Source: Rhodovulum strictum (GTDB lineage: Bacteria; Pseudomonadota; Alphaproteobacteria; Rhodobacterales; Rhodobacteraceae). Taken from it: a stretch of DNA of 64,000 nucleotides. A model generated the notes under the pieces. It was not told where the DNA came from. It did no database searches and saw only the letters and a program-made list of their open reading frames with translations. The stretch covers positions 1-64,000 of the forward strand of contig NZ_WJPO01000018.1 in the NCBI RefSeq assembly GCF_009649175.1, in the 5' to 3' direction. A program made the position numbers and the translations under genes. The first letter of the stretch is position 1. The number at the start of each line of letters is the position of its first letter. Positions 1 through 64,000 of this stretch are shown here, piece by piece.

Positions 1-75
1 CTTGCCGTGGTCAACGTGACCAATCGTCCCGATGTTCACATGCGGTTTCGTACGTTCGAACTTTGCCTTACCCAT
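1..75 (-). CDS. tuf: Elongation factor Tu, N-terminal fragment (cut by window edge)
   Basis: Only the first 25 codons are present, read leftwards off the window. They give [19 protein letters not shown] then HVDHGK, the EF-Tu N-terminus running into the G1 phosphate-binding loop. EF-Tu delivers aminoacyl-tRNA to the ribosome as a GTP complex. The next gene upstream is a lipoprotein rather than fusA, so this looks like a separately transcribed tuf copy with its own promoter. The product identity is very safe; whether it is one of two tuf copies is inference. Confidence 0.95.
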
Positions 76-131
76 GGTCGGGCGCCTCATTGATTAGGGG
101 GCCGCCACTGGCCCGATTCAACATCGCGCGC

Positions 132-160
132 TCTCTAGTCCCTGACCGGCCGGAAATCAA
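132..160 (-). promoter_or_regulatory. Putative sigma-70 promoter of tuf
   Basis: Read on the minus strand, a -35-like TTGATT (155-160) and a -10-like TAGAGA (132-137) are separated by exactly 17 bp, about 55 bp upstream of the tuf start codon. Both elements are imperfect, but spacing and placement fit a housekeeping promoter driving a stand-alone tuf gene. Confidence 0.5.
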
Positions 161-194
161 GCGCCAGTTGACCGACGCCCCGGCCCCGGAACGG

Positions 195-815
195 TCAATC
201 CAGGGCCGTGGCGGTGACCTCTCCGACCGGCGCGGCGGCTTCGGTGGGCACCTCGGCGGCCGGGTCATAGCCGAACCACGCCTCGCGGTTCTCGACCAGC
301 CAGCGCTCGATCCGCCAGGCGGCATTGGCGGCCAGAACCTGCATCTGCTGTTCCTTGGTGCGTGTCAGCCCCGAGCCGACAACCGTCTCGCCCGACATGC
401 CCTCGAAGATCGTCAATTGCTCGGCTTCGGCGTTCAGCTTCTTCTTGGCGGCGTCGTCCCAGAGATTGGCCGAGAGCACCAGCGCAGATTTCGGCGCAGC
501 GACCACCGGCACGCCGGGCACGGCCAGCGCGTAGCCGTCCACATTGATACCGAAATGATAAAGCCTGTCGCCCTCGTAGCGCGAGAAGCGCCGCTCCAGC
601 GCCTGTTTCAGTGCGGCCTGCCATTCCTCGGCGGTGGCGCTGCGGCTGGGCGGGACAAGCTTGGCATTGTCCGCGACAACGATCGTGTAGCCGAGCCGGA
701 AATCGCCCAGCGGTTCGGGCGCACTGTCCAGCGGATCCTTGGCGGCGCAGGCGGCCAGAACCGCAAGCGCGCCGATCAGCAAGGTGGCACGAAGAACGGA
801 AACGGCGCGGAACAT
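195..815 (-). CDS. Putative lipoprotein of unknown function
   Basis: The 206-residue product begins with a lipoprotein signal peptide (positively charged start, hydrophobic core, lipobox LAAC around residue 21). The mature part is a soluble alpha/beta-looking protein with no motif I can assign. I chose the ATG at 815 because a strong G-rich ribosome binding site lies just upstream and the signal peptide starts there; a longer reading to 872 would bury the signal. It probably sits in the envelope. Before the toxin-antitoxin insertion it would have followed parC directly. Function unknown. Confidence 0.7.
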   Translation of the reverse strand: MFRAVSVLRATLLIGALAVLAACAAKDPLDSAPEPLGDFRLGYTIVVADNAKLVPPSRSATAEEWQAALKQALERRFSRYEGDRLYHFGINVDGYALAVPGVPVVAAPKSALVLSANLWDDAAKKKLNAEAEQLTIFEGMSGETVVGSGLTRTKEQQMQVLAANAAWRIERWLVENREAWFGYDPAAEVPTEAAAPVGEVTATALD

Positions 816-882
816 GGCCCCCCCAATGTCGCAAACCCCGCCCCGGATAGCGCAGGGGACCGCGGCGCGCAACGCCCGGCTC

Positions 883-909
883 AGGTGAAGCGGTTGTCGC
901 GCGGGAAGC
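883..909. repeat. Direct repeat of the parC 3' end, distal copy
   Basis: These 27 bp are identical to 1682-1708, where they encode the last codons of parC (FPRDNRFT then stop). Here the minus-strand reading also ends in a stop codon (TGA, versus TAA at the genuine parC end). The two copies bracket the toxin-antitoxin module. The sequence identity is directly visible; the reading as an att-like or target duplication is inference. Confidence 0.85.
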
Positions 910-928
910 TGGCCGATTCACGCTAACA

Positions 929-958
929 TTGACTTTCGATGGAGCAGGGGTCTATATA
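929..958 (+). promoter_or_regulatory. Putative sigma-70 promoter of the toxin-antitoxin module
   Basis: TTGACT at 929-934 and TATATA at 953-958 are 18 bp apart (17 bp if the -10 is taken as CTATAT). This is the best-looking promoter in the window. It lies inside the inserted segment, just after the repeat, and would start transcription near 965. That supports the ATG at 989, rather than an in-frame ATG at 929, as the first codon of the antitoxin candidate. Confidence 0.65.
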
Positions 959-988
959 GGGTCTACCAGCCACTCTCAGGACCCCAAT

Positions 989-1348
989 ATGACCCCCGTC
1001 GCGCATGCCAAGGTCGAAGATGTGAACATGTGGTTCAGCCACATCGACAGCCCGAGGGTTCGGGCCCGTCTCGAGGCTCTCGAAAGCGAGGAAGAAATCT
1101 CGCTCGAAGTGGACGACATTATTGGGCGATGGTGCCGCATGAAGACCGGAAGAGACGGTCGCAAGAGCGACGGCCTTAGGCCTATCGGCCCGATGAGGGA
1201 TGTCTGGATGCGCTGGTTCCATGAGGAGAAAGGCAAGGTTGTTACCGTTCGGCCGGTTACGATGGCGGACGACGTGGCAGCCAGCGCATCGGCGCTGATG
1301 GTCGAGTGGACCAGCCCAGAGGACGAGGCCGCCTTTGCCGGTCTTTGA
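989..1348 (+). CDS. Candidate antitoxin partner of the PemK/MazF-like toxin
   Basis: This 119-residue, charged, soluble protein lies directly upstream of, and overlaps by 14 bp, a PemK/MazF-family toxin gene. In type II modules that position normally belongs to the antitoxin. It shows no obvious AbrB, RHH or HTH motif, and it is longer than typical MazE. The middle is rich in Arg, Trp and Met (VDDIIGRWCRMKTGRDGR) and could bind nucleic acid. The start is set by the promoter at 929-958. The antitoxin role rests on gene order only. Confidence 0.55.
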   Translation: MTPVAHAKVEDVNMWFSHIDSPRVRARLEALESEEEISLEVDDIIGRWCRMKTGRDGRKSDGLRPIGPMRDVWMRWFHEEKGKVVTVRPVTMADDVAASASALMVEWTSPEDEAAFAGL

Positions 1349-1673
1349 GCGGTTCGACACGGCCGTCGTTCCATTCCCCTTCGCCGAGATCCCGATCCTG
1401 AAACGGCGACCCGTCACCGTGTTGTCCGCCGCATCGTTCAATGCCGAAAGCGGTGCGACCCTGGTGGCGATGATCACCACCGCGAAAGCGACGGTCTGGC
1501 CCTCGGATATCGAGATTTCCGATCTTCAGTCGGCGGGGCTCGACACGCCCTGCATCCTTCGCTTCCGCCTTGTTACAATCCCGAACGATCTTTTCGTTCG
1601 GCCACTCGGGCGGCTCGCGGCTCTGGACCGGCTCAGGGCGGAGGGTCAGCTTGCCCGGATGCTGCTTGGCTGA
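1335..1673 (+). CDS. PemK/MazF-family mRNA interferase toxin
   Basis: The 112-residue product has the PemK/MazF barrel signature: an N-terminal DTAVVPFPF strand, then KRRPVTVLS, then AMITTAK, and a C-terminal helix after a GRLAALDRLR segment. Family members are sequence-specific ribonucleases that block translation when their antitoxin is lost. It starts with TTG inside the end of the upstream gene, so translation is probably coupled. The module is flanked by parC-derived repeats and looks lower in GC than its neighbours, both signs of acquisition. Confidence 0.8.
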   Translation: MPVFERFDTAVVPFPFAEIPILKRRPVTVLSAASFNAESGATLVAMITTAKATVWPSDIEISDLQSAGLDTPCILRFRLVTIPNDLFVRPLGRLAALDRLRAEGQLARMLLG

Positions 1674-1679
1674 GCGCGC

Positions 1680-3992
1680 TTAGGTGAAGCGGTTGTCGCG
1701 CGGGAAGCCGCGGGGGGCCATGCGGCCCGCACCGGCGCGTTTGCCCAGCCATTCCGACAGGTCAGGCTCGGTGCGGGTGCGCCCGGCGGGGTCGCGCCAG
1801 GACAGGCCGTCGGCCAGCGTGAAGGTGATGGCATCGGACAGGCCGCCATCCTTGAACTTCTGCAGCCGCACGCCCTTGCCGCGGGCCATTTCGGGCAGTT
1901 CGTCCAGCGCAAAGACCAGCACCTTGCGGTTCTCGCCCACGCAGGCGACGTGATCGCCGGTGACGACGCGGCAGATGCGGGCGAGATCGGGCGCCTTGAC
2001 GTTCAGCACCTGTTTGCCCGCGCGGGTCTGGGCCAGCACCTCGTCAGCGGGCACAAGGAACCCGTCGCCCGCGCTGGAGGCGACCAGCAGACGTTCGCCG
2101 GGGCGGTGGATCATCAGCGCGACGATCTCGGAATCGTTGGGCAGATCGACCATCAGGCGCACCGGCTCGCCCATGCCGCGCCCACCGGGCAGTTGCGCGA
2201 CGGGCAGCGTGTAGAACCGCCCGTTCGCGCCGAACAGGATCAGCTTGTCGGTGGTCTCGGCCGCGATCAGGAAGCGGCCTTCGTCGCCGTCCTTGAATTT
2301 CAACGCCGCGCCGCCATCCGCCAGATGCCCCTTCATCGCGCGGATCCAGCCCATTTTCGAGCAGACGACCGTCACCGGCTCGCGCTCGATCATCGCCTCG
2401 ATGGGCATCTCGGGGGCCTCGGCGGCCTCGGACAACCGGGTGCGGCGCGCACCGCCGGGGGATTTGCGGCCAAATTTCTCGCGCACCTCGCGCAGTTCAT
2501 CGGCGATCTTCGCCCATTGAACGGACTCGTTGGCCAGCAGATCCTGAAGCCCGGCACGTTCGGCCATCAGCGCGTCGCGCTCGGCGTTCAGTTCCATTTC
2601 CTCCAGCCGCCGGAGGCTGCGCAGGCGCATGTTCAGGATCGCCTCGGCCTGCACCTCGGTCAGTTGTCCCGCCCCCGCCGCCGGAAGCGGCGAGACATAA
2701 TCGCGCTCATTGGTGGCGCGCGGACGCCGCAGCGACCAGTCCTCGGCCATCAGCGCGGGTTTGGGGTCGTCGTCATAGCGGATGATGTCGATCACCCGGT
2801 CAAGATTGAGGAAGGCGATCAGCAGCCCTTCCAGCACCTCAAGCCGGTGGTCGATCTTTTCCAGCCGGTGCTGGCTGCGCCGGATCAGCACGTCGCGGCG
2901 ATGATCGAGGAAGGCGCGCAGCACTTCCTTGAGCGAACAGACCTTGGGCGTGCGCCCGTCGATCAGCACGTTCATGTTCAGGCTGAAGCGGATTTCCAGG
3001 TCCGAGTTGCGGAACAGCATCCCCATCAGAACCTCGGGGTCCACATTGCGCGACCGCGGTTCCAGGATCAGGCGCACATCCTCGGCGCTTTCGTCGCGAA
3101 TATCGGCCAGGATCGGCAGTTTCTTGGTCTGGATCAGGTCGGCGATGCGTTCGATCAGGCGGGATTTCTGCACCTGATAGGGGATCTCGGTGACCACGAT
3201 CTGCCAGGTGCCGCGGCCCAGATCCTCGACCTGCCAATGCGCGCGCAGGCGGAAACTGCCGCGCCCGGTCAGATAGGCCTGGGCGATGTTCTCCTTCGGC
3301 TCGACGATCACGCCGCCGGTGGGGAAATCGGGGCCGGGGATATAGGTGAGCAGCGTTTCGTCGCGCGCATCCGGCGTCCGGATCAGATGCAGGCAGGCCC
3401 CCACCAGCTCGTCGATATTGTGCGGCGGGATGTTCGTGGCCATGCCGACCGCGATGCCCGACGAGCCATTCGCCAGCAGGTTCGGAAAGGCCGCGGGCAG
3501 GACCACGGGTTCTTCGAGCGTGCCGTCATAGTTGGGGCGGAAATCGACCGCGTTCTCGGCCAGCCCCTCCATCAGCGCCTCGGCGGCGGCGGTCAGACGG
3601 GCCTCGGTGTAGCGGCTGGCGGCGGGGTTGTCGCCGTCGATATTGCCGAAATTCCCCTGCCCATCGACCAGCGGGTAGCGGACGTTGAAATCCTGCGCAA
3701 GCCGCGCCATCGCGTCATAGATCGCGGCATCGCCATGCGGGTGATAGTTCCCCATCACGTCGCCCGATATCTTGGCCGACTTGCGGAATCCGCCGGTCGA
3801 GGACAGCCTGAGTTCGCGCATCGCATACAGGATGCGCCGATGCACCGGTTTCAGCCCGTCGCGGGCATCGGGCAGCGCCCGGTCCATGATCGTGGACAGC
3901 GCATAGGTCAGATAGCGCTCGCCGATCGCGCGGCGCAGCGGTTCGGCCAAGGGCGGCACGTCCATCTTGGGGTCGTCGGTGGCATCCGTCAT
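1680..3992 (-). CDS. parC: DNA topoisomerase IV subunit A
   Basis: The 770-residue product is a type IIA topoisomerase A subunit, which cuts and rejoins DNA to unlink daughter chromosomes together with ParE. The N-terminal breakage-reunion domain shows [13 protein letters not shown], the quinolone-region segment [19 protein letters not shown] and the catalytic Tyr in [11 protein letters not shown]-terminal beta-pinwheel follows from about residue 500. I call ParC rather than GyrA because the N-terminus ([22 protein letters not shown]) is ParC-like and no GyrA box is evident. Its 3' end has been duplicated by the neighbouring insertion without changing the last residues. Confidence 0.93.
1682..1708. 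repeat. Direct repeat, copy inside the parC 3' end
   Basis: This is the second copy of the 27-bp repeat at 883-909; it forms the final codons and stop of parC. Placement at a conserved gene 3' end resembles integration sites where an element restores the gene's end on insertion. No integrase gene is visible between the copies. Confidence 0.85.
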
Positions 3993-4045
3993 GGATGTTG
4001 TGTAAAGCGGGCATCAGGCGCGGTCCAGAGGCGAGTGGTAAACGC

Positions 4046-4876
4046 ATGGGGCAGAGATCGGTCCTGATTACCGGGTGTTCCTCGGGCATCGGCCATGACG
4101 CGGCGCATGCGCTGGCCGCGCGCGGCTGGCGGGTCTTTGCCACCTGCCGGGCCGAGGCCGATTGCGAAAGGCTGCGGGCCGAGGGGCTTGAAAGCTTCCG
4201 GCTGGACTATTCCGACGAGGACAGCATCGCGGCGACCGTGGACGAGGCGCTGGGGCGGACCGGCGGGCGGCTGGACGCGCTGTTCAACAACGGCGCCTTT
4301 GCCTGCCCCGGCGCGGTAGAGGATCTGCCGCGCGGCGCGCTGCGCGAGATCTTCGAGGTGAACCTGTTCGGCGTGCATGACCTGACCCGGCGGGTGATTC
4401 CCGCGATGCGGGCACAGGGGGCGGGGCGGATCGTGAACTGTTCCTCGGTGCTGGGCTTCGTGCCGATGAAATGGCGCGGCGCCTATGTGGCGACGAAATA
4501 CGCGCTGGAAGGGCTGACCGACACGCTGCGGCTGGAGATGCGGGATACCGCGATCAAGGTGATCCTGATCGAGCCGGGGCCGATCACGACGCGCATCCGC
4601 GCCAATTCGATCCCGCATTTCGAACGCTGGGTGGACTGGCAGGCCAGCGCCCGCGCCGGGCAGTATCGCGCAACCCTGCTGAAACGGCTCTATGAAAAGC
4701 GCCCCCCGGACCGGTTCGAACTGCCGCCCGCGGCGGTCAGCGCCCGGCTGATCCACGCGCTGGAAGACCCCCGGCCCCGCGCCCGCTATTTCGTCACCAC
4801 GCCCACCTGGATCATGGCCACGCTGCGCCGCGCACTGCCCACCGCGGCGCTGGACTGGATCGTGGCCAGGGGGTGA
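4046..4876 (+). CDS. Short-chain dehydrogenase/reductase (SDR)
   Basis: This 276-residue classical SDR has the cofactor motif TGCSSGIG (residues 9-16), an NNG variant of the NNAG motif, the catalytic Ser in NCSSVLG and the YVATK active-site Tyr/Lys. It should use NAD(P)H to interconvert an alcohol and a ketone. The substrate cannot be read from the sequence. Start ATG 4046 is chosen because the Rossmann strand begins immediately after it. It is divergent from parC with only about 50 bp between, so the two genes share a short promoter region. Confidence 0.85.
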   Translation: MGQRSVLITGCSSGIGHDAAHALAARGWRVFATCRAEADCERLRAEGLESFRLDYSDEDSIAATVDEALGRTGGRLDALFNNGAFACPGAVEDLPRGALREIFEVNLFGVHDLTRRVIPAMRAQGAGRIVNCSSVLGFVPMKWRGAYVATKYALEGLTDTLRLEMRDTAIKVILIEPGPITTRIRANSIPHFERWVDWQASARAGQYRATLLKRLYEKRPPDRFELPPAAVSARLIHALEDPRPRARYFVTTPTWIMATLRRALPTAALDWIVARG

Positions 4877-5049
4877 CAGGGCAGCAATGCTGACCCGGGC
4901 AACAATCGAAAAGCTGCAGAACGCGACGTCGAAACATCATGTCGCGTCGATTTTGGTCTGTTGTCCCGGTTGCAGACTCGCTAACAGGTGGCCGAATGAC
5001 TGATCCGCCCCGGCCCCGGGGCCTGCGATAGCCAAGGAGACACACGCCG

Positions 5050-5811
5050 ATGAAGGTACTCGTGCCTGTCAAGCGGGTGATCGACTACAACGTGAAGGTC
5101 CGCGTCAAGGCGGACGGCACGGGCGTCGATCTCGCCAATGTCAAGATGTCGATGAACCCCTTCGACGAAATCGCCGTCGAAGAGGCGATCCGGCTCAAGG
5201 AAAAGGGCCAGGCCGAAGAGATCGTCGCGGTCTCGATCGGCGTCAAGCAGGCGCAGGAAACGCTGCGCACCGCGCTGGCGATGGGCGCCGACCGGGCGAT
5301 CCTGATCGTCGCCTCCGACGACATCCATCAGGACATCGAGCCGCTGGCCGTCGCGAAGCTGCTGAAAGCCGTGATCGACGAGGAACAACCGGGCCTCGTG
5401 CTGGCCGGCAAGCAGGCGATCGACAATGACATGAACGCGACGGGCCAGATGCTGGCCGCGCTTCTGGGCTGGGCGCAGGGCACCTTTGCCTCGAAGCTCG
5501 ACATCGAGGGCGATCATGCGGTCGTGACGCGCGAGGTGGATGGCGGGTTGCAGACGATCAAGGTGAAGATGCCCGCCATCGTCACCGTCGATCTGCGCCT
5601 GAACGAGCCGCGCTATGCCAGCCTTCCCAACATCATGAAGGCCAAGAAGAAGCAGCTGGATGAAAAGACGCCCGCCGATTACGGCGTCGACATCACGCCG
5701 CGCCTGAGCGTGGTCAAGACCGTCGAGCCGCGCGAGCGGCAGGCGGGCATCAAGGTGGGCTCGGTCGATGAGCTGATCGCGAAACTGAAAGACGAAGCGG
5801 GGGTGCTCTGA
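5050..5811 (+). CDS. etfB: Electron transfer flavoprotein subunit beta
   Basis: The 253-residue product starts [20 protein letters not shown] and contains the EtfB AMP-binding and ETF-recognition-loop region ([15 protein letters not shown]). With EtfA it takes electrons from acyl-CoA dehydrogenases and passes them to ETF-quinone oxidoreductase. A good ribosome binding site (AAGGAGA) precedes the ATG. etfA begins 1 bp after its stop, so the two subunits are co-translated. The methylsuccinyl-CoA dehydrogenase at 17087 in this window is a likely client. Confidence 0.95.
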
Positions 5812-5812
5812 C

Positions 5813-6739
5813 ATGGCCGTTCTTCTTCTTGCCGAAGTGACCAATGGCGAGTTGCAGCGCGACGCGACCGCCAAGGCCGTGACCGCCGTGAAGGGCCTGG
5901 GCGAGGTGACCGCGCTTTGCGTCGGCGCCCATGCCAAGGCCGCCGCCGAAGCCGCCGCAACGATCGAGGGCGTGGCCAAGGTGCTTTGCGCCGAGGATCC
6001 GCGCTACAGCCATCGGCTGGCGGAACCCACCGCGGCGCTGATCGTGTCGCTGGCGGATGGCTACGAGCATATCGCGGCACCCGCGACAACGGATGCCAAG
6101 AACGTCATGCCGCGGGTGGCCGCGCTGCTGGACGCGATGGTGATCACCGATGTCGTGGGCGTGATCGATGCCGCCACCTTCGAGCGGCCGATCTATGCGG
6201 GCAACGCGATCCAGACCGTGCGCACGGCGGATGCCAAGAAGGTGATGACGATCCGCACCTCGACCTTCGAGGCCGCAGGCGACGGCGCCGCCGCCTCGGT
6301 CGAGGCAGTGGCCGCGGCGGCCGATCCGGGGCTCTCGTCCTGGGTTGCCGACAGCGCGGCGGCCAGCGACCGGCCGGAACTGACCTCGGCAGGCGTGATC
6401 GTGTCGGGCGGGCGCGGCGTCGGGTCGGAAGACAATTTCCGCATGATCGAAAGCCTGGCCGACAAGCTGGGCGCCGCGGTCGGCGCCTCGCGCGCAGCGG
6501 TCGATTCGGGCTATGCGCCCAACGACTGGCAGGTGGGCCAGACCGGCAAGGTCGTGGCGCCCGAGCTTTACATCGCGGTCGGCATCTCCGGCGCAATCCA
6601 GCACCTTGCGGGCATGAAGGACAGCAAGGTGATCGTCGCGATCAACAAGGACGAGGAGGCGCCGATCTTCCAGGTCGCCGATTACGGCCTTGTCGCCGAT
6701 CTGTTCGACGCGGTGCCGGAACTGATCAAGAAACTCTGA
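5813..6739 (+). CDS. etfA: Electron transfer flavoprotein subunit alpha
   Basis: The 308-residue EtfA has the C-terminal FAD-binding domain: [61 protein letters not shown] and the [12 protein letters not shown] loop. It holds the single FAD of the ETF heterodimer. It is immediately downstream of etfB and is closed by a strong intrinsic terminator. Confidence 0.95.
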
Positions 6740-6760
6740 TCCCGCCCTCCCGGCGCGAGA

Positions 6761-6783
6761 GGCCCGCCCCCGGCGGGCCTTTT
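6761..6783 (+). terminator. Intrinsic terminator of etfBA
   Basis: An 8-bp perfect GC stem (GGCCCGCC / GGCGGGCC) with a CCC loop is followed by TTTT. It lies 21 bp after the etfA stop. Confidence 0.8.
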
Positions 6784-6796
6784 CGCTGTCCGGGGA

Positions 6797-7630
6797 TCAG
6801 CTTGCCAGAAGCTCGCGCAGCACCTGCTCCAGCGCCTCGGCGACCTCGCGATGCGCGGCCGGACCCGGCAGGGCAGCGGCCGCCGGCTCGTCAAGCTCGC
6901 CGACCAGCATGCCCTCGCTGCCCGGGGTGCGCAGCTCGGCGCCGGCCGTGACCTCGATCACCTGATTGAAATAGGGCCGCACCGTATCCAGCATGTGCCG
7001 GGTGACGAAAAGCGGATCGTCGCCCAGCCCCGTGACATGCTGCTCGTCCTCGGGCGCGCGAGTGGACAGCCACAACAGCACCTTGGCGCCTTGCAGCCGT
7101 GTCGCCAGCATCCGCATCCGTGCCTGCCAGGCCATCTGCAACTCGGCCACCACGATCTCGAAGGCGGTGGCAGAGCTGTCCTTCAGCGTGTTCAGCAGGT
7201 GGCGGGTAAAATGGAACTCGGTGAAGTCGATGCCGGGATAAAGCGCCTTGAGCATGGCCGAGGCGCGCAGGAACCTGTCATTGCGGCGCGGATGGACGAC
7301 ATAGAAGCGGTTCGACATGTTATGCGCGCCAAGCGCCTGGATCACCGTCACCCGCGCCCCCGCCGCCACCTCCATCACCGCGGAATCGTTCACGAAGACG
7401 TCGATCCCGGCATTCACGCAGCCCAGATTGACCACCGGCAGGCCCAGCGCGCCCTCCAGCAAGACCGCATAGGGCGTGTGAATGAACTTGCCATAGGTTT
7501 CCGTGCCGCCGATCGCCGTGCAGTAGGGCCGGTCCAGATCACGCCGGGGGCCCCGGAACAGCAGCTTCGAACTGCCGTATCGGCATGTCTCGTAGGACAT
7601 CGCCCCGCTGCCAGCCTTCTCGAAACTCAT
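6797..7630 (-). CDS. DUF6473 family protein
   Basis: This 277-residue protein matches a family common in Rhodobacteraceae, with conserved stretches CRYGSSKLLFRGPRRDLD, FIGGTETYGKF-like (here AIGGTETYGKF), NLGCVNAGID and HPRRNDRFL. The fold is unassigned by me; the GGTETYGKF and VNAG motifs recall SGNH-like hydrolases. I take ATG 7630 as start because family members begin with this MSxE segment just before CRYG; an upstream GTG at 7645 is possible. Function unknown. Confidence 0.75.
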   Translation of the reverse strand: MSFEKAGSGAMSYETCRYGSSKLLFRGPRRDLDRPYCTAIGGTETYGKFIHTPYAVLLEGALGLPVVNLGCVNAGIDVFVNDSAVMEVAAGARVTVIQALGAHNMSNRFYVVHPRRNDRFLRASAMLKALYPGIDFTEFHFTRHLLNTLKDSSATAFEIVVAELQMAWQARMRMLATRLQGAKVLLWLSTRAPEDEQHVTGLGDDPLFVTRHMLDTVRPYFNQVIEVTAGAELRTPGSEGMLVGELDEPAAAALPGPAAHREVAEALEQVLRELLAS

Positions 7631-7779
7631 GTCAGTCCCGCTCACCTTTCCGACTCACCGCCTTCAGACTGACCGCCCCGGGTTTCGAAGTCGCTAAATC
7701 CTGAATTTTACACATCCCCCGACCTTGCGCGCAGAGGCTGCCGCACCGTAAGGTCGCGCCAGCAGCGCGGGGGTCTTCC

Positions 7780-8655
7780 ATGGATGTCAGGACGGTCGGG
7801 GTTGTCGGTGCAGGGCAGATGGGCAGCGGCATCGCCCATGTCTTCGCCCTCGCGGGCTTCGAGGTCACGCTGCACGACATCTCGCAGGATGCGCTGGCCC
7901 GGGCGCTCGGGACGATCGGGCGCAATCTCGACCGCCAGATCGCCCGCGGCCGCATCGCCGAGCCGGACAAGACCGCGGCACTGGCCCGGATCGCGACCAC
8001 GACGACCCTTGCCGATCTGGGCCGGCTGGACCTGATCATCGAGGCCGCGACCGAACGCGAAACCGTCAAGACCGCGATCTTCGAGGATCTGCTGCCGCAT
8101 CTGCGGCCCGAGACGATCCTGACCTCGAACACCTCCTCGATCTCGATCACGCGGCTGGCCAGCCGCACCGACCGGCCGGAACGGTTCATGGGCCTGCATT
8201 TCATGAACCCGGTGCCGGTGATGCAACTGGTCGAACTGATCCGCGGCATCGCCACCGACGAAGCGACCTATACCACGCTTCTGACCGTGGTCGAACGGCT
8301 GGGCAAGACCGCCGCCCCGGCCGAGGATTTCCCCGCCTTCATCGTCAACCGCATCCTGATGCCGATGATCAACGAGGCGGTCTATACGCTGTACGAGGGC
8401 GTGGGCTCGGTGCGGTCGATCGACCAGTCGATGCGGCTGGGGGCGAACCACCCGATGGGGCCGCTTGAACTGGCCGATTTCATCGGGCTCGACACCTGCC
8501 TTGCGATCATGAACGTGCTGCATGACGGGCTGGCGGATACCAAGTACCGCCCCTGCCCGCTCCTGACCAAATATGTCGAGGCCGGATGGCTCGGCCGCAA
8601 GACCCAGCGCGGCTTCTACGATTATCGCGGGGAAACCCCGGTGCCGACCCGCTGA
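7780..8655 (+). CDS. 3-hydroxybutyryl-CoA dehydrogenase
   Basis: The 291-residue enzyme carries the NAD-binding GAGQMGSGIAHVFA near its N-terminus, the catalytic segment FMGLHFMNPVPVMQLVE with the active-site His, and the C-terminal dimerisation domain ending WLGRKTQRGFYDY. It oxidises (S)-3-hydroxybutyryl-CoA to acetoacetyl-CoA, or the reverse, in butanoate and poly-hydroxybutyrate-linked metabolism. Its closeness to etfBA fits short-chain acyl-CoA metabolism. Confidence 0.92.
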   Translation: MDVRTVGVVGAGQMGSGIAHVFALAGFEVTLHDISQDALARALGTIGRNLDRQIARGRIAEPDKTAALARIATTTTLADLGRLDLIIEAATERETVKTAIFEDLLPHLRPETILTSNTSSISITRLASRTDRPERFMGLHFMNPVPVMQLVELIRGIATDEATYTTLLTVVERLGKTAAPAEDFPAFIVNRILMPMINEAVYTLYEGVGSVRSIDQSMRLGANHPMGPLELADFIGLDTCLAIMNVLHDGLADTKYRPCPLLTKYVEAGWLGRKTQRGFYDYRGETPVPTR

Positions 8656-8670
8656 CCGCCGCACCGCATC

Positions 8671-8691
8671 TTCTTCTTGGAAAAAATACCC
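8671..8691 (-). repeat. Interspersed 21-bp repeat, copy 1
   Basis: On the minus strand this reads GGGTATTTTTTCC followed by AAGAAGAA. The same 21 bases occur at 19581-19601 and 31282-31302. Here it sits between the convergent ends of the 3-hydroxybutyryl-CoA dehydrogenase gene and the acyltransferase gene, reading in the direction of the latter. All three copies lie just downstream of a gene's stop in that gene's orientation. Confidence 0.8.
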
Positions 8692-8747
8692 GGAACCGCA
8701 CGAAGTGCCAGAAGGCGTGCGCCGCAGGCGCTCAACCGGATCACCTC

Positions 8748-9650
8748 TCAACCCAGCGCCAGCGTGTGCTCCCTGAGCCAGGCCACGAAACCGCGCGGAT
8801 TGTCCGCCCAGCGCTCGATCTCGTCGCGCCCGATCGCAGGGCCGACAACAGGCGCCTGCGGCCGGTTCAGCGCATGGCAGACCTCGTGCAGCAAGAGCCC
8901 CTGCCGCGCCGTCGCCGAGATCCGGTTGGCCATCTGGTACCAGCGCGAATTCGCACCGGGAAAGCGGATCGGCACCACCCGCGCGCCCGAGCGCAGGATC
9001 ATCTTGGCGGTGAACGGATTCCACTCGGCCTCGATCGCGGGGCCGAACATCGTCCACGACGCGGCGACCACGCCCGAGGGAAACAGCGCGACCACCCCGC
9101 CCCCGGCCAGATGCGCCATCGCCCGGCGGCGCATATCCAGGTTCTGCGCCAGCGCATCGGGATGATGCGGGAACGGCACCGGGATCATGAAGCGCTCGAT
9201 CTCGCCCACCCCGGTCAGCAGCGAACGGGTCAGGATCTTGTAATCGGTCCGCACCCGCCCGATCAGCTCGGCCAGCACCATGCCGTCGACCAGCCCGTGC
9301 GGATGATTGGCCACGACGACCAGGGGCCCCTCGGGCGGAATGTTGGCGATCTGTCCGGGCGGCGTGCGCAGCTCGATCCCCATCACGTCCAGCGCCTGCT
9401 TCCAGAACGCCTGGCCATCGGGCACGCCCATCGCCTCGAACCGGCGGATCAGGCGCAAGAGCCGCAGCTTGCCGGTCGCGAGTTCCATCGCCCGGATCGT
9501 CCCGGCCTGAAGCGGGTTGGTGAAGGAATTGGCATAGGACAGGCGCTGCGCCTCGTAGGGCTGATCCGCTATCCGCCGCCCGTCGCCCTGGCCGATGCCG
9601 CGCGAGGCGGTCCCGGCCGGGCGGTTTGTCGGTCCCGGTCGCCTGATCAC
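8748..9650 (-). CDS. Lysophospholipid acyltransferase-like protein
   Basis: This 301-residue PlsC-type acyltransferase contains ANHPHGLVDGMVL, the histidine/aspartate active-site block of the hemolysin-like branch, and FPSGVVAA as block III (the usual FPxG). Enzymes of this group acylate lysophospholipids or lyso-ornithine lipids at the inner membrane. I chose GTG 9650 because AAGGGGA lies a suitable distance upstream and the frame then begins just after the HPr gene ends. The exact acceptor is unknown. Confidence 0.75.
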   Translation of the reverse strand: MIRRPGPTNRPAGTASRGIGQGDGRRIADQPYEAQRLSYANSFTNPLQAGTIRAMELATGKLRLLRLIRRFEAMGVPDGQAFWKQALDVMGIELRTPPGQIANIPPEGPLVVVANHPHGLVDGMVLAELIGRVRTDYKILTRSLLTGVGEIERFMIPVPFPHHPDALAQNLDMRRRAMAHLAGGGVVALFPSGVVAASWTMFGPAIEAEWNPFTAKMILRSGARVVPIRFPGANSRWYQMANRISATARQGLLLHEVCHALNRPQAPVVGPAIGRDEIERWADNPRGFVAWLREHTLALG

Positions 9651-9675
9651 GACGGCCTGTCCCCTTGCGGCTGGG

Positions 9676-9960
9676 TCACATGTCTTCGCCAAAACGCTCT
9701 GCAACCAGCCGTTCCAGCGCATCGGCCAGCCGTTCCGCCTCGGGTCCGCTGGTCGTGACCTCGATCGTCGTCCCCTTGGAGGCTGCAAGCATCAAGAGGC
9801 CCATGATCGAGTCGCCTGCCGCACTCATCCCGTCGCGGCAGACCTCGGCCTGGGCATCGTGCGCTTCGACACATTCGACAAACCGGGCCGACGCCCGTGC
9901 ATGCAGGCCCTTTTCGTTGACGATCTCAAGCCGCCGGCTGACACCCGTGCCTGCACCCAT
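9676..9960 (-). CDS. HPr phosphocarrier (nitrogen-type PTS)
   Basis: This small HPr protein carries the phosphorylatable His20 in GLHARASARF and the regulatory Ser51 in AGDSIMGLL, the target of HPr kinase. It passes phosphate from an EI enzyme to the EIIA encoded just upstream. No sugar permease gene is nearby, so the relay is regulatory rather than transporting. ATG 9960 is preferred over ATG 9966 because the GGGG ribosome site is correctly spaced only for the former. Confidence 0.9.
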   Translation of the reverse strand: MGAGTGVSRRLEIVNEKGLHARASARFVECVEAHDAQAEVCRDGMSAAGDSIMGLLMLAASKGTTIEVTTSGPEAERLADALERLVAERFGEDM

Positions 9961-9969
9961 CCGCATCCC

Positions 9970-10362
9970 CTAGAACCCGCCCGCGTCGAAACTGTCGATA
10001 TATTTCCGCCCCGCCGCCAGCGCCGAGGCGGTCGCCTCGCCCACGCTCAGCCGCCGCGATTTCGCAAGCTTGATCAGCATCGGCAGATTGGCCCCGTAGA
10101 GGATGCGCCGGTCCGAGGGCACACAGGCGCGGATCGACAGGTTCGAGGGCGAGCCGCCGAACATGTCGGTCACCACCACCACGCCGCCGCCGGTATCGAC
10201 CTCGTCGGCGGCGCGGCAGATCTCGTCCTGCTTGGCGGCACGGTCGTCATCGGGCTCGATCGAGATCGCGCGAATGCCCGGCTGGTGGCCGACCACATGC
10301 TCGACCGCCGCCAGATATTCCCGCGCCAGCCCGCCATGCGCGACGATGACGATTCCGATCAC
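9970..10362 (-). CDS. PTS EIIA component, mannose family
   Basis: The 130-residue EIIA-Man-like domain starts MIGIVIVAHGGLA, where His9 is the phosphorylation site, and contains VVVVTDMFGGSPSNLS typical of the fold. It stands alone without IIB, IIC or IID and so should act as a signal carrier from HPr. Its GTG start overlaps the rapZ stop (GTGA), showing coupled translation in the chvI-chvG-hprK-rapZ-EIIA-HPr operon. Confidence 0.9.
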   Translation of the reverse strand: MIGIVIVAHGGLAREYLAAVEHVVGHQPGIRAISIEPDDDRAAKQDEICRAADEVDTGGGVVVVTDMFGGSPSNLSIRACVPSDRRILYGANLPMLIKLAKSRRLSVGEATASALAAGRKYIDSFDAGGF

Positions 10363-11285
10363 GCGCCCCTTCCCGTTGCCTTGGCGGACGCGCCCTGCAC
10401 CCGCCGTTCCAACTCTCTATGCCTTATAGACACTTGCCATCCGGTCGCCGCAAGCCTCTTTGCCACGGCTTCCGCCACGGCGACCGACCGGTGTTGCCCC
10501 CCTGTGCAGCCGAACCCGATCGAGATATGGCTGCGCCCCTCGTCGCGATGGGCGGGCAGCACGAACCCGGCAAGCTCGGCCAGCCGGTCGATGAACGGGC
10601 CATGCCGCGGATCGGCCTCGATATAGGCGCGAACGCCCGGATCGCGCCCGTCGAACGCGCGCAGCGCGGCCTCCCAATAGGGGTTTCTCAGGAAGCGGCA
10701 ATCAAAGGCCATATCCAGCCCGTGCGGCATTCCCCGCTTGTAGGAAAACGAATGCAGCGACACCGCCAGCGGGGCCGCGCCCCCCGCGGCAAAGCGTGCG
10801 GCCATCTCGGCGCGGAATTCGTGGATGGTCAGATCCGAGGTGTCGATCAGGATCGAGGCAAGCTCGCGGATCGGCCCCAGCAGGTCAAGCTCGCGCGTCA
10901 CCCCCTCGGCCGGGCTTTCGGCGGGGGCCATCGGGTGGCGGCGGCGGGTTTCCGAAAACCGGCGCAAGAGCACTTCGGGGCGGCAGTCGAGATAGACCAC
11001 ATCGGCCTCGATCGCGGGCGCGGCTGCAAGATGGCCGATCAGTTCGGCCAGCGCGCGTGCCGAGAAGTCGCGCGTGCGGGTATCCACGCCCAGCGCCAGC
11101 GGCGGGCGCGGCGGCGGCCCCTCCATCAGCCGGGGGGCCAGCGACAGCGGCAGATTGTCGATCGCCTCGAAGCCCAGATCCTCAAGCACGTTCAGCGCCG
11201 TGGACCGGCCCGCCCCGGATGCGCCCGTCACCAGTACCACGCGCTGCACGGCCGGGCCTTGGTCTTTGTGGAGGGCATCGGGCAT
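10359..11285 (-). CDS. rapZ: RNase adapter protein RapZ
   Basis: The 308-residue protein has an N-terminal P-loop GASGAGRS (21-28) and the C-terminal RapZ domain with SFSYKRGMPHGLD, RNPYW and FGCTGGQHRSV. In enterobacteria it guides small-RNA decay controlling GlmS; its alphaproteobacterial target is less clear. Its start overlaps the hprK stop by one base. Confidence 0.9.
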   Translation of the reverse strand: MPDALHKDQGPAVQRVVLVTGASGAGRSTALNVLEDLGFEAIDNLPLSLAPRLMEGPPPRPPLALGVDTRTRDFSARALAELIGHLAAAPAIEADVVYLDCRPEVLLRRFSETRRRHPMAPAESPAEGVTRELDLLGPIRELASILIDTSDLTIHEFRAEMAARFAAGGAAPLAVSLHSFSYKRGMPHGLDMAFDCRFLRNPYWEAALRAFDGRDPGVRAYIEADPRHGPFIDRLAELAGFVLPAHRDEGRSHISIGFGCTGGQHRSVAVAEAVAKRLAATGWQVSIRHRELERRVQGASAKATGRGA

Positions 11286-11716
11286 CAGTCGGCGCGGCCA
11301 TGGGTCAGGTGCAACAGGATCGCTGCTGCGAAATATGGCTGATCGACCCGGTGAAGCAAGGGCACAGGGCGTTCAAGAAACCGCGTCTCGCGCCGTGGCG
11401 GCAGGCGTTCGGTCTCGTCCCGGTCAAGATCGACGGCCAGCGCGACCGGCGCGGCGGCCAGCGGATCCGCGCGCAACAGGCCGACGAAGCGCGCCTCGAT
11501 CAGGCCGCGGATCGGCTCGGGCGCGGTGGCGATCAGCGCGTCGGGCGTGGCGGTCAGGATCGTGCGGTCATCGGCGACAAGGCGGGCGCCCAGTGCCATG
11601 AGTTGCAGCGCCAGCGCCGACTTGCCCGCGCCCGAGCGGCCGAGGATCAGCACCGCGCCCCCCCCGGCGGCAACGCAGCTTGCATGCAGGATGACGGTGG
11701 AAGGCGGGCTGTCCAT
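11285..11716 (-). CDS. hprK: HPr kinase/phosphorylase, short alphaproteobacterial form
   Basis: Only the catalytic domain is present (143 residues versus about 310 in Firmicutes): P-loop GRSGAGKS (26-33), VADDRT, and the C-terminal region. It should phosphorylate and dephosphorylate HPr on its serine (Ser51 of the HPr encoded at 9676). Lack of the N-terminal half is normal for alphaproteobacteria. It lies between the ChvG kinase and rapZ genes. Confidence 0.88.
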   Translation of the reverse strand: MDSPPSTVILHASCVAAGGGAVLILGRSGAGKSALALQLMALGARLVADDRTILTATPDALIATAPEPIRGLIEARFVGLLRADPLAAAPVALAVDLDRDETERLPPRRETRFLERPVPLLHRVDQPYFAAAILLHLTHGRAD

Positions 11717-11725
11717 CGGCGCCCC

Positions 11726-13429
11726 CTAAAGCGGCAGGCCGACGACGAAGCGGGCGCCGAGCGGCTCGGAGGTCAGATCGGCAGCGGTGGGGCGGATGTT
11801 CTCGGCCCAGATCACCCCGCCATGCGACTCGACGATCTGCTTCGATATCGCAAGGCCAAGGCCGGAATGGTTGCCGAACTGACCCGGCGGACGTTCGGAA
11901 TAGAACCGGTTGAAGACCTTGGTCAGCGCCTGATCGGGAATGCCGGGGCCGGTATCCTCGACCACGACAAGCACGCGGTTGTCGCGGGTGCGCGCCCAGA
12001 TCCGCACCGCATCGCCTGCCTCGCAGAACGAGATCGCGTTGGTGATGAGGTTGACGAAAACCTGCGCCAGCCGCCCTTCGAGCCCGTTGATCGTGATCGG
12101 ATCGGGCGGCAGGTCGGCGATGAAATCGACGCCCTTCTCGCGCGGCTCCTTGCCCAGATGGTTCGTCAGGTTTCTGAGCAGCCGCACCAGGTCGAAGGGG
12201 CGCTCCTCCTCCTTGACGAGTTCGCTGTCCAGCCGCGAGGCGTTCGAGATGTCGCTGACCAGCCGGTCCAGGCGCCGCACGTCATGCTCGATCACGTCCA
12301 AGAGCTTGGCGCGCTGGTCGTCGCGCTTGGCCAGCCGCAGCGTGCCGGTGGCCGAGCGCAGCGACGCCAGCGGGTTCTTGATCTCATGCGCGACATCGGC
12401 GGCGAACTGTTCGTTCGCATCGACCCGGTCATATAGCGCGGTGATCATGCCGCGCAGCGCGCCCGACAGGCGGCCGATCTCGTCGGGCCGTGCGGTCAGG
12501 TCGGGGATGCGCACGCGCACCGGGTTCATGTGGCGGGCACTGCGGTCACGACCCATCTCGGCCGCAGCGGCAAGATCGGCCAGCGGTGTCGCAATGGTCG
12601 AGGCCAGCACAAGGCTGAGACCGATCGAAACCACGATCGCGATCACGAAGACCTGAAGCACCTGTTCGCGTTCGATCCGAACCAGCTTGTCGACCTCGCC
12701 GCTGGCCGAGGTCAGCGCGACGACGCCGACGGTCCGGCCGTCATGGATGACGGGCGTCGTGACGGTAAAGGTGGTGCGCCCGCGTTCATCCACCCCGGTC
12801 TCGACCTGGACGCCCATGTTCAGGGTCCGCTCGACCTGGGCGCGCAACCGGTCCTGCGGATCGGCAAGGCCGGGCGTGGTCCGGTCCGCACCGGTGACGC
12901 CCGCAAGCCCCTCCCAGACCAGGTTGAGGAAATCGGTGATGATGGTGATGCGCTGCTTCTCGTCGAAGGCCGGTACCGGCCAGTCGGGACTGGAAACGCC
13001 CCTGGCCGTGCCGCGGATGCCGGCGGCCGCATCGAACACGAACACTTCCGCCCCGGGCGCGAGGTCGAGCCCGGCAAGCGTCGCCCCCACATCGACCCCG
13101 TCACCCGAGACAAGATCGACCGGTACGCCGGGGGTCATCTGCACCTCGAACACGTCGGCCAGAAGCGAGGCTTCGTTAACCATGCCGCTTTCGCGCTGGC
13201 TGAGCAGGCTGTCGCGGGCGGGGTTCAGGTAAAGCACGCCCGAAATCAGGACGATCTGGGCGATCAGGTTGAAGGTGATGATCTTGCGCGCCAGCGGCGA
13301 GCGGTTCAGCAACAGGAATCCGCGGCCTTCGCGCGGGGCACGGGACTCACGGTCAGGCGCGGCGTCCGGCTGCCCCGGGTCCTCGCCGGGCGGGTCGTCC
13401 ATGTCCAAAGTTCGCCTGGTGTCCCGCAC
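11726..13429 (-). CDS. chvG: Sensor histidine kinase ChvG
   Basis: The 567-residue kinase has a first membrane segment at about residues 50-70 (IITFNLIAQIVLISGVLYL), a long periplasmic sensor, a second membrane segment (VFVIAIVVSIGLSLVLAST), HAMP, then the H-box VAHEIKNPLASLRSAT and the N, G1 and G2 boxes. ChvG senses acid or envelope stress in alphaproteobacteria and phosphorylates ChvI. The GTG at 13429 has a G-rich ribosome site; ATG 13402 is a possible alternative. Confidence 0.9.
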   Translation of the reverse strand: MRDTRRTLDMDDPPGEDPGQPDAAPDRESRAPREGRGFLLLNRSPLARKIITFNLIAQIVLISGVLYLNPARDSLLSQRESGMVNEASLLADVFEVQMTPGVPVDLVSGDGVDVGATLAGLDLAPGAEVFVFDAAAGIRGTARGVSSPDWPVPAFDEKQRITIITDFLNLVWEGLAGVTGADRTTPGLADPQDRLRAQVERTLNMGVQVETGVDERGRTTFTVTTPVIHDGRTVGVVALTSASGEVDKLVRIEREQVLQVFVIAIVVSIGLSLVLASTIATPLADLAAAAEMGRDRSARHMNPVRVRIPDLTARPDEIGRLSGALRGMITALYDRVDANEQFAADVAHEIKNPLASLRSATGTLRLAKRDDQRAKLLDVIEHDVRRLDRLVSDISNASRLDSELVKEEERPFDLVRLLRNLTNHLGKEPREKGVDFIADLPPDPITINGLEGRLAQVFVNLITNAISFCEAGDAVRIWARTRDNRVLVVVEDTGPGIPDQALTKVFNRFYSERPPGQFGNHSGLGLAISKQIVESHGGVIWAENIRPTAADLTSEPLGARFVVGLPL

Positions 13430-13457
13430 GGCTGCCCCCGGCGCGCTTTTTCAGAAC

Positions 13458-14159
13458 TCATTCCTCGTTGTACCGATAGCCTATCCCGTAAAGCGTTTCG
13501 ATCGCCGAGAAGTCGGAATCGGCCTGGCGCATCTTCTTGCGCAACCGCTTGATGTGGCTGTCGATGGTCCGGTCGTCGACATAGACCTGATCGTCATAGG
13601 CCACGTCCATCAGCTGGTCGCGGCTCTTGACGAAGCCGGGACGCTGGGCAAGCGCCTGCAAAAGCAGGAACTCGGTCACCGTCAGCGAAACGCCCTGCCC
13701 CTTCCAGGTTACCGCATGGCGCAGCGGGTCCATCGTGAGCTTGCCGCGCACCATGACCTTGCTTTCCTCGGGCGCCGGGCCGTCATCCGCGGCGATCACC
13801 TCCTGACGGCGCAGCAGCGCGCGGATGCGTTCGACCAGAAGACGCTGGGAAAACGGTTTCTTCACATAATCGTCCGCGCCCATCCGAAGACCGAGCACCT
13901 CGTCGATCTCGTCGTCCTTGGACGTCAGGAAGATCACCGGCATGTTGGATTTCTGGCGGACCCGCTGCAACAGGTCCATCCCGTCCATGCGGGGCATCTT
14001 GATGTCGAACACCGCCATGTCGGGCAGACGCTTGTTGAACGCATCCAGCGCGGCCTGGCCGTCATTATAGGTTTCAACCTCGAAACCCTCGGCCTCGAGC
14101 GTCATGGAGACGGAGGTCAGGATGTTCCTGTCATCGTCAACGAGCGCAATCCTCGACAT
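13458..14159 (-). CDS. chvI: Response regulator ChvI
   Basis: The 233-residue OmpR-type regulator has receiver Asp52 ([13 protein letters not shown]), a TSKDD conserved Lys, and a C-terminal winged helix with [17 protein letters not shown]. It is the first gene of the operon, followed by chvG. It faces pckA across 334 bp, an arrangement conserved in alphaproteobacteria. Confidence 0.92.
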
Positions 14160-14366
14160 GGGGTATTCCTTGTTCTTCTCAGGGTCAGATATGCCTGATT
14201 GTCGGCGCTGTTCTTTCCGGATCGGCGCCGCGACCCGGTGGCTAGTTCCGAATCACGGCGATCTCGTGGCACTACTGAACGCGGAAAACCCTGACAGAAT
14301 GCTAATCCGTCCGATCCTGCCCCGATCCTGCCGCGCATTCCGGGGACAATCCGGGCGCCGCGCAGG

Positions 14367-14381
14367 ATGATTGCGCTAACG
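14367..14381 (+). promoter_or_regulatory. Operator-like repeat 1 upstream of pckA
   Basis: ATGATTGCGCTAACG occurs here and again, identically, 31 bp downstream, about three helical turns. Its core TGATTGCGCTAACG matches 11 of 14 positions of a TGTTAGCGCTAACA-like LacI/GalR-family palindrome. The known regulator of pckA in rhizobia, PckR, is a LacI-family protein. Confidence 0.6.
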
Positions 14382-14397
14382 CCGCGCCCAATGTCAT

Positions 14398-14412
14398 ATG
14401 ATTGCGCTAACG
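14398..14412 (+). promoter_or_regulatory. Operator-like repeat 2 upstream of pckA
   Basis: This is an identical copy of the 15-mer at 14367. It ends 15 bp before the presumed -35 box of pckA, a position suited to activation. Confidence 0.6.
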
Positions 14413-14427
14413 TCCTTTCCCCGCCTG

Positions 14428-14455
14428 TTGCTTCATGGAAACGTCATGATATAGC
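14428..14455 (+). promoter_or_regulatory. Possible pckA promoter
   Basis: TTGCTT (14428-14433) and TATAGC (14450-14455) are 16 bp apart, about 40 bp before the pckA start. The boxes are moderate matches, consistent with a promoter that needs an activator. Confidence 0.4.
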
Positions 14456-14493
14456 CGCGCCACCGACCAACGCGGCGTCATGGAGTGTGCGAG

Positions 14494-16092
<1,599 letters not shown>

Positions 16093-16117
16093 TCCGGTTC
16101 CCGCCGCTAAACGCCAA

Positions 16118-16145
16118 GGCCCGGTCCCTGCGACTGGGCCTTTTT
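16118..16145 (+). terminator. Intrinsic terminator of pckA
   Basis: A GGCCCGG / CTGGGCC stem (one G-T wobble) is followed by TTTTT, 25 bp after the stop. Confidence 0.75.
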
Positions 16146-16158
16146 ACTGCGCCCGGCC

Positions 16159-16920
16159 TCAGCCCATCAGCCCCTTGCGGATCAGGTTCAGCGCCGCCAC
16201 CGTCAGCACCACCAGGGTCGCCTTGCGGAACCTGTCGGGGTTCAGCCGGTCCTGCAAGCGGAACCCCAGCATCGTGCCCAGCATCGCCGGAACCACCAGC
16301 GCGACCGAGAAGGGCAAGGTGGTGGCGTTCAGCACGCCCGAGCCCAGATGCGCCGCCAGCAGCATCGCCGCGCCCAGCAGATAGACCACCCCCTGCACGC
16401 GCACCATTTCGGCCTTGTCGGTGTCGAAACTCAAGAGATAGGCGATCACCGGCGGCCCCCAGACCCCCGAGATCCCGCCGAAGAACCCGCCCGCCAGACC
16501 CATCGTCACCTCGGCCCGCGCCCGGTGGCGGGCGGGCAGGATCAGTTGCCGCCCAAGCAGTTGCGAGATCGTAAAGGCCGCAATCGGCACGCCCAGCAGC
16601 AGAAGCATGGCCCGGTCGGGGATCACGTTGACCAGGGGTGCGCTGGCCGCGATCGCAAGCAGCACGCAGCCGATCAGCAGGCGGTATTGCACAACCGAGC
16701 CCCAGGCCGCGCGCAGCCCCTGCCGGAACGCCTGGGCCACATTCGTCACGAGGGTCGCAAGGATCAGCCCCGCCAGCGCCAGTTCGGTGGACAGAAAGCT
16801 CGACAGCCCCGAGATCAGGATCAGCGGCATGGCAAAGCCGACCGCCCCCTTGACCAGACCCGCAAAGAGCGCGACGCCGAAGGCGGCTGCGAAAAGAAGG
16901 GGATCGAGACCGAAGATCAT
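16159..16920 (-). CDS. TauE/SafE family membrane permease
   Basis: The 253-residue, strongly hydrophobic protein has about eight membrane segments and the family halves FAGLVKGAVGFAMPLI and GLAGGFFGGISGVWGPPVIAYLL. Relatives export sulfite, sulfoacetate or similar anions. The substrate is not evident. It is divergent from mcd across 166 bp. Confidence 0.85.
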   Translation of the reverse strand: MIFGLDPLLFAAAFGVALFAGLVKGAVGFAMPLILISGLSSFLSTELALAGLILATLVTNVAQAFRQGLRAAWGSVVQYRLLIGCVLLAIAASAPLVNVIPDRAMLLLLGVPIAAFTISQLLGRQLILPARHRARAEVTMGLAGGFFGGISGVWGPPVIAYLLSFDTDKAEMVRVQGVVYLLGAAMLLAAHLGSGVLNATTLPFSVALVVPAMLGTMLGFRLQDRLNPDRFRKATLVVLTVAALNLIRKGLMG

Positions 16921-17028
16921 GGCGTTTCCCTGCCTGTTCTCCGGCCTATATCGTGGATCGCAGGACGCCGCAGCGGCAAAATCCGGCAGACATTATCCTT
17001 CGCCAAGCCTTTGGAAATTGAATTTTTG

Positions 17029-17039
17029 TTGCGCTGCAA
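17029..17039. promoter_or_regulatory. Short inverted repeat upstream of mcd
   Basis: TTGC-GCT-GCAA is a perfect 4-bp inverted repeat with a 3-bp centre, 47 bp before the mcd start. TTGC/GCAA and CTGC/GCAG repeats are bound by acyl-CoA or PHB regulators (ScfR/RamB, PhaR) in this order. Short motifs like this can arise by chance. Confidence 0.3.
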
Positions 17040-17086
17040 CTGCGAAGGCCCTATGTCACCCCAAGCCCGGTTGAAGGAGAAGATTC

Positions 17087-18772
17087 ATGCCCCATGACGG
17101 ACAGGACATGCCCATGTCGGACAGCGCCATCCTTGCCGATCTGACCACGCTGACCCGCGCCGCACTGGCCCCGGTCGAGGCCGTGACCGAGGCCGCGCGC
17201 GCTGCGCTGTTGCCCCGCGTCACCGAAGGCGGCCGGATCTCGGGCAGCCTGGTCGAGACGCATCAGCACGCCGCCCATGGCCTTGCCTGGCTTGCGACCT
17301 ATGCGCAGGCGCTGAAACAGATGCAGGGCTGGGCCGAGCGTCTGGCCGAGCAGGGCCGGTTCGGCGAGGTCGAGCAACTGATCCTCCAGATCGCATTCGG
17401 CGAATACCTGGCCCAGATCGCCGGCGGCATCCCGATGAGCCAGGGCGAGATCGTGCGGCTGGGCGATATCGGCGTCTCGGCCGAGGACCGGCATGCCTTC
17501 TACACGCCCGAGGTCACGGCGCTGATCGAGGGCGCCAACAGCCCCGCCGCCCGGGCGCGGCTGGTCGAACTGATGCAGGAACAGGCGGCGAACGTCACCG
17601 TGGGGGCCACCGGCCTCGACGAGGAACTCGAGATGATCCGCGAGCAGTTCCGCCGCTTTGCCGTCGACCGGGTGGAACCCTTCGCCCATGAATGGCACCT
17701 CAAGGATGAACTGATCCCGATCGAGATCATCCACGAGATGGCCGAACTGGGCGTGTTCGGGCTGACCATCCCCGAGGAATTCGGCGGTCTGGGCCTGTCC
17801 AAGGCGTCGATGTGCGTCGTCTCCGAGGAACTCTCGCGCGGCTATATCGGCGTGGGCAGCCTCGGCACCCGGTCGGAAATCGCGGCCGAACTGATCCTGT
17901 GCGGCGGCACCGAGGAACAGAAACAGCACTGGCTGCCGAAACTCGCCAGCGCCGAGATCCTGCCGACCGCGGTCTTCACCGAACCCAATACCGGCTCGGA
18001 TCTTGGTTCCTTGCGCACCCGCGCGGTCAAGGTGGACGGGGATTACGAGATCACCGGCAACAAGACCTGGATCACGCATGCCGCGCGCACCCATGTGATG
18101 ACGCTGCTGGCCCGCACCGACCCGGCCACCAGCGATTATCGCGGCTTGTCGATGTTCCTGGCCGAAAAGACGCCGGGCACCGACGAAGCCCCCTTCCCCA
18201 CCCCCGGCATGACCGGCGGCGAGATCGAGGTGCTGGGCTATCGCGGCATGAAGGAATACGAACTCGGCTTCGACCGCTTCAAGGTCAAGGGCGAGAACCT
18301 TCTGGGCGGGGTCGAGGGGCAGGGCTTCAAGCAGCTGATGCAGACCTTCGAATCGGCCCGCATCCAGACTGCCGCCCGCGCCATCGGCGTCGCGCAATCG
18401 GCGCTGGATGTCTCGATGCGCTATGCCCAGGACCGCAAGCAGTTCGGCAAGGCGCTGATCGCGTTTCCGCGGGTGTCCGACAAGCTGGCGATGATGGCGG
18501 TCGAGATCATGGTGGCCCGCCAGCTGACCTATTTCGCGGCCTGGGAAAAGGACCACGACCAGCGCTGCGACCTCGAGGCCGGGATGGCGAAACTGCTGGG
18601 CGCCCGCGTGGCATGGGCCTGCGCCGACAACGGCCTGCAGATCCATGGCGGCAACGGCTTCGCGCTGGAATACACGATCAGCCGCATCCTGTGCGACGCG
18701 CGCATCCTGAACATCTTTGAAGGGGCCGCCGAGATTCAGGCCCAGGTGATCGCGCGCCGCCTGCTGGGCTGA
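17087..18772 (+). CDS. mcd: (2S)-methylsuccinyl-CoA dehydrogenase
   Basis: This 561-residue acyl-CoA dehydrogenase has the extra N-terminal domain of about 170 residues that marks Mcd; ordinary members are near 390. The core shows EEFGGLGLS, AVFTEPNTGSDLGSLRTRA, NKTWITHAARTHVM, RKQFGKAL and IHGGNGFALEYTISRILCDARI. Mcd oxidises (2S)-methylsuccinyl-CoA to mesaconyl-C1-CoA in the ethylmalonyl-CoA pathway of acetate assimilation and passes electrons to ETF. ATG 17087 has a clear GGAGA ribosome site. A terminator closes the gene. Confidence 0.85.
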   Translation: MPHDGQDMPMSDSAILADLTTLTRAALAPVEAVTEAARAALLPRVTEGGRISGSLVETHQHAAHGLAWLATYAQALKQMQGWAERLAEQGRFGEVEQLILQIAFGEYLAQIAGGIPMSQGEIVRLGDIGVSAEDRHAFYTPEVTALIEGANSPAARARLVELMQEQAANVTVGATGLDEELEMIREQFRRFAVDRVEPFAHEWHLKDELIPIEIIHEMAELGVFGLTIPEEFGGLGLSKASMCVVSEELSRGYIGVGSLGTRSEIAAELILCGGTEEQKQHWLPKLASAEILPTAVFTEPNTGSDLGSLRTRAVKVDGDYEITGNKTWITHAARTHVMTLLARTDPATSDYRGLSMFLAEKTPGTDEAPFPTPGMTGGEIEVLGYRGMKEYELGFDRFKVKGENLLGGVEGQGFKQLMQTFESARIQTAARAIGVAQSALDVSMRYAQDRKQFGKALIAFPRVSDKLAMMAVEIMVARQLTYFAAWEKDHDQRCDLEAGMAKLLGARVAWACADNGLQIHGGNGFALEYTISRILCDARILNIFEGAAEIQAQVIARRLLG

Positions 18773-18792
18773 GCCCGCCATCCCCGAAGGAC

Positions 18793-18820
18793 AGGCCCCG
18801 GCGCCCGCGCCGGGGCCTTT
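18793..18820 (+). terminator. Intrinsic terminator of mcd
   Basis: A stem of about 11-12 bp (AGGCCCCGGCGC / GCGCCGGGGCCT) is followed by a short T run. It also lies at the 3' end of the convergent recO gene. Confidence 0.7.
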
Positions 18821-18830
18821 GCATTCCGGC

Positions 18831-19559
18831 CTAGCCGTCCCGCCCCAGCATCCCGACCAGCCGCGCCCGCGCACCGGGCAGGGGCTTCTCGCCCATCGCG
18901 GGCGCCAGCCATTTCTCGAGAAAATGGCCCGTCGTGTGCAGCCCCTCGGCAATCTCATGCGCGCGGACCGGCCCCTGCCCCAGCAGACAGGGCGGCAGCG
19001 GCAACAGCCGGTCCGCCCATTCCCCCGCCCCCGCCGCAGAAACCGCGCGCCCCGTTTTCGGCGAGACATGAACCAGATCGTCGCGCTCGCCCGTCACCGC
19101 ACAGCGCGAAAGATCCAGCCCGAATCCCATCTCGTCCAGAAGCGCCAGTTCCCAGCGCAGATAGGCCAGCGGCCAGGCCTCGGCATGGCCAAGCAGATCC
19201 AGCAGCGTCACGGTCCGCGCATAAAGCCCCGGATGCGGCGCGCGTTCGGGCAAGGCGAACGCCAACAGCGCCGTCACCGCGTTCAGCCCCGCCAGCGCGC
19301 GCGCATCCCCCATCACATGCGCCGCGCGGCTGCGGACCGGCTCGACCGTGAAGGCGCCGATATGATCCTCAAGCCGCGCCTTCCAGCGCACGGCCAGTTG
19401 CGTGCCGGGTTGCAGCACCGGCGCCAGCCGCCGCCCCGCGCCGCCCCGCACCACGCCCAGATGGCGGCCATGACGGGCGGTGAACAGCTCGACGATGGCC
19501 GCGCTTTCGCCATGGGGCCGCACCCCCAGCACCGCGCCCTCATCCTGCCACTCGATCAT
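18831..19559 (-). CDS. recO: DNA repair protein RecO
   Basis: The 242-residue protein has the RecO N-terminal OB fold ([41 protein letters not shown]) and the helical C-terminal half. RecO helps load RecA on SSB-coated DNA with RecR. The zinc cysteines of some RecO proteins are mostly absent. It is the last gene of the long minus-strand housekeeping run. Confidence 0.9.
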
Positions 19560-19580
19560 CCGCGCGCGCGCCCTTGCCTC

Positions 19581-19601
19581 TTCTTCTTGGAAAAAATACC
19601 C
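19581..19601 (-). repeat. Interspersed 21-bp repeat, copy 2
   Basis: This is identical over the core to copies at 8671 and 31282. It lies between the DUF1491 stop and the recO start, reading with both genes. The match to copy 3 extends a few bases (ATTTGGG on the 5' side, AAGA on the 3' side). Confidence 0.8.
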
Positions 19602-19616
19602 AAATCCAGCGGCCCG

Positions 19617-19949
19617 TCACGAAAAACCCGGCTCGTCCAGCAGATGCCGGCCCTGACGATCCTCGACCTCGATCACCCACAGATCGGGATCGACCCCGCG
19701 CTGACGGGCCAGGGCCGCATCCACGGCGCGTTCCTCGCCCTCGGCCAGCACGATCCAGGCCCGCGCGCCGCTGGCCAGATCGAAGGACCGCTGAAATACC
19801 CGCGCCTGCCCGTCCAGCGTGTTCAGCTTGACCATTACCGCGCCTGCCGTGTCGTCGCCATGGGCCACGACGAAAGCCGGGATGCCCGCCAGCCGCAGCC
19901 GGGCCAGATAGGCATGGACCCAGAATTCGGCGCTCAGGCGGGGCGACAT
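19617..19949 (-). CDS. DUF1491 family protein
   Basis: This 110-residue soluble protein starts SPRLSAEFWVHAYLARL and ends with a WVIEVEDRQGRHLLDEP segment, matching the alphaproteobacterial DUF1491 family as I remember it. It has no signal peptide or membrane span. It is co-oriented with recO. Function unknown. Confidence 0.75.
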   Translation of the reverse strand: MSPRLSAEFWVHAYLARLRLAGIPAFVVAHGDDTAGAVMVKLNTLDGQARVFQRSFDLASGARAWIVLAEGEERAVDAALARQRGVDPDLWVIEVEDRQGRHLLDEPGFS

Positions 19950-20018
19950 GCTGGCCTCTGGTCCCTGTCGCCACGCACGCTAGTTTGCAGGGGACATGCC
20001 TCCAGACGAAAGCCACCC

Positions 20019-20252
20019 ATGCTGGTCCTGCCGCGCTTCTCGAAACCGATCATCGCCGCCGCCATCGTGCTTGACATCATGGTGTTCGCCATGGGCCTGC
20101 GCGCCCTTCCGCTGGTGGTGCTGATGCTGCTGGCCAATCTTGCGGTCTGCCTGGTGATCTACTGGGCGATCCTCGGCCATTTCTTTGCCCCGAAACCGGC
20201 GCCGGACGCGGATCAGTCTCCGTCGCGGAAATCGAGCCCCATTTCGGAATAA
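20019..20252 (+). CDS. Small two-span membrane protein
   Basis: This 77-residue frame encodes two hydrophobic helices (IIAAAIVLDIMVFAMGL and LPLVVLMLLANLAVCLVIYWAIL) and a polar tail. The ribosome site is weak. Its last 40 bp run antisense through the end of era. The hydrophobic pattern argues for a real protein, but the call is tentative. Confidence 0.45.
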   Translation: MLVLPRFSKPIIAAAIVLDIMVFAMGLRALPLVVLMLLANLAVCLVIYWAILGHFFAPKPAPDADQSPSRKSSPISE

Positions 20253-21121
20253 CGCTCGGCCTCGTCCAGCCAGCCGGGGCGCACCTTGACCGTCAGGAAC
20301 AGGTGCACCGGGCGGCCGATGAACTCGGCGATCTCGGCGCGGGCGGCCTGGCTGACGGATTTGATCGTCTCGCCCTTGTGGCCCAGCACGATGCCCTTGT
20401 GGCCGTCGCGGGCGACATAGACGATCTGGTCGATCCGGGTGGAGCCGTCCTTGCGATCCTCCCAGTTCTCGGTCTCGACGGTCAGTTCGTAGGGCAGTTC
20501 CTGATGCAGCCGCAGCGTCAGCTTTTCGCGCGTCATCTCGGCCGCGATCATGCGCATCGGCAGGTCGGCGATCTGGTCCTCGGGGTAAAGCCACGGGCCT
20601 TCGGGCAGGGTTTCGGCCAGCCAGCGGCGCAGATCGTCCACACCATGGCCACGTTCGGCCGAGATCATGAAGCTGCGCGCAAAGGGATAGGCCTCGTTCA
20701 GGTCGGCCGACAGCGCCAGCAGCGCCTCGGCCTTGACCCGGTCGATCTTGTTGATGGCCAGCGCGACGGTCCGCCCCTCGGCCACCCGCTCGCGCAGCGT
20801 TTCGATTATCGCGTCCACGCCCGGCGTGCGGCCGCGATGCGCCTCGACCAGAAGCACCACGATATCGGCATCCGCAGCGCCCCCCCAAGCGGCAGCTACC
20901 ATCGCGCGATCCAGCCTGCGGCGCGGCCGGAACAGACCCGGCGTGTCGACAAAGACGATCTGCGCCTCGCCCTCGAGCGCGACGCCACGGATGCGGGCGC
21001 GGGTGGTCTGTACCTTGTGCGTGACGATCGAGACCTTCGCCCCCACCATCCGGTTCAGAAGCGTCGACTTGCCCGCATTGGGCTCTCCGATCAGGGCAAC
21101 GAAACCCGCGCGCTGGGTCAT
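20213..21121 (-). CDS. era: GTPase Era
   Basis: The 302-residue GTPase has G1 GEPNAGKST, G3 DTPGL, G4 NKID and a C-terminal KH domain with the GHKGETIK RNA loop. It binds the 3' end of 16S rRNA during 30S assembly. ATG 21121 follows AGAGGA and begins the G domain directly; the open frame extends much further upstream without merit. It is linked to rnc, as in many bacteria. Confidence 0.93.
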   Translation of the reverse strand: MTQRAGFVALIGEPNAGKSTLLNRMVGAKVSIVTHKVQTTRARIRGVALEGEAQIVFVDTPGLFRPRRRLDRAMVAAAWGGAADADIVVLLVEAHRGRTPGVDAIIETLRERVAEGRTVALAINKIDRVKAEALLALSADLNEAYPFARSFMISAERGHGVDDLRRWLAETLPEGPWLYPEDQIADLPMRMIAAEMTREKLTLRLHQELPYELTVETENWEDRKDGSTRIDQIVYVARDGHKGIVLGHKGETIKSVSQAARAEIAEFIGRPVHLFLTVKVRPGWLDEAERYSEMGLDFRDGD

Positions 21122-21329
21122 GGGATCCTCTTGAGTGTTGCGCTCGCCATAGCCTGTTTCGGCCAGACGGACCATAGGCTTCGCTCGCCGCGCGCGACAC
21201 GCGCCATCAGCGGGACAAGGCGCGTGTGCAGTTCCTTGGCCACACGAAGCAACGCATCGCGGGACAGCCGCAGGCAAGAAACATCCCACACAGCCCAGCC
21301 AGGGGGCAGCACCCGAAGACGCCCGCGCC

Positions 21330-22019
21330 CTAGCTTTCGTCCCCGCCCATCCGGTCCAGCAGCGCCTTGGCAGCGGCCTGTTCGGCCTGCCGCTTGGCGC
21401 CTGCGGTGGCTTGCGCCTCCTCGCCGGTCGAAAGGCGCGCCGCGATGGTGAAGACGGGCGCATGGTCGGGGCCTTCGCGGGCGATCTCGACATAATGCGG
21501 CGGGTGCAGGCCGCGGGCCTGGGCCCATTCCTGCAACGCTGTCTTGGCGTCGCGGGCGTCGGGCTCGACCGCGCCGATCCGCGCGCCCCAGAGCCGCAGG
21601 ATCATGTCGCGTGCCGCATCGAAGCCCGCATCGCGATAGACCGCGGCGATCACCGCCTCCATCGCGTCGGCCAGCAGCGCCTCCTTGCGCCGCCCGCCCG
21701 ACATCATCTCGGAGCGGCCGAGTTTCAGCACCTCGCCCAGACCGATCTCGCGGGCGACATCGGCACAGGTTTCGCGCCGCACCAGCGCGTTGAAGCGCGG
21801 CGCAAGCTGACCCTCGGTCGCGCCGGTATCGGCCTGCAAGAGCGCCTCGGCCATCACAAGGCCCAGCACCCGGTCGCCCAGGAATTCCAACCGCTGGTTG
21901 TCCGGCCGGTTCGGGCTGGACAGCGAGGAATGGGTCAACGCGCGCAGCAGCAGTTCGGGCCGGGCGAAACGGTGGCCCAGACGTCCGCTGAACGCGGCAA
22001 GATCGGCGGACAGCTTCAC
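21330..22019 (-). CDS. rnc: Ribonuclease III
   Basis: The 229-residue enzyme has the catalytic signature [20 protein letters not shown] and a C-terminal double-stranded RNA binding domain. It processes rRNA precursors and structured RNAs. The 208 bp between it and era contain nothing I can assign. Confidence 0.93.
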
Positions 22020-22023
22020 GCCG

Positions 22024-22815
22024 TCACTCGATCTTCTTGAAGAACCGGTCGGGCCGCCAGGTCCAGACGAAGAACAGCGATCGGCCCGCCGACGAGAACA
22101 TCACCCGGTCTGCCCGACCGATCAGGTTCTCGGCGGGCACGAAGCCGACACCGCCATTGGCGCGGGCATAGCGGCTGTCCTGGCTGTTGTCGCGGTTGTC
22201 GCCCATGAAGAAGTAATGCCCCTCGGGGACAGTGAAAAGCGGCGTGTTGTCCGAGAAGAACCCGTCGCGGATGTTCAGGATGCTGTGCGACGACCCGCCG
22301 GGCAGCGTCTCGCGGTAGCGCGACTTGAGACAGGCACCGCCCTCGCCCACGGGTGCGTTCTCGCATTGCGGGTAATAGCCCATCGGCCCCTGGCGGGCAT
22401 AGACTTCCTCGAACTGGCCATCGGGCTCGACCTCGACCGGGGAACCGTTGAGGTAGAGACGACCCTGGCGCATCTGCACCGTGTCGCCCGGCAGGCCGAT
22501 CAGCCGCTTGATGAAGTCCGAGCCGTTCACCGGATGGCGGAACACCACGACATCGCCGCGCTCGGGCTCTGATTCAAGGATGCGGCCCTCGAAGGGGCAC
22601 ATCGAGAACGGGCAGGAATAGCGCGAATAGCCATAGGCCATCTTGTTGACGAACAGGAAATCGCCGATCAGCAGCGTGTCCTTCATGCTGCCCGAGGGGA
22701 TCCAGAAGGGCTGGAAGAACAGGGTGCGGAAGATACCCGCGATCACCAGCGCCCAGAAGATGGTCTTGATCGTCTCGACCAGACCGCCATCCTTCTTTTC
22801 GCCTGCCTTCGCCAT
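22024..22815 (-). CDS. lepB: Signal peptidase I
   Basis: The 263-residue peptidase has one N-terminal membrane segment ([16 protein letters not shown]), the catalytic Ser in [13 protein letters not shown], the catalytic Lys in [12 protein letters not shown] and box [12 protein letters not shown]. It cleaves signal peptides at the periplasmic face. ATG 22815 is chosen because the family begins just before the membrane helix. The gene ends 4 bp before rnc starts. Confidence 0.93.
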
Positions 22816-22903
22816 CTGCCCGGTCCTGCCCCTTTTTGTCAGCCCCCGCTTCATGCGCGGGCGGGCCGGGGCTGTCAAGGCGACCACCCGACCCGGGCTG
22901 GCC

Positions 22904-23305
22904 TCAGCCGCGCGGCCGGGCCTCGATCACCACGAAGGCCTGCGCCCAGGGGTGATCGTCGGTCAGCGAGACATGGACGACCGCCTCATGGCCCTCGGGC
23001 GTCATCGCGGCCAGCCGCTCGGCCGCCCAGCCGGTCAGCCGCATCACCGGCTGGCCGGTCTCGAGATTGGCCACCGACATGTCCTTCCAGGCAATGCCCA
23101 TGCGCAGCCCGGTGCCCAGCGCCTTGGAACAGGCCTCCTTGGCGGCCCAGCGCTTGGCATAGGTGCCCGCCACATCGGCGCGGCGCTCGGCCTTCTGCTG
23201 TTCGGCCTCGGTGAAGACACGGTTGCGGAAACGGTCGCCGAAGCGCTCCAGCGTCTGCTGGACTCGCTCGATATTGGCCAGATCGGTGCCGATGCCGAGG
23301 ATCAT
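22904..23305 (-). CDS. acpS: Holo-[acyl-carrier-protein] synthase
   Basis: The 133-residue enzyme starts [15 protein letters not shown] and contains the second metal/CoA motif [14 protein letters not shown]. It transfers phosphopantetheine from CoA to ACP. ATG 23305 fits the family N-terminus exactly. Confidence 0.93.
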
Positions 23306-23351
23306 GGAACCGCCCGCCGGGTCTGGGCGCATAATCCTTGGAAGAATTTTG

Positions 23352-23375
23352 CCAGGACTTCTGCAAAAGTCCTGG
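23352..23375. repeat. Hairpin-forming inverted repeat between pdxJ and acpS
   Basis: CCAGGACTT and AAGTCCTGG form a perfect 9-bp stem with a 6-base loop. It lies between two co-directional genes and has no clean T tract for the minus strand, so it may be an RNA-stability or processing hairpin, or a small dispersed repeat. Confidence 0.6.
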
Positions 23376-23387
23376 TCCCTCCCGGGG

Positions 23388-24137
23388 TCACTGCCGCGCC
23401 TCGTCCATGCAGCGGCGCATCTCGGCGATGGCGGGGCCAAGGCCGAGGAAGATCGCCTCGCCGATCAGGAAATGGCCGATATTCAGCTCCCTGACCTGCG
23501 GCAGGGCCGCGGCCGGACCGACGGTGTCATAGGTCAGACCGTGGCCGGCATGGACCTCCAGCCCCAGGCTGTCGGCATGGGCCGCCATGGCGCGCAGCCG
23601 CGCGAGTTCGGCGTCGCGCTCGGCAAACCGGGTTTCGGCATGCAGGTCGCAATAGGCGCCAGTATGCAGTTCCACCACCGCCGCGCCGATCCGCGCCGCG
23701 GCCTCGACCTGCACCGGATCGGCGGCGATGAAGATCGACACCCGGCAGCCCGCGTCCCTGAGCGGCGCGATGAACCGGGCCAGCCGGGCCTCGTCCTGCG
23801 CGACATCCAGCCCGCCTTCGGTCGTGCGCTCCTCGCGCTTCTCGGGGACGATGCAGACCGCATGCGGACGGTGGCGCAGGGCGATCGCCTGCATCTCGTC
23901 GGTCGCTGCCATTTCCAGATTCAGCGGCACCTTCAGCGCCGCCATCAGCCCGTCGATATCGGCATCCGAGATATGCCTACGATCCTCGCGCAGATGGGCG
24001 GTGATACCGTCCGCCCCCGCGGCTTCGGCCAGCAGCGCCGCCCGGATCGGATCGGGATAGGCCGAGCCGCGGGCGTTCCTGACGGTCGCCACATGGTCGA
24101 TATTCACTCCCAGCCGAAGATGCGTGCCGTGCGCCAT
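23388..24137 (-). CDS. pdxJ: Pyridoxine 5'-phosphate synthase
   Basis: The 249-residue barrel enzyme has [29 protein letters not shown], the [13 protein letters not shown] loop and [13 protein letters not shown]. It condenses deoxyxylulose 5-phosphate with 3-amino-2-oxopropyl phosphate to make vitamin B6. It is paired with acpS as in many proteobacteria. Confidence 0.94.
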
Positions 24138-24174
24138 GTCCTTGCCCCCTTGCCCTTGTTCGCGCTGCCCGGCC

Positions 24175-24819
24175 TCAGGGCCGGTCCTCGGCCTTGCCCG
24201 CCCGTTGGCGCAACTCGGCCAGTTTTTCCTTCAGCCGCCCGCGGCGGCGGTTCTGATATACCGTGATAACCGGAACGCTGAGGTAGTAGACCACCAGCCC
24301 CGCGGCAATCCCGGGGGCGATCCCGCCGATCAGATAGGGCAGTAACAGCTCGTGGTAGAACTGGCCAAGCTTGTGCCAATGCGGCTCGGCCCCGGTAAAG
24401 ACCGCAACAAGATTGTCCAGCAGATCCTCGGCCGCGCCGCGGAACTTGGCGATCAGCGTGCTTTCGGTGGGTTCGTCGAAGCGGCTGCCCAGCAGGAAAT
24501 GCCCCGTCTTGAGCGAGACCATCGCGATCGGCAGAAAGGTCAGCGGGTTGCCGAACAGCGTCGCCAGCAGCGAGGCAAGGATGTTGCCGCGCAGCCCCCG
24601 CGCGATCAGGGCCGCGACGAAGAAATGCAGCCCGAAAAGGGGCGTGAAGCTGGCAAAGACCCCGGCCGCGATGCCGCGCGCGATCTTTTGCGGCGAGTCG
24701 GGCAGCCGCCGCAGCCGGTGGGTGACGTAGTAGATCGCCCGGCCCCATCCGCCGCGCGGATAGACGCTGTCCAGCATGACCCTGCCGAACCTTCGCTTGT
24801 CGCGGCGCTTGAACACCAA
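24175..24819 (-). CDS. DUF2062 membrane protein
   Basis: This 214-residue protein has a basic N-terminus and the DUF2062 core: [25 protein letters not shown] and [11 protein letters not shown] within hydrophobic segments, plus a second hydrophobic pair near the C-terminus. It should reside in the inner membrane. It lies between rsh and pdxJ. Function unknown. Confidence 0.8.
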
Positions 24820-24847
24820 GCCGGTCGTCCTTGTCTTCGGGCGGCCG

Positions 24848-26968
24848 TCACTCGGCGCGCTCGGGATTCCGATACCGTTCTATTTCGGCGACGTCGTTCT
24901 CCGCCTCAAGGGCGGTCATCACGGTGTGAAGGTGCTCGACATCCCTCAGATCCACTTGAATCAGCAAACGGTAAAAATCCGGCTTCTTGTCGACGAACTC
25001 CATGTCGGAAATGTTGGCCTTCTGCTCTCCGATCAAGGTGCAGATACGCCCCAGAACGCCCGCATCGTTGCGGATCGTGATGTAAAGCCCGACGCTGTGC
25101 ACCGCCGGGTGCTTGCCCGAATGCCAGTGCAGGTCGATCCAGCGGTCGGGCTGGTCCTCGAACTTCTCGAGCACGGGACAGTCGATAGCGTGAACCACGA
25201 CGCCGCGGCCGCGCCAGGTGATGCCGACGATCCGCTCGCCCGGCACGGGCTGGCAGCAGGGCGCGCGGGCAAAGGATTCGTCGGGCGACAGGCCGACCAC
25301 AGCGCGCGAGGCGTCGATCTCGTCGCCCCCGGCGATGGCAAGCTCGGGATACAGAGCCTCGACCACGTCCAGCGCGCGCAACTCGGCCGAGCCGAGCCGG
25401 GCCAGAAGCTCGCTCGCGCCGCTGAGCCCGAAGCTGCGCGCGGCCGTCCTCAGCGCCTTTTCGGTCGACCGCTTGCCCACATGGTCAAAGGCCACCCGCG
25501 CCAGTTCGCGCCCGAGCTTGATATAGCGTTCGCGGTCTTCCTCGCGCAGCGACTTGCGGATCGCGGCCTTGGCACGGCCAGTCACCACGATGTCGATCCA
25601 GGTCGCCTGCGGACGCTGACCCTCGGCGGTGATGATCTCGACCGACTGGCCGTTCTTGAGACGGGTCCAGAGCGGCACGCGGATGCCGTCGACCTTGGCG
25701 CCGACACAGGAATCCCCGATCCTTGTATGGATCGCATAGGCATAATCCAGCGGCGTCGCCCCCCGGGGCAGTTTCACCACATCGCCCTTGGGCGTGAAGC
25801 AGAACACCTGATCGGTATACATCTCGAGCTTTACGTGCTCGAGGAACTCGTCGTGATCCTCGGCATTCTCGAAGCGTTCGGTCAGCGAGGCCAGCCATTT
25901 CGCGGGATCGACGGCAAACGGGTTCTCGGCCCGCTCCCCGTCGCGATAGGACCAGTGCGCGGCCACACCCGATTCCGCCACCTCATGCATCTGGCGGGTG
26001 CGGATCTGCACCTCGACCCGCTTGCCGTCGCGCCCCGAGACGGTGGTCTGGATCGAGCGGTAACCGTTCGACTTGGGCTGGCTGATGTAATCCTTGAACC
26101 GCCCCGGCACCGCGCGCCAGCGGCGGTGGATCGCACCCAGCACGCGGTAGCAATCGCCCTCGGTCTCGGTGATGACGCGGAAGCCGTAGATGTCGGACAG
26201 GCGGGAAAAGCCCTGTTCCTTCTCCTCCATCTTGCGCCAGATCGAATAGGGTTTCTTGGCGCGGCCGAAGACGTCGGCCTCGACCCCTTCGCGTTCCAGT
26301 TCCTTGCGGATGTCCTGGGTGATCTTCTGGATCACATCGCCCGATTCGCGTTGCAGCGTGATGAACCGGCGCATGATCGAGTTGCGCGCCTCGGGGTTCA
26401 GCACGCGAAAGGCCAGATCCTCCAGTTCCTCGCGCATCCACTGCATGCCCATCCGGCCCGCGAGCGGGGCATAGATGTCCATCGTCTCGTGGCTCTTGCG
26501 CACCTGCTTTTCATGCGGCAGCGACTTGATCGTGCGCATGTTGTGCAGCCGGTCGGCCAGCTTGACCAGGATCACCCGCAGATCCTTGGACATCGCCATG
26601 AACAGCTTGCGGAAATTCTCGGCCTGCTTGGTCTCGGACGAGGAAAGCTGAAGGTTGGTCAGCTTGGTCACGCCATCGACCAGTTCCGCGATCTCGTGGC
26701 CGAACAGCCGTTCGACCTCCTTGTAGGTGGATTTCGTGTCCTCGACCGTGTCGTGCAGCAGCGCGGTGATGATGGTTGCGTCATCCAGCCGCTGTTCGGT
26801 CAGGATCGCGGCCACCGCGGCGGGGTGGGTGAAATATTCCTCGCCCGAGCGGCGATACTGACCGGCATGCATCTCGCGCCCATAGGCATAGGCACGCCGG
26901 ATCAGCGCCTCGTCGGTCCGGGGGTTGTAGTTGCGGACCAGCGAGATCAGGTCTTCGACGTCGATCAT
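24848..26968 (-). CDS. Bifunctional (p)ppGpp synthetase/hydrolase Rsh
   Basis: The 706-residue alarmone enzyme carries the HD hydrolase (HPAAVAAIL, LLHDTVEDT), the synthetase (GRAKKPYSIWRKM, DIYGFRVITETEGDCYRVLG), a TGS domain (FCFTPKGDVVKLPRGATPLDYAYAIHT) and a C-terminal ACT domain. Both catalytic halves look intact, so it should make and degrade (p)ppGpp as the single Rsh typical of alphaproteobacteria. rpoZ lies just upstream. Confidence 0.93.
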   Translation of the reverse strand: MIDVEDLISLVRNYNPRTDEALIRRAYAYGREMHAGQYRRSGEEYFTHPAAVAAILTEQRLDDATIITALLHDTVEDTKSTYKEVERLFGHEIAELVDGVTKLTNLQLSSSETKQAENFRKLFMAMSKDLRVILVKLADRLHNMRTIKSLPHEKQVRKSHETMDIYAPLAGRMGMQWMREELEDLAFRVLNPEARNSIMRRFITLQRESGDVIQKITQDIRKELEREGVEADVFGRAKKPYSIWRKMEEKEQGFSRLSDIYGFRVITETEGDCYRVLGAIHRRWRAVPGRFKDYISQPKSNGYRSIQTTVSGRDGKRVEVQIRTRQMHEVAESGVAAHWSYRDGERAENPFAVDPAKWLASLTERFENAEDHDEFLEHVKLEMYTDQVFCFTPKGDVVKLPRGATPLDYAYAIHTRIGDSCVGAKVDGIRVPLWTRLKNGQSVEIITAEGQRPQATWIDIVVTGRAKAAIRKSLREEDRERYIKLGRELARVAFDHVGKRSTEKALRTAARSFGLSGASELLARLGSAELRALDVVEALYPELAIAGGDEIDASRAVVGLSPDESFARAPCCQPVPGERIVGITWRGRGVVVHAIDCPVLEKFEDQPDRWIDLHWHSGKHPAVHSVGLYITIRNDAGVLGRICTLIGEQKANISDMEFVDKKPDFYRLLIQVDLRDVEHLHTVMTALEAENDVAEIERYRNPERAE

Positions 26969-27013
26969 GCGGTCGCAAATCCAGAGGGGCGCGTCACGCT
27001 GCGCGCCCGGGGG

Positions 27014-27370
27014 TCATCGTTGCGCCTGCGCTTCCATCAACGCGCGCAACAGCTTCTCTTCGGACATGTCGTCATCGGCCGGACGGTCCGCCATCCCGCT
27101 GCCCATCAGCAGCGCCATGGAATCCTCTTCGGGCTCGTCCACCTCGATCTGGGTCTGGTGGGCCTCGATCATCCGCTCGCGCAGCTCGTCCGCCGACTGG
27201 GTTTCCTCGGCGATCTCGCGCAGCGAGACCACGGGGTTCTTGTCGTTGTCGCGGTCGATGGTCAGCGCGCCGCCAGCGGCGATCTCGCGCGCCCGATGGG
27301 CGGCCAGAAGCACCAGCTCGAACCGGTTCGGAACCTTGTCAACGCAATCTTCTACCGTCACGCGGGCCAT
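27014..27370 (-). CDS. rpoZ: RNA polymerase omega subunit
   Basis: The 118-residue protein begins [30 protein letters not shown], the omega signature, with a family-typical acidic C-terminal tail. It helps assemble RNA polymerase. The rpoZ-rsh pairing is widespread, and omega contributes to a ppGpp binding site. Confidence 0.93.
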
Positions 27371-27406
27371 GGCGCACTCCGATCCCTGGGAGATTGAAGC
27401 CCCTAT

Positions 27407-28045
27407 CTATTGGGTCTCAAAAGACTTGACAAGAGCGGAAAGACTGTCCCAAGGCCCCGAAATCGGGACAATCGCGGCCTTTTCGGCCTCGGGCAGCGCC
27501 GCCAGCATCCCGGTCACGGTCAGCCCGAGAATCGGATGGCGCCAGTCGGGCGCGATCTCGGCCAGGGGCACCAGCACGAAGGCGCGATCCTGAAGCCGCG
27601 GATGAGGCAGGATCGGCTCGCCGGGCGCCGCTGCTGCCTGCGCCTCGGGGGACAGCTCGCGCCAGCGGGTCTGGGTCGCGGCATCGGGCAGCACCAGGTC
27701 GCCCAGCGCGATCAGGTCCAGATCAAGGCTGCGCGGCCCCCAGCGCTCACGGCGCACGCGGCCGAACTCTGCCTCGATCTTGTGCAGCCGCTTCAGAATC
27801 TCGGGCGCGGACAGGGCCGTTTCGATCTCGGCAACCGCATTCACGAAATCGGGACCGCCCCCCGGCGGCCAGCATGGTGTATGATGAAATCTGCTGATTC
27901 GGGCAATCCGAAGCGATTCGGAATCCAGTGCCACAAGGGCTTTTGCAAGGGTGCCAGTCAGGGTTTCGCCGGGGTCCGCGACATTGGTGCCCAGTGCAAC
28001 CTGTCCTTTTGGAGCAGTTTTTGCATAATTTCCCGGTTGCGGCAT
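27407..28045 (-). CDS. folK: HPPK, folate biosynthesis
   Basis: The 212-residue enzyme has ALGTNVADP at the N-terminus, the PGGGPDFVNAVAEI substrate loop and RWGPRSLDLDLIALGD. It transfers pyrophosphate from ATP to 6-hydroxymethyl-dihydropterin. Slightly longer than typical HPPK (about 160), with extra N-terminal residues. Confidence 0.9.
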   Translation of the reverse strand: MPQPGNYAKTAPKGQVALGTNVADPGETLTGTLAKALVALDSESLRIARISRFHHTPCWPPGGGPDFVNAVAEIETALSAPEILKRLHKIEAEFGRVRRERWGPRSLDLDLIALGDLVLPDAATQTRWRELSPEAQAAAAPGEPILPHPRLQDRAFVLVPLAEIAPDWRHPILGLTVTGMLAALPEAEKAAIVPISGPWDSLSALVKSFETQ

Positions 28046-28158
28046 CTTGATCCATCCTTAGATTTCAAGGGATGTCCCGCAGCGCTTTGTATTTCGGTGC
28101 GCATTGTTCCAACCACTCACGTCCCCCTGCTTGCGGGCATATTATGTAAGGAGCCCGA

Positions 28159-28734
28159 ATGTTTTACAGAGATGAACGCCTGGCGCTTTTCATCGACGGC
28201 TCGAACCTCTACGCGGCCGCGAGGGCGTTGGAGTTCGACATCGATTACAAGCTCTTGCGTCAGGAATTCATGCGTCGTGGCAAGCTGTTACGCGCATTCT
28301 ACTACACCGCCCTGCTGGACAACGACGACTACTCGCCGATCCGGCCCCTTGTCGACTGGCTCAACTACAACGGCTTCACCATGGTGACGAAGCCCGCGAA
28401 GGAGTACACCGACAGCCAGGGGCGGCGGAAGGTCAAGGGCAACATGGACATCGAGCTGACGGTCGATGCCATGGAGCTTGCGCCGCGGGTCGATCATATC
28501 GTGCTGTTCTCGGGCGATGGCGACTTCAAGCCGCTGGTCGAGAGCCTGCAACGGCAGGGTGTGCGGGTGTCGGTGGTGTCCACCATACGCAGTTCACCGC
28601 CGATGATCGCGGACGAGTTGCGCCGCCAGGCCGACAACTTCATCGAGCTTGACGAACTGAAAGAGGTGATCGGCCGCCCGCCGCGCGAACCGCGCGGGAT
28701 CGACCAGCGCGCCGAAGCGCAGCAAGACGGCTGA
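28159..28734 (+). CDS. NYN domain protein (LabA/DUF88 family)
   Basis: This 191-residue protein shows the PIN-like nuclease fold motifs LALFIDGSNLY (first Asp), NMDIELTVDAM and VLFSGDGDFKPLVESLQRQGVRV. Such proteins are predicted metal-dependent RNases. It is monocistronic with a good AAGGAG ribosome site. Its RNA target is unknown. Confidence 0.88.
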   Translation: MFYRDERLALFIDGSNLYAAARALEFDIDYKLLRQEFMRRGKLLRAFYYTALLDNDDYSPIRPLVDWLNYNGFTMVTKPAKEYTDSQGRRKVKGNMDIELTVDAMELAPRVDHIVLFSGDGDFKPLVESLQRQGVRVSVVSTIRSSPPMIADELRRQADNFIELDELKEVIGRPPREPRGIDQRAEAQQDG

Positions 28735-28805
28735 GAGGCGCCGGGCCGGTTCACTCCCGGCCCGCGCCCCGCGGCCAGCGCCACCATCGCAGACGTGATC
28801 CCCCG

Positions 28806-29252
28806 ATGACCGGCCTTGGCACCTTCGCCCAGCTTGCAACGATGTTTGCGGCCGCCTTCGGCGCGGCAACGCTGCTGCCCTTCCAGTCCGAGGTGGTCTT
28901 CGCCGGCCTGCTACTGGCGGGCAAGGTTGACCTTGGCTGGCTGTTGCTGGTGGCCAGCATCGGCAACGTGCTGGGCTCGGTGGTAAATTACCTGCTCGGG
29001 ATGTGGGTCGAGCATTTCCGCGACCGCCGCTGGTTTCCGATCAGCGCGCCCCAGCTCGAGCGCGCGCAGCGCTGGTTCAACCGCTGGGGCGTCTGGACAC
29101 TTCTGCTCAGCTGGGCGCCGATGGGCGATGCCTTTACCGTGGCGGCGGGCATGATGCGCACGCCGTTCTGGCTGTTCCTGGCGCTGGTCGCCATTGCCAA
29201 GACCGGGCGATATGCCGCGCTTGCCTGGGCAACGGCGGCGGCCGTCGGCTAG
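28806..29252 (+). CDS. YqaA/DedA-like (VTT) membrane protein
   Basis: This 148-residue membrane protein has [14 protein letters not shown] and [17 protein letters not shown], the VTT/DedA-type re-entrant helix and glycine signature, and a [16 protein letters not shown] segment. Relatives are implicated in lipid scrambling or membrane homeostasis. Confidence 0.8.
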
Positions 29253-29313
29253 GCCCGGGACTGGACGAAAATCGCCTGCGGGGTTACCTCTTGGGCGGAC
29301 AGGAGAAACGCCC

Positions 29314-30264
29314 ATGACCAAGCCCAAGCTGACCCTTTATCTGGCCGCGCCCCGCGGCTTCTGCGCCGGTGTGGACCGCGCGATCAAGATCGTCGAGATG
29401 GCGCTGGAGAAATGGGGGCCGCCCGTCTATGTGCGCCACGAGATCGTGCACAACAAGTTCGTGGTGGACGGGCTGCGCGCCAAGGGCGCGGTCTTCGTCA
29501 AGGAACTGGACGAATGCCCGGTGGACCGTCCGGTGATCTTTTCGGCCCATGGCGTGCCGAAATCTGTACCCGCCGAAGCCGCGCGGCGCGAGATGATCTA
29601 TGTCGATGCGACCTGCCCGCTGGTCTCCAAGGTGCATCTGGAGGCGGCGCGCCATCACGAGAACGGCAAGCAGATCGTGATGATCGGCCATGCGGGCCAC
29701 CCCGAGACCATCGGCACGATGGGGCAACTGCCCGAGGGCGAGGTGCTGCTGGTCGAAACACCCGAGGATGTGGCGGGGATCAGCGTGCGCGACCCCGACA
29801 ACCTGGCCTTCATCACCCAGACGACGCTGTCGATCGACGACACCGCCGAGGTGGTCAAGGCGCTGGAAGCGCGGTTCCCGACTATCGAGGGGCCGCACAA
29901 GGAGGATATCTGCTACGCCACGACGAACCGGCAGGGCGCGGTCAAGGCGGTGGCGCCCAAGGTCGAGGCGCTTCTGGTGATCGGTGCGCCGAATTCGTCG
30001 AACTCGAAACGGCTGGTCGAGGTGGGCGCGGCGGCAGGCTGCGGCACGGCGCTGCTGGTCCAGCGCGCGGCCGATATCGACTGGGCGGCGCTTGAGGGCA
30101 TGTCCAAGGTCGGGCTGACCGCCGGCGCCTCTGCGCCCGATGTGCTGATCGAGGAGGTGCTGCAAGCCTTCCGCGACCGCTACGATCTGGAAATCGAGCA
30201 GGTCGTCACCGCCACCGAGAAGATCGAGTTCCGCCTGCCGCGCATCGTGCGCGAACCGGCATGA
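29314..30264 (+). CDS. ispH: 4-hydroxy-3-methylbut-2-enyl diphosphate reductase
   Basis: The 316-residue [4Fe-4S] enzyme makes IPP and DMAPP in the last step of the MEP pathway. Its three cluster cysteines are in [21 protein letters not shown] and [12 protein letters not shown]-adjacent [14 protein letters not shown] 29314 has AGGAGAAA upstream. It heads a short run with DUF3429 and rnhA. Confidence 0.94.
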
Positions 30265-30289
30265 CCCGTGCCGCGCCCCCGGCACGCCC

Positions 30290-30739
30290 ATGACCGCGAT
30301 CCCGCGCCTTGCCCTGATCCTCGGCCTTGCCGGGCCGATCCCCTTCCTGTGGGGCGCGGCCACGGTGTTCATGCCGGAACTGGCCCGTTACGCACCGCCC
30401 GAAATCGGCCCGCGCTTTCGCGGGGTCGAGGTGCTGACGCTCTATGGCACGGTGATCCTGGCCTTCATGTCGGGGGTGCTGTGGGGGTTTGCCGCCAAGG
30501 CCACGGGGGCCAAGGCGGCGCTGGGCTACGGGCTGTCGGTGATCCCGGCGCTCTGGGCCTTTGCGGTACTGGGCGGCGCGGCGGGCAAGCCCATCCTGCC
30601 GCTGATGGCAGGTTTTGCCGGGCTTCTGCTGCTGGATGCGCTGTTCTGGATGATGAACATGACGCCGCGCTGGTGGATGCGGCTGCGGATCCTCCTGACC
30701 GCGGTGGTTCTGGCCTGTCTGGCCGTGCCGCTGCTCTGA
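30290..30739 (+). CDS. DUF3429 membrane protein
   Basis: This 149-residue protein has about five hydrophobic helices and the family segment YGTVILAFMSGVLWGFA. It follows ispH by 25 bp and precedes rnhA, probably in one transcript. Function unknown. Confidence 0.75.
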   Translation: MTAIPRLALILGLAGPIPFLWGAATVFMPELARYAPPEIGPRFRGVEVLTLYGTVILAFMSGVLWGFAAKATGAKAALGYGLSVIPALWAFAVLGGAAGKPILPLMAGFAGLLLLDALFWMMNMTPRWWMRLRILLTAVVLACLAVPLL

Positions 30740-30805
30740 GCCCTGGGCGGTTGACGGCGCCGGACCCGCCCCCTACACCCGCGCCGGACCCCTCAGGAAA
30801 GCGCC

Positions 30806-31258
30806 ATGCCCGATCTTTTCGCCTATACCGACGGCGCCTGTAGCGGCAATCCCGGCCCCGGCGGCTGGGGCGTGCTGTTGCAGGCCAGGGACGGCGCGCA
30901 GGTGGTGCGCGAGCGGGAATTGTCGGGCGGCGAGGCGGCGACGACGAACAACCGCATGGAATTGCTGGCCGCGATCTCGGCGCTGGAAAGCCTGACCCGG
31001 CCCGCGAAGATCACGGTGGTCACCGACAGCGCCTATGTGAAGAACGGCGTCACCGGCTGGATCCATGGCTGGAAGCGCAATGGCTGGAAGACCGCCGACA
31101 GGAAGCCCGTGAAGAATGTCGAGCTGTGGCAGCGGCTGGACGCGGCGCAGGCCCGCCATGAAGTGCGCTGGGAATGGGTGCGCGGCCATGCAGGCCATCC
31201 CGAGAACGAGCGCGCGGACGAACTGGCCCGGGCCGGCATGGCCCCCTACAAGCGGTAG
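30806..31258 (+). CDS. rnhA: Ribonuclease HI
   Basis: The 150-residue enzyme has the full DEDD set: [36 protein letters not shown] and ENERADELA. It removes RNA from RNA-DNA hybrids. Confidence 0.95.
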
Positions 31259-31281
31259 CGCCCGGCCACGCGGTCGGATTT

Positions 31282-31302
31282 GGGTATTTTTTCCAAGAAG
31301 AA
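31282..31302 (+). repeat. Interspersed 21-bp repeat, copy 3
   Basis: GGGTATTTTTTCC followed by AAGAAGAA, 23 bp after the rnhA stop, reading with rnhA. It abuts the 3' end of the convergent hydratase gene. Confidence 0.8.
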
Positions 31303-31304
31303 GA

Positions 31305-32123
31305 TCAGTAACGGTCCTGCCCGTGCTCGACCTCGGCCGACATGCAGAGCCGCCCGTCCGGCCCCCGCACCCAGAGCCGGTCGCCCGCCCGGCAGAGCGT
31401 GGCGGCTTCGTGGTCGAAAAGCGCAGACCGGGCGCGGAAGCTGAAGCGGCGCAGCGGGCCCTGCGCCGTGGCCTTCAGCATCAGCAATTGCGCCAGAAGC
31501 GGCCCATGGACGACGAGCCCGCCATAGCCTTCGGTGCCGGTGGCATAGTCGCGGTCGTAATGGATGCGGTGGCCGTTGAAGGTGAGCGCCGAGTAGCGGA
31601 ACAGAAGCGTGGGGGAAAAGCGCGCCTCGGTCTCGTCCTCGGCCGCTTCGGGGGCGGGGGGCGGTGCGGGGCGGGAGGCGTCGGGGCAAGGATCCTCGCG
31701 ATAGACGATGTCCTGCCGCTCGCTGACCCGCAGCACACCCGCCTGCACGATATCATGGCGCAGAATGACGAAGGCCAGCGGGCCGCTGCGCCCCTGCTTG
31801 CGGGTGATGCCCTCGATCGTGGTGGTGCGTTCGGCCGGGATCCCGGCGCGCAGGGGGCCGAAGAAGGTCAATTCGCCACCCGCCCACATCCGCCGCGGCA
31901 GGCCAAGATCGGGCAGGAACGCGCCCAGCCGGGGGTGGCCGTCGCGGCCCAGTTCGGCGGGCGGGCGCGGATCCCAGAAATAGACCTGGTGGAAGAAGGG
32001 CGGCAGCGCGGTCAGATGGCCGGGCGGTGGGCCGTCCAGTCCCAGCGTGGCATGCAGCGCCGCGGCCCGGACCGGGTCCATCGCGTCGCGGAGGATATGC
32101 GTTCTGCCCAGCGCCTCGTTCAT
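31305..32123 (-). CDS. FAS1-like/MaoC-type hydratase (mesaconyl-C4-CoA hydratase-like)
   Basis: The 272-residue protein has a double hot-dog layout: an N-terminal half with PPFFHQVYFWDPRPP and RRMWAGGELTF, and a C-terminal half with SALTFNGHRIHYDRDYA, the MaoC-type active-site Asn/His segment, and GLVVHGPLLAQLLM. HTD2-type relatives hydrate mesaconyl-C4-CoA or beta-hydroxyacyl thioesters. Given mcd in this window, a C4/C5 acyl-CoA role is plausible but unproven. ATG 32123 starts the family N-terminus. Confidence 0.7.
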   Translation of the reverse strand: MNEALGRTHILRDAMDPVRAAALHATLGLDGPPPGHLTALPPFFHQVYFWDPRPPAELGRDGHPRLGAFLPDLGLPRRMWAGGELTFFGPLRAGIPAERTTTIEGITRKQGRSGPLAFVILRHDIVQAGVLRVSERQDIVYREDPCPDASRPAPPPAPEAAEDETEARFSPTLLFRYSALTFNGHRIHYDRDYATGTEGYGGLVVHGPLLAQLLMLKATAQGPLRRFSFRARSALFDHEAATLCRAGDRLWVRGPDGRLCMSAEVEHGQDRY

Positions 32124-32167
32124 GGGCCGGACGCTAGCCGCAGGCGGCGGAACGCGCAAGCGGGCGG

Positions 32168-32710
32168 CTAGCGGGCGATCTCGGCCTTCAGCGCGGCCAT
32201 CAGTTCTGCCAGCAGTTTCTGCCCCGTCTCGTTGGTCAGCCGACCCTCTGCGTCGAATTGCTGGGCGGCATTGCCCACCATCACCTCGGGCCCCGCCAAC
32301 AGCCGCGGGCGGAAGGCGACCAGGCAATGGCGCAGCGCGAATTGCGCGCGCGGCCCGCCCGCGATCCCGGCGGCGGCCGAGACGATCGCAACCGGCTTGT
32401 CCGCCCAAGGGTGGCCCCTGGTCCGGCTGATCCAGTCGAGCGCGTTCTTCAGCACACCCGAGATCGACTTGTTGTATTCCGGCCCCGAGATCACCACCGC
32501 ATCGGCCGCCGCGATCTGGTCGGCAAGGCGCTGGACCGGGGCCGGGATGCCCTCGGCCGCTTCGAGATCGCCATCGTATAGCGGCAGGCGCAGGTCGGCC
32601 ATCTCGAACCCGGCGGGATCGAACAGCCGCGCAGCCTCGCGCAGCAGCATGGTGTTGTAGGAACCTGCCCTGAGCGAGCCGGAAATCCCCAGAAGCCTGT
32701 ATCGGGCCAT
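32168..32710 (-). CDS. NADPH-dependent FMN reductase family protein
   Basis: The 180-residue flavodoxin-like protein has the FMN phosphate loop GISGSLRAGSYNTMLL and SGPEYNKSISGVLKNALDW. Family members reduce FMN, quinones, azo dyes or chromate with NAD(P)H. ATG 32710 fits the fold's first strand. Confidence 0.85.
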   Translation of the reverse strand: MARYRLLGISGSLRAGSYNTMLLREAARLFDPAGFEMADLRLPLYDGDLEAAEGIPAPVQRLADQIAAADAVVISGPEYNKSISGVLKNALDWISRTRGHPWADKPVAIVSAAAGIAGGPRAQFALRHCLVAFRPRLLAGPEVMVGNAAQQFDAEGRLTNETGQKLLAELMAALKAEIAR

Positions 32711-32829
32711 GTTGCTCTCTCCGCCTGTTTCCAACGAACCTAAGCCGCGGGCGCCGGGCTGCAAGCGGCGGGTTGTGCCCTCTGCCCGCTTGGCGCAGGG
32801 TGCGGCCCAGGCAGGACGGAGGGCAGCAT

Positions 32830-34491
32830 ATGGAACGGCATGGCGGGCGCATCCTGGCGGACCAGTTGGCGATACAGGGGGTCAGGCGGGTGTTTTCGGT
32901 GCCGGGCGAAAGCTTTCTGGCCGCCCTCGACGGGCTTTACGATGTGGGCATCCCGAACATCGTCTGCCGCCACGAGGGCGGCGCTGCGATGATGGCCGAG
33001 GCGTACGGAAAGATGACCGGGGCGCCGGGCGTGCTGTTCGTCACGCGCGGGCCAGGGGCGACGAATGCGGCCAGCGGGCTGCATGTCGCGCGGCAGGATT
33101 CGACACCGATGGTCGTGTTCGTCGGCCAGATCGCGCGCAGCGACCGGGACCGCGAGGCGTTTCAGGAACTGGACTATCGCCGCTTCTTCGGCCCGCTGGT
33201 CAAATGGGTGGCCGAGATCGACCAGACCGAGCGTCTGGCGGAATACATCGCGCGCGCCTTTCATGTGGCTGTCTCGGGCCGCCCCGGTCCGGTGGTGCTG
33301 GCGCTGCCCGAGGACATGCTGAGCGCGCGGGCCGACATCCCCGACCTGCCCCCCCCTGCCCGCCTGCCGCCCGAACCCGGCGCCGCGCAGGTCGGTGCCG
33401 TGGCCGAGGCGCTGGCGCAGGCCAAGCGTCCGCTGGTGGTGGTGGGCGGGCCGCATTGGTCGGCGCAGGCGGCAACGGATCTGGCGCGCTTTGCCGGGGC
33501 CCTCGACCTGCCGGTGGCGGTCAGCTTTCGCAGGCAGGGGCATATGGACAACCGCCATCCCTGCTATGTGGGCGATCTGGGCGTGGGGATGAACCCGAAG
33601 CTTGGCGCGCGGCTGGCCGCAGCCGATCTGGTTCTGGCACTGGGCACGCGGCTGGGCGACACGGCGACCAACGGCTTCACCCTGCTCGACCCCACAAGGC
33701 CGGGGCCGCGGATCGTGCATGTCCATGCCGATGCGGACGAGCTGGGCCGGGTCTGGCGCCCCGATCCCGGCATCGCGCAGCCCGCCCCTGCGATGGTCGC
33801 GGCGCTGGCGCGGCTGAACGGTCGGCCGGTGCCGTGGGGGGCCTGGCGGGCCGAGGCGCGGGCCGAATACGAGGCCTGGACAACGCCCCGGCAGACCCCC
33901 GGCGCGGTCCGGATGGAAGCGGTGATCGCTTGGCTCTCGGCCCATCTGCCCGAGGATGCGATCGTCACCAATGGCGCGGGGAATTACGCCGCCTTCCTGC
34001 ACCGCTATTTCGCCTTCAAGCGGCATGGCACCCAGCTTGCGCCCAGTTCGGGGTCCATGGGCTATGGCTTTCCCGCCGCGATCTCGGCCGCGCTGGAACA
34101 TCCCGGCCGGGCGGTGATCTGTCTGGCGGGCGACGGGTGTTTCCAGATGACGCTGAACGAGATGTCCACTGCCGTTCAGCACGGGGCAAGGGTGGTGGTG
34201 ATCGTGGCCAATAACGGCCGCTACGGCACGATCCGCATGCATCAGGAGCGCCGCTATCCGGGCCGGGTCAGCGGCACTGATCTGGCCAATCCCGATTACC
34301 CGGCACTGGCGCGGGCCTATGGGGGCGACGGGGTGGTGGTGACGGATCAGGCCGAATTCCCGGCCGCGATGGCGCAGGCACTGGCCTCGACCCTGCCCTT
34401 CGTGGTCGAATTGCAGCTTGACCCCGAGGCGCTGGCCACCGGCTTTACCCTGTCCGAGGCGCGCGCGATGGGCGAGGCGGGCGCCGGTTAG
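32830..34491 (+). CDS. Thiamine pyrophosphate-dependent enzyme (acetolactate synthase-like)
   Basis: The 553-residue protein has the three-domain TPP fold: catalytic Glu in CRHEGGAAMMAEAYG, a central Rossmann-like domain, and the cofactor motif from GDGCFQMTLNE to VIVANN. It resembles IlvB-like large subunits, but no IlvN regulatory subunit is nearby. It could be a decarboxylase or carboligase of unknown substrate. ATG 32830 follows GGAGGG. Confidence 0.8.
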   Translation: MERHGGRILADQLAIQGVRRVFSVPGESFLAALDGLYDVGIPNIVCRHEGGAAMMAEAYGKMTGAPGVLFVTRGPGATNAASGLHVARQDSTPMVVFVGQIARSDRDREAFQELDYRRFFGPLVKWVAEIDQTERLAEYIARAFHVAVSGRPGPVVLALPEDMLSARADIPDLPPPARLPPEPGAAQVGAVAEALAQAKRPLVVVGGPHWSAQAATDLARFAGALDLPVAVSFRRQGHMDNRHPCYVGDLGVGMNPKLGARLAAADLVLALGTRLGDTATNGFTLLDPTRPGPRIVHVHADADELGRVWRPDPGIAQPAPAMVAALARLNGRPVPWGAWRAEARAEYEAWTTPRQTPGAVRMEAVIAWLSAHLPEDAIVTNGAGNYAAFLHRYFAFKRHGTQLAPSSGSMGYGFPAAISAALEHPGRAVICLAGDGCFQMTLNEMSTAVQHGARVVVIVANNGRYGTIRMHQERRYPGRVSGTDLANPDYPALARAYGGDGVVVTDQAEFPAAMAQALASTLPFVVELQLDPEALATGFTLSEARAMGEAGAG

Positions 34492-34497
34492 GCGGCG

Positions 34498-35202
34498 CTA
34501 TTCCGCCGGGGCCATGTCCAGCGCCATGTCCAGCGCGGCGGCGCAATGCACCTGCACCGTGTCGAAGACCGGCATCGGCACATTGCCTGCGTGCAGCAGC
34601 ATGCCGACCTCGGTGCAGCCCAGGATCAGGCAATCGGCGCCGCGCTTGGCCAGCCGCATCGCGATATCCTCATAGGCGGTGCGGCTGTCGTCTCGGATCA
34701 CGTCGCGGCAAAGCTCGTCATAGATGATCCGGTGCGTGGTCGCGCGGTCCTCGGGGCCGGGCAGCATCGGCGACAGGCCCGCCGCGCGCAGCCGGTCGGT
34801 GTAGAAGCTTTGCTCCATCGTGTAGGCGGTGGCCATCAGGCCCGGCCGGGACAACCCCGCCGCCCGGATCGCCGCGGCGGTCGCGTCGGCGATATGCAGG
34901 AACGGGATCGTGACGCCCGCCATCATCGGCCCGGCCAGCTTGTGCATGGTGTTGGTGGCCAGGATCAGCAGCGAAGCGCCCCCCGCCTGCAAGGCGCGCG
35001 CCTCACGGTTCAGCAGACGGCCTGCCGCCTCCCAGTCGCCTGCGGCCTGCATCCGCTCGACCCCTGCGAAATCGAGCGAGCGGATCAGAAGTTCTGCCGA
35101 ATGCAGCCCGCCCAGCCTTTCGCGCGCGCCGCGGTTCAGCGCGTCGTAATAAAGCGCGGTCGAGGCGGCGGACATGCCGCCAAGAATGCCGATTGTCTTC
35201 AT
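34498..35202 (-). CDS. Aspartate/glutamate racemase family protein
   Basis: The 234-residue protein starts KTIGILGGMSAAST and has the two active-site segments LATNTMH and LGCTEVGMLL. The first position is Thr83 instead of Cys; the second is Cys196. This Thr/Cys pair is the arrangement I recall for the broad-specificity racemase YgeA of E. coli, rather than the Cys/Cys of aspartate racemase. It converges with the TPP enzyme gene. Confidence 0.82.
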   Translation of the reverse strand: MKTIGILGGMSAASTALYYDALNRGARERLGGLHSAELLIRSLDFAGVERMQAAGDWEAAGRLLNREARALQAGGASLLILATNTMHKLAGPMMAGVTIPFLHIADATAAAIRAAGLSRPGLMATAYTMEQSFYTDRLRAAGLSPMLPGPEDRATTHRIIYDELCRDVIRDDSRTAYEDIAMRLAKRGADCLILGCTEVGMLLHAGNVPMPVFDTVQVHCAAALDMALDMAPAE

Positions 35203-35345
35203 GCCTGTCTTCCCAATGTCAGCCCGGTGATGAAACAGCGCGGATGCACGCGCAAGGCGACAAAGCGAAACCGGCGGGCCTCCGCCGAAAGATGCGGACG
35301 AGCCGCGTCAACCACCGCTTAACCCGGTTCTGCCCCGATACCGCA

Positions 35346-35639
35346 ATGGTACGGATGCTGCCCGTTCTGATCGTCCTGAGCCTGGCGGGCTGCGATTCAC
35401 CCGGACCGGAATTCGGCGCCCTGCCCGGCACGCGGGTCGTGGTCGAGGGGTCGCATTTCGCGGTGCGCCGCAAGGACGGCACGGCACAGGCGATCCGGCT
35501 GAATGCCGGGCATCGCCCCGGCACGATGGCACGCGGCGCACGGGCGATCGAACTGGGCACGGGCTGCCGGATACGCCCCGGCACGCTGTCCGGCGATCCG
35601 GCGGTGATCTATGCCCGCCTGAGCTGCGCGGCCCCCTGA
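35346..35639 (+). CDS. Small putative lipoprotein
   Basis: The 97-residue product has a short signal peptide with lipobox LAGC (MVRMLPVLIVLSLAGC). The mature part of about 80 residues has no recognised motif. The start could be either ATG 35346 or ATG 35355. It overlaps the convergent GNAT gene by 31 bp. Confidence 0.6.
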   Translation: MVRMLPVLIVLSLAGCDSPGPEFGALPGTRVVVEGSHFAVRRKDGTAQAIRLNAGHRPGTMARGARAIELGTGCRIRPGTLSGDPAVIYARLSCAAP

Positions 35640-36109
35640 TCATCGCGCAGGCACAGCCCGATCCGCTTTTCCATGAACATGTTCGAGGAGATGTCGGGAT
35701 ACCCGCCGAACGGCGCGCAATCCTGATAGCCCATCCGGCGGTATAGCTGCACCGCCGCCGCCAGCGCCGCTCCGGTTTCCAGCCGCAGAAGCCCCAGCCC
35801 GATATCGCGGGCGGCGGCTTCCAGATCCTCCATCAGCGCGCGGCCGATGCCCTGCCCGCGCTGGGCGGTATCGACGTAGAGCCGCTTGATCTCGCCATAT
35901 TGGCCCTGATCGACCAGCGCGACGCAGCCCACGGGCGCCCCGGCGCGGCGGGCGACAAGGAACTGGGTGGAACTGTTGGCCAGTTCCTCGGCCGAATAGC
36001 TGAAACATTCCTCGGGCGGATAGACCGCCAGCAACGCGGCCTGGCTGGCCTCGATCAGGGCCCGTCCGCTGTCGGACAGGGCGGATTCGGTTGCGATGGT
36101 CACAGGCAT
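35609..36109 (-). CDS. GNAT family N-acetyltransferase
   Basis: The 166-residue GNAT has the acetyl-CoA loop QRGQGIGRALMEDLEAAA after the GEIKRLYVDT strand and a LYRRMGYQDC C-terminal segment. The acceptor is unknown. Confidence 0.85.
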   Translation of the reverse strand: MPVTIATESALSDSGRALIEASQAALLAVYPPEECFSYSAEELANSSTQFLVARRAGAPVGCVALVDQGQYGEIKRLYVDTAQRGQGIGRALMEDLEAAARDIGLGLLRLETGAALAAAVQLYRRMGYQDCAPFGGYPDISSNMFMEKRIGLCLRDDQGAAQLRRA

Positions 36110-36271
36110 GGGGGGACACCCTTTCGCAAAATCTTAACACCGGTCACCCGGCGCAGGCACGCCGTCAAGAGCCGCCGCAGCACCGTAGCGGGAGGCTGAT
36201 ATGCACAGGCGGCAAGGCTTCAATATCTTGTGGACAAGTCGCCAAAGCCGCCCACATGCAGGGCCACGCGC

Positions 36272-36300
36272 TTGACAGCGCGAGCGCCCCAGCCAAGGAT
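36272..36300 (+). promoter_or_regulatory. Putative sigma-70 promoter of smc
   Basis: A perfect -35 TTGACA (36272-36277) and AAGGAT (36295-36300) are 17 bp apart, ending 37 bp before the smc GTG start. Confidence 0.5.
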
Positions 36301-36337
36301 CGAAAGATCCACGCGGGAATCAGGACAGGACGACTCG

Positions 36338-39300
36338 GTGCGCTTTACCCGGCTCCGGCTGAACGGTTTCAAGAGCTTCGTCGATCCCACCGATCTGGTG
36401 ATCGCCGAGGGGCTGACCGGCGTTGTCGGGCCGAATGGTTGCGGCAAGTCGAACCTGCTTGAGGCGCTGCGCTGGGTGATGGGCGAAAACCGCCCGACCG
36501 CGATGCGCGGCGGCGGCATGGAAGACGTGATCTTTGCCGGTGCCGCCACGCGGCCCGCGCGCAACTTTGCCGAAGTCAGCCTGCTCATCGACAATTCCGA
36601 ACGGCTGGCCCCCGCCGAGTTCAACGACAGCGACATCCTTGAGGTCGTGCGCCGGATCACCCGCGACGCGGGGTCGGCCTACAAGCTTGGCGGCAAGGAG
36701 GTGCGCGCGCGCGACGTGCAGATGCTGTTCGCCGATGCCTCGACCGGCGCACACTCTCCGGCGCTGGTGCGGCAGGGCCAGATCTCGGAACTGATCAACG
36801 CCAAGCCCCGCAACCGCCGCCGCGTGCTGGAAGAAGCCGCGGGCATCTCGGGGCTTTACCAGCGCCGCCACGAGGCCGAATTGCGGCTGAACGCGGCCGA
36901 GCAGAACCTTGCCCGGGTGGACGATGTGCTGGACCAGTTGGCCCAGCAGCTTGCGCAACTGGCCCGGCAGGCGAAACAGGCCGCGCGCTATCGCGAGATC
37001 GCCGAGGAATTGCGCCGCGCCGAGGGGCTGTTGCTGTTCCGCCGCTGGCAGGAGGCCGACACCGCCCGCGCCATGACCGAGGCGCTGCTGACCGAGCGCA
37101 CCCGCGCCGCCGCCGCCGCAGAGGCCGCCGCGCGCAAGGCCGGTGCCGCGCGCGAGGCAGCCGAGACCGCCCTGCCGCCCCTGCGCGAGGAAGAGGCCAT
37201 CGCCGCCGCGATCCTGCAACGGCTGGCCGTGCAGCGCGATGCGCTGACCGAGCAGGAAACCCGCGCCCGCGCCGCGATCGAGACGCTGACCGGCCGGATC
37301 ATGCAGCTTGGCCGCGATATCGAACGCGAGACCGGCCTGAACCGCGATGCGGGCGAGACGCTGGCGCGGCTGGACGAGGAACGCGCCGATCTGGATGCGG
37401 CCCATGACGGGCACGAGGCCGCGCTGGAAATCGCGTCCGAGACCGCGCATGAGGCGGCCGCCATCCTGCGCGACCGCGAGGATGTGCTGAGCCAGAAGAC
37501 CGAGGACATGGCCCGCCTGTCGGCCCGCCACCATTCGGCCCAGCGCCTGCGCGAGGATGCCGCCCGGACATTGGCCCGCAACGAGGCCGAGGCCGCCGGG
37601 GCCCGCGCCGCGGTGACCGAGGCGCAGGGCGCGCTGGCATCGGCGCGCGCGGCGGTCGAGACCGCAGGCGAACGGCAGGACCAGACGGCCGACGCCGCCG
37701 AGGCCGCCGAAGCCGCCCTGATCGCCGCCGACGAGGCGCGCGGCAATGCCCAGGCGCGCGAGGCCGAAGCCCGGGCCGACAAGGCACAGGCCGAGGGCGA
37801 GGCGAACGCCCTGCGCGCCGAAGTTGCCGCCCTTGCCCGGCTGGTCGAGCGCGATGCAACCGAAGGCGGTCAGGTGCTGGACCTTCTGGCTGTCGAGAAG
37901 GGCTATGAAAAGGCGCTGGGGGCGGCGCTTGCCGACGATCTGCGCGCCCCCGAGGCGCGCGACGCGGCGGCTTCGGGCTGGGCCGCCCTGCCCCCCTATG
38001 ACCGGCCGCAACCACTGCCCGAGGGGGCCGCGCCGCTGGCCGCGCACGTAACGGTGCCGCCGCTCTTGCTGCGCCGGATCGGGCAGATCGGGCTGGTGGC
38101 GGATCGCGAAACGGGGATGCGGCTGCAACCCGCGCTGAGCCCGGGCCAGAGGCTGGTCAGCCGCGAGGGCGATCTGTGGCGCTGGGACGGGTTCCGCGCA
38201 GGCGCAGGCGATGCCCCCAGCGCCGCCGCGCTGCGCTTGCAACAGCTTAACCGGCTGGCGGATCTGCGCCGCGATCTGGACGCGGCCACGGCCCGGGCCG
38301 ATGAAGCGGCCCGCGCGCATCAGGATCTGGCCGAGGCGCTGGCCGCCGCGACCGAAGCCGACCGCGCCGCGCGCGAGGCCCGCCGCGCCGCCGACCGCGA
38401 TCTTGCAGAGGCGGGGCGGGCGCTGTCGCGCGCCGAGGCCGAGCGCGACATTGCCGCCAGCCGCCTGGAAACCGCGAAGATGGCCGTCTCGCGCCACGAC
38501 GACGAATCCACTGCCGCCCGCGCGCGCCTGCGCGAGGCCGAGGCGGCGCTGGCCGGGCTGGGCGATCTGGAGGCCGCGCGGGCCGAGCTTGAGGATGTCC
38601 GCACCACGGTCGAGGCCGCGCGGATGACGATGATCGCCCGCCGCGCCGCTCATGACGAACTCAAACGCGAAGCCGAAGCGCGGCAGCGCCGTCTGGTCGA
38701 GATCGCAAGGGAAGTGGCGACCTGGCGCAAGCGGCTGGACAATGCCGAAACGCGGATCGCCGAACTGGCCGAGCGCAAGGCGGCGTCAGAGGCCGATCTG
38801 GAGGAAGCCGCCGCCGCGCCCGAGGAAATCGCCGCGAAGCGCGAGGAACTGGACGCCGCCATCGGGCAGGCCGAGGACCGGCGGCAGCGCGCGGCCGATG
38901 CGCTGGCCGAGGCCGAGACCGCCCTGCGCGAGGCCGACCGCGCCGCGCGCGAAGCCGAACGCACCGCCGGCGAAGCCCGCGAGGCCCGCGCCGGGACCGA
39001 AGCCCGGGCCGAGGCCGCGCGCGAGACTGCCGCCCAGGCCGCCGCCCGCATCACCGAGGAGATGGAGACGACGCCCGCGGCACTTCTGGACCGGCTGGGC
39101 GCCGATCCCGAGCGGATGCCCTCTGCCGAACAGATCGAGCATGACGTCACCCGACTGAAACGCCAGCGCGAGGCGCTGGGCGCGGTCAACCTGCGCGCCG
39201 AGGAAGATGCCCGCACGGTCCGCGCCGAACACGAGACGCTGGCCACCGAAAAGCGCGATCTTGAGGACGCGATCCGCGCGCTGCGCTCGGGCATTGCCAG

Positions 39301-39796
39301 CCTGAACCGCGAGGGGCGCGAACGGCTTCTGACCGCGTTCGAGCAGGTGAACTCGAACTTCGCGATGCTGTTCACGCATCTGTTCGGCGGCGGCGAGGCG
39401 CGGCTGGTGCTGGTGGAATCCGACGATCCGCTGGAGGCCGGGCTGGAGATCATGTGCCAGCCGCCGGGCAAGAAGCTGTCGACCCTGTCGCTGCTGTCGG
39501 GGGGCGAACAGACGCTGACGGCGCTGGCGCTGATCTTTGGCGTGTTCCTTGCGAACCCGGCCCCGATCTGCGTGCTGGACGAGGTGGACGCGCCGCTGGA
39601 CGATGCCAACGTCACCCGGTTCTGCGACATGCTCGACGAGATGACGCGCCGGGCCGACACGCGCTTTCTGATCATCACCCACCACGCGATCACCATGAGC
39701 CGGATGAACCGGCTGTTCGGCGTGACCATGGCCGAACAGGGCGTCAGCCAGCTTGTCTCGGTCGATCTGAGCCGGGCCGAGGCGCTGGTCGCCTGA
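36338..39796 (+). CDS. smc: Chromosome segregation protein SMC
   Basis: The 1152-residue ATPase has Walker A GPNGCGKSN, two long Ala/Glu/Arg-rich coiled coils (about residues 170-480 and 640-960) around a hinge, and the C-terminal signature LSGGEQTLTALALI with Walker B CVLDEVDAPLDD. It compacts and aligns chromosome arms with ScpAB. GTG 36338 is chosen because the family start (RFTRLRLNGFKSF) follows it and AGGA precedes it. Confidence 0.95.
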   Translation: MRFTRLRLNGFKSFVDPTDLVIAEGLTGVVGPNGCGKSNLLEALRWVMGENRPTAMRGGGMEDVIFAGAATRPARNFAEVSLLIDNSERLAPAEFNDSDILEVVRRITRDAGSAYKLGGKEVRARDVQMLFADASTGAHSPALVRQGQISELINAKPRNRRRVLEEAAGISGLYQRRHEAELRLNAAEQNLARVDDVLDQLAQQLAQLARQAKQAARYREIAEELRRAEGLLLFRRWQEADTARAMTEALLTERTRAAAAAEAAARKAGAAREAAETALPPLREEEAIAAAILQRLAVQRDALTEQETRARAAIETLTGRIMQLGRDIERETGLNRDAGETLARLDEERADLDAAHDGHEAALEIASETAHEAAAILRDREDVLSQKTEDMARLSARHHSAQRLREDAARTLARNEAEAAGARAAVTEAQGALASARAAVETAGERQDQTADAAEAAEAALIAADEARGNAQAREAEARADKAQAEGEANALRAEVAALARLVERDATEGGQVLDLLAVEKGYEKALGAALADDLRAPEARDAAASGWAALPPYDRPQPLPEGAAPLAAHVTVPPLLLRRIGQIGLVADRETGMRLQPALSPGQRLVSREGDLWRWDGFRAGAGDAPSAAALRLQQLNRLADLRRDLDAATARADEAARAHQDLAEALAAATEADRAAREARRAADRDLAEAGRALSRAEAERDIAASRLETAKMAVSRHDDESTAARARLREAEAALAGLGDLEAARAELEDVRTTVEAARMTMIARRAAHDELKREAEARQRRLVEIAREVATWRKRLDNAETRIAELAERKAASEADLEEAAAAPEEIAAKREELDAAIGQAEDRRQRAADALAEAETALREADRAAREAERTAGEAREARAGTEARAEAARETAAQAAARITEEMETTPAALLDRLGADPERMPSAEQIEHDVTRLKRQREALGAVNLRAEEDARTVRAEHETLATEKRDLEDAIRALRSGIASLNREGRERLLTAFEQVNSNFAMLFTHLFGGGEARLVLVESDDPLEAGLEIMCQPPGKKLSTLSLLSGGEQTLTALALIFGVFLANPAPICVLDEVDAPLDDANVTRFCDMLDEMTRRADTRFLIITHHAITMSRMNRLFGVTMAEQGVSQLVSVDLSRAEALVA

Positions 39797-39808
39797 GCGG
39801 CCTCAGGC
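39791..39808. terminator. Possible bidirectional hairpin at the smc 3' end
   Basis: GCCTGAG and CTCAGGC form a 7-bp stem with a 4-base loop spanning the stop codons of both convergent genes (smc and the hydroquinone reductase). There is no clear T tract, so terminator function is uncertain. Confidence 0.35.
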
Positions 39809-40792
39809 GGCTTTCAGCCGGTCCCGGCCATGCGGCGCCATCCAGTCGATCTGCGGGCCGACAGGCACAATCCGGTGCGGATTGATGGTGTCATGGCTGA
39901 AATGGTAATGCCGCACGATATGGACGAAATCGGTGGTCGCGGCGACGCCGGGCCATTGGTACAGTTCGCGCGTATAGGCCCAGAGGTTCGGGAAATCGGC
40001 CAGCCGGTTGCGGTTGCACTTGAAATGCCCGTGATAGACCGGATCGAAACGCACCAGCGTCGTGAACAGCCGCCAATCGGCCTCGGTGATCCGTTCGCCG
40101 GTCAGGTAGCGCCTTGTGGCTAGGCGCCCCTCCAGCCAGTCGAGGCTGTCGAACAGCGCCGCAACGGCCTCGTCATAGGCGGATTGGCTGGTCGCGAACC
40201 CGGCCTTGTAGACCCCATTGTTGACGCTGTCATAGATACGCGCATTCAGCGTCTCGATCTCGGCGCGCAGGGGCGCGGGCCAGTAATCGTCGCGATTGCC
40301 GGTGATGCCGTCGAAGGCCGCGTTGAACATGCGGATGATCTCGGCCGATTCGTTCGAGACGATGGTGCCGCGCGCCTTGTCCCACAGGACGGGCACCGTG
40401 ACCCGGCCCGACACGTCGGGTTTCGCGCGTGTGTAGATGTCGCGCAGAAATGGCAGGCCGTGCAGCCCATCGCCCGTCGCTCCGGGGAAATCGGTGGCGA
40501 AGGTCCAGCCATCGTCCAGCATGTCGGGATGCACCACCGAGACCGAGATATGGTCCGTCAGCCCCTTGAGCGCACGGAAGATCAGCGTCCGATGCGCCCA
40601 AGGACAGGCGAGCGAGACGTAGAGGTGATAGCGCCCGCTTTCGGCCGGAAACCCGCCCTCGCCCGTCGGCCCGGGGGTGCCGTCCGGCGTGATCCAGTTG
40701 CGGAACCCGGCGGTCGAGCGCACGAAACGCCCCCCGCTTTTCGCGGTGTCATACCAGCCCGGATGCCATTTTCCGTCGATCAGTTGGCCCAT
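39803..40792 (-). CDS. Glutathionyl-hydroquinone reductase
   Basis: This 329-residue Xi-class GST-like enzyme has the catalytic Cys in SLACPWAHRTLI and the family segments VVHPDMLDDGWTF and PVLWDK. Its C-terminal helical domain contains FDPVYHGHFKCN. It reduces glutathionyl-hydroquinones with GSH. ATG 40792 fits the short GQLIDGKW start. Confidence 0.88.
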   Translation of the reverse strand: MGQLIDGKWHPGWYDTAKSGGRFVRSTAGFRNWITPDGTPGPTGEGGFPAESGRYHLYVSLACPWAHRTLIFRALKGLTDHISVSVVHPDMLDDGWTFATDFPGATGDGLHGLPFLRDIYTRAKPDVSGRVTVPVLWDKARGTIVSNESAEIIRMFNAAFDGITGNRDDYWPAPLRAEIETLNARIYDSVNNGVYKAGFATSQSAYDEAVAALFDSLDWLEGRLATRRYLTGERITEADWRLFTTLVRFDPVYHGHFKCNRNRLADFPNLWAYTRELYQWPGVAATTDFVHIVRHYHFSHDTINPHRIVPVGPQIDWMAPHGRDRLKAA

Positions 40793-40878
40793 CTCACCCT
40801 CCTTTTCAGGGCTCAAGATAGGGGCAGGGCGGCGCGCTGCCTCCCCGCTGGGCGCGCAACACCCCTGCGCAGGCGCAC

Positions 40879-41418
40879 CTAGGGCAGGATGTCGACCGGC
40901 GTGCCGACCGGGACGACGCGCCAAAGCTCGTCCATTTCGGCATTGCTCAGCGCGATGCAGCCTGCCGTCCAGTCATGGCCAAGGCGGCGGTCCCGGGGAA
41001 TGCCGGGCGGCTGGCCGTGGATGAAGATGTCGCCGCCCGGGTTCACGCCCGCCCGCGCGGCATTGGCGCGGTCTTCGGGGCGGGGATAGTTCAGGCCCAG
41101 CGACAGGTGATAGCTGCTTTGCGGATTGCGCCGGTCGATATGAAACCGCCCCTCGGGCGTGCGGCCATCGCCTTGGGCCTGCTTGTGGCCCTCGGGCGCA
41201 AAGCCCAGGGCGATCGCGTAGCTGCGCACCGGCTGGTCGCCGACAAACAGCGTCATGCGGCGATCCGATTTCACCACTTCGATCCGGTCTATGGGGCCGG
41301 TCAGCGGCGGCGGAGGCGCTGGCATGCGCGGCGCGATCAGGCCCAGCGCGGCAACGACCGCGCCCGCCGCCAGAAGCGCCAGCGCCAGATGGCTGAACAG
41401 CCCCGCAAGCCGTTTCAT
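40879..41418 (-). CDS. L,D-transpeptidase (YkuD domain)
   Basis: The 179-residue protein has an N-terminal signal anchor (LALALLAAGAVVAALGLI) and a YkuD domain with the catalytic His in IFIHGQP and Cys in HDWTAGCIALSN. It should cross-link peptidoglycan or attach proteins in the periplasm. Its ATG overlaps the stop of the upstream aminotransferase gene (ATGA). Confidence 0.85.
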   Translation of the reverse strand: MKRLAGLFSHLALALLAAGAVVAALGLIAPRMPAPPPPLTGPIDRIEVVKSDRRMTLFVGDQPVRSYAIALGFAPEGHKQAQGDGRTPEGRFHIDRRNPQSSYHLSLGLNYPRPEDRANAARAGVNPGGDIFIHGQPPGIPRDRRLGHDWTAGCIALSNAEMDELWRVVPVGTPVDILP

Positions 41419-42584
41419 TGCAGATCGGCAAAGGCCGCTTGCAGCCGCTCGAGCGCCTGCGCCACGCGGGCGCGGGGCGTGGCGATGTTGAACCGCAGGA
41501 AACTGTCGCCCCCCGTTCCGAAGGTCGGCCCGTGGTTCGCGGCGATCTTCGCGCCCTTCTCGACCCGGGCGGTGAACTCGGCCGGCGCCATGCCGGTGTC
41601 CGCGAAATCGACCCAGGCCAGATAGGTCGCCTCCAACGGCATCGACCGAAGCCCCGGAATGGCATTGACGCCCGCATCGAACAATTGCCGGTTGTCGTCG
41701 AGATAGACCATCAGCGCGTCGATCCACTCCGCGCCCTCGGGCGAATAGGCGGCGGTTGCCATCTCGATCCCGAAGGAATTGGCCGAAATCCCCAGCGCCG
41801 CCATGCGCCCGGCAAAGCGGGCGCGCAACCCCTTGTCGGGGATGATGACATTGCCGCTATGGGCGCCCGCGATGTTGAAGCTCTTGGTCGTGGCGGTCAG
41901 CATCACCAGCCGCTCGCGGATCGTCGGATCGACCAGATCCATGACGATGTGCCGCTGGCCGGGATAGACAAGATCGTGATGGATCTCGTCCGAGACCAGA
42001 ATCAGGTCATGGCGTCTGGCGAAATCGGCCACGCCCTGCAATTCCGCGTGGCTCCAGACCCGCCCGCCGGGATTGTGCGGCGAACAGAGGATGACCATGC
42101 GCGCCCCCTCGGCCAGCGCGTCACAGGCAGCGAAATCCATCTCGTAGCGGCCATCGCGCAGCACCAGCGGACATTCCACCACCCGCCGCCCGGCCGCCCG
42201 GATCACCCGGGCAAAGGCGTGATAGACCGGCGTGAACAGCACCACGCCATCGCCCGGCGCGGTAAAGGCATCGACGCACAGCGCCGTGCCGTTCACCAGA
42301 CCATGGGTGGTCAGGATCCAGTCCGGTTCCACCTGCCAGCCATGGCGGGTGTGCATCCACCAGCCGATGGCGGCACGATAGGCGCCCTCGTCGCCGAAAT
42401 AGCCATAGACCCCGTGATCGACCATGCGTTGCACGGCGGCGCCAACACAGGCGGGCGGGCGGAAATCCATGTCGGCCACCCACATCGAAATGCCGTCGGC
42501 GGCGGGCACGCCATAGATCGGCTCCATCATGTCCCATTTCATCGAATGGGTGCCGCGGCGGTCGATGATCTCGTCGAAATCCAT
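41415..42584 (-). CDS. MalY/PatB family aminotransferase / C-S lyase
   Basis: The 389-residue fold-type I PLP enzyme has RRGTHSMKWD at the start, CSPHNPGGRVW, SDEIHHDLVYPG and the PLP Lys in TATTKSFNIAG. Members act as cystathionine beta-lyases or aminotransferases. ATG 42584 follows GGAGG. Confidence 0.85.
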   Translation of the reverse strand: MDFDEIIDRRGTHSMKWDMMEPIYGVPAADGISMWVADMDFRPPACVGAAVQRMVDHGVYGYFGDEGAYRAAIGWWMHTRHGWQVEPDWILTTHGLVNGTALCVDAFTAPGDGVVLFTPVYHAFARVIRAAGRRVVECPLVLRDGRYEMDFAACDALAEGARMVILCSPHNPGGRVWSHAELQGVADFARRHDLILVSDEIHHDLVYPGQRHIVMDLVDPTIRERLVMLTATTKSFNIAGAHSGNVIIPDKGLRARFAGRMAALGISANSFGIEMATAAYSPEGAEWIDALMVYLDDNRQLFDAGVNAIPGLRSMPLEATYLAWVDFADTGMAPAEFTARVEKGAKIAANHGPTFGTGGDSFLRFNIATPRARVAQALERLQAAFADLQ

Positions 42585-42686
42585 GGGGGCCTCCTGCTCG
42601 TGCCGCGCCAAGCTAGCGGCTGGCCTCGCAGGCGCAAGCGTTCGTCGCATTGCAAGGCGGCCTCGATTCGCCTAAATCCATCCGCC

Positions 42687-43208
42687 ATGAGCATCCGACC
42701 GATCCTGATCCATCCCGATCCGCGCCTGAAGACGGTGGCCGACCCCGTGTCGGACATCACGGGCGAATTGCAGCGCCTGGCCGAGGACATGCTGGCCACC
42801 ATGTATGACGCGCCGGGCATCGGCCTAGCCGCGCCGCAGGTGGGGGTTCTGACCCGCCTGATCGTGATGGATTGCGCCAAGGACGTGGGCACGCGGCCCC
42901 GGCCCTTTGCCATGTTCAACCCCGAAGTGGTCTGGAAATCGGACGAGCGCAACATCCACGAGGAAGGCTGCCTTTCGGTGCCCGAGACCTATGCCGAGGT
43001 GACGCGCCCCTCCGAGGTCGTGGTGCGCTGGACCGATCCTGCGGGCGACCAGAAGGAAGAGAAATTCTCGGGCCTCTGGGCGACCTGCGTCCAGCACGAG
43101 ATCGACCATCTGGATGGCATTCTGTTCATCGACTATCTCAAGCCGCTGAAACGCCAGCTCATCACGCGCAAGATGCAGAAGATCAAGCGCGATCGGGCCC
43201 GGGCGTGA
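42687..43208 (+). CDS. def: Peptide deformylase 1
   Basis: The 173-residue deformylase has all three motifs: GIGLAAPQ, EGCLS (metal Cys95) and QHEIDH (metal His137 and His141, catalytic Glu138). It removes the formyl group from nascent proteins. It heads a four-gene coupled cluster with two more deformylase paralogues and fmt. Confidence 0.93.
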   Translation: MSIRPILIHPDPRLKTVADPVSDITGELQRLAEDMLATMYDAPGIGLAAPQVGVLTRLIVMDCAKDVGTRPRPFAMFNPEVVWKSDERNIHEEGCLSVPETYAEVTRPSEVVVRWTDPAGDQKEEKFSGLWATCVQHEIDHLDGILFIDYLKPLKRQLITRKMQKIKRDRARA

Positions 43209-43699
43209 GCATCCTGCCGATCGTCACCTGGCCCGATCCGCGCCTGACCGCGCCCTGCGCCCCGGTGGGCGAGATCACCGACGAAATCCGCGTGCTGGTC
43301 GCGGACATGCTGGAGACGATGTATGACGCGCCCGGCCGGGGGCTGGCCGCGCCGCAGGTGGGCGTGTCCCGGCGGATCTTCGTGATGGATGTGAACGGCC
43401 GGGCGGGGCCGCGCGCGCCACGCATCTTCCTCGACCCGGTGATCGAGGCGTGGTCAGAGGACACCGCCACCGGCCCCGAGGGTTGCCTGTCGATCCCCGG
43501 CATCGTGGTCGAGATCGAACGGCCGGTCGAGATCGCCCTGCGCTGGCGCGACATCGACGACACCGAGCAACGCGAGACGCTGGTGGGCTTTCCGGCGATC
43601 TGCGCCCAGCACGAGATCGACCATCTGGACGGCATCGTGACCTTCGACCGCGTCAGCCCCGAAGCACGCGCCGAACTGGAACGGACATATCGCGCATGA
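43205..43699 (+). CDS. def: Peptide deformylase 2
   Basis: The 164-residue paralogue retains GRGLAAPQ, EGCLS (Cys94) and QHEIDH (His136, Glu137, His140), so it should be active. The GTG start overlaps the previous stop (GTGA). Confidence 0.88.
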   Translation: MSILPIVTWPDPRLTAPCAPVGEITDEIRVLVADMLETMYDAPGRGLAAPQVGVSRRIFVMDVNGRAGPRAPRIFLDPVIEAWSEDTATGPEGCLSIPGIVVEIERPVEIALRWRDIDDTEQRETLVGFPAICAQHEIDHLDGIVTFDRVSPEARAELERTYRA

Positions 43700-44199
43700 T
43701 CCGGCCGATCCTGCAATGGCCCGATCCGCGCCTGAAGACCGCCGCCGCCCCGGTCGAGACCGTCACCGACGAGATCCGCGCTCATTGGGCCGACATGATC
43801 GACACGATGGAGGCGATGCCGGGGCAGGGTGTGGGCCTTGCCGCACCGCAGATCGGGGTCATGCTGCGGCTGGCGGTCGTGGATTGCTCGGACAGCCGCG
43901 GTCAGGTCGTGCGCATGGCCAATCCCCGGATCGTCGCCGCCTCGGCCGCGCTGAACGCCCATGACGAGGCCAGCCCTTGCCTGCCCGGCGTTTGGGCCGA
44001 GATCACGCGCCCCGCGCAGGTGACGGTGCGCTTCCTGAACCAGGATGGCGTCGTCGAGGACCGCGAGTTTGCCGAGCTCTGGGCGACCTCGGTACAGCAC
44101 CAGATCGACCATCTGGAGGGCCGGATGTATTTCGACAACCTGTCGCGGCTGAAACGCGACCGGCTTTTGAAAAAGGCCGCCAAGCTGGGGCGGGGCTGA
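43696..44199 (+). CDS. Peptide deformylase-like protein lacking the catalytic Glu
   Basis: The 167-residue third paralogue keeps GVGLAAPQ and the metal ligands Cys95, His135 and His139, but HExxH has become HQxxH (Gln136) and EGCLS has become SPCLP. In deformylases Glu is the general base, so deformylation should be severely reduced. ATGA start/stop overlap with deformylase 2 and TGATG junction with fmt show it is kept in a coupled operon, which argues against simple decay. Confidence 0.85.
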
Positions 44200-45098
44200 T
44201 GCGCGTCGTCTTCATGGGCACGCCCGATTTCTCGGTGCCGGTGCTCGATGCACTGGTCGATGCGGGCCACCAGATTGCCGCGGTCTATTGCCAGCCCCCC
44301 CGCCCCGCCGGTCGCGGCAAGAAGGACCGCCCCTCGCCCGTCCAGGCCCGCGCCGAGGCGCTGGGCCTGCCGGTTCGTCACCCGGTATCGCTGCGCAGCG
44401 CCGAGGCGCAGGCCGAGTTCGCCGCTTTGGGCGCCGATGTGGCGGTCGTGGTCGCCTATGGGCTGATCCTGCCGCAGCCGGTGCTGGACGCGCCGCGGCT
44501 GGGCTGTCTGAACATCCACGCCTCGCTGTTGCCGCGCTGGCGCGGCGCGGCGCCGATCCACCGGGCGATCATGGCGGGCGACGCGGAAACCGGCATCTGC
44601 ATCATGCGGATGGAGGCGGGGCTGGATACCGGCCCCGTGCTCTTGCGCGAGGCAACGCCGATCGGGGCCGAGGAAACCACCGGCGAGTTGCACGACCGGC
44701 TGTCCGCCATGGGCGCGCGGCTGATCGTGCAGGCGCTGGACCGGCTGGACGATCAGCCGCCCGCGCCGCAGCCCGAGGCGGGCGTGATCTATGCCGACAA
44801 GATCGACAAGGCCGAGGCGCGCGTGGACTGGACCCGCCCCGCTACCGGGATCGTGCGTCAGATCAACGGCTTGTCCCCCTTCCCCGGCGCCTGGTGCATG
44901 GTCGGGGGCGAACGACTGAAGCTGTTGCGCGCGCGGCTGGCCGATGGCACGGGCACGCCCGGTCAGGTGCTGGGCGGGCTGACCATCGCCTGCGGATCGG
45001 GCGCAATCGAGGTTCTGGAAGCCCAGCGCGAGGGCAAGCGGCCGATGCAGGCCGCCGAGATCCTGCGCGGCCTTGCCCTGCCCGAGCGGCTGGACTGA
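44199..45098 (+). CDS. fmt: Methionyl-tRNA formyltransferase
   Basis: The 299-residue enzyme starts [18 protein letters not shown] and has [20 protein letters not shown] with the catalytic Asn-His and the Asp in GLDTGPVL. It formylates initiator Met-tRNA, the counterpart of deformylase. Its ATG overlaps the third def-like stop by one base. Confidence 0.95.
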
Positions 45099-45110
45099 TC
45101 CGCCGCAGCC

Positions 45111-45866
45111 TCAGGCCGGCAGAGTCGCCAGAAGCCGCTCCATCGCGCCGATGCGGGCGGCCGGCGCCGGATGGGTCGCCAGAAACTCGGGCGAGCGCGC
45201 GCCACCGGCCAGTTCCATCTGCTGCCAGAGCGTGATCGCCTGCCGCCCCTCGTACCCCGCGCCGACCATCGCCCGGACGCCGAATTCGTCGGCCTCAAGC
45301 TCCTGGTTGCGCGAATAGGGCAACAGCAGCCCGACCTGCGCCCCCAGCCCCAGCGCGGCGGTGATGACATCGGCATTGCCCACATTGCTTGCGCCCAGCA
45401 TCCCGCCGATGAGCCGCAGCCCGGTTTCGGTCGCGACCTCGGCGCTGATGCGCTCCTGCGGGTGGTTGGCCAGAAGATGCCCGATCTCGTGACCGATCAC
45501 GGCGGCAAGCTGGTCGGGCGTGCGGGCGACGCGGAACATGCCTTCGTAGACGCCGATCTTGCGTCCCGGCAGGGCAAAGGCGTTGATCTCGGGCGAGGCG
45601 AAGACCTGCACCTCCCACGCGCCGGTCGGCTCGCCCAGATGGGTCAGCAGCCGCCGTGAAACCTGCGTGGCCGAGGACTGGAACCCGGCATCGCGCGACA
45701 GCGGTTGTTGCGCGCGCAGTTCCGACCAGGCGCGCAGCCCCATGGATTCCACCTCGGACGAGGACACCATCGCAGGCGGCGCCCCGACGCAGCCCGAGAG
45801 CGACAGCACCGATCCGGCGGCGGTGGAGGCAAGAAAGTGGCGGCGGGTCAGACAGCAACAGGCCAA
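45111..45866 (-). CDS. M48 family metalloprotease, Tat-type lipoprotein
   Basis: The 251-residue protein begins MACCCLTRRHFLASTAAG with a twin-arginine-like motif and lipobox LSGC. The protease domain has the HEIGH zinc motif and the third ligand in ELEADEFG. It should degrade misfolded envelope proteins. It converges with fmt. Confidence 0.82.
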   Translation of the reverse strand: MACCCLTRRHFLASTAAGSVLSLSGCVGAPPAMVSSSEVESMGLRAWSELRAQQPLSRDAGFQSSATQVSRRLLTHLGEPTGAWEVQVFASPEINAFALPGRKIGVYEGMFRVARTPDQLAAVIGHEIGHLLANHPQERISAEVATETGLRLIGGMLGASNVGNADVITAALGLGAQVGLLLPYSRNQELEADEFGVRAMVGAGYEGRQAITLWQQMELAGGARSPEFLATHPAPAARIGAMERLLATLPA

Positions 45867-46014
45867 GGCGATGTCCTCACAGGATGCGTGGGCCGGGCGG
45901 GTGCAGCCTGCGGCCCGCCCGGCATGCGCCCTAGATAGGCACCGCCCCCCCGGATCGTCCAGTGGGGATCGGGCGTGCGGGGCAGCCTTTTGCCGATCCT
46001 GCCCGGGCCTTTCA

Positions 46015-46653
46015 TCAGGCGCCGGGCTGCCCCGATTGCGTGATCCGGCCGTCGGCCATCACGGCCAGACAGTCGGCCTCGGTCCTCGCCTCGTCCCGGT
46101 CATGGGTAACGACCAGCATGGTCAGGCCGGTGCGGTCGCGGATGTCCCGCAAGAGCTGCCACAAGGCGCGGCGCGGTTCGGCATCGAGCGCCGCAAAGGG
46201 TTCGTCGCAAAGCAGCAAATCCGGCTCGACCGCCAGCGCACGGGCCAGCGCCACCCGCTGACGCATGCCGCCCGAAAGCTGGCGGGGGTATTTCCCGGCA
46301 TCGCCGGGGCCCAGCCCGACCGCATCCAGCATCGCCACGGCACGCGCGCGCCGCTCTGCCGCGCCAAGGTCCAGCCCCCGCAGCGCGAAGCCGACATTGC
46401 CCAGCGCCGTCTTCCACGGCAACAGCGCCGGATCCTGAAACACGATCCCCAGTCGCGTGCAGCGCCGCGCGACCCGACCCGCATCGGGGGTCAGAAGCCC
46501 GGCGGCCAGCGCGATCAGCGTGCTCTTGCCGCAGCCCGATGGCCCCATCAGCGCGGTGATCGTGCCCGCGGGCAATATCAGGTCAAGCCCGCGCAGCACC
46601 GGCCTGCCGTCATGGGCGAAATCGACGCCGTCAAGGCGCAGCGGTTCGCTCAT
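46015..46653 (-). CDS. ABC transporter ATP-binding protein
   Basis: The 212-residue ATPase has Walker A GPSGCGKST, signature LSGGMRQRVALARAL, Walker B DLLLCDEPFAALD and the H-loop VVTHD. It belongs to the NitT/TauT-type family by its cluster. Its ATG overlaps the permease stop (ATGA), and it is the last gene of the hydrogenase operon. Confidence 0.88.
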   Translation of the reverse strand: MSEPLRLDGVDFAHDGRPVLRGLDLILPAGTITALMGPSGCGKSTLIALAAGLLTPDAGRVARRCTRLGIVFQDPALLPWKTALGNVGFALRGLDLGAAERRARAVAMLDAVGLGPGDAGKYPRQLSGGMRQRVALARALAVEPDLLLCDEPFAALDAEPRRALWQLLRDIRDRTGLTMLVVTHDRDEARTEADCLAVMADGRITQSGQPGA

Positions 46654-47423
46654 GCCCCGACGCCCCGCCCGTCATCGCGCCAATGGGCCATCCGGCGCTG
46701 AAGCGGTTGCAGCAGCGCCAGATCGACCGCGACCAGCACCGCCACCACGACCAGCACCCAGGCCATAATCGCGACCGTATCGACATGCGCGCGCGCGGTG
46801 GCCAGCCCGTCGCCGATACCGCCCGCACCGGCCAGCAACTCGGCCATGACCGAAACCTTCCAAGACATCGCCAGCGTCGTGGCCAGCGCGGGAAACACAT
46901 GGCCCAGCATATGCGGCAGGTGCATGTGGGCAAGCCGTGCGCCAAGCGGCACCCGAAACGCCCGCGCCATTCGGATCAGCCCGCCATCGAGGCTGTGAAC
47001 CCCGGCCACGGCCGCGGCAAAGACCAGCGGGCCGGTCGCCACGGCCACGGTGAACACGACCGCCCAGCGCCCACCGAACCACAGCAGCGCCAGCACCACC
47101 CAGGCAATCGCGGGGATCCCCAGCAGCACCACCGCGACCGGCTGCAATGCCCGCTGCGCCTCGGGACGCAGGCCCGCCAGTGTTCCGGCGATCATGCCCG
47201 CCGCCGCGCCCAGCACCCATCCCATCCCGGCATTCCCGGCGGTCTGGGCCAGCGCCGGGGCAACGCGGCCCTCGGCGATCATGTGCCAAAGCGTGACGCC
47301 CGTCTCGGCCAGACCGGGCAGCACCAATGGCCCCCAGATGCGATGCCCGGCCTCCCACAGGATCGCCAGCAGGGCAAGGCCCGCAAGGCTCCAGAGCCGG
47401 GAGGGGCGGGGCTTGTTCGCCAT
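46650..47423 (-). CDS. ABC transporter permease
   Basis: The 257-residue permease has about six membrane helices and an EAA-like loop (RVPLGARLAHMHLPHMLGHVFPAL). ATG 47423, 4 bp after the upstream stop, has GGGG and AGGG upstream; a start at 47450 would overlap. Paired with the adjacent ATPase and binding protein. Substrate unknown. Confidence 0.85.
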   Translation of the reverse strand: MANKPRPSRLWSLAGLALLAILWEAGHRIWGPLVLPGLAETGVTLWHMIAEGRVAPALAQTAGNAGMGWVLGAAAGMIAGTLAGLRPEAQRALQPVAVVLLGIPAIAWVVLALLWFGGRWAVVFTVAVATGPLVFAAAVAGVHSLDGGLIRMARAFRVPLGARLAHMHLPHMLGHVFPALATTLAMSWKVSVMAELLAGAGGIGDGLATARAHVDTVAIMAWVLVVVAVLVAVDLALLQPLQRRMAHWRDDGRGVGA

Positions 47424-47427
47424 TTCC

Positions 47428-48408
47428 CTAGCCCCAGTAGAAATCGGCATCGGGCAGGCGGTGCGCGACGATGCCCGGGGCCAGCGCCATGAGGTGCTGG
47501 AAATAGGTCTCGATATCCTGCTGCGCCTGCCGCGCCGTCACCACGTCAAGCCGCACGAAGGGCAGCGAGCGGGCCACGATCTCGGGCGCAAGACCCAGAT
47601 GCGGCGCGGCCAGCGCGCCCGCCGCCGCCGGGTCGGCCTGCGCCCAATCGGCGGCCTCGATACAGGCGGCATGGGCGGCGGCGACAATTTCGGGCGCGCG
47701 GTCCAGAAATTCGGCACTGACCGCCAGCCCGACCTGCGGGATCCGCGGGCCGCGCCCGGTATGCTGGCCATAGATCTCGGCGATGTCGAGCGCGCGGATC
47801 AGGGGCAAGCCTTCGCGTTCGGCGCGGATCTGCGCGGCCGTAGCGGCCGGTTCGTGCAGCAGCGCCACATCGCCCCGCCCGGACAGGAACAGCGGCACCG
47901 CCTCGCCCGGCGAACCGACATAGTCGAGCCGCAGATCGCGGTCTGGGTCCAGCCCGGCCCAGCCCAGCACCATACGAAACAACAGATCCGGCGCCTCGTT
48001 CTTGTTCGACAACAGCACCCTTCGACCCGCCAGATCCGCGATCGAGCGGATGCGGTCATCGCGCGCCATGACGTAAAGCACACCCCAGGTCACGACATTC
48101 ACCATCCGCGTGCCCGCCCCGCGATTGAAGAAATTGGCCGCGGCATAGGTGGAACTGGCAAACAGCCGGAATGCGCCCGAGGCGATGCCCGCGCGCAACT
48201 GGTCGGTGCTTTTCCAGATCTCGAACCGCGCGCCGGGGGCGGCGCTCTGGAACCGTTCGGACGCCACCGCCCCGGCAAAGACCGCCGAAGGCGTGCCCGG
48301 AATGCCCCAGAGCGTCAGGGGCTCGCCCCCCCGCGCCGGGCCCGCAAGGGGCAGTGCGGCCAGCCCGGCCAGAACGGCGCGGCGGTCAAACGACAGCGCC
48401 CGGGTCAA
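47428..48408 (-). CDS. ABC transporter substrate-binding protein, NitT/TauT-like
   Basis: The 326-residue protein has a signal sequence with an Arg-Arg pair (SFDRRAVLAGLAALPLAG) and two-lobe binding-protein segments (ASSTYAAANFFNRG, SIADLAGRRVLLSNKN, LDYVGSPGEAVPLFLSGRGDVALLHEPA). The likely start is TTG at 48408, overlapping the hydrogenase stop as TTGA, so its translation depends on the hydrogenase gene. Relatives bind nitrate, sulfonates or thiamine precursors; none can be chosen here. Confidence 0.75.
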   Translation of the reverse strand: MTRALSFDRRAVLAGLAALPLAGPARGGEPLTLWGIPGTPSAVFAGAVASERFQSAAPGARFEIWKSTDQLRAGIASGAFRLFASSTYAAANFFNRGAGTRMVNVVTWGVLYVMARDDRIRSIADLAGRRVLLSNKNEAPDLLFRMVLGWAGLDPDRDLRLDYVGSPGEAVPLFLSGRGDVALLHEPAATAAQIRAEREGLPLIRALDIAEIYGQHTGRGPRIPQVGLAVSAEFLDRAPEIVAAAHAACIEAADWAQADPAAAGALAAPHLGLAPEIVARSLPFVRLDVVTARQAQQDIETYFQHLMALAPGIVAHRLPDADFYWG

Positions 48409-50258
48409 TAGACCATCGTGCTCATGGTGATGTCGTCCCAGATTTCCTTGACGGTATGCTTCAATTCGCGCCGTCGGTCCTCATAGCTCGTGTGCAGCAG
48501 CCGGTGCGCCAGTTCCGAGTTCGGCGCGCCCAGGAAATCGCGATAGAGCGCCTGCACCTGCGGGTTGTTGTGCGACTGGCGCACGCGGGCGGCGCGGTCG
48601 ACCGCATAGATCGTTTCGCGCCGTTTCTGGGCCAGCGGCAGATACGCCTTTTTCGAACGCAGCGACCCGCCCCCATCGACGCAGCCGCCGGGGCAGGCCA
48701 TGACCTCGATGAAATCGTAATCGGCCGTGCCTGCCAGCACCGATTCCACCAGCGCACGGGTGTCGCCAAGCCCGTGGACCATGGCCACCCTGACCTCGCC
48801 CACCGGCCCGCCCAGATCGACGCGGGCCTCGCGGATGCCTTCGAAACCGCGCAACTGGGTCAGTTCGATCTGCTCCAGTTCGCTTCCGTTGACGATGGCA
48901 TAGACGGTGCGCAGCGCGGCCTCCATCACGCCGCCGGTGGTGCCGAAGATGGCGCCCGCACCGGAATATTCACGCAGCAAGGGGCTGTCGAAGCCCGAGG
49001 GTTCCAGCGCCTTCAGGTCGATCCCCTCGCGGCGCAACAGGCGCGCGAATTCGCGGGTGGTCAGCACCAGATCGGTATCGGGCCGCCCGTCGCGCGCCAG
49101 TTGCGGGCGCGCCGCCTCCTCTTTCTTGGCGACGCAGGGCATGATCGAAATCACCCGGATCCGCTCGGCCGGAACGCCCAGCTTCTCGGGCAGCCAGGTC
49201 TTGGCCACGGCCGACAGCACCTGTTGCGGCGACCGGGTCGAGGACAGAAGCGGCAGGATCTCGGGATAATGGATCTCGGCAAAGTCGATCCAGGCCGGGC
49301 AGCACGAGGTAAAGGTGGGCCGGCGACCGGCCTTGAGCCGGCCCAGCAATTCGGCGCCTTCCTCCATGATGACGACATCCGCCGCGAAATTGGTGTCCAG
49401 CACCACGTCGATGCCCAGCCTGCGGCAGGCGGTGGCGATATGCCCCTCGACATTGGTGCCGGGGGGCATGCCGAATTCCTCGCCAAAGGCGACGCGCACG
49501 GCGGGGGCGAATTGCACCACCGTCACCAGATCAGGGTCGCAGATATAGTCGATGGCCCGGTCGGTCTCGTCGCGTTCGCCCAGCGCGCCGGTGGGGCAGA
49601 CCAGAACGCATTGCCCGCAGGACACGCAGGCCGAGGAGGGGTAATCCTCGGCGCCCCGCAGCGCCACCAGCCGGTCAAGCCCGGTGCCCTCCATCGCCAG
49701 CGCATCGACCTGCTGGTGATGACGGCAGATCGCGACGCAGCGCTGGCAGCGCACGCAGCGGCGCATGTCGCGCACCATCGCGGGCGAGGTCAGGTCGATG
49801 GGACGCGCCTCGGTCCGGGCACGGTCGAAGAAGCGATTTTCCTTGAGCCCGACGAACTGCGCCAGATCCTGCAATTCGCAATTGCCGTGGCGGATGCAGG
49901 TCGCGCAATCCTGCAAATGGTCGGCCATCAGCAGTTCCACCTGCAAGCGCTGCATGTCGCGGGCGCGCTTGCTGCGGGTCCGCACTTCCATCCCGTCGCG
50001 GATGGGCGTGTTGCAGGCGGTCACGATCTGCGGCGTGTCGCGACCGGCCTGCACGATCTCGACCACGCAGACCCGGCAGGTGCCGGGGGTGTGGTCGATG
50101 TCGTCCAGTTCGCACAGCGTCGGGATGTAGATGTCATGCCGCCGCGCACAGGACAGGATGGTTTCGTTCGCCCGGCCCGTGCAGGGCGTGCCGTTGAGGG
50201 TCAGCGCCACGGTCTCGGGCGCGTCGGGGCCGGGTGTGTCGGGGCCGGAGGTATACAT
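48405..50258 (-). CDS. [FeFe]-hydrogenase catalytic subunit
   Basis: The 617-residue protein has, in order, a [2Fe-2S] domain (Cys49, 61, 64, 82), a His-Cys3 [4Fe-4S] site (His114, Cys118, 121, 127), two ferredoxin [4Fe-4S] sites (Cys168-178 and Cys211-221) and the H-cluster domain with TSCCP (317-321), MPCVAKKEE (373-381) and MACPGGC (520-526). The H-cluster ligands Cys320, 375, 522 and 526 and the proton-relay Cys319 are all present, followed by the small C-terminal domain. It should make or oxidise H2. It begins 4 bp after the flavoprotein gene. No HydE, HydF or HydG is in the window, so maturation genes must be elsewhere. Confidence 0.9.
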   Translation of the reverse strand: MYTSGPDTPGPDAPETVALTLNGTPCTGRANETILSCARRHDIYIPTLCELDDIDHTPGTCRVCVVEIVQAGRDTPQIVTACNTPIRDGMEVRTRSKRARDMQRLQVELLMADHLQDCATCIRHGNCELQDLAQFVGLKENRFFDRARTEARPIDLTSPAMVRDMRRCVRCQRCVAICRHHQQVDALAMEGTGLDRLVALRGAEDYPSSACVSCGQCVLVCPTGALGERDETDRAIDYICDPDLVTVVQFAPAVRVAFGEEFGMPPGTNVEGHIATACRRLGIDVVLDTNFAADVVIMEEGAELLGRLKAGRRPTFTSCCPAWIDFAEIHYPEILPLLSSTRSPQQVLSAVAKTWLPEKLGVPAERIRVISIMPCVAKKEEAARPQLARDGRPDTDLVLTTREFARLLRREGIDLKALEPSGFDSPLLREYSGAGAIFGTTGGVMEAALRTVYAIVNGSELEQIELTQLRGFEGIREARVDLGGPVGEVRVAMVHGLGDTRALVESVLAGTADYDFIEVMACPGGCVDGGGSLRSKKAYLPLAQKRRETIYAVDRAARVRQSHNNPQVQALYRDFLGAPNSELAHRLLHTSYEDRRRELKHTVKEIWDDITMSTMVY

Positions 50259-50261
50259 GGC

Positions 50262-52244
50262 TCAGACCGCTCCTTCGGGGATGGGATGGCCGGTTAGGAC
50301 CGTGTAGACGCGATAGCAACGCATGCAGCGTTGCGCCTCGGCATAGGCGGCCTTGGCGCTGATCGTCTGTTCGACCTCCTCGAACATGCGTTTGCGCAGT
50401 TCGGGGTCTAGTTCGGGATTATGCACGCGATAGGCGTTGCGCACCGGGGTTTCGACCACGTCATTGGCCAGGAAATCGTTGTCGGCGATCAGCTTGCGCA
50501 TCCTTGCGCGCTTGTAGAACCTGACCGAGCCGCGCTGGATCCAGTCGTCGATATTGCGCGCGGCCTTCAGCCCGTCGGCCATCGCCCAGATCAGCGTCGA
50601 GGGGCCGGTCACGCAATCGCCCCCCGCAAAGACGCCCGGCCGCGAAGTCGTGAGCGCGTCATCGGCGGCCACGCAGCGCCAGCGGTCCAGCGCGATGCCG
50701 TCCGCCTCGATCCGGCCGCCATCCTCGACCTGCTGGCCGATGGCGGCGATCAGCGTGTCGCAGGGCAGCGTGACCTCGCTGCCCGGGATCGGGCGGACCT
50801 TGCGCCGGCCGCTGTCGTCGGGCTCGCTCTGTTCCATCTGCGCGACCACGACGCCGGTGACCCGGCCATTCTGCGTGACGACGCGGACCGGGTTGCAAAG
50901 CGTGTGAAAGGTGACGCCCTCGGCCTCGGCATCCGCGATCTCGCCGGGATCGGCGGGCATGTCCGCGCGGGTGCGGCGATACAGGACATGCACGCGCCCC
51001 GCCCCCAGCCGGATCGCCGAGCGCACGCAATCCATCGCGACATTGCCGCCGCCCACCACCAGCACCTCGCCCGACAGGGACAGCGGCGCAGCACCCGCAA
51101 CATGATCGTGAACGCGCAACAGGAAGTCGATGCCGCTGAAATAGCCCGCCCGCGCCGCGTCCTCGCCCTCGACCCCCAGCCGCGATCCCGCCTGGCAGCC
51201 AAGCCCCAGGAACACCGCCCGGTAGCCGCGCGCGAACAGATCGTCGATGCTGAAATCGCGGCCGAGCTGCTGGCCGAACAGGAACCGCCCGCCCAGATCG
51301 GCGATGATGTCGGTTTCCAGCGCCAGCGTGTCTTTGGGCAGCCGGTAGGCGGGAATGCCGATCTGCGCCATGCCGCCCGCCTGGCCTGCCTTGTCGAACA
51401 CATCGACGTGATAGCCGCGCAACAACAGGTGATAGGCACAGGAAATGCCCGCCGGACCCGCACCGACCACCGCCACCCGCATGGCCGGATCCAGCGGCTT
51501 GCGGATCATGTCGCGGGTGAATGTCAGCGCGTTCGGGCCGCTTTGCTGGTCGGCGACGAAGCGTTTCAGGGTCTTGATGCCCACCGCCTCGTCCACGAAC
51601 TTGCGCCGGCAGGCCTGTTCGCAATAGCGCACGCAGACCCGCCCGCAGGTCGCCGCCATCGGATATTTCTGCAAGAGCACCCCCAGAGAGTTCTCGGGCT
51701 TGCCGTCGCGGATATAGTCGATGTAACGCGGCACATTGACCTTGGAGGGGCAGGCCTCGATGCAGGGCGCGGTCATGTAGGCCATGCCGTGCTGCGCGCG
51801 GATCGGGCGTTTCGGGGCCAGTTCGGCCTCGATCCGGTCGCGGAAATGATGCAGCGCATCCAGCAGCGCCACCGCACAGGTCTGGCCCAGCCCGCAAAGC
51901 GAGGTTTCCCGCATCTGCTCGCCCAGCATCCCGATCTGATCCAGATCCAGCGGCGCATCCAGCCCGCGCCGCATCGCGTCCAGCGCATCGCGCACCAGAA
52001 CCGTGCCCATCCGGCAGGGCGTGCAGACGCCGCAGGATTGCTCGGCCGCCTTGCGCATGTAGTGAAACAGCGCGTCCACCAGGCTGACGGTTTCATCGAA
52101 CACGAAGAAGCCGCGATCCCCGAAAAAGGCGCGGATCGGGTTGCCCTCGTCGAACTCGTCGAAATTGCGCGGCTCAAGGGTGGCCTGCCCCGCCTGCCGG
52201 TCATGGACGACCCCGTCCCAGACCCCGTAAACCACGTCTGTCAT
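50262..52244 (-). CDS. NuoF C-terminal/GltD-like FAD oxidoreductase fusion
   Basis: The 660-residue flavoprotein has a NuoF-derived tail at residues 45-140 (SCGVCTPCRMG; [4Fe-4S] ligands Cys71, 74, 77, 117) without NuoF's FMN/NADH-binding core. A GltD-like unit follows: iron-sulfur Cys161-212, FAD motif GAGPAG at 261-266 and NAD(P)H motif VVGGGNVAMDCVRSA. It probably moves electrons between NAD(P)H and the hydrogenase encoded next. ATG 52244 follows AAAGGAG. It is the first gene of the operon. Confidence 0.87.
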   Translation of the reverse strand: MTDVVYGVWDGVVHDRQAGQATLEPRNFDEFDEGNPIRAFFGDRGFFVFDETVSLVDALFHYMRKAAEQSCGVCTPCRMGTVLVRDALDAMRRGLDAPLDLDQIGMLGEQMRETSLCGLGQTCAVALLDALHHFRDRIEAELAPKRPIRAQHGMAYMTAPCIEACPSKVNVPRYIDYIRDGKPENSLGVLLQKYPMAATCGRVCVRYCEQACRRKFVDEAVGIKTLKRFVADQQSGPNALTFTRDMIRKPLDPAMRVAVVGAGPAGISCAYHLLLRGYHVDVFDKAGQAGGMAQIGIPAYRLPKDTLALETDIIADLGGRFLFGQQLGRDFSIDDLFARGYRAVFLGLGCQAGSRLGVEGEDAARAGYFSGIDFLLRVHDHVAGAAPLSLSGEVLVVGGGNVAMDCVRSAIRLGAGRVHVLYRRTRADMPADPGEIADAEAEGVTFHTLCNPVRVVTQNGRVTGVVVAQMEQSEPDDSGRRKVRPIPGSEVTLPCDTLIAAIGQQVEDGGRIEADGIALDRWRCVAADDALTTSRPGVFAGGDCVTGPSTLIWAMADGLKAARNIDDWIQRGSVRFYKRARMRKLIADNDFLANDVVETPVRNAYRVHNPELDPELRKRMFEEVEQTISAKAAYAEAQRCMRCYRVYTVLTGHPIPEGAV

Positions 52245-52318
52245 GGCGCGCTCCTTTCCCGGCGGTCGCCAGAACCAGCCCCCGGTGCCCAGCCTCGCCC
52301 GGGCAGGCCGCAGGGGCA

Positions 52319-52332
52319 TTGATCCAGCGCAA
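52319..52332 (-). promoter_or_regulatory. Imperfect FNR/FnrL-like site
   Basis: TTGAT-CCAG-CGCAA has one perfect and one 3-of-5 half-site of the FNR consensus TTGAT-N4-ATCAA. It ends 75 bp before the flavoprotein start, an activating position for anaerobic control. The match is weak. Confidence 0.3.
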
Positions 52333-52478
52333 GGAAGCGCTTTCGTGATCGCGGGTTGCACCCCGGCTTGCGGAGCGCGATGGTTGCAACGGGACTGCTG
52401 CGCCCGGAGCATGCGGGGATTGAGCGATTTGCTTCATGGTCCTGGCCGGGGCAGCGTAAGCGGCCCCGAACCGGAACA

Positions 52479-52498
52479 GGGTTTGCCGGGGCAAGCCC
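52479..52498. promoter_or_regulatory. Near-perfect palindrome upstream of the hydrogenase operon
   Basis: GGGTTTGCC-GG-GGCAAGCCC pairs at 8 of 9 positions around a 2-bp centre. It could be an operator for a dimeric regulator or a short hairpin. Confidence 0.45.
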
Positions 52499-52781
52499 AG
52501 CCGTGATTGCCCCTGAGGTGAGCGCCTTGTTTCCCTGGCGCTTGCCGCCCCATTCTGGTGCATGAATAACGCCGCGCGCGCGTGGCCTGTCGATCCGGGG
52601 AAAGGAGGCGGTCTGGCGATCAGCCGTTTGGCCCCGGGCGATCGCGAAGCGGCCGAGCCAAGCGAGAAGCGCAGGCTTCGCCCGACGGCCTTGCCGACCC
52701 TCAGCGGGTCCAGACGATCGGCTGCATCAGTTGCGCGTGCGAAACGTCCGGTTCAAGCGGGCGCGGCCGGGTCCGACGCGG

Positions 52782-54923
52782 TCAGGCGGCGGCATTGGAT
52801 CGGGGGGCGCCCCAGCCCGGTTCCTGCAATGCGCTGGCGATGCGGAACTGGCCGACCAAGTCCGAAAGGCCCCGTGCCTCCTGATCAAGCGCGGTGCAGG
52901 CCGCGACCGTTTCCTCGAACATCGCTGCGTTCTGTTGCTGGGTCCGGTCGAGATGGGCAACCGACACGTTGATATCGTCGATGCCAGAGGCCTGATCGTC
53001 GGTCGAGGTCGCGATGTCGCCGACGTGGCGGGCGATGTCGCCGATCGAGGCGATGATCGACTGCAACGCCTCGTCTACACGGCCGACAAGTTCGACGCCA
53101 TGGCTGACCTGGCTGCGCGATTGCGAGATCAGCGCCGTGATCTCGCGGGCCGCATCGGACGAGCGCTGCGCCAGCCCGCGCACCTCGGAGGCGACGACGG
53201 CGAAGCCGCGCCCAGTCTCGCCCGCCCGCGCGGCCTCGACCCCGGCATTCAGTGCCAGCAGGTTGGTCTGGAAGGCGATGTCGTCGATGACATTGATGAT
53301 CGTGGTGATCTTTTCCGAGGACGCCTCGATCGCGCTCATCGCGGAAACGGTTTCGTCCACGACGCCCGAACTGGTCTGGGCCTTCTGATTGGCATCCGCG
53401 ACAAGGGCATCGGCCTGCCGGGCACCATGGGCCGCACCGCGGACGGCGGTCGTCATTTCGTTCAACGCAGCCGCGGTTTCTTCAAGCGTCGCGGCCGAGG
53501 ATTCGGTGCGATGCGACAGATCGGTGGACGAATCGGTGATTTCGCGGACGCTGGCTGCGATGGACCGGGCCGAGTCCGAGATCGAGCGGATCAGCCCCGC
53601 CAGACGCGCGACCGCCTCGTTGAAATCCACCCGAAGCTGGTCATAGCCGCCCGGGAAACGGTCGCGGATCTCGATATCGAGATTGCCCTGGGCCAACCCC
53701 TTGAGGCTGGAGGCAAGCGTGTCGACCACCTTGGCCTGTTCGGCCCGCAGCCGGTCCTGACCGGCCTCCAGCGCCTCTTTCTCAAGAAGGCCCTGGCGCA
53801 GCGCCTCGACCGAGGCGGCCATGGCCCCGATCTCGTCGCGGCGATCCGCTCCGGGCACCGGCTTGTCGTAGATGCCCGAGGCCAGTTCGTCGACGGCCGC
53901 CAGCATCCGGGCAAGCGGGCGACGCACCATCGCGGTCGAGGCAACCAGGATGGTGCCCAGCGCCATCAGCAGGATCAGCGCCCCGCTCAGCACCGAATCG
54001 GACACGGCGCTGCGCACCGGGCCGGTGAACACCGCGGACGGTACGTCAAGGATCGCGGCCCATGTCTTGTGCATGCCCGGCGCGGTGAAGGGATAGACAA
54101 GCCTTGTGCTGCCATCGGGCAGGCCGCGGATCGCGCGCGGCTGACCGTCACTCAGCGCCGCAAGCACGAAATCGCCGCCCGTGTCGCCATAGGCCTGGGT
54201 CAGCTTGTCGCTGTCGGGATTGGCAAGCCATTTGCCGCCCTCGTCGACCAGCATGACGCGGCCGCCCGGAAATGCGTCGAACGCGCCCAGCATGGCGGTC
54301 AGATCGCTCAGCACGATGTCGACGCCCGCGATGCCGACGATCCGGCCCTCGACCCTGATCGGCATTGCGGCCGAGGTCAGCAGTCGCCCCTCGGTCGACA
54401 GATAGGCCTCGGTGATCACGCCTTGGCCGGTTTCCATGGGCAGCGCGAACCATTGCTCCTCGACGACGATGGGAAAGGTCTGGAACACAAGCGGCCCGGC
54501 CGCTGACCTTGTCCAGTAGGGGGTGAACACGCCATCGGCATTGCGGCCTTCCGTTCCGCCCAGATAGGCGTCGGTCGTGCCGTCCGGCAGCCCGGCCATC
54601 CAGGCGGAATAGAGGCTGTCATTATGCGCGGGAACGGCCTTGAGCATCTCGATGACATTCGCCGTATTGGCCCCCTCGGTCCCGAGATAGCCCGCAATGG
54701 ACCCGCCCAGCGCCGCGCCGGCGGCCGTCGCCTCGGTGATGTGGACGGCAACCTTCTGCGCGACAACGCCGGCCTTTTCCGTGGCAAGCTCCATCACCTG
54801 CCGTTCGACGGTCCGCGATGCATCCACGCCGCTATAGACGGAAAACGCCAGCAAGATCGCCGTGATGGCGGCACCCGCGGCAAGCACCAGCTTGCCGGAA
54901 ACCGTTGCGAACAGGTTGCCCAT
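52782..54923 (-). CDS. Methyl-accepting chemotaxis protein
   Basis: The 713-residue receptor has membrane helix 1 ([21 protein letters not shown]), a periplasmic sensor of about 270 residues resembling dCache ([27 protein letters not shown]), membrane helix 2 ([18 protein letters not shown]), HAMP and a signalling tip [16 protein letters not shown]. No CheR-docking pentapeptide is visible at the C-terminus. ATG 54923 is preferred over ATG 54938 by ribosome-site spacing. It is transcribed towards the hydrogenase operon; a shared signal is possible. Confidence 0.88.
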
Positions 54924-55064
54924 GCTCCGAGACTCCATACGCTTTGCCGCCTGTATTGCAGCCAGACCTGAAGGAACAGTGAACGGCCGAAGGCCATGGT
55001 GCAGGGCAGGTCTTTGCGCTATGCCTTGGCTTTCGCAGCCGAATTCCTGAAAGAGAGGTCCGGC

Positions 55065-56282
55065 ATGGCCGGGGCCAGAACGAGCCTGACACACCCGCTT
55101 CAGATCGCGGAGGTCCGTACTGACCCTGCGCATGGGCGCATCGGAATCACCTTTTGCCCCGGCAAACAGGACAGGGCCGCCGCCACCGGCGCCTGGGCGC
55201 GCGATCTGGATCTGGACCTTGACGCGATCGCGGCCTGGGGTGCGCGGATGGTTCTGACACTGGTCGAACCGGCCGAACTGGCCGCGCTGAAGGTGCCCGA
55301 TCTGGGGGCCGAGGTGCGGCGCCGGGGGCTGGACTGGCGGCATCTGCCGATTGCCGACTACTCGGTGCCAGGCCCGGAATTCGAGGTCGGATGGCAGGAC
55401 CATGGCCGGGACATCCGCGCGCTGATCCGCGCCGGGGGCAATGTGCTGGTTCATTGCAAGGGCGGGCTGGGCCGGGCGGGGATGATCGCGGCGCGGCTGC
55501 TGGTGGAACTGGGGACAGAGCCCGATGCAGCGATCCGCGCGGTGCGCCGTGCCCGGCCCGGCGCGATCGAGACTCCCTCGCAACTTGCACTGGTCCGGCG
55601 CACGCGGGCCGTGACCGATCTGGTCGACATAACGACGATGGAGCGGGTCGGCGGGCGGCTGGGCAGCAATCCGGGCGGGATCTGGCAGGATGCCGGGGGG
55701 CGGCGGTTCTATGTCAAGGAACTGGAAACGCCTGCGCAGGCGCGCAACGAATACCTCGCCGCGCGGCTCTACCGGCTGGCCGGGGCGCCGATACTGGACT
55801 ATCTGCCCGCCGCATCGCCCGTGCAGGTCGCGACCGCCCTTGTCGATCTGGACAAGCGGCACATTGCCCGGTTCAGCCCGGAGGAACGAAATCAGGCGCA
55901 GCGCTGGCTGGGCGTTCATTCCTGGACGGCGAACTGGGACGCGGCCGGGTTCGAGGGCGACAATCAGGGCGTGGCGGGGGGGCGCGTGCTGACGCTGGAT
56001 GTCGGGGGTGCGCTTGAATTCCGCGCCTCGGGCGATCCCAAGGGCCGGGCCTTTGGCGACAGCGTGGACGAGATCGACCGGCTGCGCAGCGATCCCGACA
56101 ACCCCCATGCGCTGCGGCTGTTCGGCGACATGGACGCGGCCGCGATTGCCGATGCCATCGCGGTGGTGACTGCGATCCCCGATGCCGCGATCCGGCAGGC
56201 CGTGGAGATTGGCGGCGGGCGCCCGGCGCTGGCCGAACGGCTGATCGCACGCAAGGCGGATCTGGCCCGGCGCGCCCCCTAG
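55065..56282 (+). CDS. Dual-specificity phosphatase fused to a kinase-like domain
   Basis: The 405-residue protein has an N-terminal phosphatase (1-185): catalytic [11 protein letters not shown] with Cys131 and Arg137, and a general-acid Asp98 in ADYSVPG, similar to the CDKN3-type. The C-terminal part (about 195-400) has GSNPGG, a VK pair with Lys218, [15 protein letters not shown] and [12 protein letters not shown], resembling HipA/PI4K-like kinase folds. Its end overlaps the draG end by 4 bp on the other strand. Phosphatase call is firm; the kinase reading is by motif resemblance. Confidence 0.75.
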
Positions 56283-57175
56283 CTGCCGCCCCGCGCCAGC
56301 GCCAGCAACCCCGGCACCTGCCCGCGAATCGCCGCCGCGATGGCCGGGTCCAGCGCGGCCAGCCAGCGCGCGGGGATCGCCGCCATGCCCCAGGCAGCAC
56401 CCGCAAGCATGCCCGCAATCGCCCCGGTGGTGTCGGCATCGCCCCCCTGATTGACGGTCGCGATCAGGGTATCCTCGAACCCCTCGGCACTCAGAAAGTG
56501 ATGCAGGACCGTCTGCACCGTATCGACGATGAAGGGCGAGGATTGGCCGGGATAGGGCGCAAAGCGGAACACGCGGTGGCCGGTGACAAGCGCCTCGGCC
56601 TCGGCCTGCACGGCATCGCGGCCCTGCCCGTCCAGTAGCAGATGGACCATGCGCACCAGCGCCAGACAGGCGGCATCTGACAGCGGATGGTGATGCGTGC
56701 TGCGGGCCTGTGCCAGCGTCCAGTCCTCGGCCCGCCCGGGATTGCCCAGCGTCGCCAGCGCCACGGGCAGCACGCGCATCGCCGCGCCATTGCCCGCATC
56801 GCCCTCGGAATAGCTGCCCGCGACAGAGCCATCGCGCAGGAAACGCCGGATACCGCGGCGGCAGGTATTGCCGACATCGGCGGGGCCGGTGGCAAGCCAG
56901 GCGGCAAATTCCTCGCACAGATCGCGCGCGTCTAACCCGCCCGCGCGCAACAGCGACCGGCCCAGCGCCAGCGCCATCTCGGTGTCGTCGGTCACCTGCC
57001 CCGGCGCCAGCTTCAGCCAGCCGCCGCCCGTGATCTCGCGGTGAACGCCATGTTGCGCGGCGATCTCGCGTGCGGTCATGAATTCGACGGTGGCGCCCAG
57101 CGCATCGCCGATGGCAAGCCCCAGATAGGCCGCAAGCGCGCGGTCCTCGACGTCCGGACGGGACCGCTCAGACAT
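56279..57175 (-). CDS. draG: ADP-ribosyl-[dinitrogen reductase] glycohydrolase
   Basis: The 298-residue glycohydrolase has the dinuclear metal motifs VEFMTAREI (Glu31), TDDTEM (62-67), [11 protein letters not shown] and [16 protein letters not shown], and reads like DraG throughout ([46 protein letters not shown]). DraG removes ADP-ribose from nitrogenase iron protein to reactivate it. Its start overlaps the draT end by 8 bp. Confidence 0.9.
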
Positions 57176-57980
57176 AGTCCACCCTCACCCGGTATTCGCC
57201 GCCCAGCGCCAGCACCTCGGCCTCGCCGCGCGGCAGGGTGGCGGGCAGAAGGCCGTTGAAGAACAGCACCTTGGCCAGCGGCACCCGGGCGGTCAGGATG
57301 CGGTCGCCGAAACAGTCGGCCACGCTGCGGTCGGTGGTGAAGGACACCAGGTTGTTCAGCCGGACCACCGCCGCGCGCCTGTCGATCCGCTCGACGATCC
57401 GGTGTTCGTCAAAGCCGTTCACCCCGCGAAACAGCGTCAGATGGGTCTGGCCCGGAAAGGCAAAGCGCGCGATCGCCCATTGGCAGAACTCGAACAGCAG
57501 GTCGAGCTGCACCCAGATTGCGTTGTTGTGAAAGCCGCTGGCCATCTTTTCCTCGACATAGCCCGCCCAGGCCGGATCGGAAAATTGCGCGATGATGCCC
57601 TTGTGAAAGGACGGGCAGACGCCGAAGCGGCTTTCGACCCAGCCTTTCAGAACCGCGCCCTCGGGGCCGTTGCTGTCAAAGCTCCAGCCCTGGATCAGCC
57701 GCAGGAACGAGGACCGGAACCGCCGCTTGCCCGCCCCCCCGTCACGCTGTTCGTCATCAAGGCCGAACATGGCGATCATGTAGACCAGGAACGCCCCGCC
57801 CGCCTCGGCCAGGGTTTCGGCCTTGTCCAGCATGGCGAAAAGGCTGGGGTTCATCTCGCGCACGCCCCAGATATGCAGGGGAGCGGGCGCCTCGTTGAAG
57901 GCGCAGCTTGCCAGCCAGTCCGGCGGGCGCCCCACCAGATTGGTCGAATGGCCGAGGCAGCGTTGTCCCGCATCCGTCAT
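57168..57980 (-). CDS. draT: NAD(+)-dinitrogen-reductase ADP-D-ribosyltransferase
   Basis: The 270-residue enzyme has the DraT signatures GHSTNLVG, APLHIWGVREMNPSLF, GWSFDSNGPEGAVLKGWVESRFG and QLDLLFEFCQWA. The R-S-E active-site set appears as Arg185 (LFRG), Ser213 (LVSFTTD) and ExE at 253-255. It transfers ADP-ribose from NAD to the nitrogenase iron protein in response to ammonium or energy loss. Pairing with draG confirms the role; no nif genes are in the window. Confidence 0.9.
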   Translation of the reverse strand: MTDAGQRCLGHSTNLVGRPPDWLASCAFNEAPAPLHIWGVREMNPSLFAMLDKAETLAEAGGAFLVYMIAMFGLDDEQRDGGAGKRRFRSSFLRLIQGWSFDSNGPEGAVLKGWVESRFGVCPSFHKGIIAQFSDPAWAGYVEEKMASGFHNNAIWVQLDLLFEFCQWAIARFAFPGQTHLTLFRGVNGFDEHRIVERIDRRAAVVRLNNLVSFTTDRSVADCFGDRILTARVPLAKVLFFNGLLPATLPRGEAEVLALGGEYRVRVDYV

Positions 57981-58155
57981 CGCGGGCAGGATGCGTCATC
58001 GCGGCCGGGCGGGAAAGCCCCATCGGCACCGCACCGGGCGCATCGCGCCTTGTACCCGGGCCGCGCATCTGGTCTTGATGTCAGCCACGGGGCCGCGACG
58101 GCAGGCCCCGCATGATCCGCCCGGCAAGGGCGAACGGACAAGACGGAGGAATTCC

Positions 58156-59160
58156 ATGAAAGCGGTCATTCTGGGCAGGGGTGCGTTCGCCGCCCTGGTT
58201 GCGGGCGCGATGATGCTGGGCACGGCCTCGGCCGAGACGCTGCGGCTGTCGCACAATGTCGGCGACACTACCACCTGGCACAAGGGCGCCGAGAAGTTCG
58301 GCGAACTGATCTCTGGGGCCACCGGCGGCGATATCTCGGTGCGCGTGTTCCCCAATGCCCAGCTTTCGGGCGGCGACCAGATGAAGCAGGCCGAGATGAT
58401 CGGCCGCGGCGCGCTGGACCTGGTGCTGACCTCGGCGATCAACGTCACGCCGCTGGTGCCCGAGATGGCGGTGTTCTCGCTGCCCTATCTCTATTCCTCC
58501 TATGACGAGGTCGACGCGACCACGCAGGGCGCCCCCGGCGAGATGATGGCCGCGATCCTTCTGGAAAAGGGCATCGTCGTGCTGGCCTGGGGCGAGAACG
58601 GCTTTCGCGAGATCACAAACAACACCCGCCCGATCACCAGCCCCGACGACATGAAGGGTCTGAACATGCGCGTGGCCGGGCCGATGTATATCGACGTGAT
58701 GAACGCGCTGGGCGCCAATCCGCAGCAGATGCAATGGTCGGAAACGCTGACCGCGCTGCAACAGGGCGTGGTCGACGGGCAGGAAAACCCGATCGGCGCG
58801 GTCATCATCCCGCAGCAGGTCTACGAGATGCAGAAATACCTCACAACCTGGCATTATTCCTATGACCCGATCTTCCTTGGCATCTCGAAGGCCAAATGGG
58901 ACAGCTACGATGCCGAAATGCAGGACAAGCTGCGGACCGCCGCGACCGAGGCGATGGAATACCAGCGCCAGATCACCCGCGACGGCACCGCCAGCGGCAT
59001 CGACTTCCTGCGCGAGAAGGGCATGGAGGTCACCGAACTGACGCCCGAGCAACTGGCCGCCTTCCGCGAGGCGACGCAGCCTGCCTTTGACACCTGGGCA
59101 GCCAAGGTCGGCCCCGAGATCGTCGAGGCGTTCCGCGCGGCCATCGCGGAAGCGCAGTAA
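58156..59160 (+). CDS. TRAP transporter substrate-binding protein (DctP family)
   Basis: The 334-residue periplasmic protein has a signal peptide (ending ASA) and DctP motifs: LRLSHNVGDTTTWHKGAEKFGEL, NAQLSGGDQMKQAEMIGRGALDL, GLNMRVAGPMYIDVMNALGANPQ and QGVVDGQENPIGAV. It captures a carboxylate-type substrate for the DctQ/DctM pair encoded next. Clear GGAGG ribosome site. Confidence 0.92.
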   Translation: MKAVILGRGAFAALVAGAMMLGTASAETLRLSHNVGDTTTWHKGAEKFGELISGATGGDISVRVFPNAQLSGGDQMKQAEMIGRGALDLVLTSAINVTPLVPEMAVFSLPYLYSSYDEVDATTQGAPGEMMAAILLEKGIVVLAWGENGFREITNNTRPITSPDDMKGLNMRVAGPMYIDVMNALGANPQQMQWSETLTALQQGVVDGQENPIGAVIIPQQVYEMQKYLTTWHYSYDPIFLGISKAKWDSYDAEMQDKLRTAATEAMEYQRQITRDGTASGIDFLREKGMEVTELTPEQLAAFREATQPAFDTWAAKVGPEIVEAFRAAIAEAQ

Positions 59161-59173
59161 CCAGTGAAACGGC

Positions 59174-59198
59174 GCAGGCCCGCCCGGCGCGGGCCTGC
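59174..59198 (+). promoter_or_regulatory. Intercistronic hairpin between the dctP- and dctQ-like genes
   Basis: GCAGGCCCGC / GCGGGCCTGC is a perfect 10-bp stem with a 5-base loop, without a T tract. It may stabilise the 5' message so that the binding protein is made in excess over the permease. Confidence 0.5.
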
Positions 59199-59227
59199 CG
59201 CCTGATGCGTCACAGCGGGGAAGCCCG

Positions 59228-59710
59228 ATGCGATTCCTTCTCGACGAGGCGGAAAAGATCGTCTGCGCGGTCCTGTTCCTGGGCATGACCGCCATCGGTT
59301 TTGCCAATGTGGTGGTGCGCTACGGCACCAATTATTCGCTGGCCGCGACCGAGGAATTGCTGACCAACGGCTTCCTGCTGCTGACCGTCTTTGGCGCCGC
59401 CATCGCCGCGCGGCGGGGGGAACACCTGTCGGTAACGCTGGTCCATGACCTGCTGCCACGTGCCTTGCGCAAGCCGCTTTTCGTGCTGGCCGCCGCGCTG
59501 TCGGTGCTGCTGCTTGCGCTGTCGGCCTGGTTTTCCTGGCAGACGCTGACCAACCAGATGGCCAGCGGGATCCGATCCTACGCGCTGGGTCTGCCTGCGT
59601 GGTATTACCAGGCGGCGGTGCCCTTCGGGTTCGCGCTGATCCTGATCCGTCATCTGCAACATGCCTGGACAGAGCTGCGCGGCGCGCAGGACGGGGGCCG
59701 CGATGCCTGA
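59228..59710 (+). CDS. TRAP transporter small permease (DctQ family)
   Basis: The 160-residue protein has four membrane helices and the family features NVVVRYGTNYSLAATEELL and ARRGEHLSV. It overlaps the large permease gene by 8 bp. Confidence 0.9.
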   Translation: MRFLLDEAEKIVCAVLFLGMTAIGFANVVVRYGTNYSLAATEELLTNGFLLLTVFGAAIAARRGEHLSVTLVHDLLPRALRKPLFVLAAALSVLLLALSAWFSWQTLTNQMASGIRSYALGLPAWYYQAAVPFGFALILIRHLQHAWTELRGAQDGGRDA

Positions 59711-61034
59711 TCTGTTCCCCGGCCTTGGCGCGGGCACCGAAATGGTGATCCTGCTGTTCCTGCTGATGGCGCTGCGGGTGCCCGTGGCCTTTGCGCTGGG
59801 CCTGTCGGCGATCCATGCGATGTGGCAGATCGGCTTCGGGCTGGACCTCGTGGGCGACCTGATCGCCGCGGGCGTCACCAAGTTCTCGCTGCTGGCGATC
59901 CCCTTCTTCATCCTCGCGGGCACGCTGATGGGCACGACGGGAATCGCCGAACGCATGATCCGGTTCTTCCGCGTGCTGATCGGGTCGACCCCCGGCGGCA
60001 TGGGGGTTGTCGGCACGGTGGTCTGCCTGTTCTGGGGCGCGGTCAGCGGGTCGGGGCCGGCCTCGGTCGCGGCCATCGGGCCGATGATCGTCAAGGGGAT
60101 GGAGGAGGACGGCTATTCCCGCGCCTATGCAGCCGGACTGGTCTGCACCGGGGCGGCACTGTCCATCGTGATCCCGCCCTCGATCGGGCTGGTGATCTAT
60201 GGCGTGATCGCGGAAACCTCGATCTCGCAGTTGTTCATTGCGGCGATCATCCCCGGCCTGTTCATGGGGCTGATGATGCTGGCCACGCTGCCCTTCGCCC
60301 GCCGCGAAGGCCCCGCCGGAAGCCCCGCGCTGGACGCGCTGAGCCCGATGCCGCATGCCGGGCTGCCCTATGGCCGTCGGCTCTGGCGCACCTTCCGCGA
60401 GGCGTTCTGGGGCCTTCTGACGCCGCTGGTGATCCTTGGCGGCATCTATTCGGGCATCTTCACCCCCACCGAGGCGGCGCTGGTCGCGACCGTCTATGCG
60501 CTGGGCGTCGGCGCGCTGGCCTATCGCTCGCTGACGATCCGCGGGCTTTACCAGGCACTGGCCGATGCCGCGGCCTCGTCGGCGGTGGTGATGCTGGTGG
60601 TGGCCTATGCGGGGCTGTTCGGCTGGGTGGTCACGGTCGAGGATCTGATCGGCAGCTATTCGGGCGCGCTGCTGGGTCTCAGCGGCAATGAATGGGTGAT
60701 CCTGCTGGTCGTCATGCTGGTTCTGCTGGTGGCGGGGATGTTCATGGACCCGGTGACGGTGATGTTCATCTCGCTGCCGATCTTCCTGCCCGTGATGCGC
60801 GAAATGGGCTGGGATCCGGTCTGGTTCGGGGTGGTGGTGATGGTCAACCTTGCCATCGGGCTGTTCACGCCGCCGGTGGGCATCAACCTCTACGTCGCCG
60901 CCAATGTCACGCGCCTGTCGATCGAACGGATCGCACGCGGCGCCCTGCCCTTCCTGATCGCAAGCCTTCTGGGGCTGGCGGTGATTGCCGCCCTGCCCGC
61001 CCTTTCGCTGACGCTGGTGGGGATGCTGCGCTAG
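59703..61034 (+). CDS. TRAP transporter large permease (DctM family)
   Basis: The 443-residue, 12-helix permease has ALRVPVAFALGLSA, the conserved SGSGPASVAAIGPM, IPPSIGLVIYGVIAE and FTPPVGINLYVAA. It forms the sodium-coupled transport channel of this TRAP system. ATG 59703 fits the family N-terminus. Confidence 0.92.
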   Translation: MPDLFPGLGAGTEMVILLFLLMALRVPVAFALGLSAIHAMWQIGFGLDLVGDLIAAGVTKFSLLAIPFFILAGTLMGTTGIAERMIRFFRVLIGSTPGGMGVVGTVVCLFWGAVSGSGPASVAAIGPMIVKGMEEDGYSRAYAAGLVCTGAALSIVIPPSIGLVIYGVIAETSISQLFIAAIIPGLFMGLMMLATLPFARREGPAGSPALDALSPMPHAGLPYGRRLWRTFREAFWGLLTPLVILGGIYSGIFTPTEAALVATVYALGVGALAYRSLTIRGLYQALADAAASSAVVMLVVAYAGLFGWVVTVEDLIGSYSGALLGLSGNEWVILLVVMLVLLVAGMFMDPVTVMFISLPIFLPVMREMGWDPVWFGVVVMVNLAIGLFTPPVGINLYVAANVTRLSIERIARGALPFLIASLLGLAVIAALPALSLTLVGMLR

Positions 61035-63338
61035 TCACTCCTTGCGCGTCATCGCGGCGCGCAGGGCATCGCCCAGCGCGCCCCGGCCGGAACTTTCCGG
61101 CGCGCGCGCCTCACGCGGCTTGCCCATGGCCTTGGGGCGCGCGGGGCTGGCGGGGCGCGGGTCGGCGGCGGCATCCTTGCGCATCGACAGGCCGATGCGC
61201 TTGCGGGGAATGTCGATCTCGACCACGCGCACCTTGACCACATCGCCCGCCTTGACCACCTCGTGCGGGTCGCGCACGAAGCGGTCGGCCAATTGGCTGA
61301 CATGCACCAGCCCGTCCTGATGCACGCCGATATCGACGAAGGCGCCGAAGGCCGCGACATTGGTCACCGTGCCTTCCAGCATCATGCCGGGTTTCAGATC
61401 CTTGATGTCCTCGACCCCGTCGGCAAAGGCGGCGGTGCGGAATTCGGGGCGCGGGTCGCGGCCGGGCTTTTCCAGTTCGGCCAGGATATCGCGCACCGTG
61501 GGCAGGCCGAAGCGGTCATCCACGAATTGCTCGGGTTTCAGGCCCTTGAGCGCGGCGCCGTTGCCCATGATCTGACGCAGATCGCGGCCGCAGGCGGCAA
61601 CGATCCGGCGTGCCACGCCATAGGCTTCGGGGTGGACGGAGGAGGCATCCAGCGGTTCGGCCCCGTCGCGGATGCGCAAAAACCCCGCCGCCTGTTCGAA
61701 CGCCTTCGGCCCCAGCCCGCCGACCTTGAGGAGCGCCTTGCGCGAGGGAAAGGCGCCATGGGCATCGCGATGCGCGACGATGGCCTGCGCCAGCGACGGA
61801 CCCAGCCCCGCGACATGGGCCAGCAGCGGCGCCGAGGCGGTGTTCAGATCCACGCCCACCGCGTTCACCGCGTCCTCGACCACGGCCTCCAACGTCTGGG
61901 CCAGGCGGCGCTGGTCCACGTCATGCTGATACTGGCCGACGCCGATGGATTTCGGCTCGATCTTGACCAGCTCGGCCAGCGGATCCTGTAGCCGCCGGGC
62001 GATGGACACGGCGCCGCGCAAGCTGACGTCCAGATCGGGAAACTCGCGCGCGGCCAGTTCCGAGGCGGAATAGACCGAGGCGCCCGCCTCGGACACCACC
62101 ACCTTGACCGGGCGCGGCCCGCCCTCGGGCAGAAGCCGCAGCGCCTCGGCCACAAGGCGCTCGGTCTCGCGGCTGGCGGTGCCGTTGCCGATGGCGATCA
62201 GCTCGACACCATGGCGGCGCACCAGTTCCAGCACCGTCGCCATGGCCCCGCGCAGATCGTTCCTGGGCTGAAAGGGATAGAGCGTCGCCGTCTCGACCAG
62301 CTTGCCGGTCGCATCCACCACCGCGGCCTTGACGCCAGTGCGGATGCCCGGGTCCAGCCCCAGCGTCGGGCGCGCACCCGCAGGCGCGGCCAGCAGCAGG
62401 TCGCGCAGGTTGCGGGAAAAGACCGCGATGGCCTCTTCATGGGCGCGGCGGCGCAGCTCGGCCAGAAGGTCCATGTACATCGTCAGGCTCAGCTTGACCC
62501 GCCAGGTCCAGCCCGCCGCCTCGCGCAGCCAGGCATCGCCCGGACCATGGCCCGCAATCCCGATCTCGGCCGCGACCATACCCGCGGCGCGGGCGGCCCC
62601 GGTTTCGGGATCGGGCGCGATCTCGATGGTGACCACCTCCTCCTTCGAGGCGCGCAGGATCGCCAATGCCCGATGCGCGGGGATCGTGGCCCATTTCTCG
62701 CGATGGTCGAAATAATCCGAGAACTTGGCGCCCGCCTCCTCCTTGCCGGGCACGACACGGGCGGCGATGAACGCCTCCTCCTGCATGAAGGCACGCAGCC
62801 GGCCCAGCAGCCCGGCATTCTCGGCCAGTTCCTCGGCCAGGATGTCGCGCGCGCCCGCCAGCGCGGTCTTGGTGTCGGGCACGGCGTCCGACAGATAACC
62901 CGCGGCCAGCGCCTCGGGCCGGGCCGCGCGGTCGTCGATGATCGCGCGCAACAGCGGTTCCAGCCCGTTTTCGCGGGCGATCATCGCCTTGGTGCGGCGC
63001 TTGGGCTTGAAGGGCAGGTAGATGTCTTCGAGCGTGGCCTTGGTCTGGGCGCCTGCGATGGCGCGGGCCAGATCGTCGGTCAGCTTGCCTTGGTCGCGGA
63101 TCGCGTTCAGGATCGCCGCGCGCCGGGCCTCCATCTCGCGCAGATAGACCAGCCGGTCGGCGAGCGTCCGCAACTGGGTATCGTCCAGCCCGCCCGTCAC
63201 CTCCTTGCGGTAGCGCGCGACGAAGGGCACGGTCGCGCCGCCATCCAGCAACTCGACCGCGGCCTGAACCTGCGCGGGCGCCGCGGCGATCTCGGTGGCG
63301 ATGGTGCGGGTGATGCGGTCCTGGGCGGTCGTCGTCAC
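61035..63338 (-). CDS. tex: Tex family RNA-binding transcription accessory protein
   Basis: The 767-residue protein has the Tex N-terminal helical domain (ELLDGGATVPFVARYRKEVTGGLDD), a YqgF/RNase H-like fold (LGLDPGIRTGVKAAVVD), a helix-hairpin-helix part (LNTASAPLLAHVAGLGPSLAQAIV) and a C-terminal S1 domain (GTVTNVAAFGAFVDIGV). It binds RNA and affects transcription. It converges with the TRAP permease gene. Confidence 0.94.
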   Translation of the reverse strand: MTTTAQDRITRTIATEIAAAPAQVQAAVELLDGGATVPFVARYRKEVTGGLDDTQLRTLADRLVYLREMEARRAAILNAIRDQGKLTDDLARAIAGAQTKATLEDIYLPFKPKRRTKAMIARENGLEPLLRAIIDDRAARPEALAAGYLSDAVPDTKTALAGARDILAEELAENAGLLGRLRAFMQEEAFIAARVVPGKEEAGAKFSDYFDHREKWATIPAHRALAILRASKEEVVTIEIAPDPETGAARAAGMVAAEIGIAGHGPGDAWLREAAGWTWRVKLSLTMYMDLLAELRRRAHEEAIAVFSRNLRDLLLAAPAGARPTLGLDPGIRTGVKAAVVDATGKLVETATLYPFQPRNDLRGAMATVLELVRRHGVELIAIGNGTASRETERLVAEALRLLPEGGPRPVKVVVSEAGASVYSASELAAREFPDLDVSLRGAVSIARRLQDPLAELVKIEPKSIGVGQYQHDVDQRRLAQTLEAVVEDAVNAVGVDLNTASAPLLAHVAGLGPSLAQAIVAHRDAHGAFPSRKALLKVGGLGPKAFEQAAGFLRIRDGAEPLDASSVHPEAYGVARRIVAACGRDLRQIMGNGAALKGLKPEQFVDDRFGLPTVRDILAELEKPGRDPRPEFRTAAFADGVEDIKDLKPGMMLEGTVTNVAAFGAFVDIGVHQDGLVHVSQLADRFVRDPHEVVKAGDVVKVRVVEIDIPRKRIGLSMRKDAAADPRPASPARPKAMGKPREARAPESSGRGALGDALRAAMTRKE

Positions 63339-63420
63339 GGCAAGATCCTCGTCTGCGATTGGACGACCTTCCTAGCGGAGGGCGCGGGCCGCGCCAAGCG
63401 GCAGCCCGCGCCCTTCCCGT

Positions 63421-64000
63421 TCAGTCTGCGCCGCGGGCGATGTCCCGAGGTGCGACCTGTCGGCGCTGAAGCAGCCAGACCACCGCCGCCGCGCCCAGAC
63501 CGATGCCATCGGTCAGCCAGCCGCCGTCGATCATCGCCAGCGCGGCCGCCCCCACGAAGATCCGCAGCACCGGGTTCAGCGCCCCCATGAACCAGCCCTG
63601 CACCGCCGCCGACAGCAGGAACACCCCGAAGGCGGCCGAGGCGGTCACATGCACGACCTCGGTCCAGTGCCCCTGCATCAGCAGGGCGGGCGAGGCAAAG
63701 ATCATGAACGGCACGACAAAGGCCGCCAGCCCGAACTTGAACGCCTCGACGCTGGTCTTCATCGGATCGGATTGCGCGATTGCCGCCCCCGCATAGGCGG
63801 CCAGCGCCACGGGCGGCGTGATCGCCGACATCACCGCGAAGTAGAAGATGAAGAAATGCGCCAGCAGCGGCTGGATGCCCATCTGCACCAGCCCCGGCGC
63901 GATGACCGAGGCCGCCACGGCATAGGCCGCCGTTGTCGGCATCCCCATCCCGAGGATGATCGCCACGATCATGGCAAAGAACAGCGCGACGATCTGGCTT
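63421..64000 (-). CDS. Fused TRAP transporter permease, C-terminal part (cut by window edge)
   Basis: The frame runs to the window end (SQIVALFFAMIVAIILGMG and on). GMGMPTTAAYAVAASVIAPGLVQ and SAITPPVALAAYAGAAIA are features of TRAP-TAXI fused 4TM/12TM permeases. The C-terminal helices end with WLLQRRQ. The start and the substrate-binding partner lie outside the window. Confidence 0.88.
   Translation of the reverse strand, partial: SQIVALFFAMIVAIILGMGMPTTAAYAVAASVIAPGLVQMGIQPLLAHFFIFYFAVMSAITPPVALAAYAGAAIAQSDPMKTSVEAFKFGLAAFVVPFMIFASPALLMQGHWTEVVHVTASAAFGVFLLSAAVQGWFMGALNPVLRIFVGAAALAMIDGGWLTDGIGLGAAAVVWLLQRRQVAPRDIARGAD

Follow-up and report, generated by a model that had tools for sequence, protein, structure and literature searches.

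An [FeFe]-hydrogenase gene of Rhodovulum strictum is joined to genes for a flavoprotein and an ABC importer in a genome with no recognizable HydE, HydF or HydG maturase, and among its relatives this importer is found mostly where the maturases are missing; the uptake system may thus import the maturase product. The preferred reading, put forward here tentatively and with more doubt than confidence, is that the importer replaces HydE, HydF and HydG for this hydrogenase, perhaps bringing in a preformed diiron cofactor or precursor.

Gene content of the locus

The window is the whole stretch of DNA analysed, 64,000 nucleotides from R. strictum (GCF_009649175.1, contig NZ_WJPO01000018.1, forward-strand positions 1-64,000). 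It contains the following features:

TTG-N8-CAA element (TTGCGCTGGATCAA), 52319..52332, minus strand: 88 bp upstream of the FLAV start
FLAV, 50262..52244, minus strand: 660-aa flavoprotein partner (Pfam PF10589, PF14691, PF07992)
HYD, 48405..50258, minus strand: 617-aa [FeFe]-hydrogenase catalytic subunit (PF02906, PF02256, TIGR02512)
SBP, 47428..48408, minus strand: periplasmic binding protein of NMT1/SsuA fold, TTG start
PERM, 46650..47422, minus strand: ABC permease (PF00528)
ATP, 46015..46653, minus strand: ABC ATPase (PF00005)

All five genes that a previous sequence-only reading had placed at 46015-52244 are present there, on the minus strand; the start of PERM was re-set to the ATG at 47422, 4 bp past the SBP stop, as the best start. 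That reading described junctions with 4-bp gaps or TTGA/ATGA overlaps. In the window sequence, the SBP/PERM spacing (TAG-GGAA-ATG, 4 bp apart) and both overlaps (TTGA at HYD/SBP, ATGA at PERM/ATP) are as described, but the FLAV/HYD gap is 3 bp (TGA-GCC-ATG). The TTG-N8-CAA element resembles counterparts upstream in Rhodovulum/Rhodobacter loci, and is possibly a Crp/Fnr-family site, though without a consensus FNR box. Control by FNR was considered and set aside, as no site with at most one mismatch lies upstream of FLAV in the window; such FNR-like sites occur in 2 of 37 upstream regions (L033 and L039, both importer-less), against a shuffling expectation of 0.18.

FLAV combines a NuoF-type 4Fe-4S region, a GltD-like Fer4_20 domain and FAD/NAD(P) domains; at E≤0.001 the NuoF FMN/NADH domain is not among its matches. 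Its best solved relatives are chains named molybdopterin oxidoreductase, NfnA, formate dehydrogenase-O, dihydropyrimidine dehydrogenase subunit A and GltD. FLAV-HYD is probably NAD(P)H-linked and group-A2-like, judged against the published group A2 rule.

FLAV adjoins HYD in 39 of the 42 fetched loci with a HYD relative, and SBP and PERM adjoin FLAV-HYD in 27, in varying orientations (divergent in Cohaesibacter, Rhodobium and Pleomorphomonas). The earlier proposal that transporter and hydrogenase belong together, to be checked by adjacency in relatives, is borne out by this recurrence: the two are supported as a single unit, conserved in several families belonging to Rhodobacterales and Hyphomicrobiales, that seems to have moved between families. 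The hydrogenase was also said to be uncommon in Rhodobacterales, and indeed HYD was found in 4 of 390 sampled genomes of the order, the window's genome counted. Plasmid-borne copies of HYD were considered and set aside: among plasmid records, 15 matched HYD, every one at less than 60% identity.

An intact and constrained active site

HYD matches PF02906 (2e-84) and PF02256, passes the TIGR02512 cut-off (510 bits; cut-off 406), and consists of N-terminal 2Fe-2S/4Fe-4S domains, an H-domain and a small-subunit domain. It is the only PF02906 protein in its genome (100% complete, 97 contigs). The L1, L2 and L3 motifs (TSCCP, MPCxxK, ExMACxxGC) and the H-cluster cysteines are intact, as in group A sequences; the score against the NCBIfam group A6 model (NADH-dependent [FeFe] hydrogenase) is 716.5 bits, below the curated cut-off of 765. 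At residue 253 HYD has Ala in place of the Ser232 of CpI; all A2-type sequences compared share this Ala, as do the solved HydA structures 8a6t and 7q4v.

Seventeen H-cluster and proton-path positions are invariant in 19/19 main-clade HYD sequences, and G1058, a genome from a separate part of the HYD tree, is identical there. Invariant in the comparison are C319, K378, M373, M520, E300, E303 and S339, which we take to contact the [2Fe] unit or to line the path of protons (CpI numbering and roles). The ratio of H-domain to Fe-S-domain divergence comes to 0.748 for the maturase-less clade, 0.765 for relatives with maturases but no importer and 0.947 for Pleomorphomonas: the catalytic domain shows no relaxation of constraint in the maturase-less clade. 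In 7 chosen pairs, dN/dS was 0.04-0.19. A first strict comparison gave no residues separating importer-linked from other HYD sequences; the clade comparison gave 14 positions specific to the maturase-less clade, of which only S349 (Gly in 21 others compared) seems to be near the active site.

Distribution of importer and maturases

It is generally accepted that an [FeFe]-hydrogenase becomes active only with HydE, HydF and HydG. In the R. strictum genome, HydE and HydG have no match at E≤0.001, and HydF is matched at the level of a generic GTPase (67.6 bits; cut-off 325.55). The hydrogenase had been called “apparently active”; with HydE, HydF and HydG missing this can no longer be taken for granted. 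The sequence-only reading regarded a genome lacking these maturases as speaking against a shared hydrogenase function; the genome does lack them, but for this hydrogenase type the importer is, Pleomorphomonas apart, found where they are missing, so that the comparison points in the opposite direction.

Maturases scored above cut-off in 20/40 (HydG), 21/40 (HydE) and 23/48 (HydF) genomes; in the HydF search G320, G381 and G406 probably duplicate G003, G034 and G012. The distribution over 39 classifiable A2-type loci is complementary: 18 have the importer without maturases, 11 maturases without the importer, 9 both, and 1, in a metagenome bin (L034/G024), neither. “Importer-less” here means that SBP and PERM are absent from the fetched HYD flanks, which in L033 extend just 0.8 kb downstream. 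These 39 were drawn from 47 loci, leaving out L013 and L046 (both importer-positive), L027 and L045 (Pleomorphomonas-like bins, contig ends), L032 (3.8-kb contig, maturase-negative bin) and L047-L049 (other hydrogenase types); G1058, G944, G945 and G951 were scored by HydF alone, and G025 has HydE and HydF with no HydG over cut-off. The nine loci with both are all from Pleomorphomonas, each with a second HydA, and in each the importer-linked HYD and HydF are on separate contigs. Conversely, all 8 importer-less genomes searched for the three maturases (G023, G025-G029, G033, G040) carry HydE and HydF within ~10 kb of the A2-type HYD on one contig.

A later search, made after the pattern was seen, covered 317 genomes of the order of G033. 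G1058 fits the pattern, with a single A2-type HYD, no HydF, and SBP and PERM beginning 20 bp downstream, the ATPase not being beside them; G944, G945 and G951 are HydF-positive with no importer seen in the fetched flanks. Other-type HydA genes occur without HydF and without nearby FLAV or importer in G610 (L122) and G961 (L144), so missing maturases are not always paired with this importer.

On the HYD tree, the importer is explained by two changes and the maturases by three. The importer is found in two separate maturase-less parts of the tree, and a third group, Pleomorphomonas, has both; the first gain also spans Pleomorphomonas, where importer and maturases coexist. The pattern therefore rests on about two independent events, G1058 being one, and with only two importer changes no tree-aware test can reach significance; a Fisher test on the 39 loci gives p = 0.0012 with kinship ignored.

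The importer and its relatives

With an NMT1/SsuA-fold binding protein, one permease and one ATPase, the transporter is of NitT/TauT type. Of 28 members aligned, 26 have a twin-arginine N-terminus on the binding protein (two rows are gapped there). Its AlphaFold model (pLDDT 92.6) is nearest to the solved folds of 3hn0, PqqT and SsuA. NCBIfam models were tried for a ligand clue and rejected: the best matches, SaoP for PERM (71 of 295 bits) and the SsuA family for SBP (39 of 164 bits), fall well short of their cut-offs.

The HYD-linked binding proteins in the main group cluster as a separate clade (support 100/100). A double recruitment from NnrS-type importers is possible, but a single origin of all 29 HYD-linked proteins is not rejected (AU p = 0.20). 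NnrS lies beside 10 of 12 inspected sister importers (L119, L124-L128, L145-L148), four of which also have a TonB receptor (L126, L127, L145, L148), and iron/heme genes lie near L145 and L147; nnrS is located in the nar locus according to PMC9409073. These neighborhoods point to NO and metal chemistry. A tblastn search with four NnrS queries found no NnrS in the window, in any of the 42 HYD loci or in L139-L142; Cohaesibacter celericrescens has a second, NnrS-linked importer on the same contig (L124). HYD-linked and sister proteins have conserved core residues in common, but since the former are a clade of their own, a similarity of ligand to the NnrS group is something we infer. Binding-protein relatives were also found in 56 plasmid records, 8 of which were inspected. 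The distant relatives L120/L121 lie near genes that appear CO-dehydrogenase-like by ORF reading, and were not used in considering function.

Possible roles of the importer

If the importer does stand in for the maturases, FLAV-HYD would be an NAD(P)H-linked hydrogenase working without HydE, HydF and HydG, functional because its own importer would deliver, from the surroundings, what these would otherwise make. The likeliest ligand would be a small iron complex already assembled, either the diiron [2Fe] subcluster itself or an immediate precursor. Ordinary Fe-S machinery would supply the H-cluster's [4Fe-4S] half, after which the apo-enzyme would take up the imported diiron unit in the manner of artificial maturation. 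Apo-HydA in living E. coli or Synechocystis becomes active when a synthetic [2Fe] complex is supplied (PMC6984386), so that such import chemistry would be possible. The imported compound was originally suggested to be an electron acceptor, a cofactor precursor or a signal; the importer's presence mostly where maturases are missing, and its absence beside the 11 maturase-bearing HYD genes outside Pleomorphomonas, lend weight to the cofactor precursor, which the distribution would favor over the other two. Several points weigh against replacement: a naturally occurring free [2Fe] complex is not known to us, the real one is O2-labile, Pleomorphomonas keeps the importer alongside its maturases, and the L034/G024 bin has neither. 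An extended form, cofactor piracy, we consider unlikely: the dedicated importer would take the diiron half or its direct precursor from maturase-bearing neighbors, the portable five-gene unit would give a maturase-independent [FeFe]-hydrogenase, and the sister NnrS-linked importers would handle related iron-nitrosyl complexes.

The main rival explanation, in our estimate a somewhat unlikely one, is that HYD is no longer a hydrogenase: it would hold Fe-S clusters only, and the imported compound would be the substrate of FLAV-HYD, then an NAD(P)H-dependent reductase (or oxidase). The maturases would then be missing, here and in relatives, because the [2Fe] unit is not needed; the importer attached to maturase-less copies would point to a possible substrate, and the FLAV family does include pyrimidine and transhydrogenase subunits. 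Harder to square with it are the invariance of the putative [2Fe] and proton-path residues, the unrelaxed H-domain, and the seeming confinement of clade-specific change near the active site to S349. The same intact site would also be expected if a true H-cluster were made by maturation encoded elsewhere, with the importer providing just a starting material or an auxiliary nutrient (iron, an iron chelate, a ligand precursor), an explanation we likewise find somewhat improbable. It gains from the TonB receptors and iron/heme genes near sister importers, and from the ATPase, which shows the weakest constraint of the parts in 4 of 6 pairs compared and is not adjacent to PERM in L012 or L142. Yet among the 11 loci listed, only the five genes, overlapping reading frames and a second HydA (L036) recur in more than 18 loci, and the unit's apparent movement between families makes a need for distant genes harder to reconcile. 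Finally, the imported compound might be a signal or electron sink serving H2 metabolism, co-transcribed for joint regulation only; the geometry in the window would suit this, but it leaves unexplained both the importer's presence with HYD copies of maturase-less genomes and the divergent arrangements, and we regard it as very unlikely.

Comparison with known systems

HYD-FLAV resembles HydDB group A2, described in PMC5037454 as “glutamate synthase-linked (putative)”, of undetermined role, with the rule that the downstream partner is GltD-like and lacks a NuoF domain: both pair a CpI-like catalytic subunit with a GltD-type flavoprotein. It differs in that FLAV sits upstream and adds a NuoF-type 4Fe-4S region, the importer is attached, and the maturases are missing. 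The importer belongs to the same family as that in the SBP-PERM-ATP-NnrS operons of denitrifiers and others, whose binding proteins are 28-42% identical to the window's; those operons are linked to NnrS, nar/nap or TonB receptors, not to a hydrogenase. PqqT, the PQQ periplasmic binding protein (9b1u, 9b1v, 9ooz), has the same fold, is among the top structural matches and binds a redox cofactor, but is 20-21% identical to SBP.

Orphan alphaproteobacterial hydrogenases have so far been dismissed as probably inactive or otherwise functioning; those described here are intact, strongly constrained and tied to a single importer family. HydE, HydF and HydG are stated to be required for activity in PMC4967309, which also reports an [FeFe]-hydrogenase in Rhodospirillum rubrum, with a genome lacking the maturases. 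This alphaproteobacterial HydA may or may not be of HYD's kind; HYD adds the importer link and a constrained site across many species. A parallel to the proposed replacement is artificial in vivo maturation, in which an external diiron complex activates an apo-hydrogenase (PMC6984386). If the importer does not replace the maturases, these loci would encode a protein of [FeFe]-hydrogenase fold that has taken on a new function; if it does, they would offer a simple route to these enzymes in other hosts, and a natural counterpart of artificial maturation, which is a laboratory procedure, whereas what is proposed here is natural import.

The five-gene unit and its hydrogenase

The genome from which the window comes has a single [FeFe]-hydrogenase gene, and it lies within a compact unit of five genes:

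52244-50262, minus strand: flavoprotein partner (FLAV), with a NuoF-type 4Fe-4S region and a GltD-like module
50258-48405, minus strand: [FeFe]-hydrogenase (HYD), with 2Fe-2S, NuoG-type and 4Fe-4S domains, H-domain and small-subunit domain
48408-47428, minus strand: importer binding protein (SBP), NMT1/SsuA fold
47422-46650, minus strand: ABC permease (PERM)
46653-46015, minus strand: ABC ATPase (ATP)

FLAV and HYD are 3 bp apart, HYD and SBP overlap by TTGA, SBP and PERM are 4 bp apart, and PERM and ATP overlap by ATGA. The flanking genes, for a chemotaxis receptor upstream and an M48 peptidase downstream, are not counted into the unit. In the window (52319-52332) and, allowing for one changed base, in loci L010-L013 and L042, a TTGCGCTGGATCAA element is found 88-149 bp 5' of FLAV. 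Elsewhere in the window (42639-45098, plus strand), three tandem peptide deformylase genes are directly followed by a methionyl-tRNA formyltransferase gene.

HYD has a CpI-like domain order and passes the TIGR02512 cut-off; that of the group A6 model is not reached. Sequences of its kind resemble HydDB group A2 (“A2-type”), listed in an excerpt of PMC5037454 as “glutamate synthase-linked (putative)”, role undetermined. The nearest solved relatives of FLAV are chains named molybdopterin oxidoreductase (9bov), NfnA, formate dehydrogenase-O (8oh5), dihydropyrimidine dehydrogenase subunit A and GltD, and its domains suggest NAD(P)H as its partner.

Linkage of importer and hydrogenase

Scanning genome contigs with HYD yielded 42 loci, in which FLAV adjoins HYD in 39 and SBP plus PERM in 27. 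The importer is downstream in Rhodovulum, Rhodobacter, Rhodopseudomonas, Aliiruegeria and three of four Tropicimonas loci, upstream on the same strand in Tropicimonas isoalkanivorans (L044), and upstream and divergent in Cohaesibacter, Rhodobium, Pleomorphomonas and one bin (L021). Survival of the association through such rearrangement argues for function, and the functional link between importer and HYD is very probably real. In neighbor tables of 11 loci, the only other features recurring in more than 18 loci were frames that overlap the five genes and, in L036, a second HydA. In L142 (12938-13279) and L012 the permease has no adjoining ATPase gene; these importers may share an ATPase encoded in another place.

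HYD is rare in the order (4 of 390 genomes, including the window's own), and its tree intermixes families: Rhodopseudomonas sits beside Rhodovulum adriaticum (90/88) within a Rhodovulum/Rhodobacter group (100/95), and two Cohaesibacter sequences fall between Tropicimonas and that group (97/91). This intermixing suggests that the five-gene unit moves between families as a whole.

Maturases

Neither HydG nor HydE had a match at E<=0.001 in the window's own genome, and a search for HydF found generic GTPases only. Among relatives' genomes, HydG was above cut-off in 20 of 40 and HydE in 21 of 40; HydF was above it in 23 of 48, own genome included. Where all three were searched for (37 relatives), the calls agreed except in G025 (HydE and HydF present, HydG not above cut-off). 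Radical-SAM matches below cut-off, in three Cohaesibacter genomes, G022, G024, G025 and others, were left uncounted.

Importer and maturase states are both known for 39 A2-type loci: 18 have the importer without maturases, 11 maturases without the importer, nine both and one neither. All nine with both are Pleomorphomonas, each with a second HydA, which the maturases may serve; in all nine, HydF and the importer-linked HYD are on separate contigs. Eight importer-less genomes were searched for HydE, HydF and HydG alike; in these, HydE and HydF are encoded on the contig of the A2-type HYD, no more than about 10 kb away. The sole “neither” locus is from a metagenome bin (L034/G024), perhaps incomplete, where three HydA genes occur and none of the maturases exceeds its cut-off.

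A post hoc search of 317 genomes from the order of Oleispirillum (G033), made with the pattern already seen, added G1058, with a single A2-type HYD and no HydF; SBP and PERM begin 20 bp past HYD, and the ATPase gene is not adjacent. Since its HYD groups (82/90) with those of Roseiarcus (L033) and L035, which have maturases and no importer, its importer looks like a second event. The HydF-positive genomes G944, G945 and G951, each with a further HydA, showed no importer within the fetched flanks. The caveats are serious: the tree requires two importer and three maturase changes, too few for a tree-aware test, and the flat Fisher test on the 39 loci (p = 0.0012) ignores the tree and so overstates the case.

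HydA of other types, with no FLAV or importer nearby, also occurs without HydF (G610, G961). L122 (8382-10454, minus strand) and L123 (1499-3604, plus strand) each encode a stand-alone [FeFe]-hydrogenase, roughly 690-701 aa long and with neither FLAV nor importer. That of L122 has a C-terminal SnoaL-like domain and a flavodoxin/FMN-reductase-like gene nearby, in a genome (G610) without HydF, the maturase tested there; it is apparently another kind of HydA without maturases. An alphaproteobacterial HydA without maturases has already been stated for Rhodospirillum rubrum (PMC4967309); no report tying an importer to a maturase-less [FeFe]-hydrogenase was found in listings of open-licence papers.

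Possible roles of the importer

The cofactor of HYD, or its supply, is probably non-classical. The preferred reading, though still less likely than not, is that the importer substitutes for HydEFG: in the periplasm it would bind a small iron complex and, as its family suggests, carry it inwards; housekeeping Fe-S machinery would fill the [4Fe-4S] sites; apo-HYD would take up a diiron unit without HydF; and FLAV, judging from its domains, would exchange electrons with NAD(P)H. The HydF-free step would resemble the entry of synthetic [2Fe], the diiron half of the H-cluster, into apo-hydrogenase in living E. coli and Synechocystis, as described in part of PMC6984386.

The main rival is that HYD has changed function and lacks the [2Fe] unit. 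Seventeen positions, matching H-cluster ligands, [2Fe] pocket and proton path (roles and CpI numbering presumed), are invariant in all 19 HYDs of the main maturase-less clade and identical in G1058; at one of them, A253, CpI has Ser, but the solved HydA structures 8a6t and 7q4v share the Ala. Among maturase-bearing relatives without the importer, the mean H-domain/Fe-S-domain divergence ratio is 0.765, against 0.748 in the maturase-less clade and 0.947 in Pleomorphomonas; dN/dS for HYD lies between 0.04 and 0.19 across seven selected pairs. Neither decay nor a wholly new active site would be expected to leave the sequence so conserved and constrained, which counts against this rival, although H2 chemistry is not thereby proven. 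Residue 349 is Ser in all 19 main-clade HYDs and Gly in the 21 other A2-type sequences compared. The second rival is an undescribed endogenous maturation route, for which the importer would bring raw material.

Relatives of SBP may indicate the ligand. Among 12 inspected that are unlinked to HYD, 10 have NnrS in the same operon or cluster (L119, L124, L125-L128, L145-L148) and two lie beside CO-dehydrogenase-like genes (L120, L121). Four of the 10 have a TonB-dependent receptor inside or beside the operon (L126, L127, L145, L148); besides its receptor, L145 has the heme genes hutW/hutX, and L147 carries ferritin and imelysin-family genes and one annotated “transcriptional repressor”. The SBP-permease-ATPase-NnrS group is itself widespread (e.g., L119 9463-13379, L124 1490-5486), and some copies are accompanied by TonB receptors or iron/heme genes. 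The window, the 42 HYD loci and L139-L142 all lacked an NnrS match. According to an excerpt of PMC11526790, citing earlier work, NnrS is one factor that would shield the iron pool from dinitrosyl iron complexes.

All 28 HYD-linked SBPs of the main group fall into one clade (100/100), with a twin-arginine N-terminus in 26 of the 28 aligned. They share with at least eight of the 10 NnrS-linked proteins a core of P37, S41, W65, D69, R72, N92, N95, N104, G109, N137, P140, D141, E169, E186, R205, D208, P224 and Q225, and have positions of their own (e.g., A139, P172, R219); related, non-identical ligands are therefore plausible. Dinuclear iron-nitrosyl thiolates are similar to the diiron carbonyl-cyanide precursor of the H-cluster, and PqqT provides a precedent for cofactor binding in the fold of SBP.
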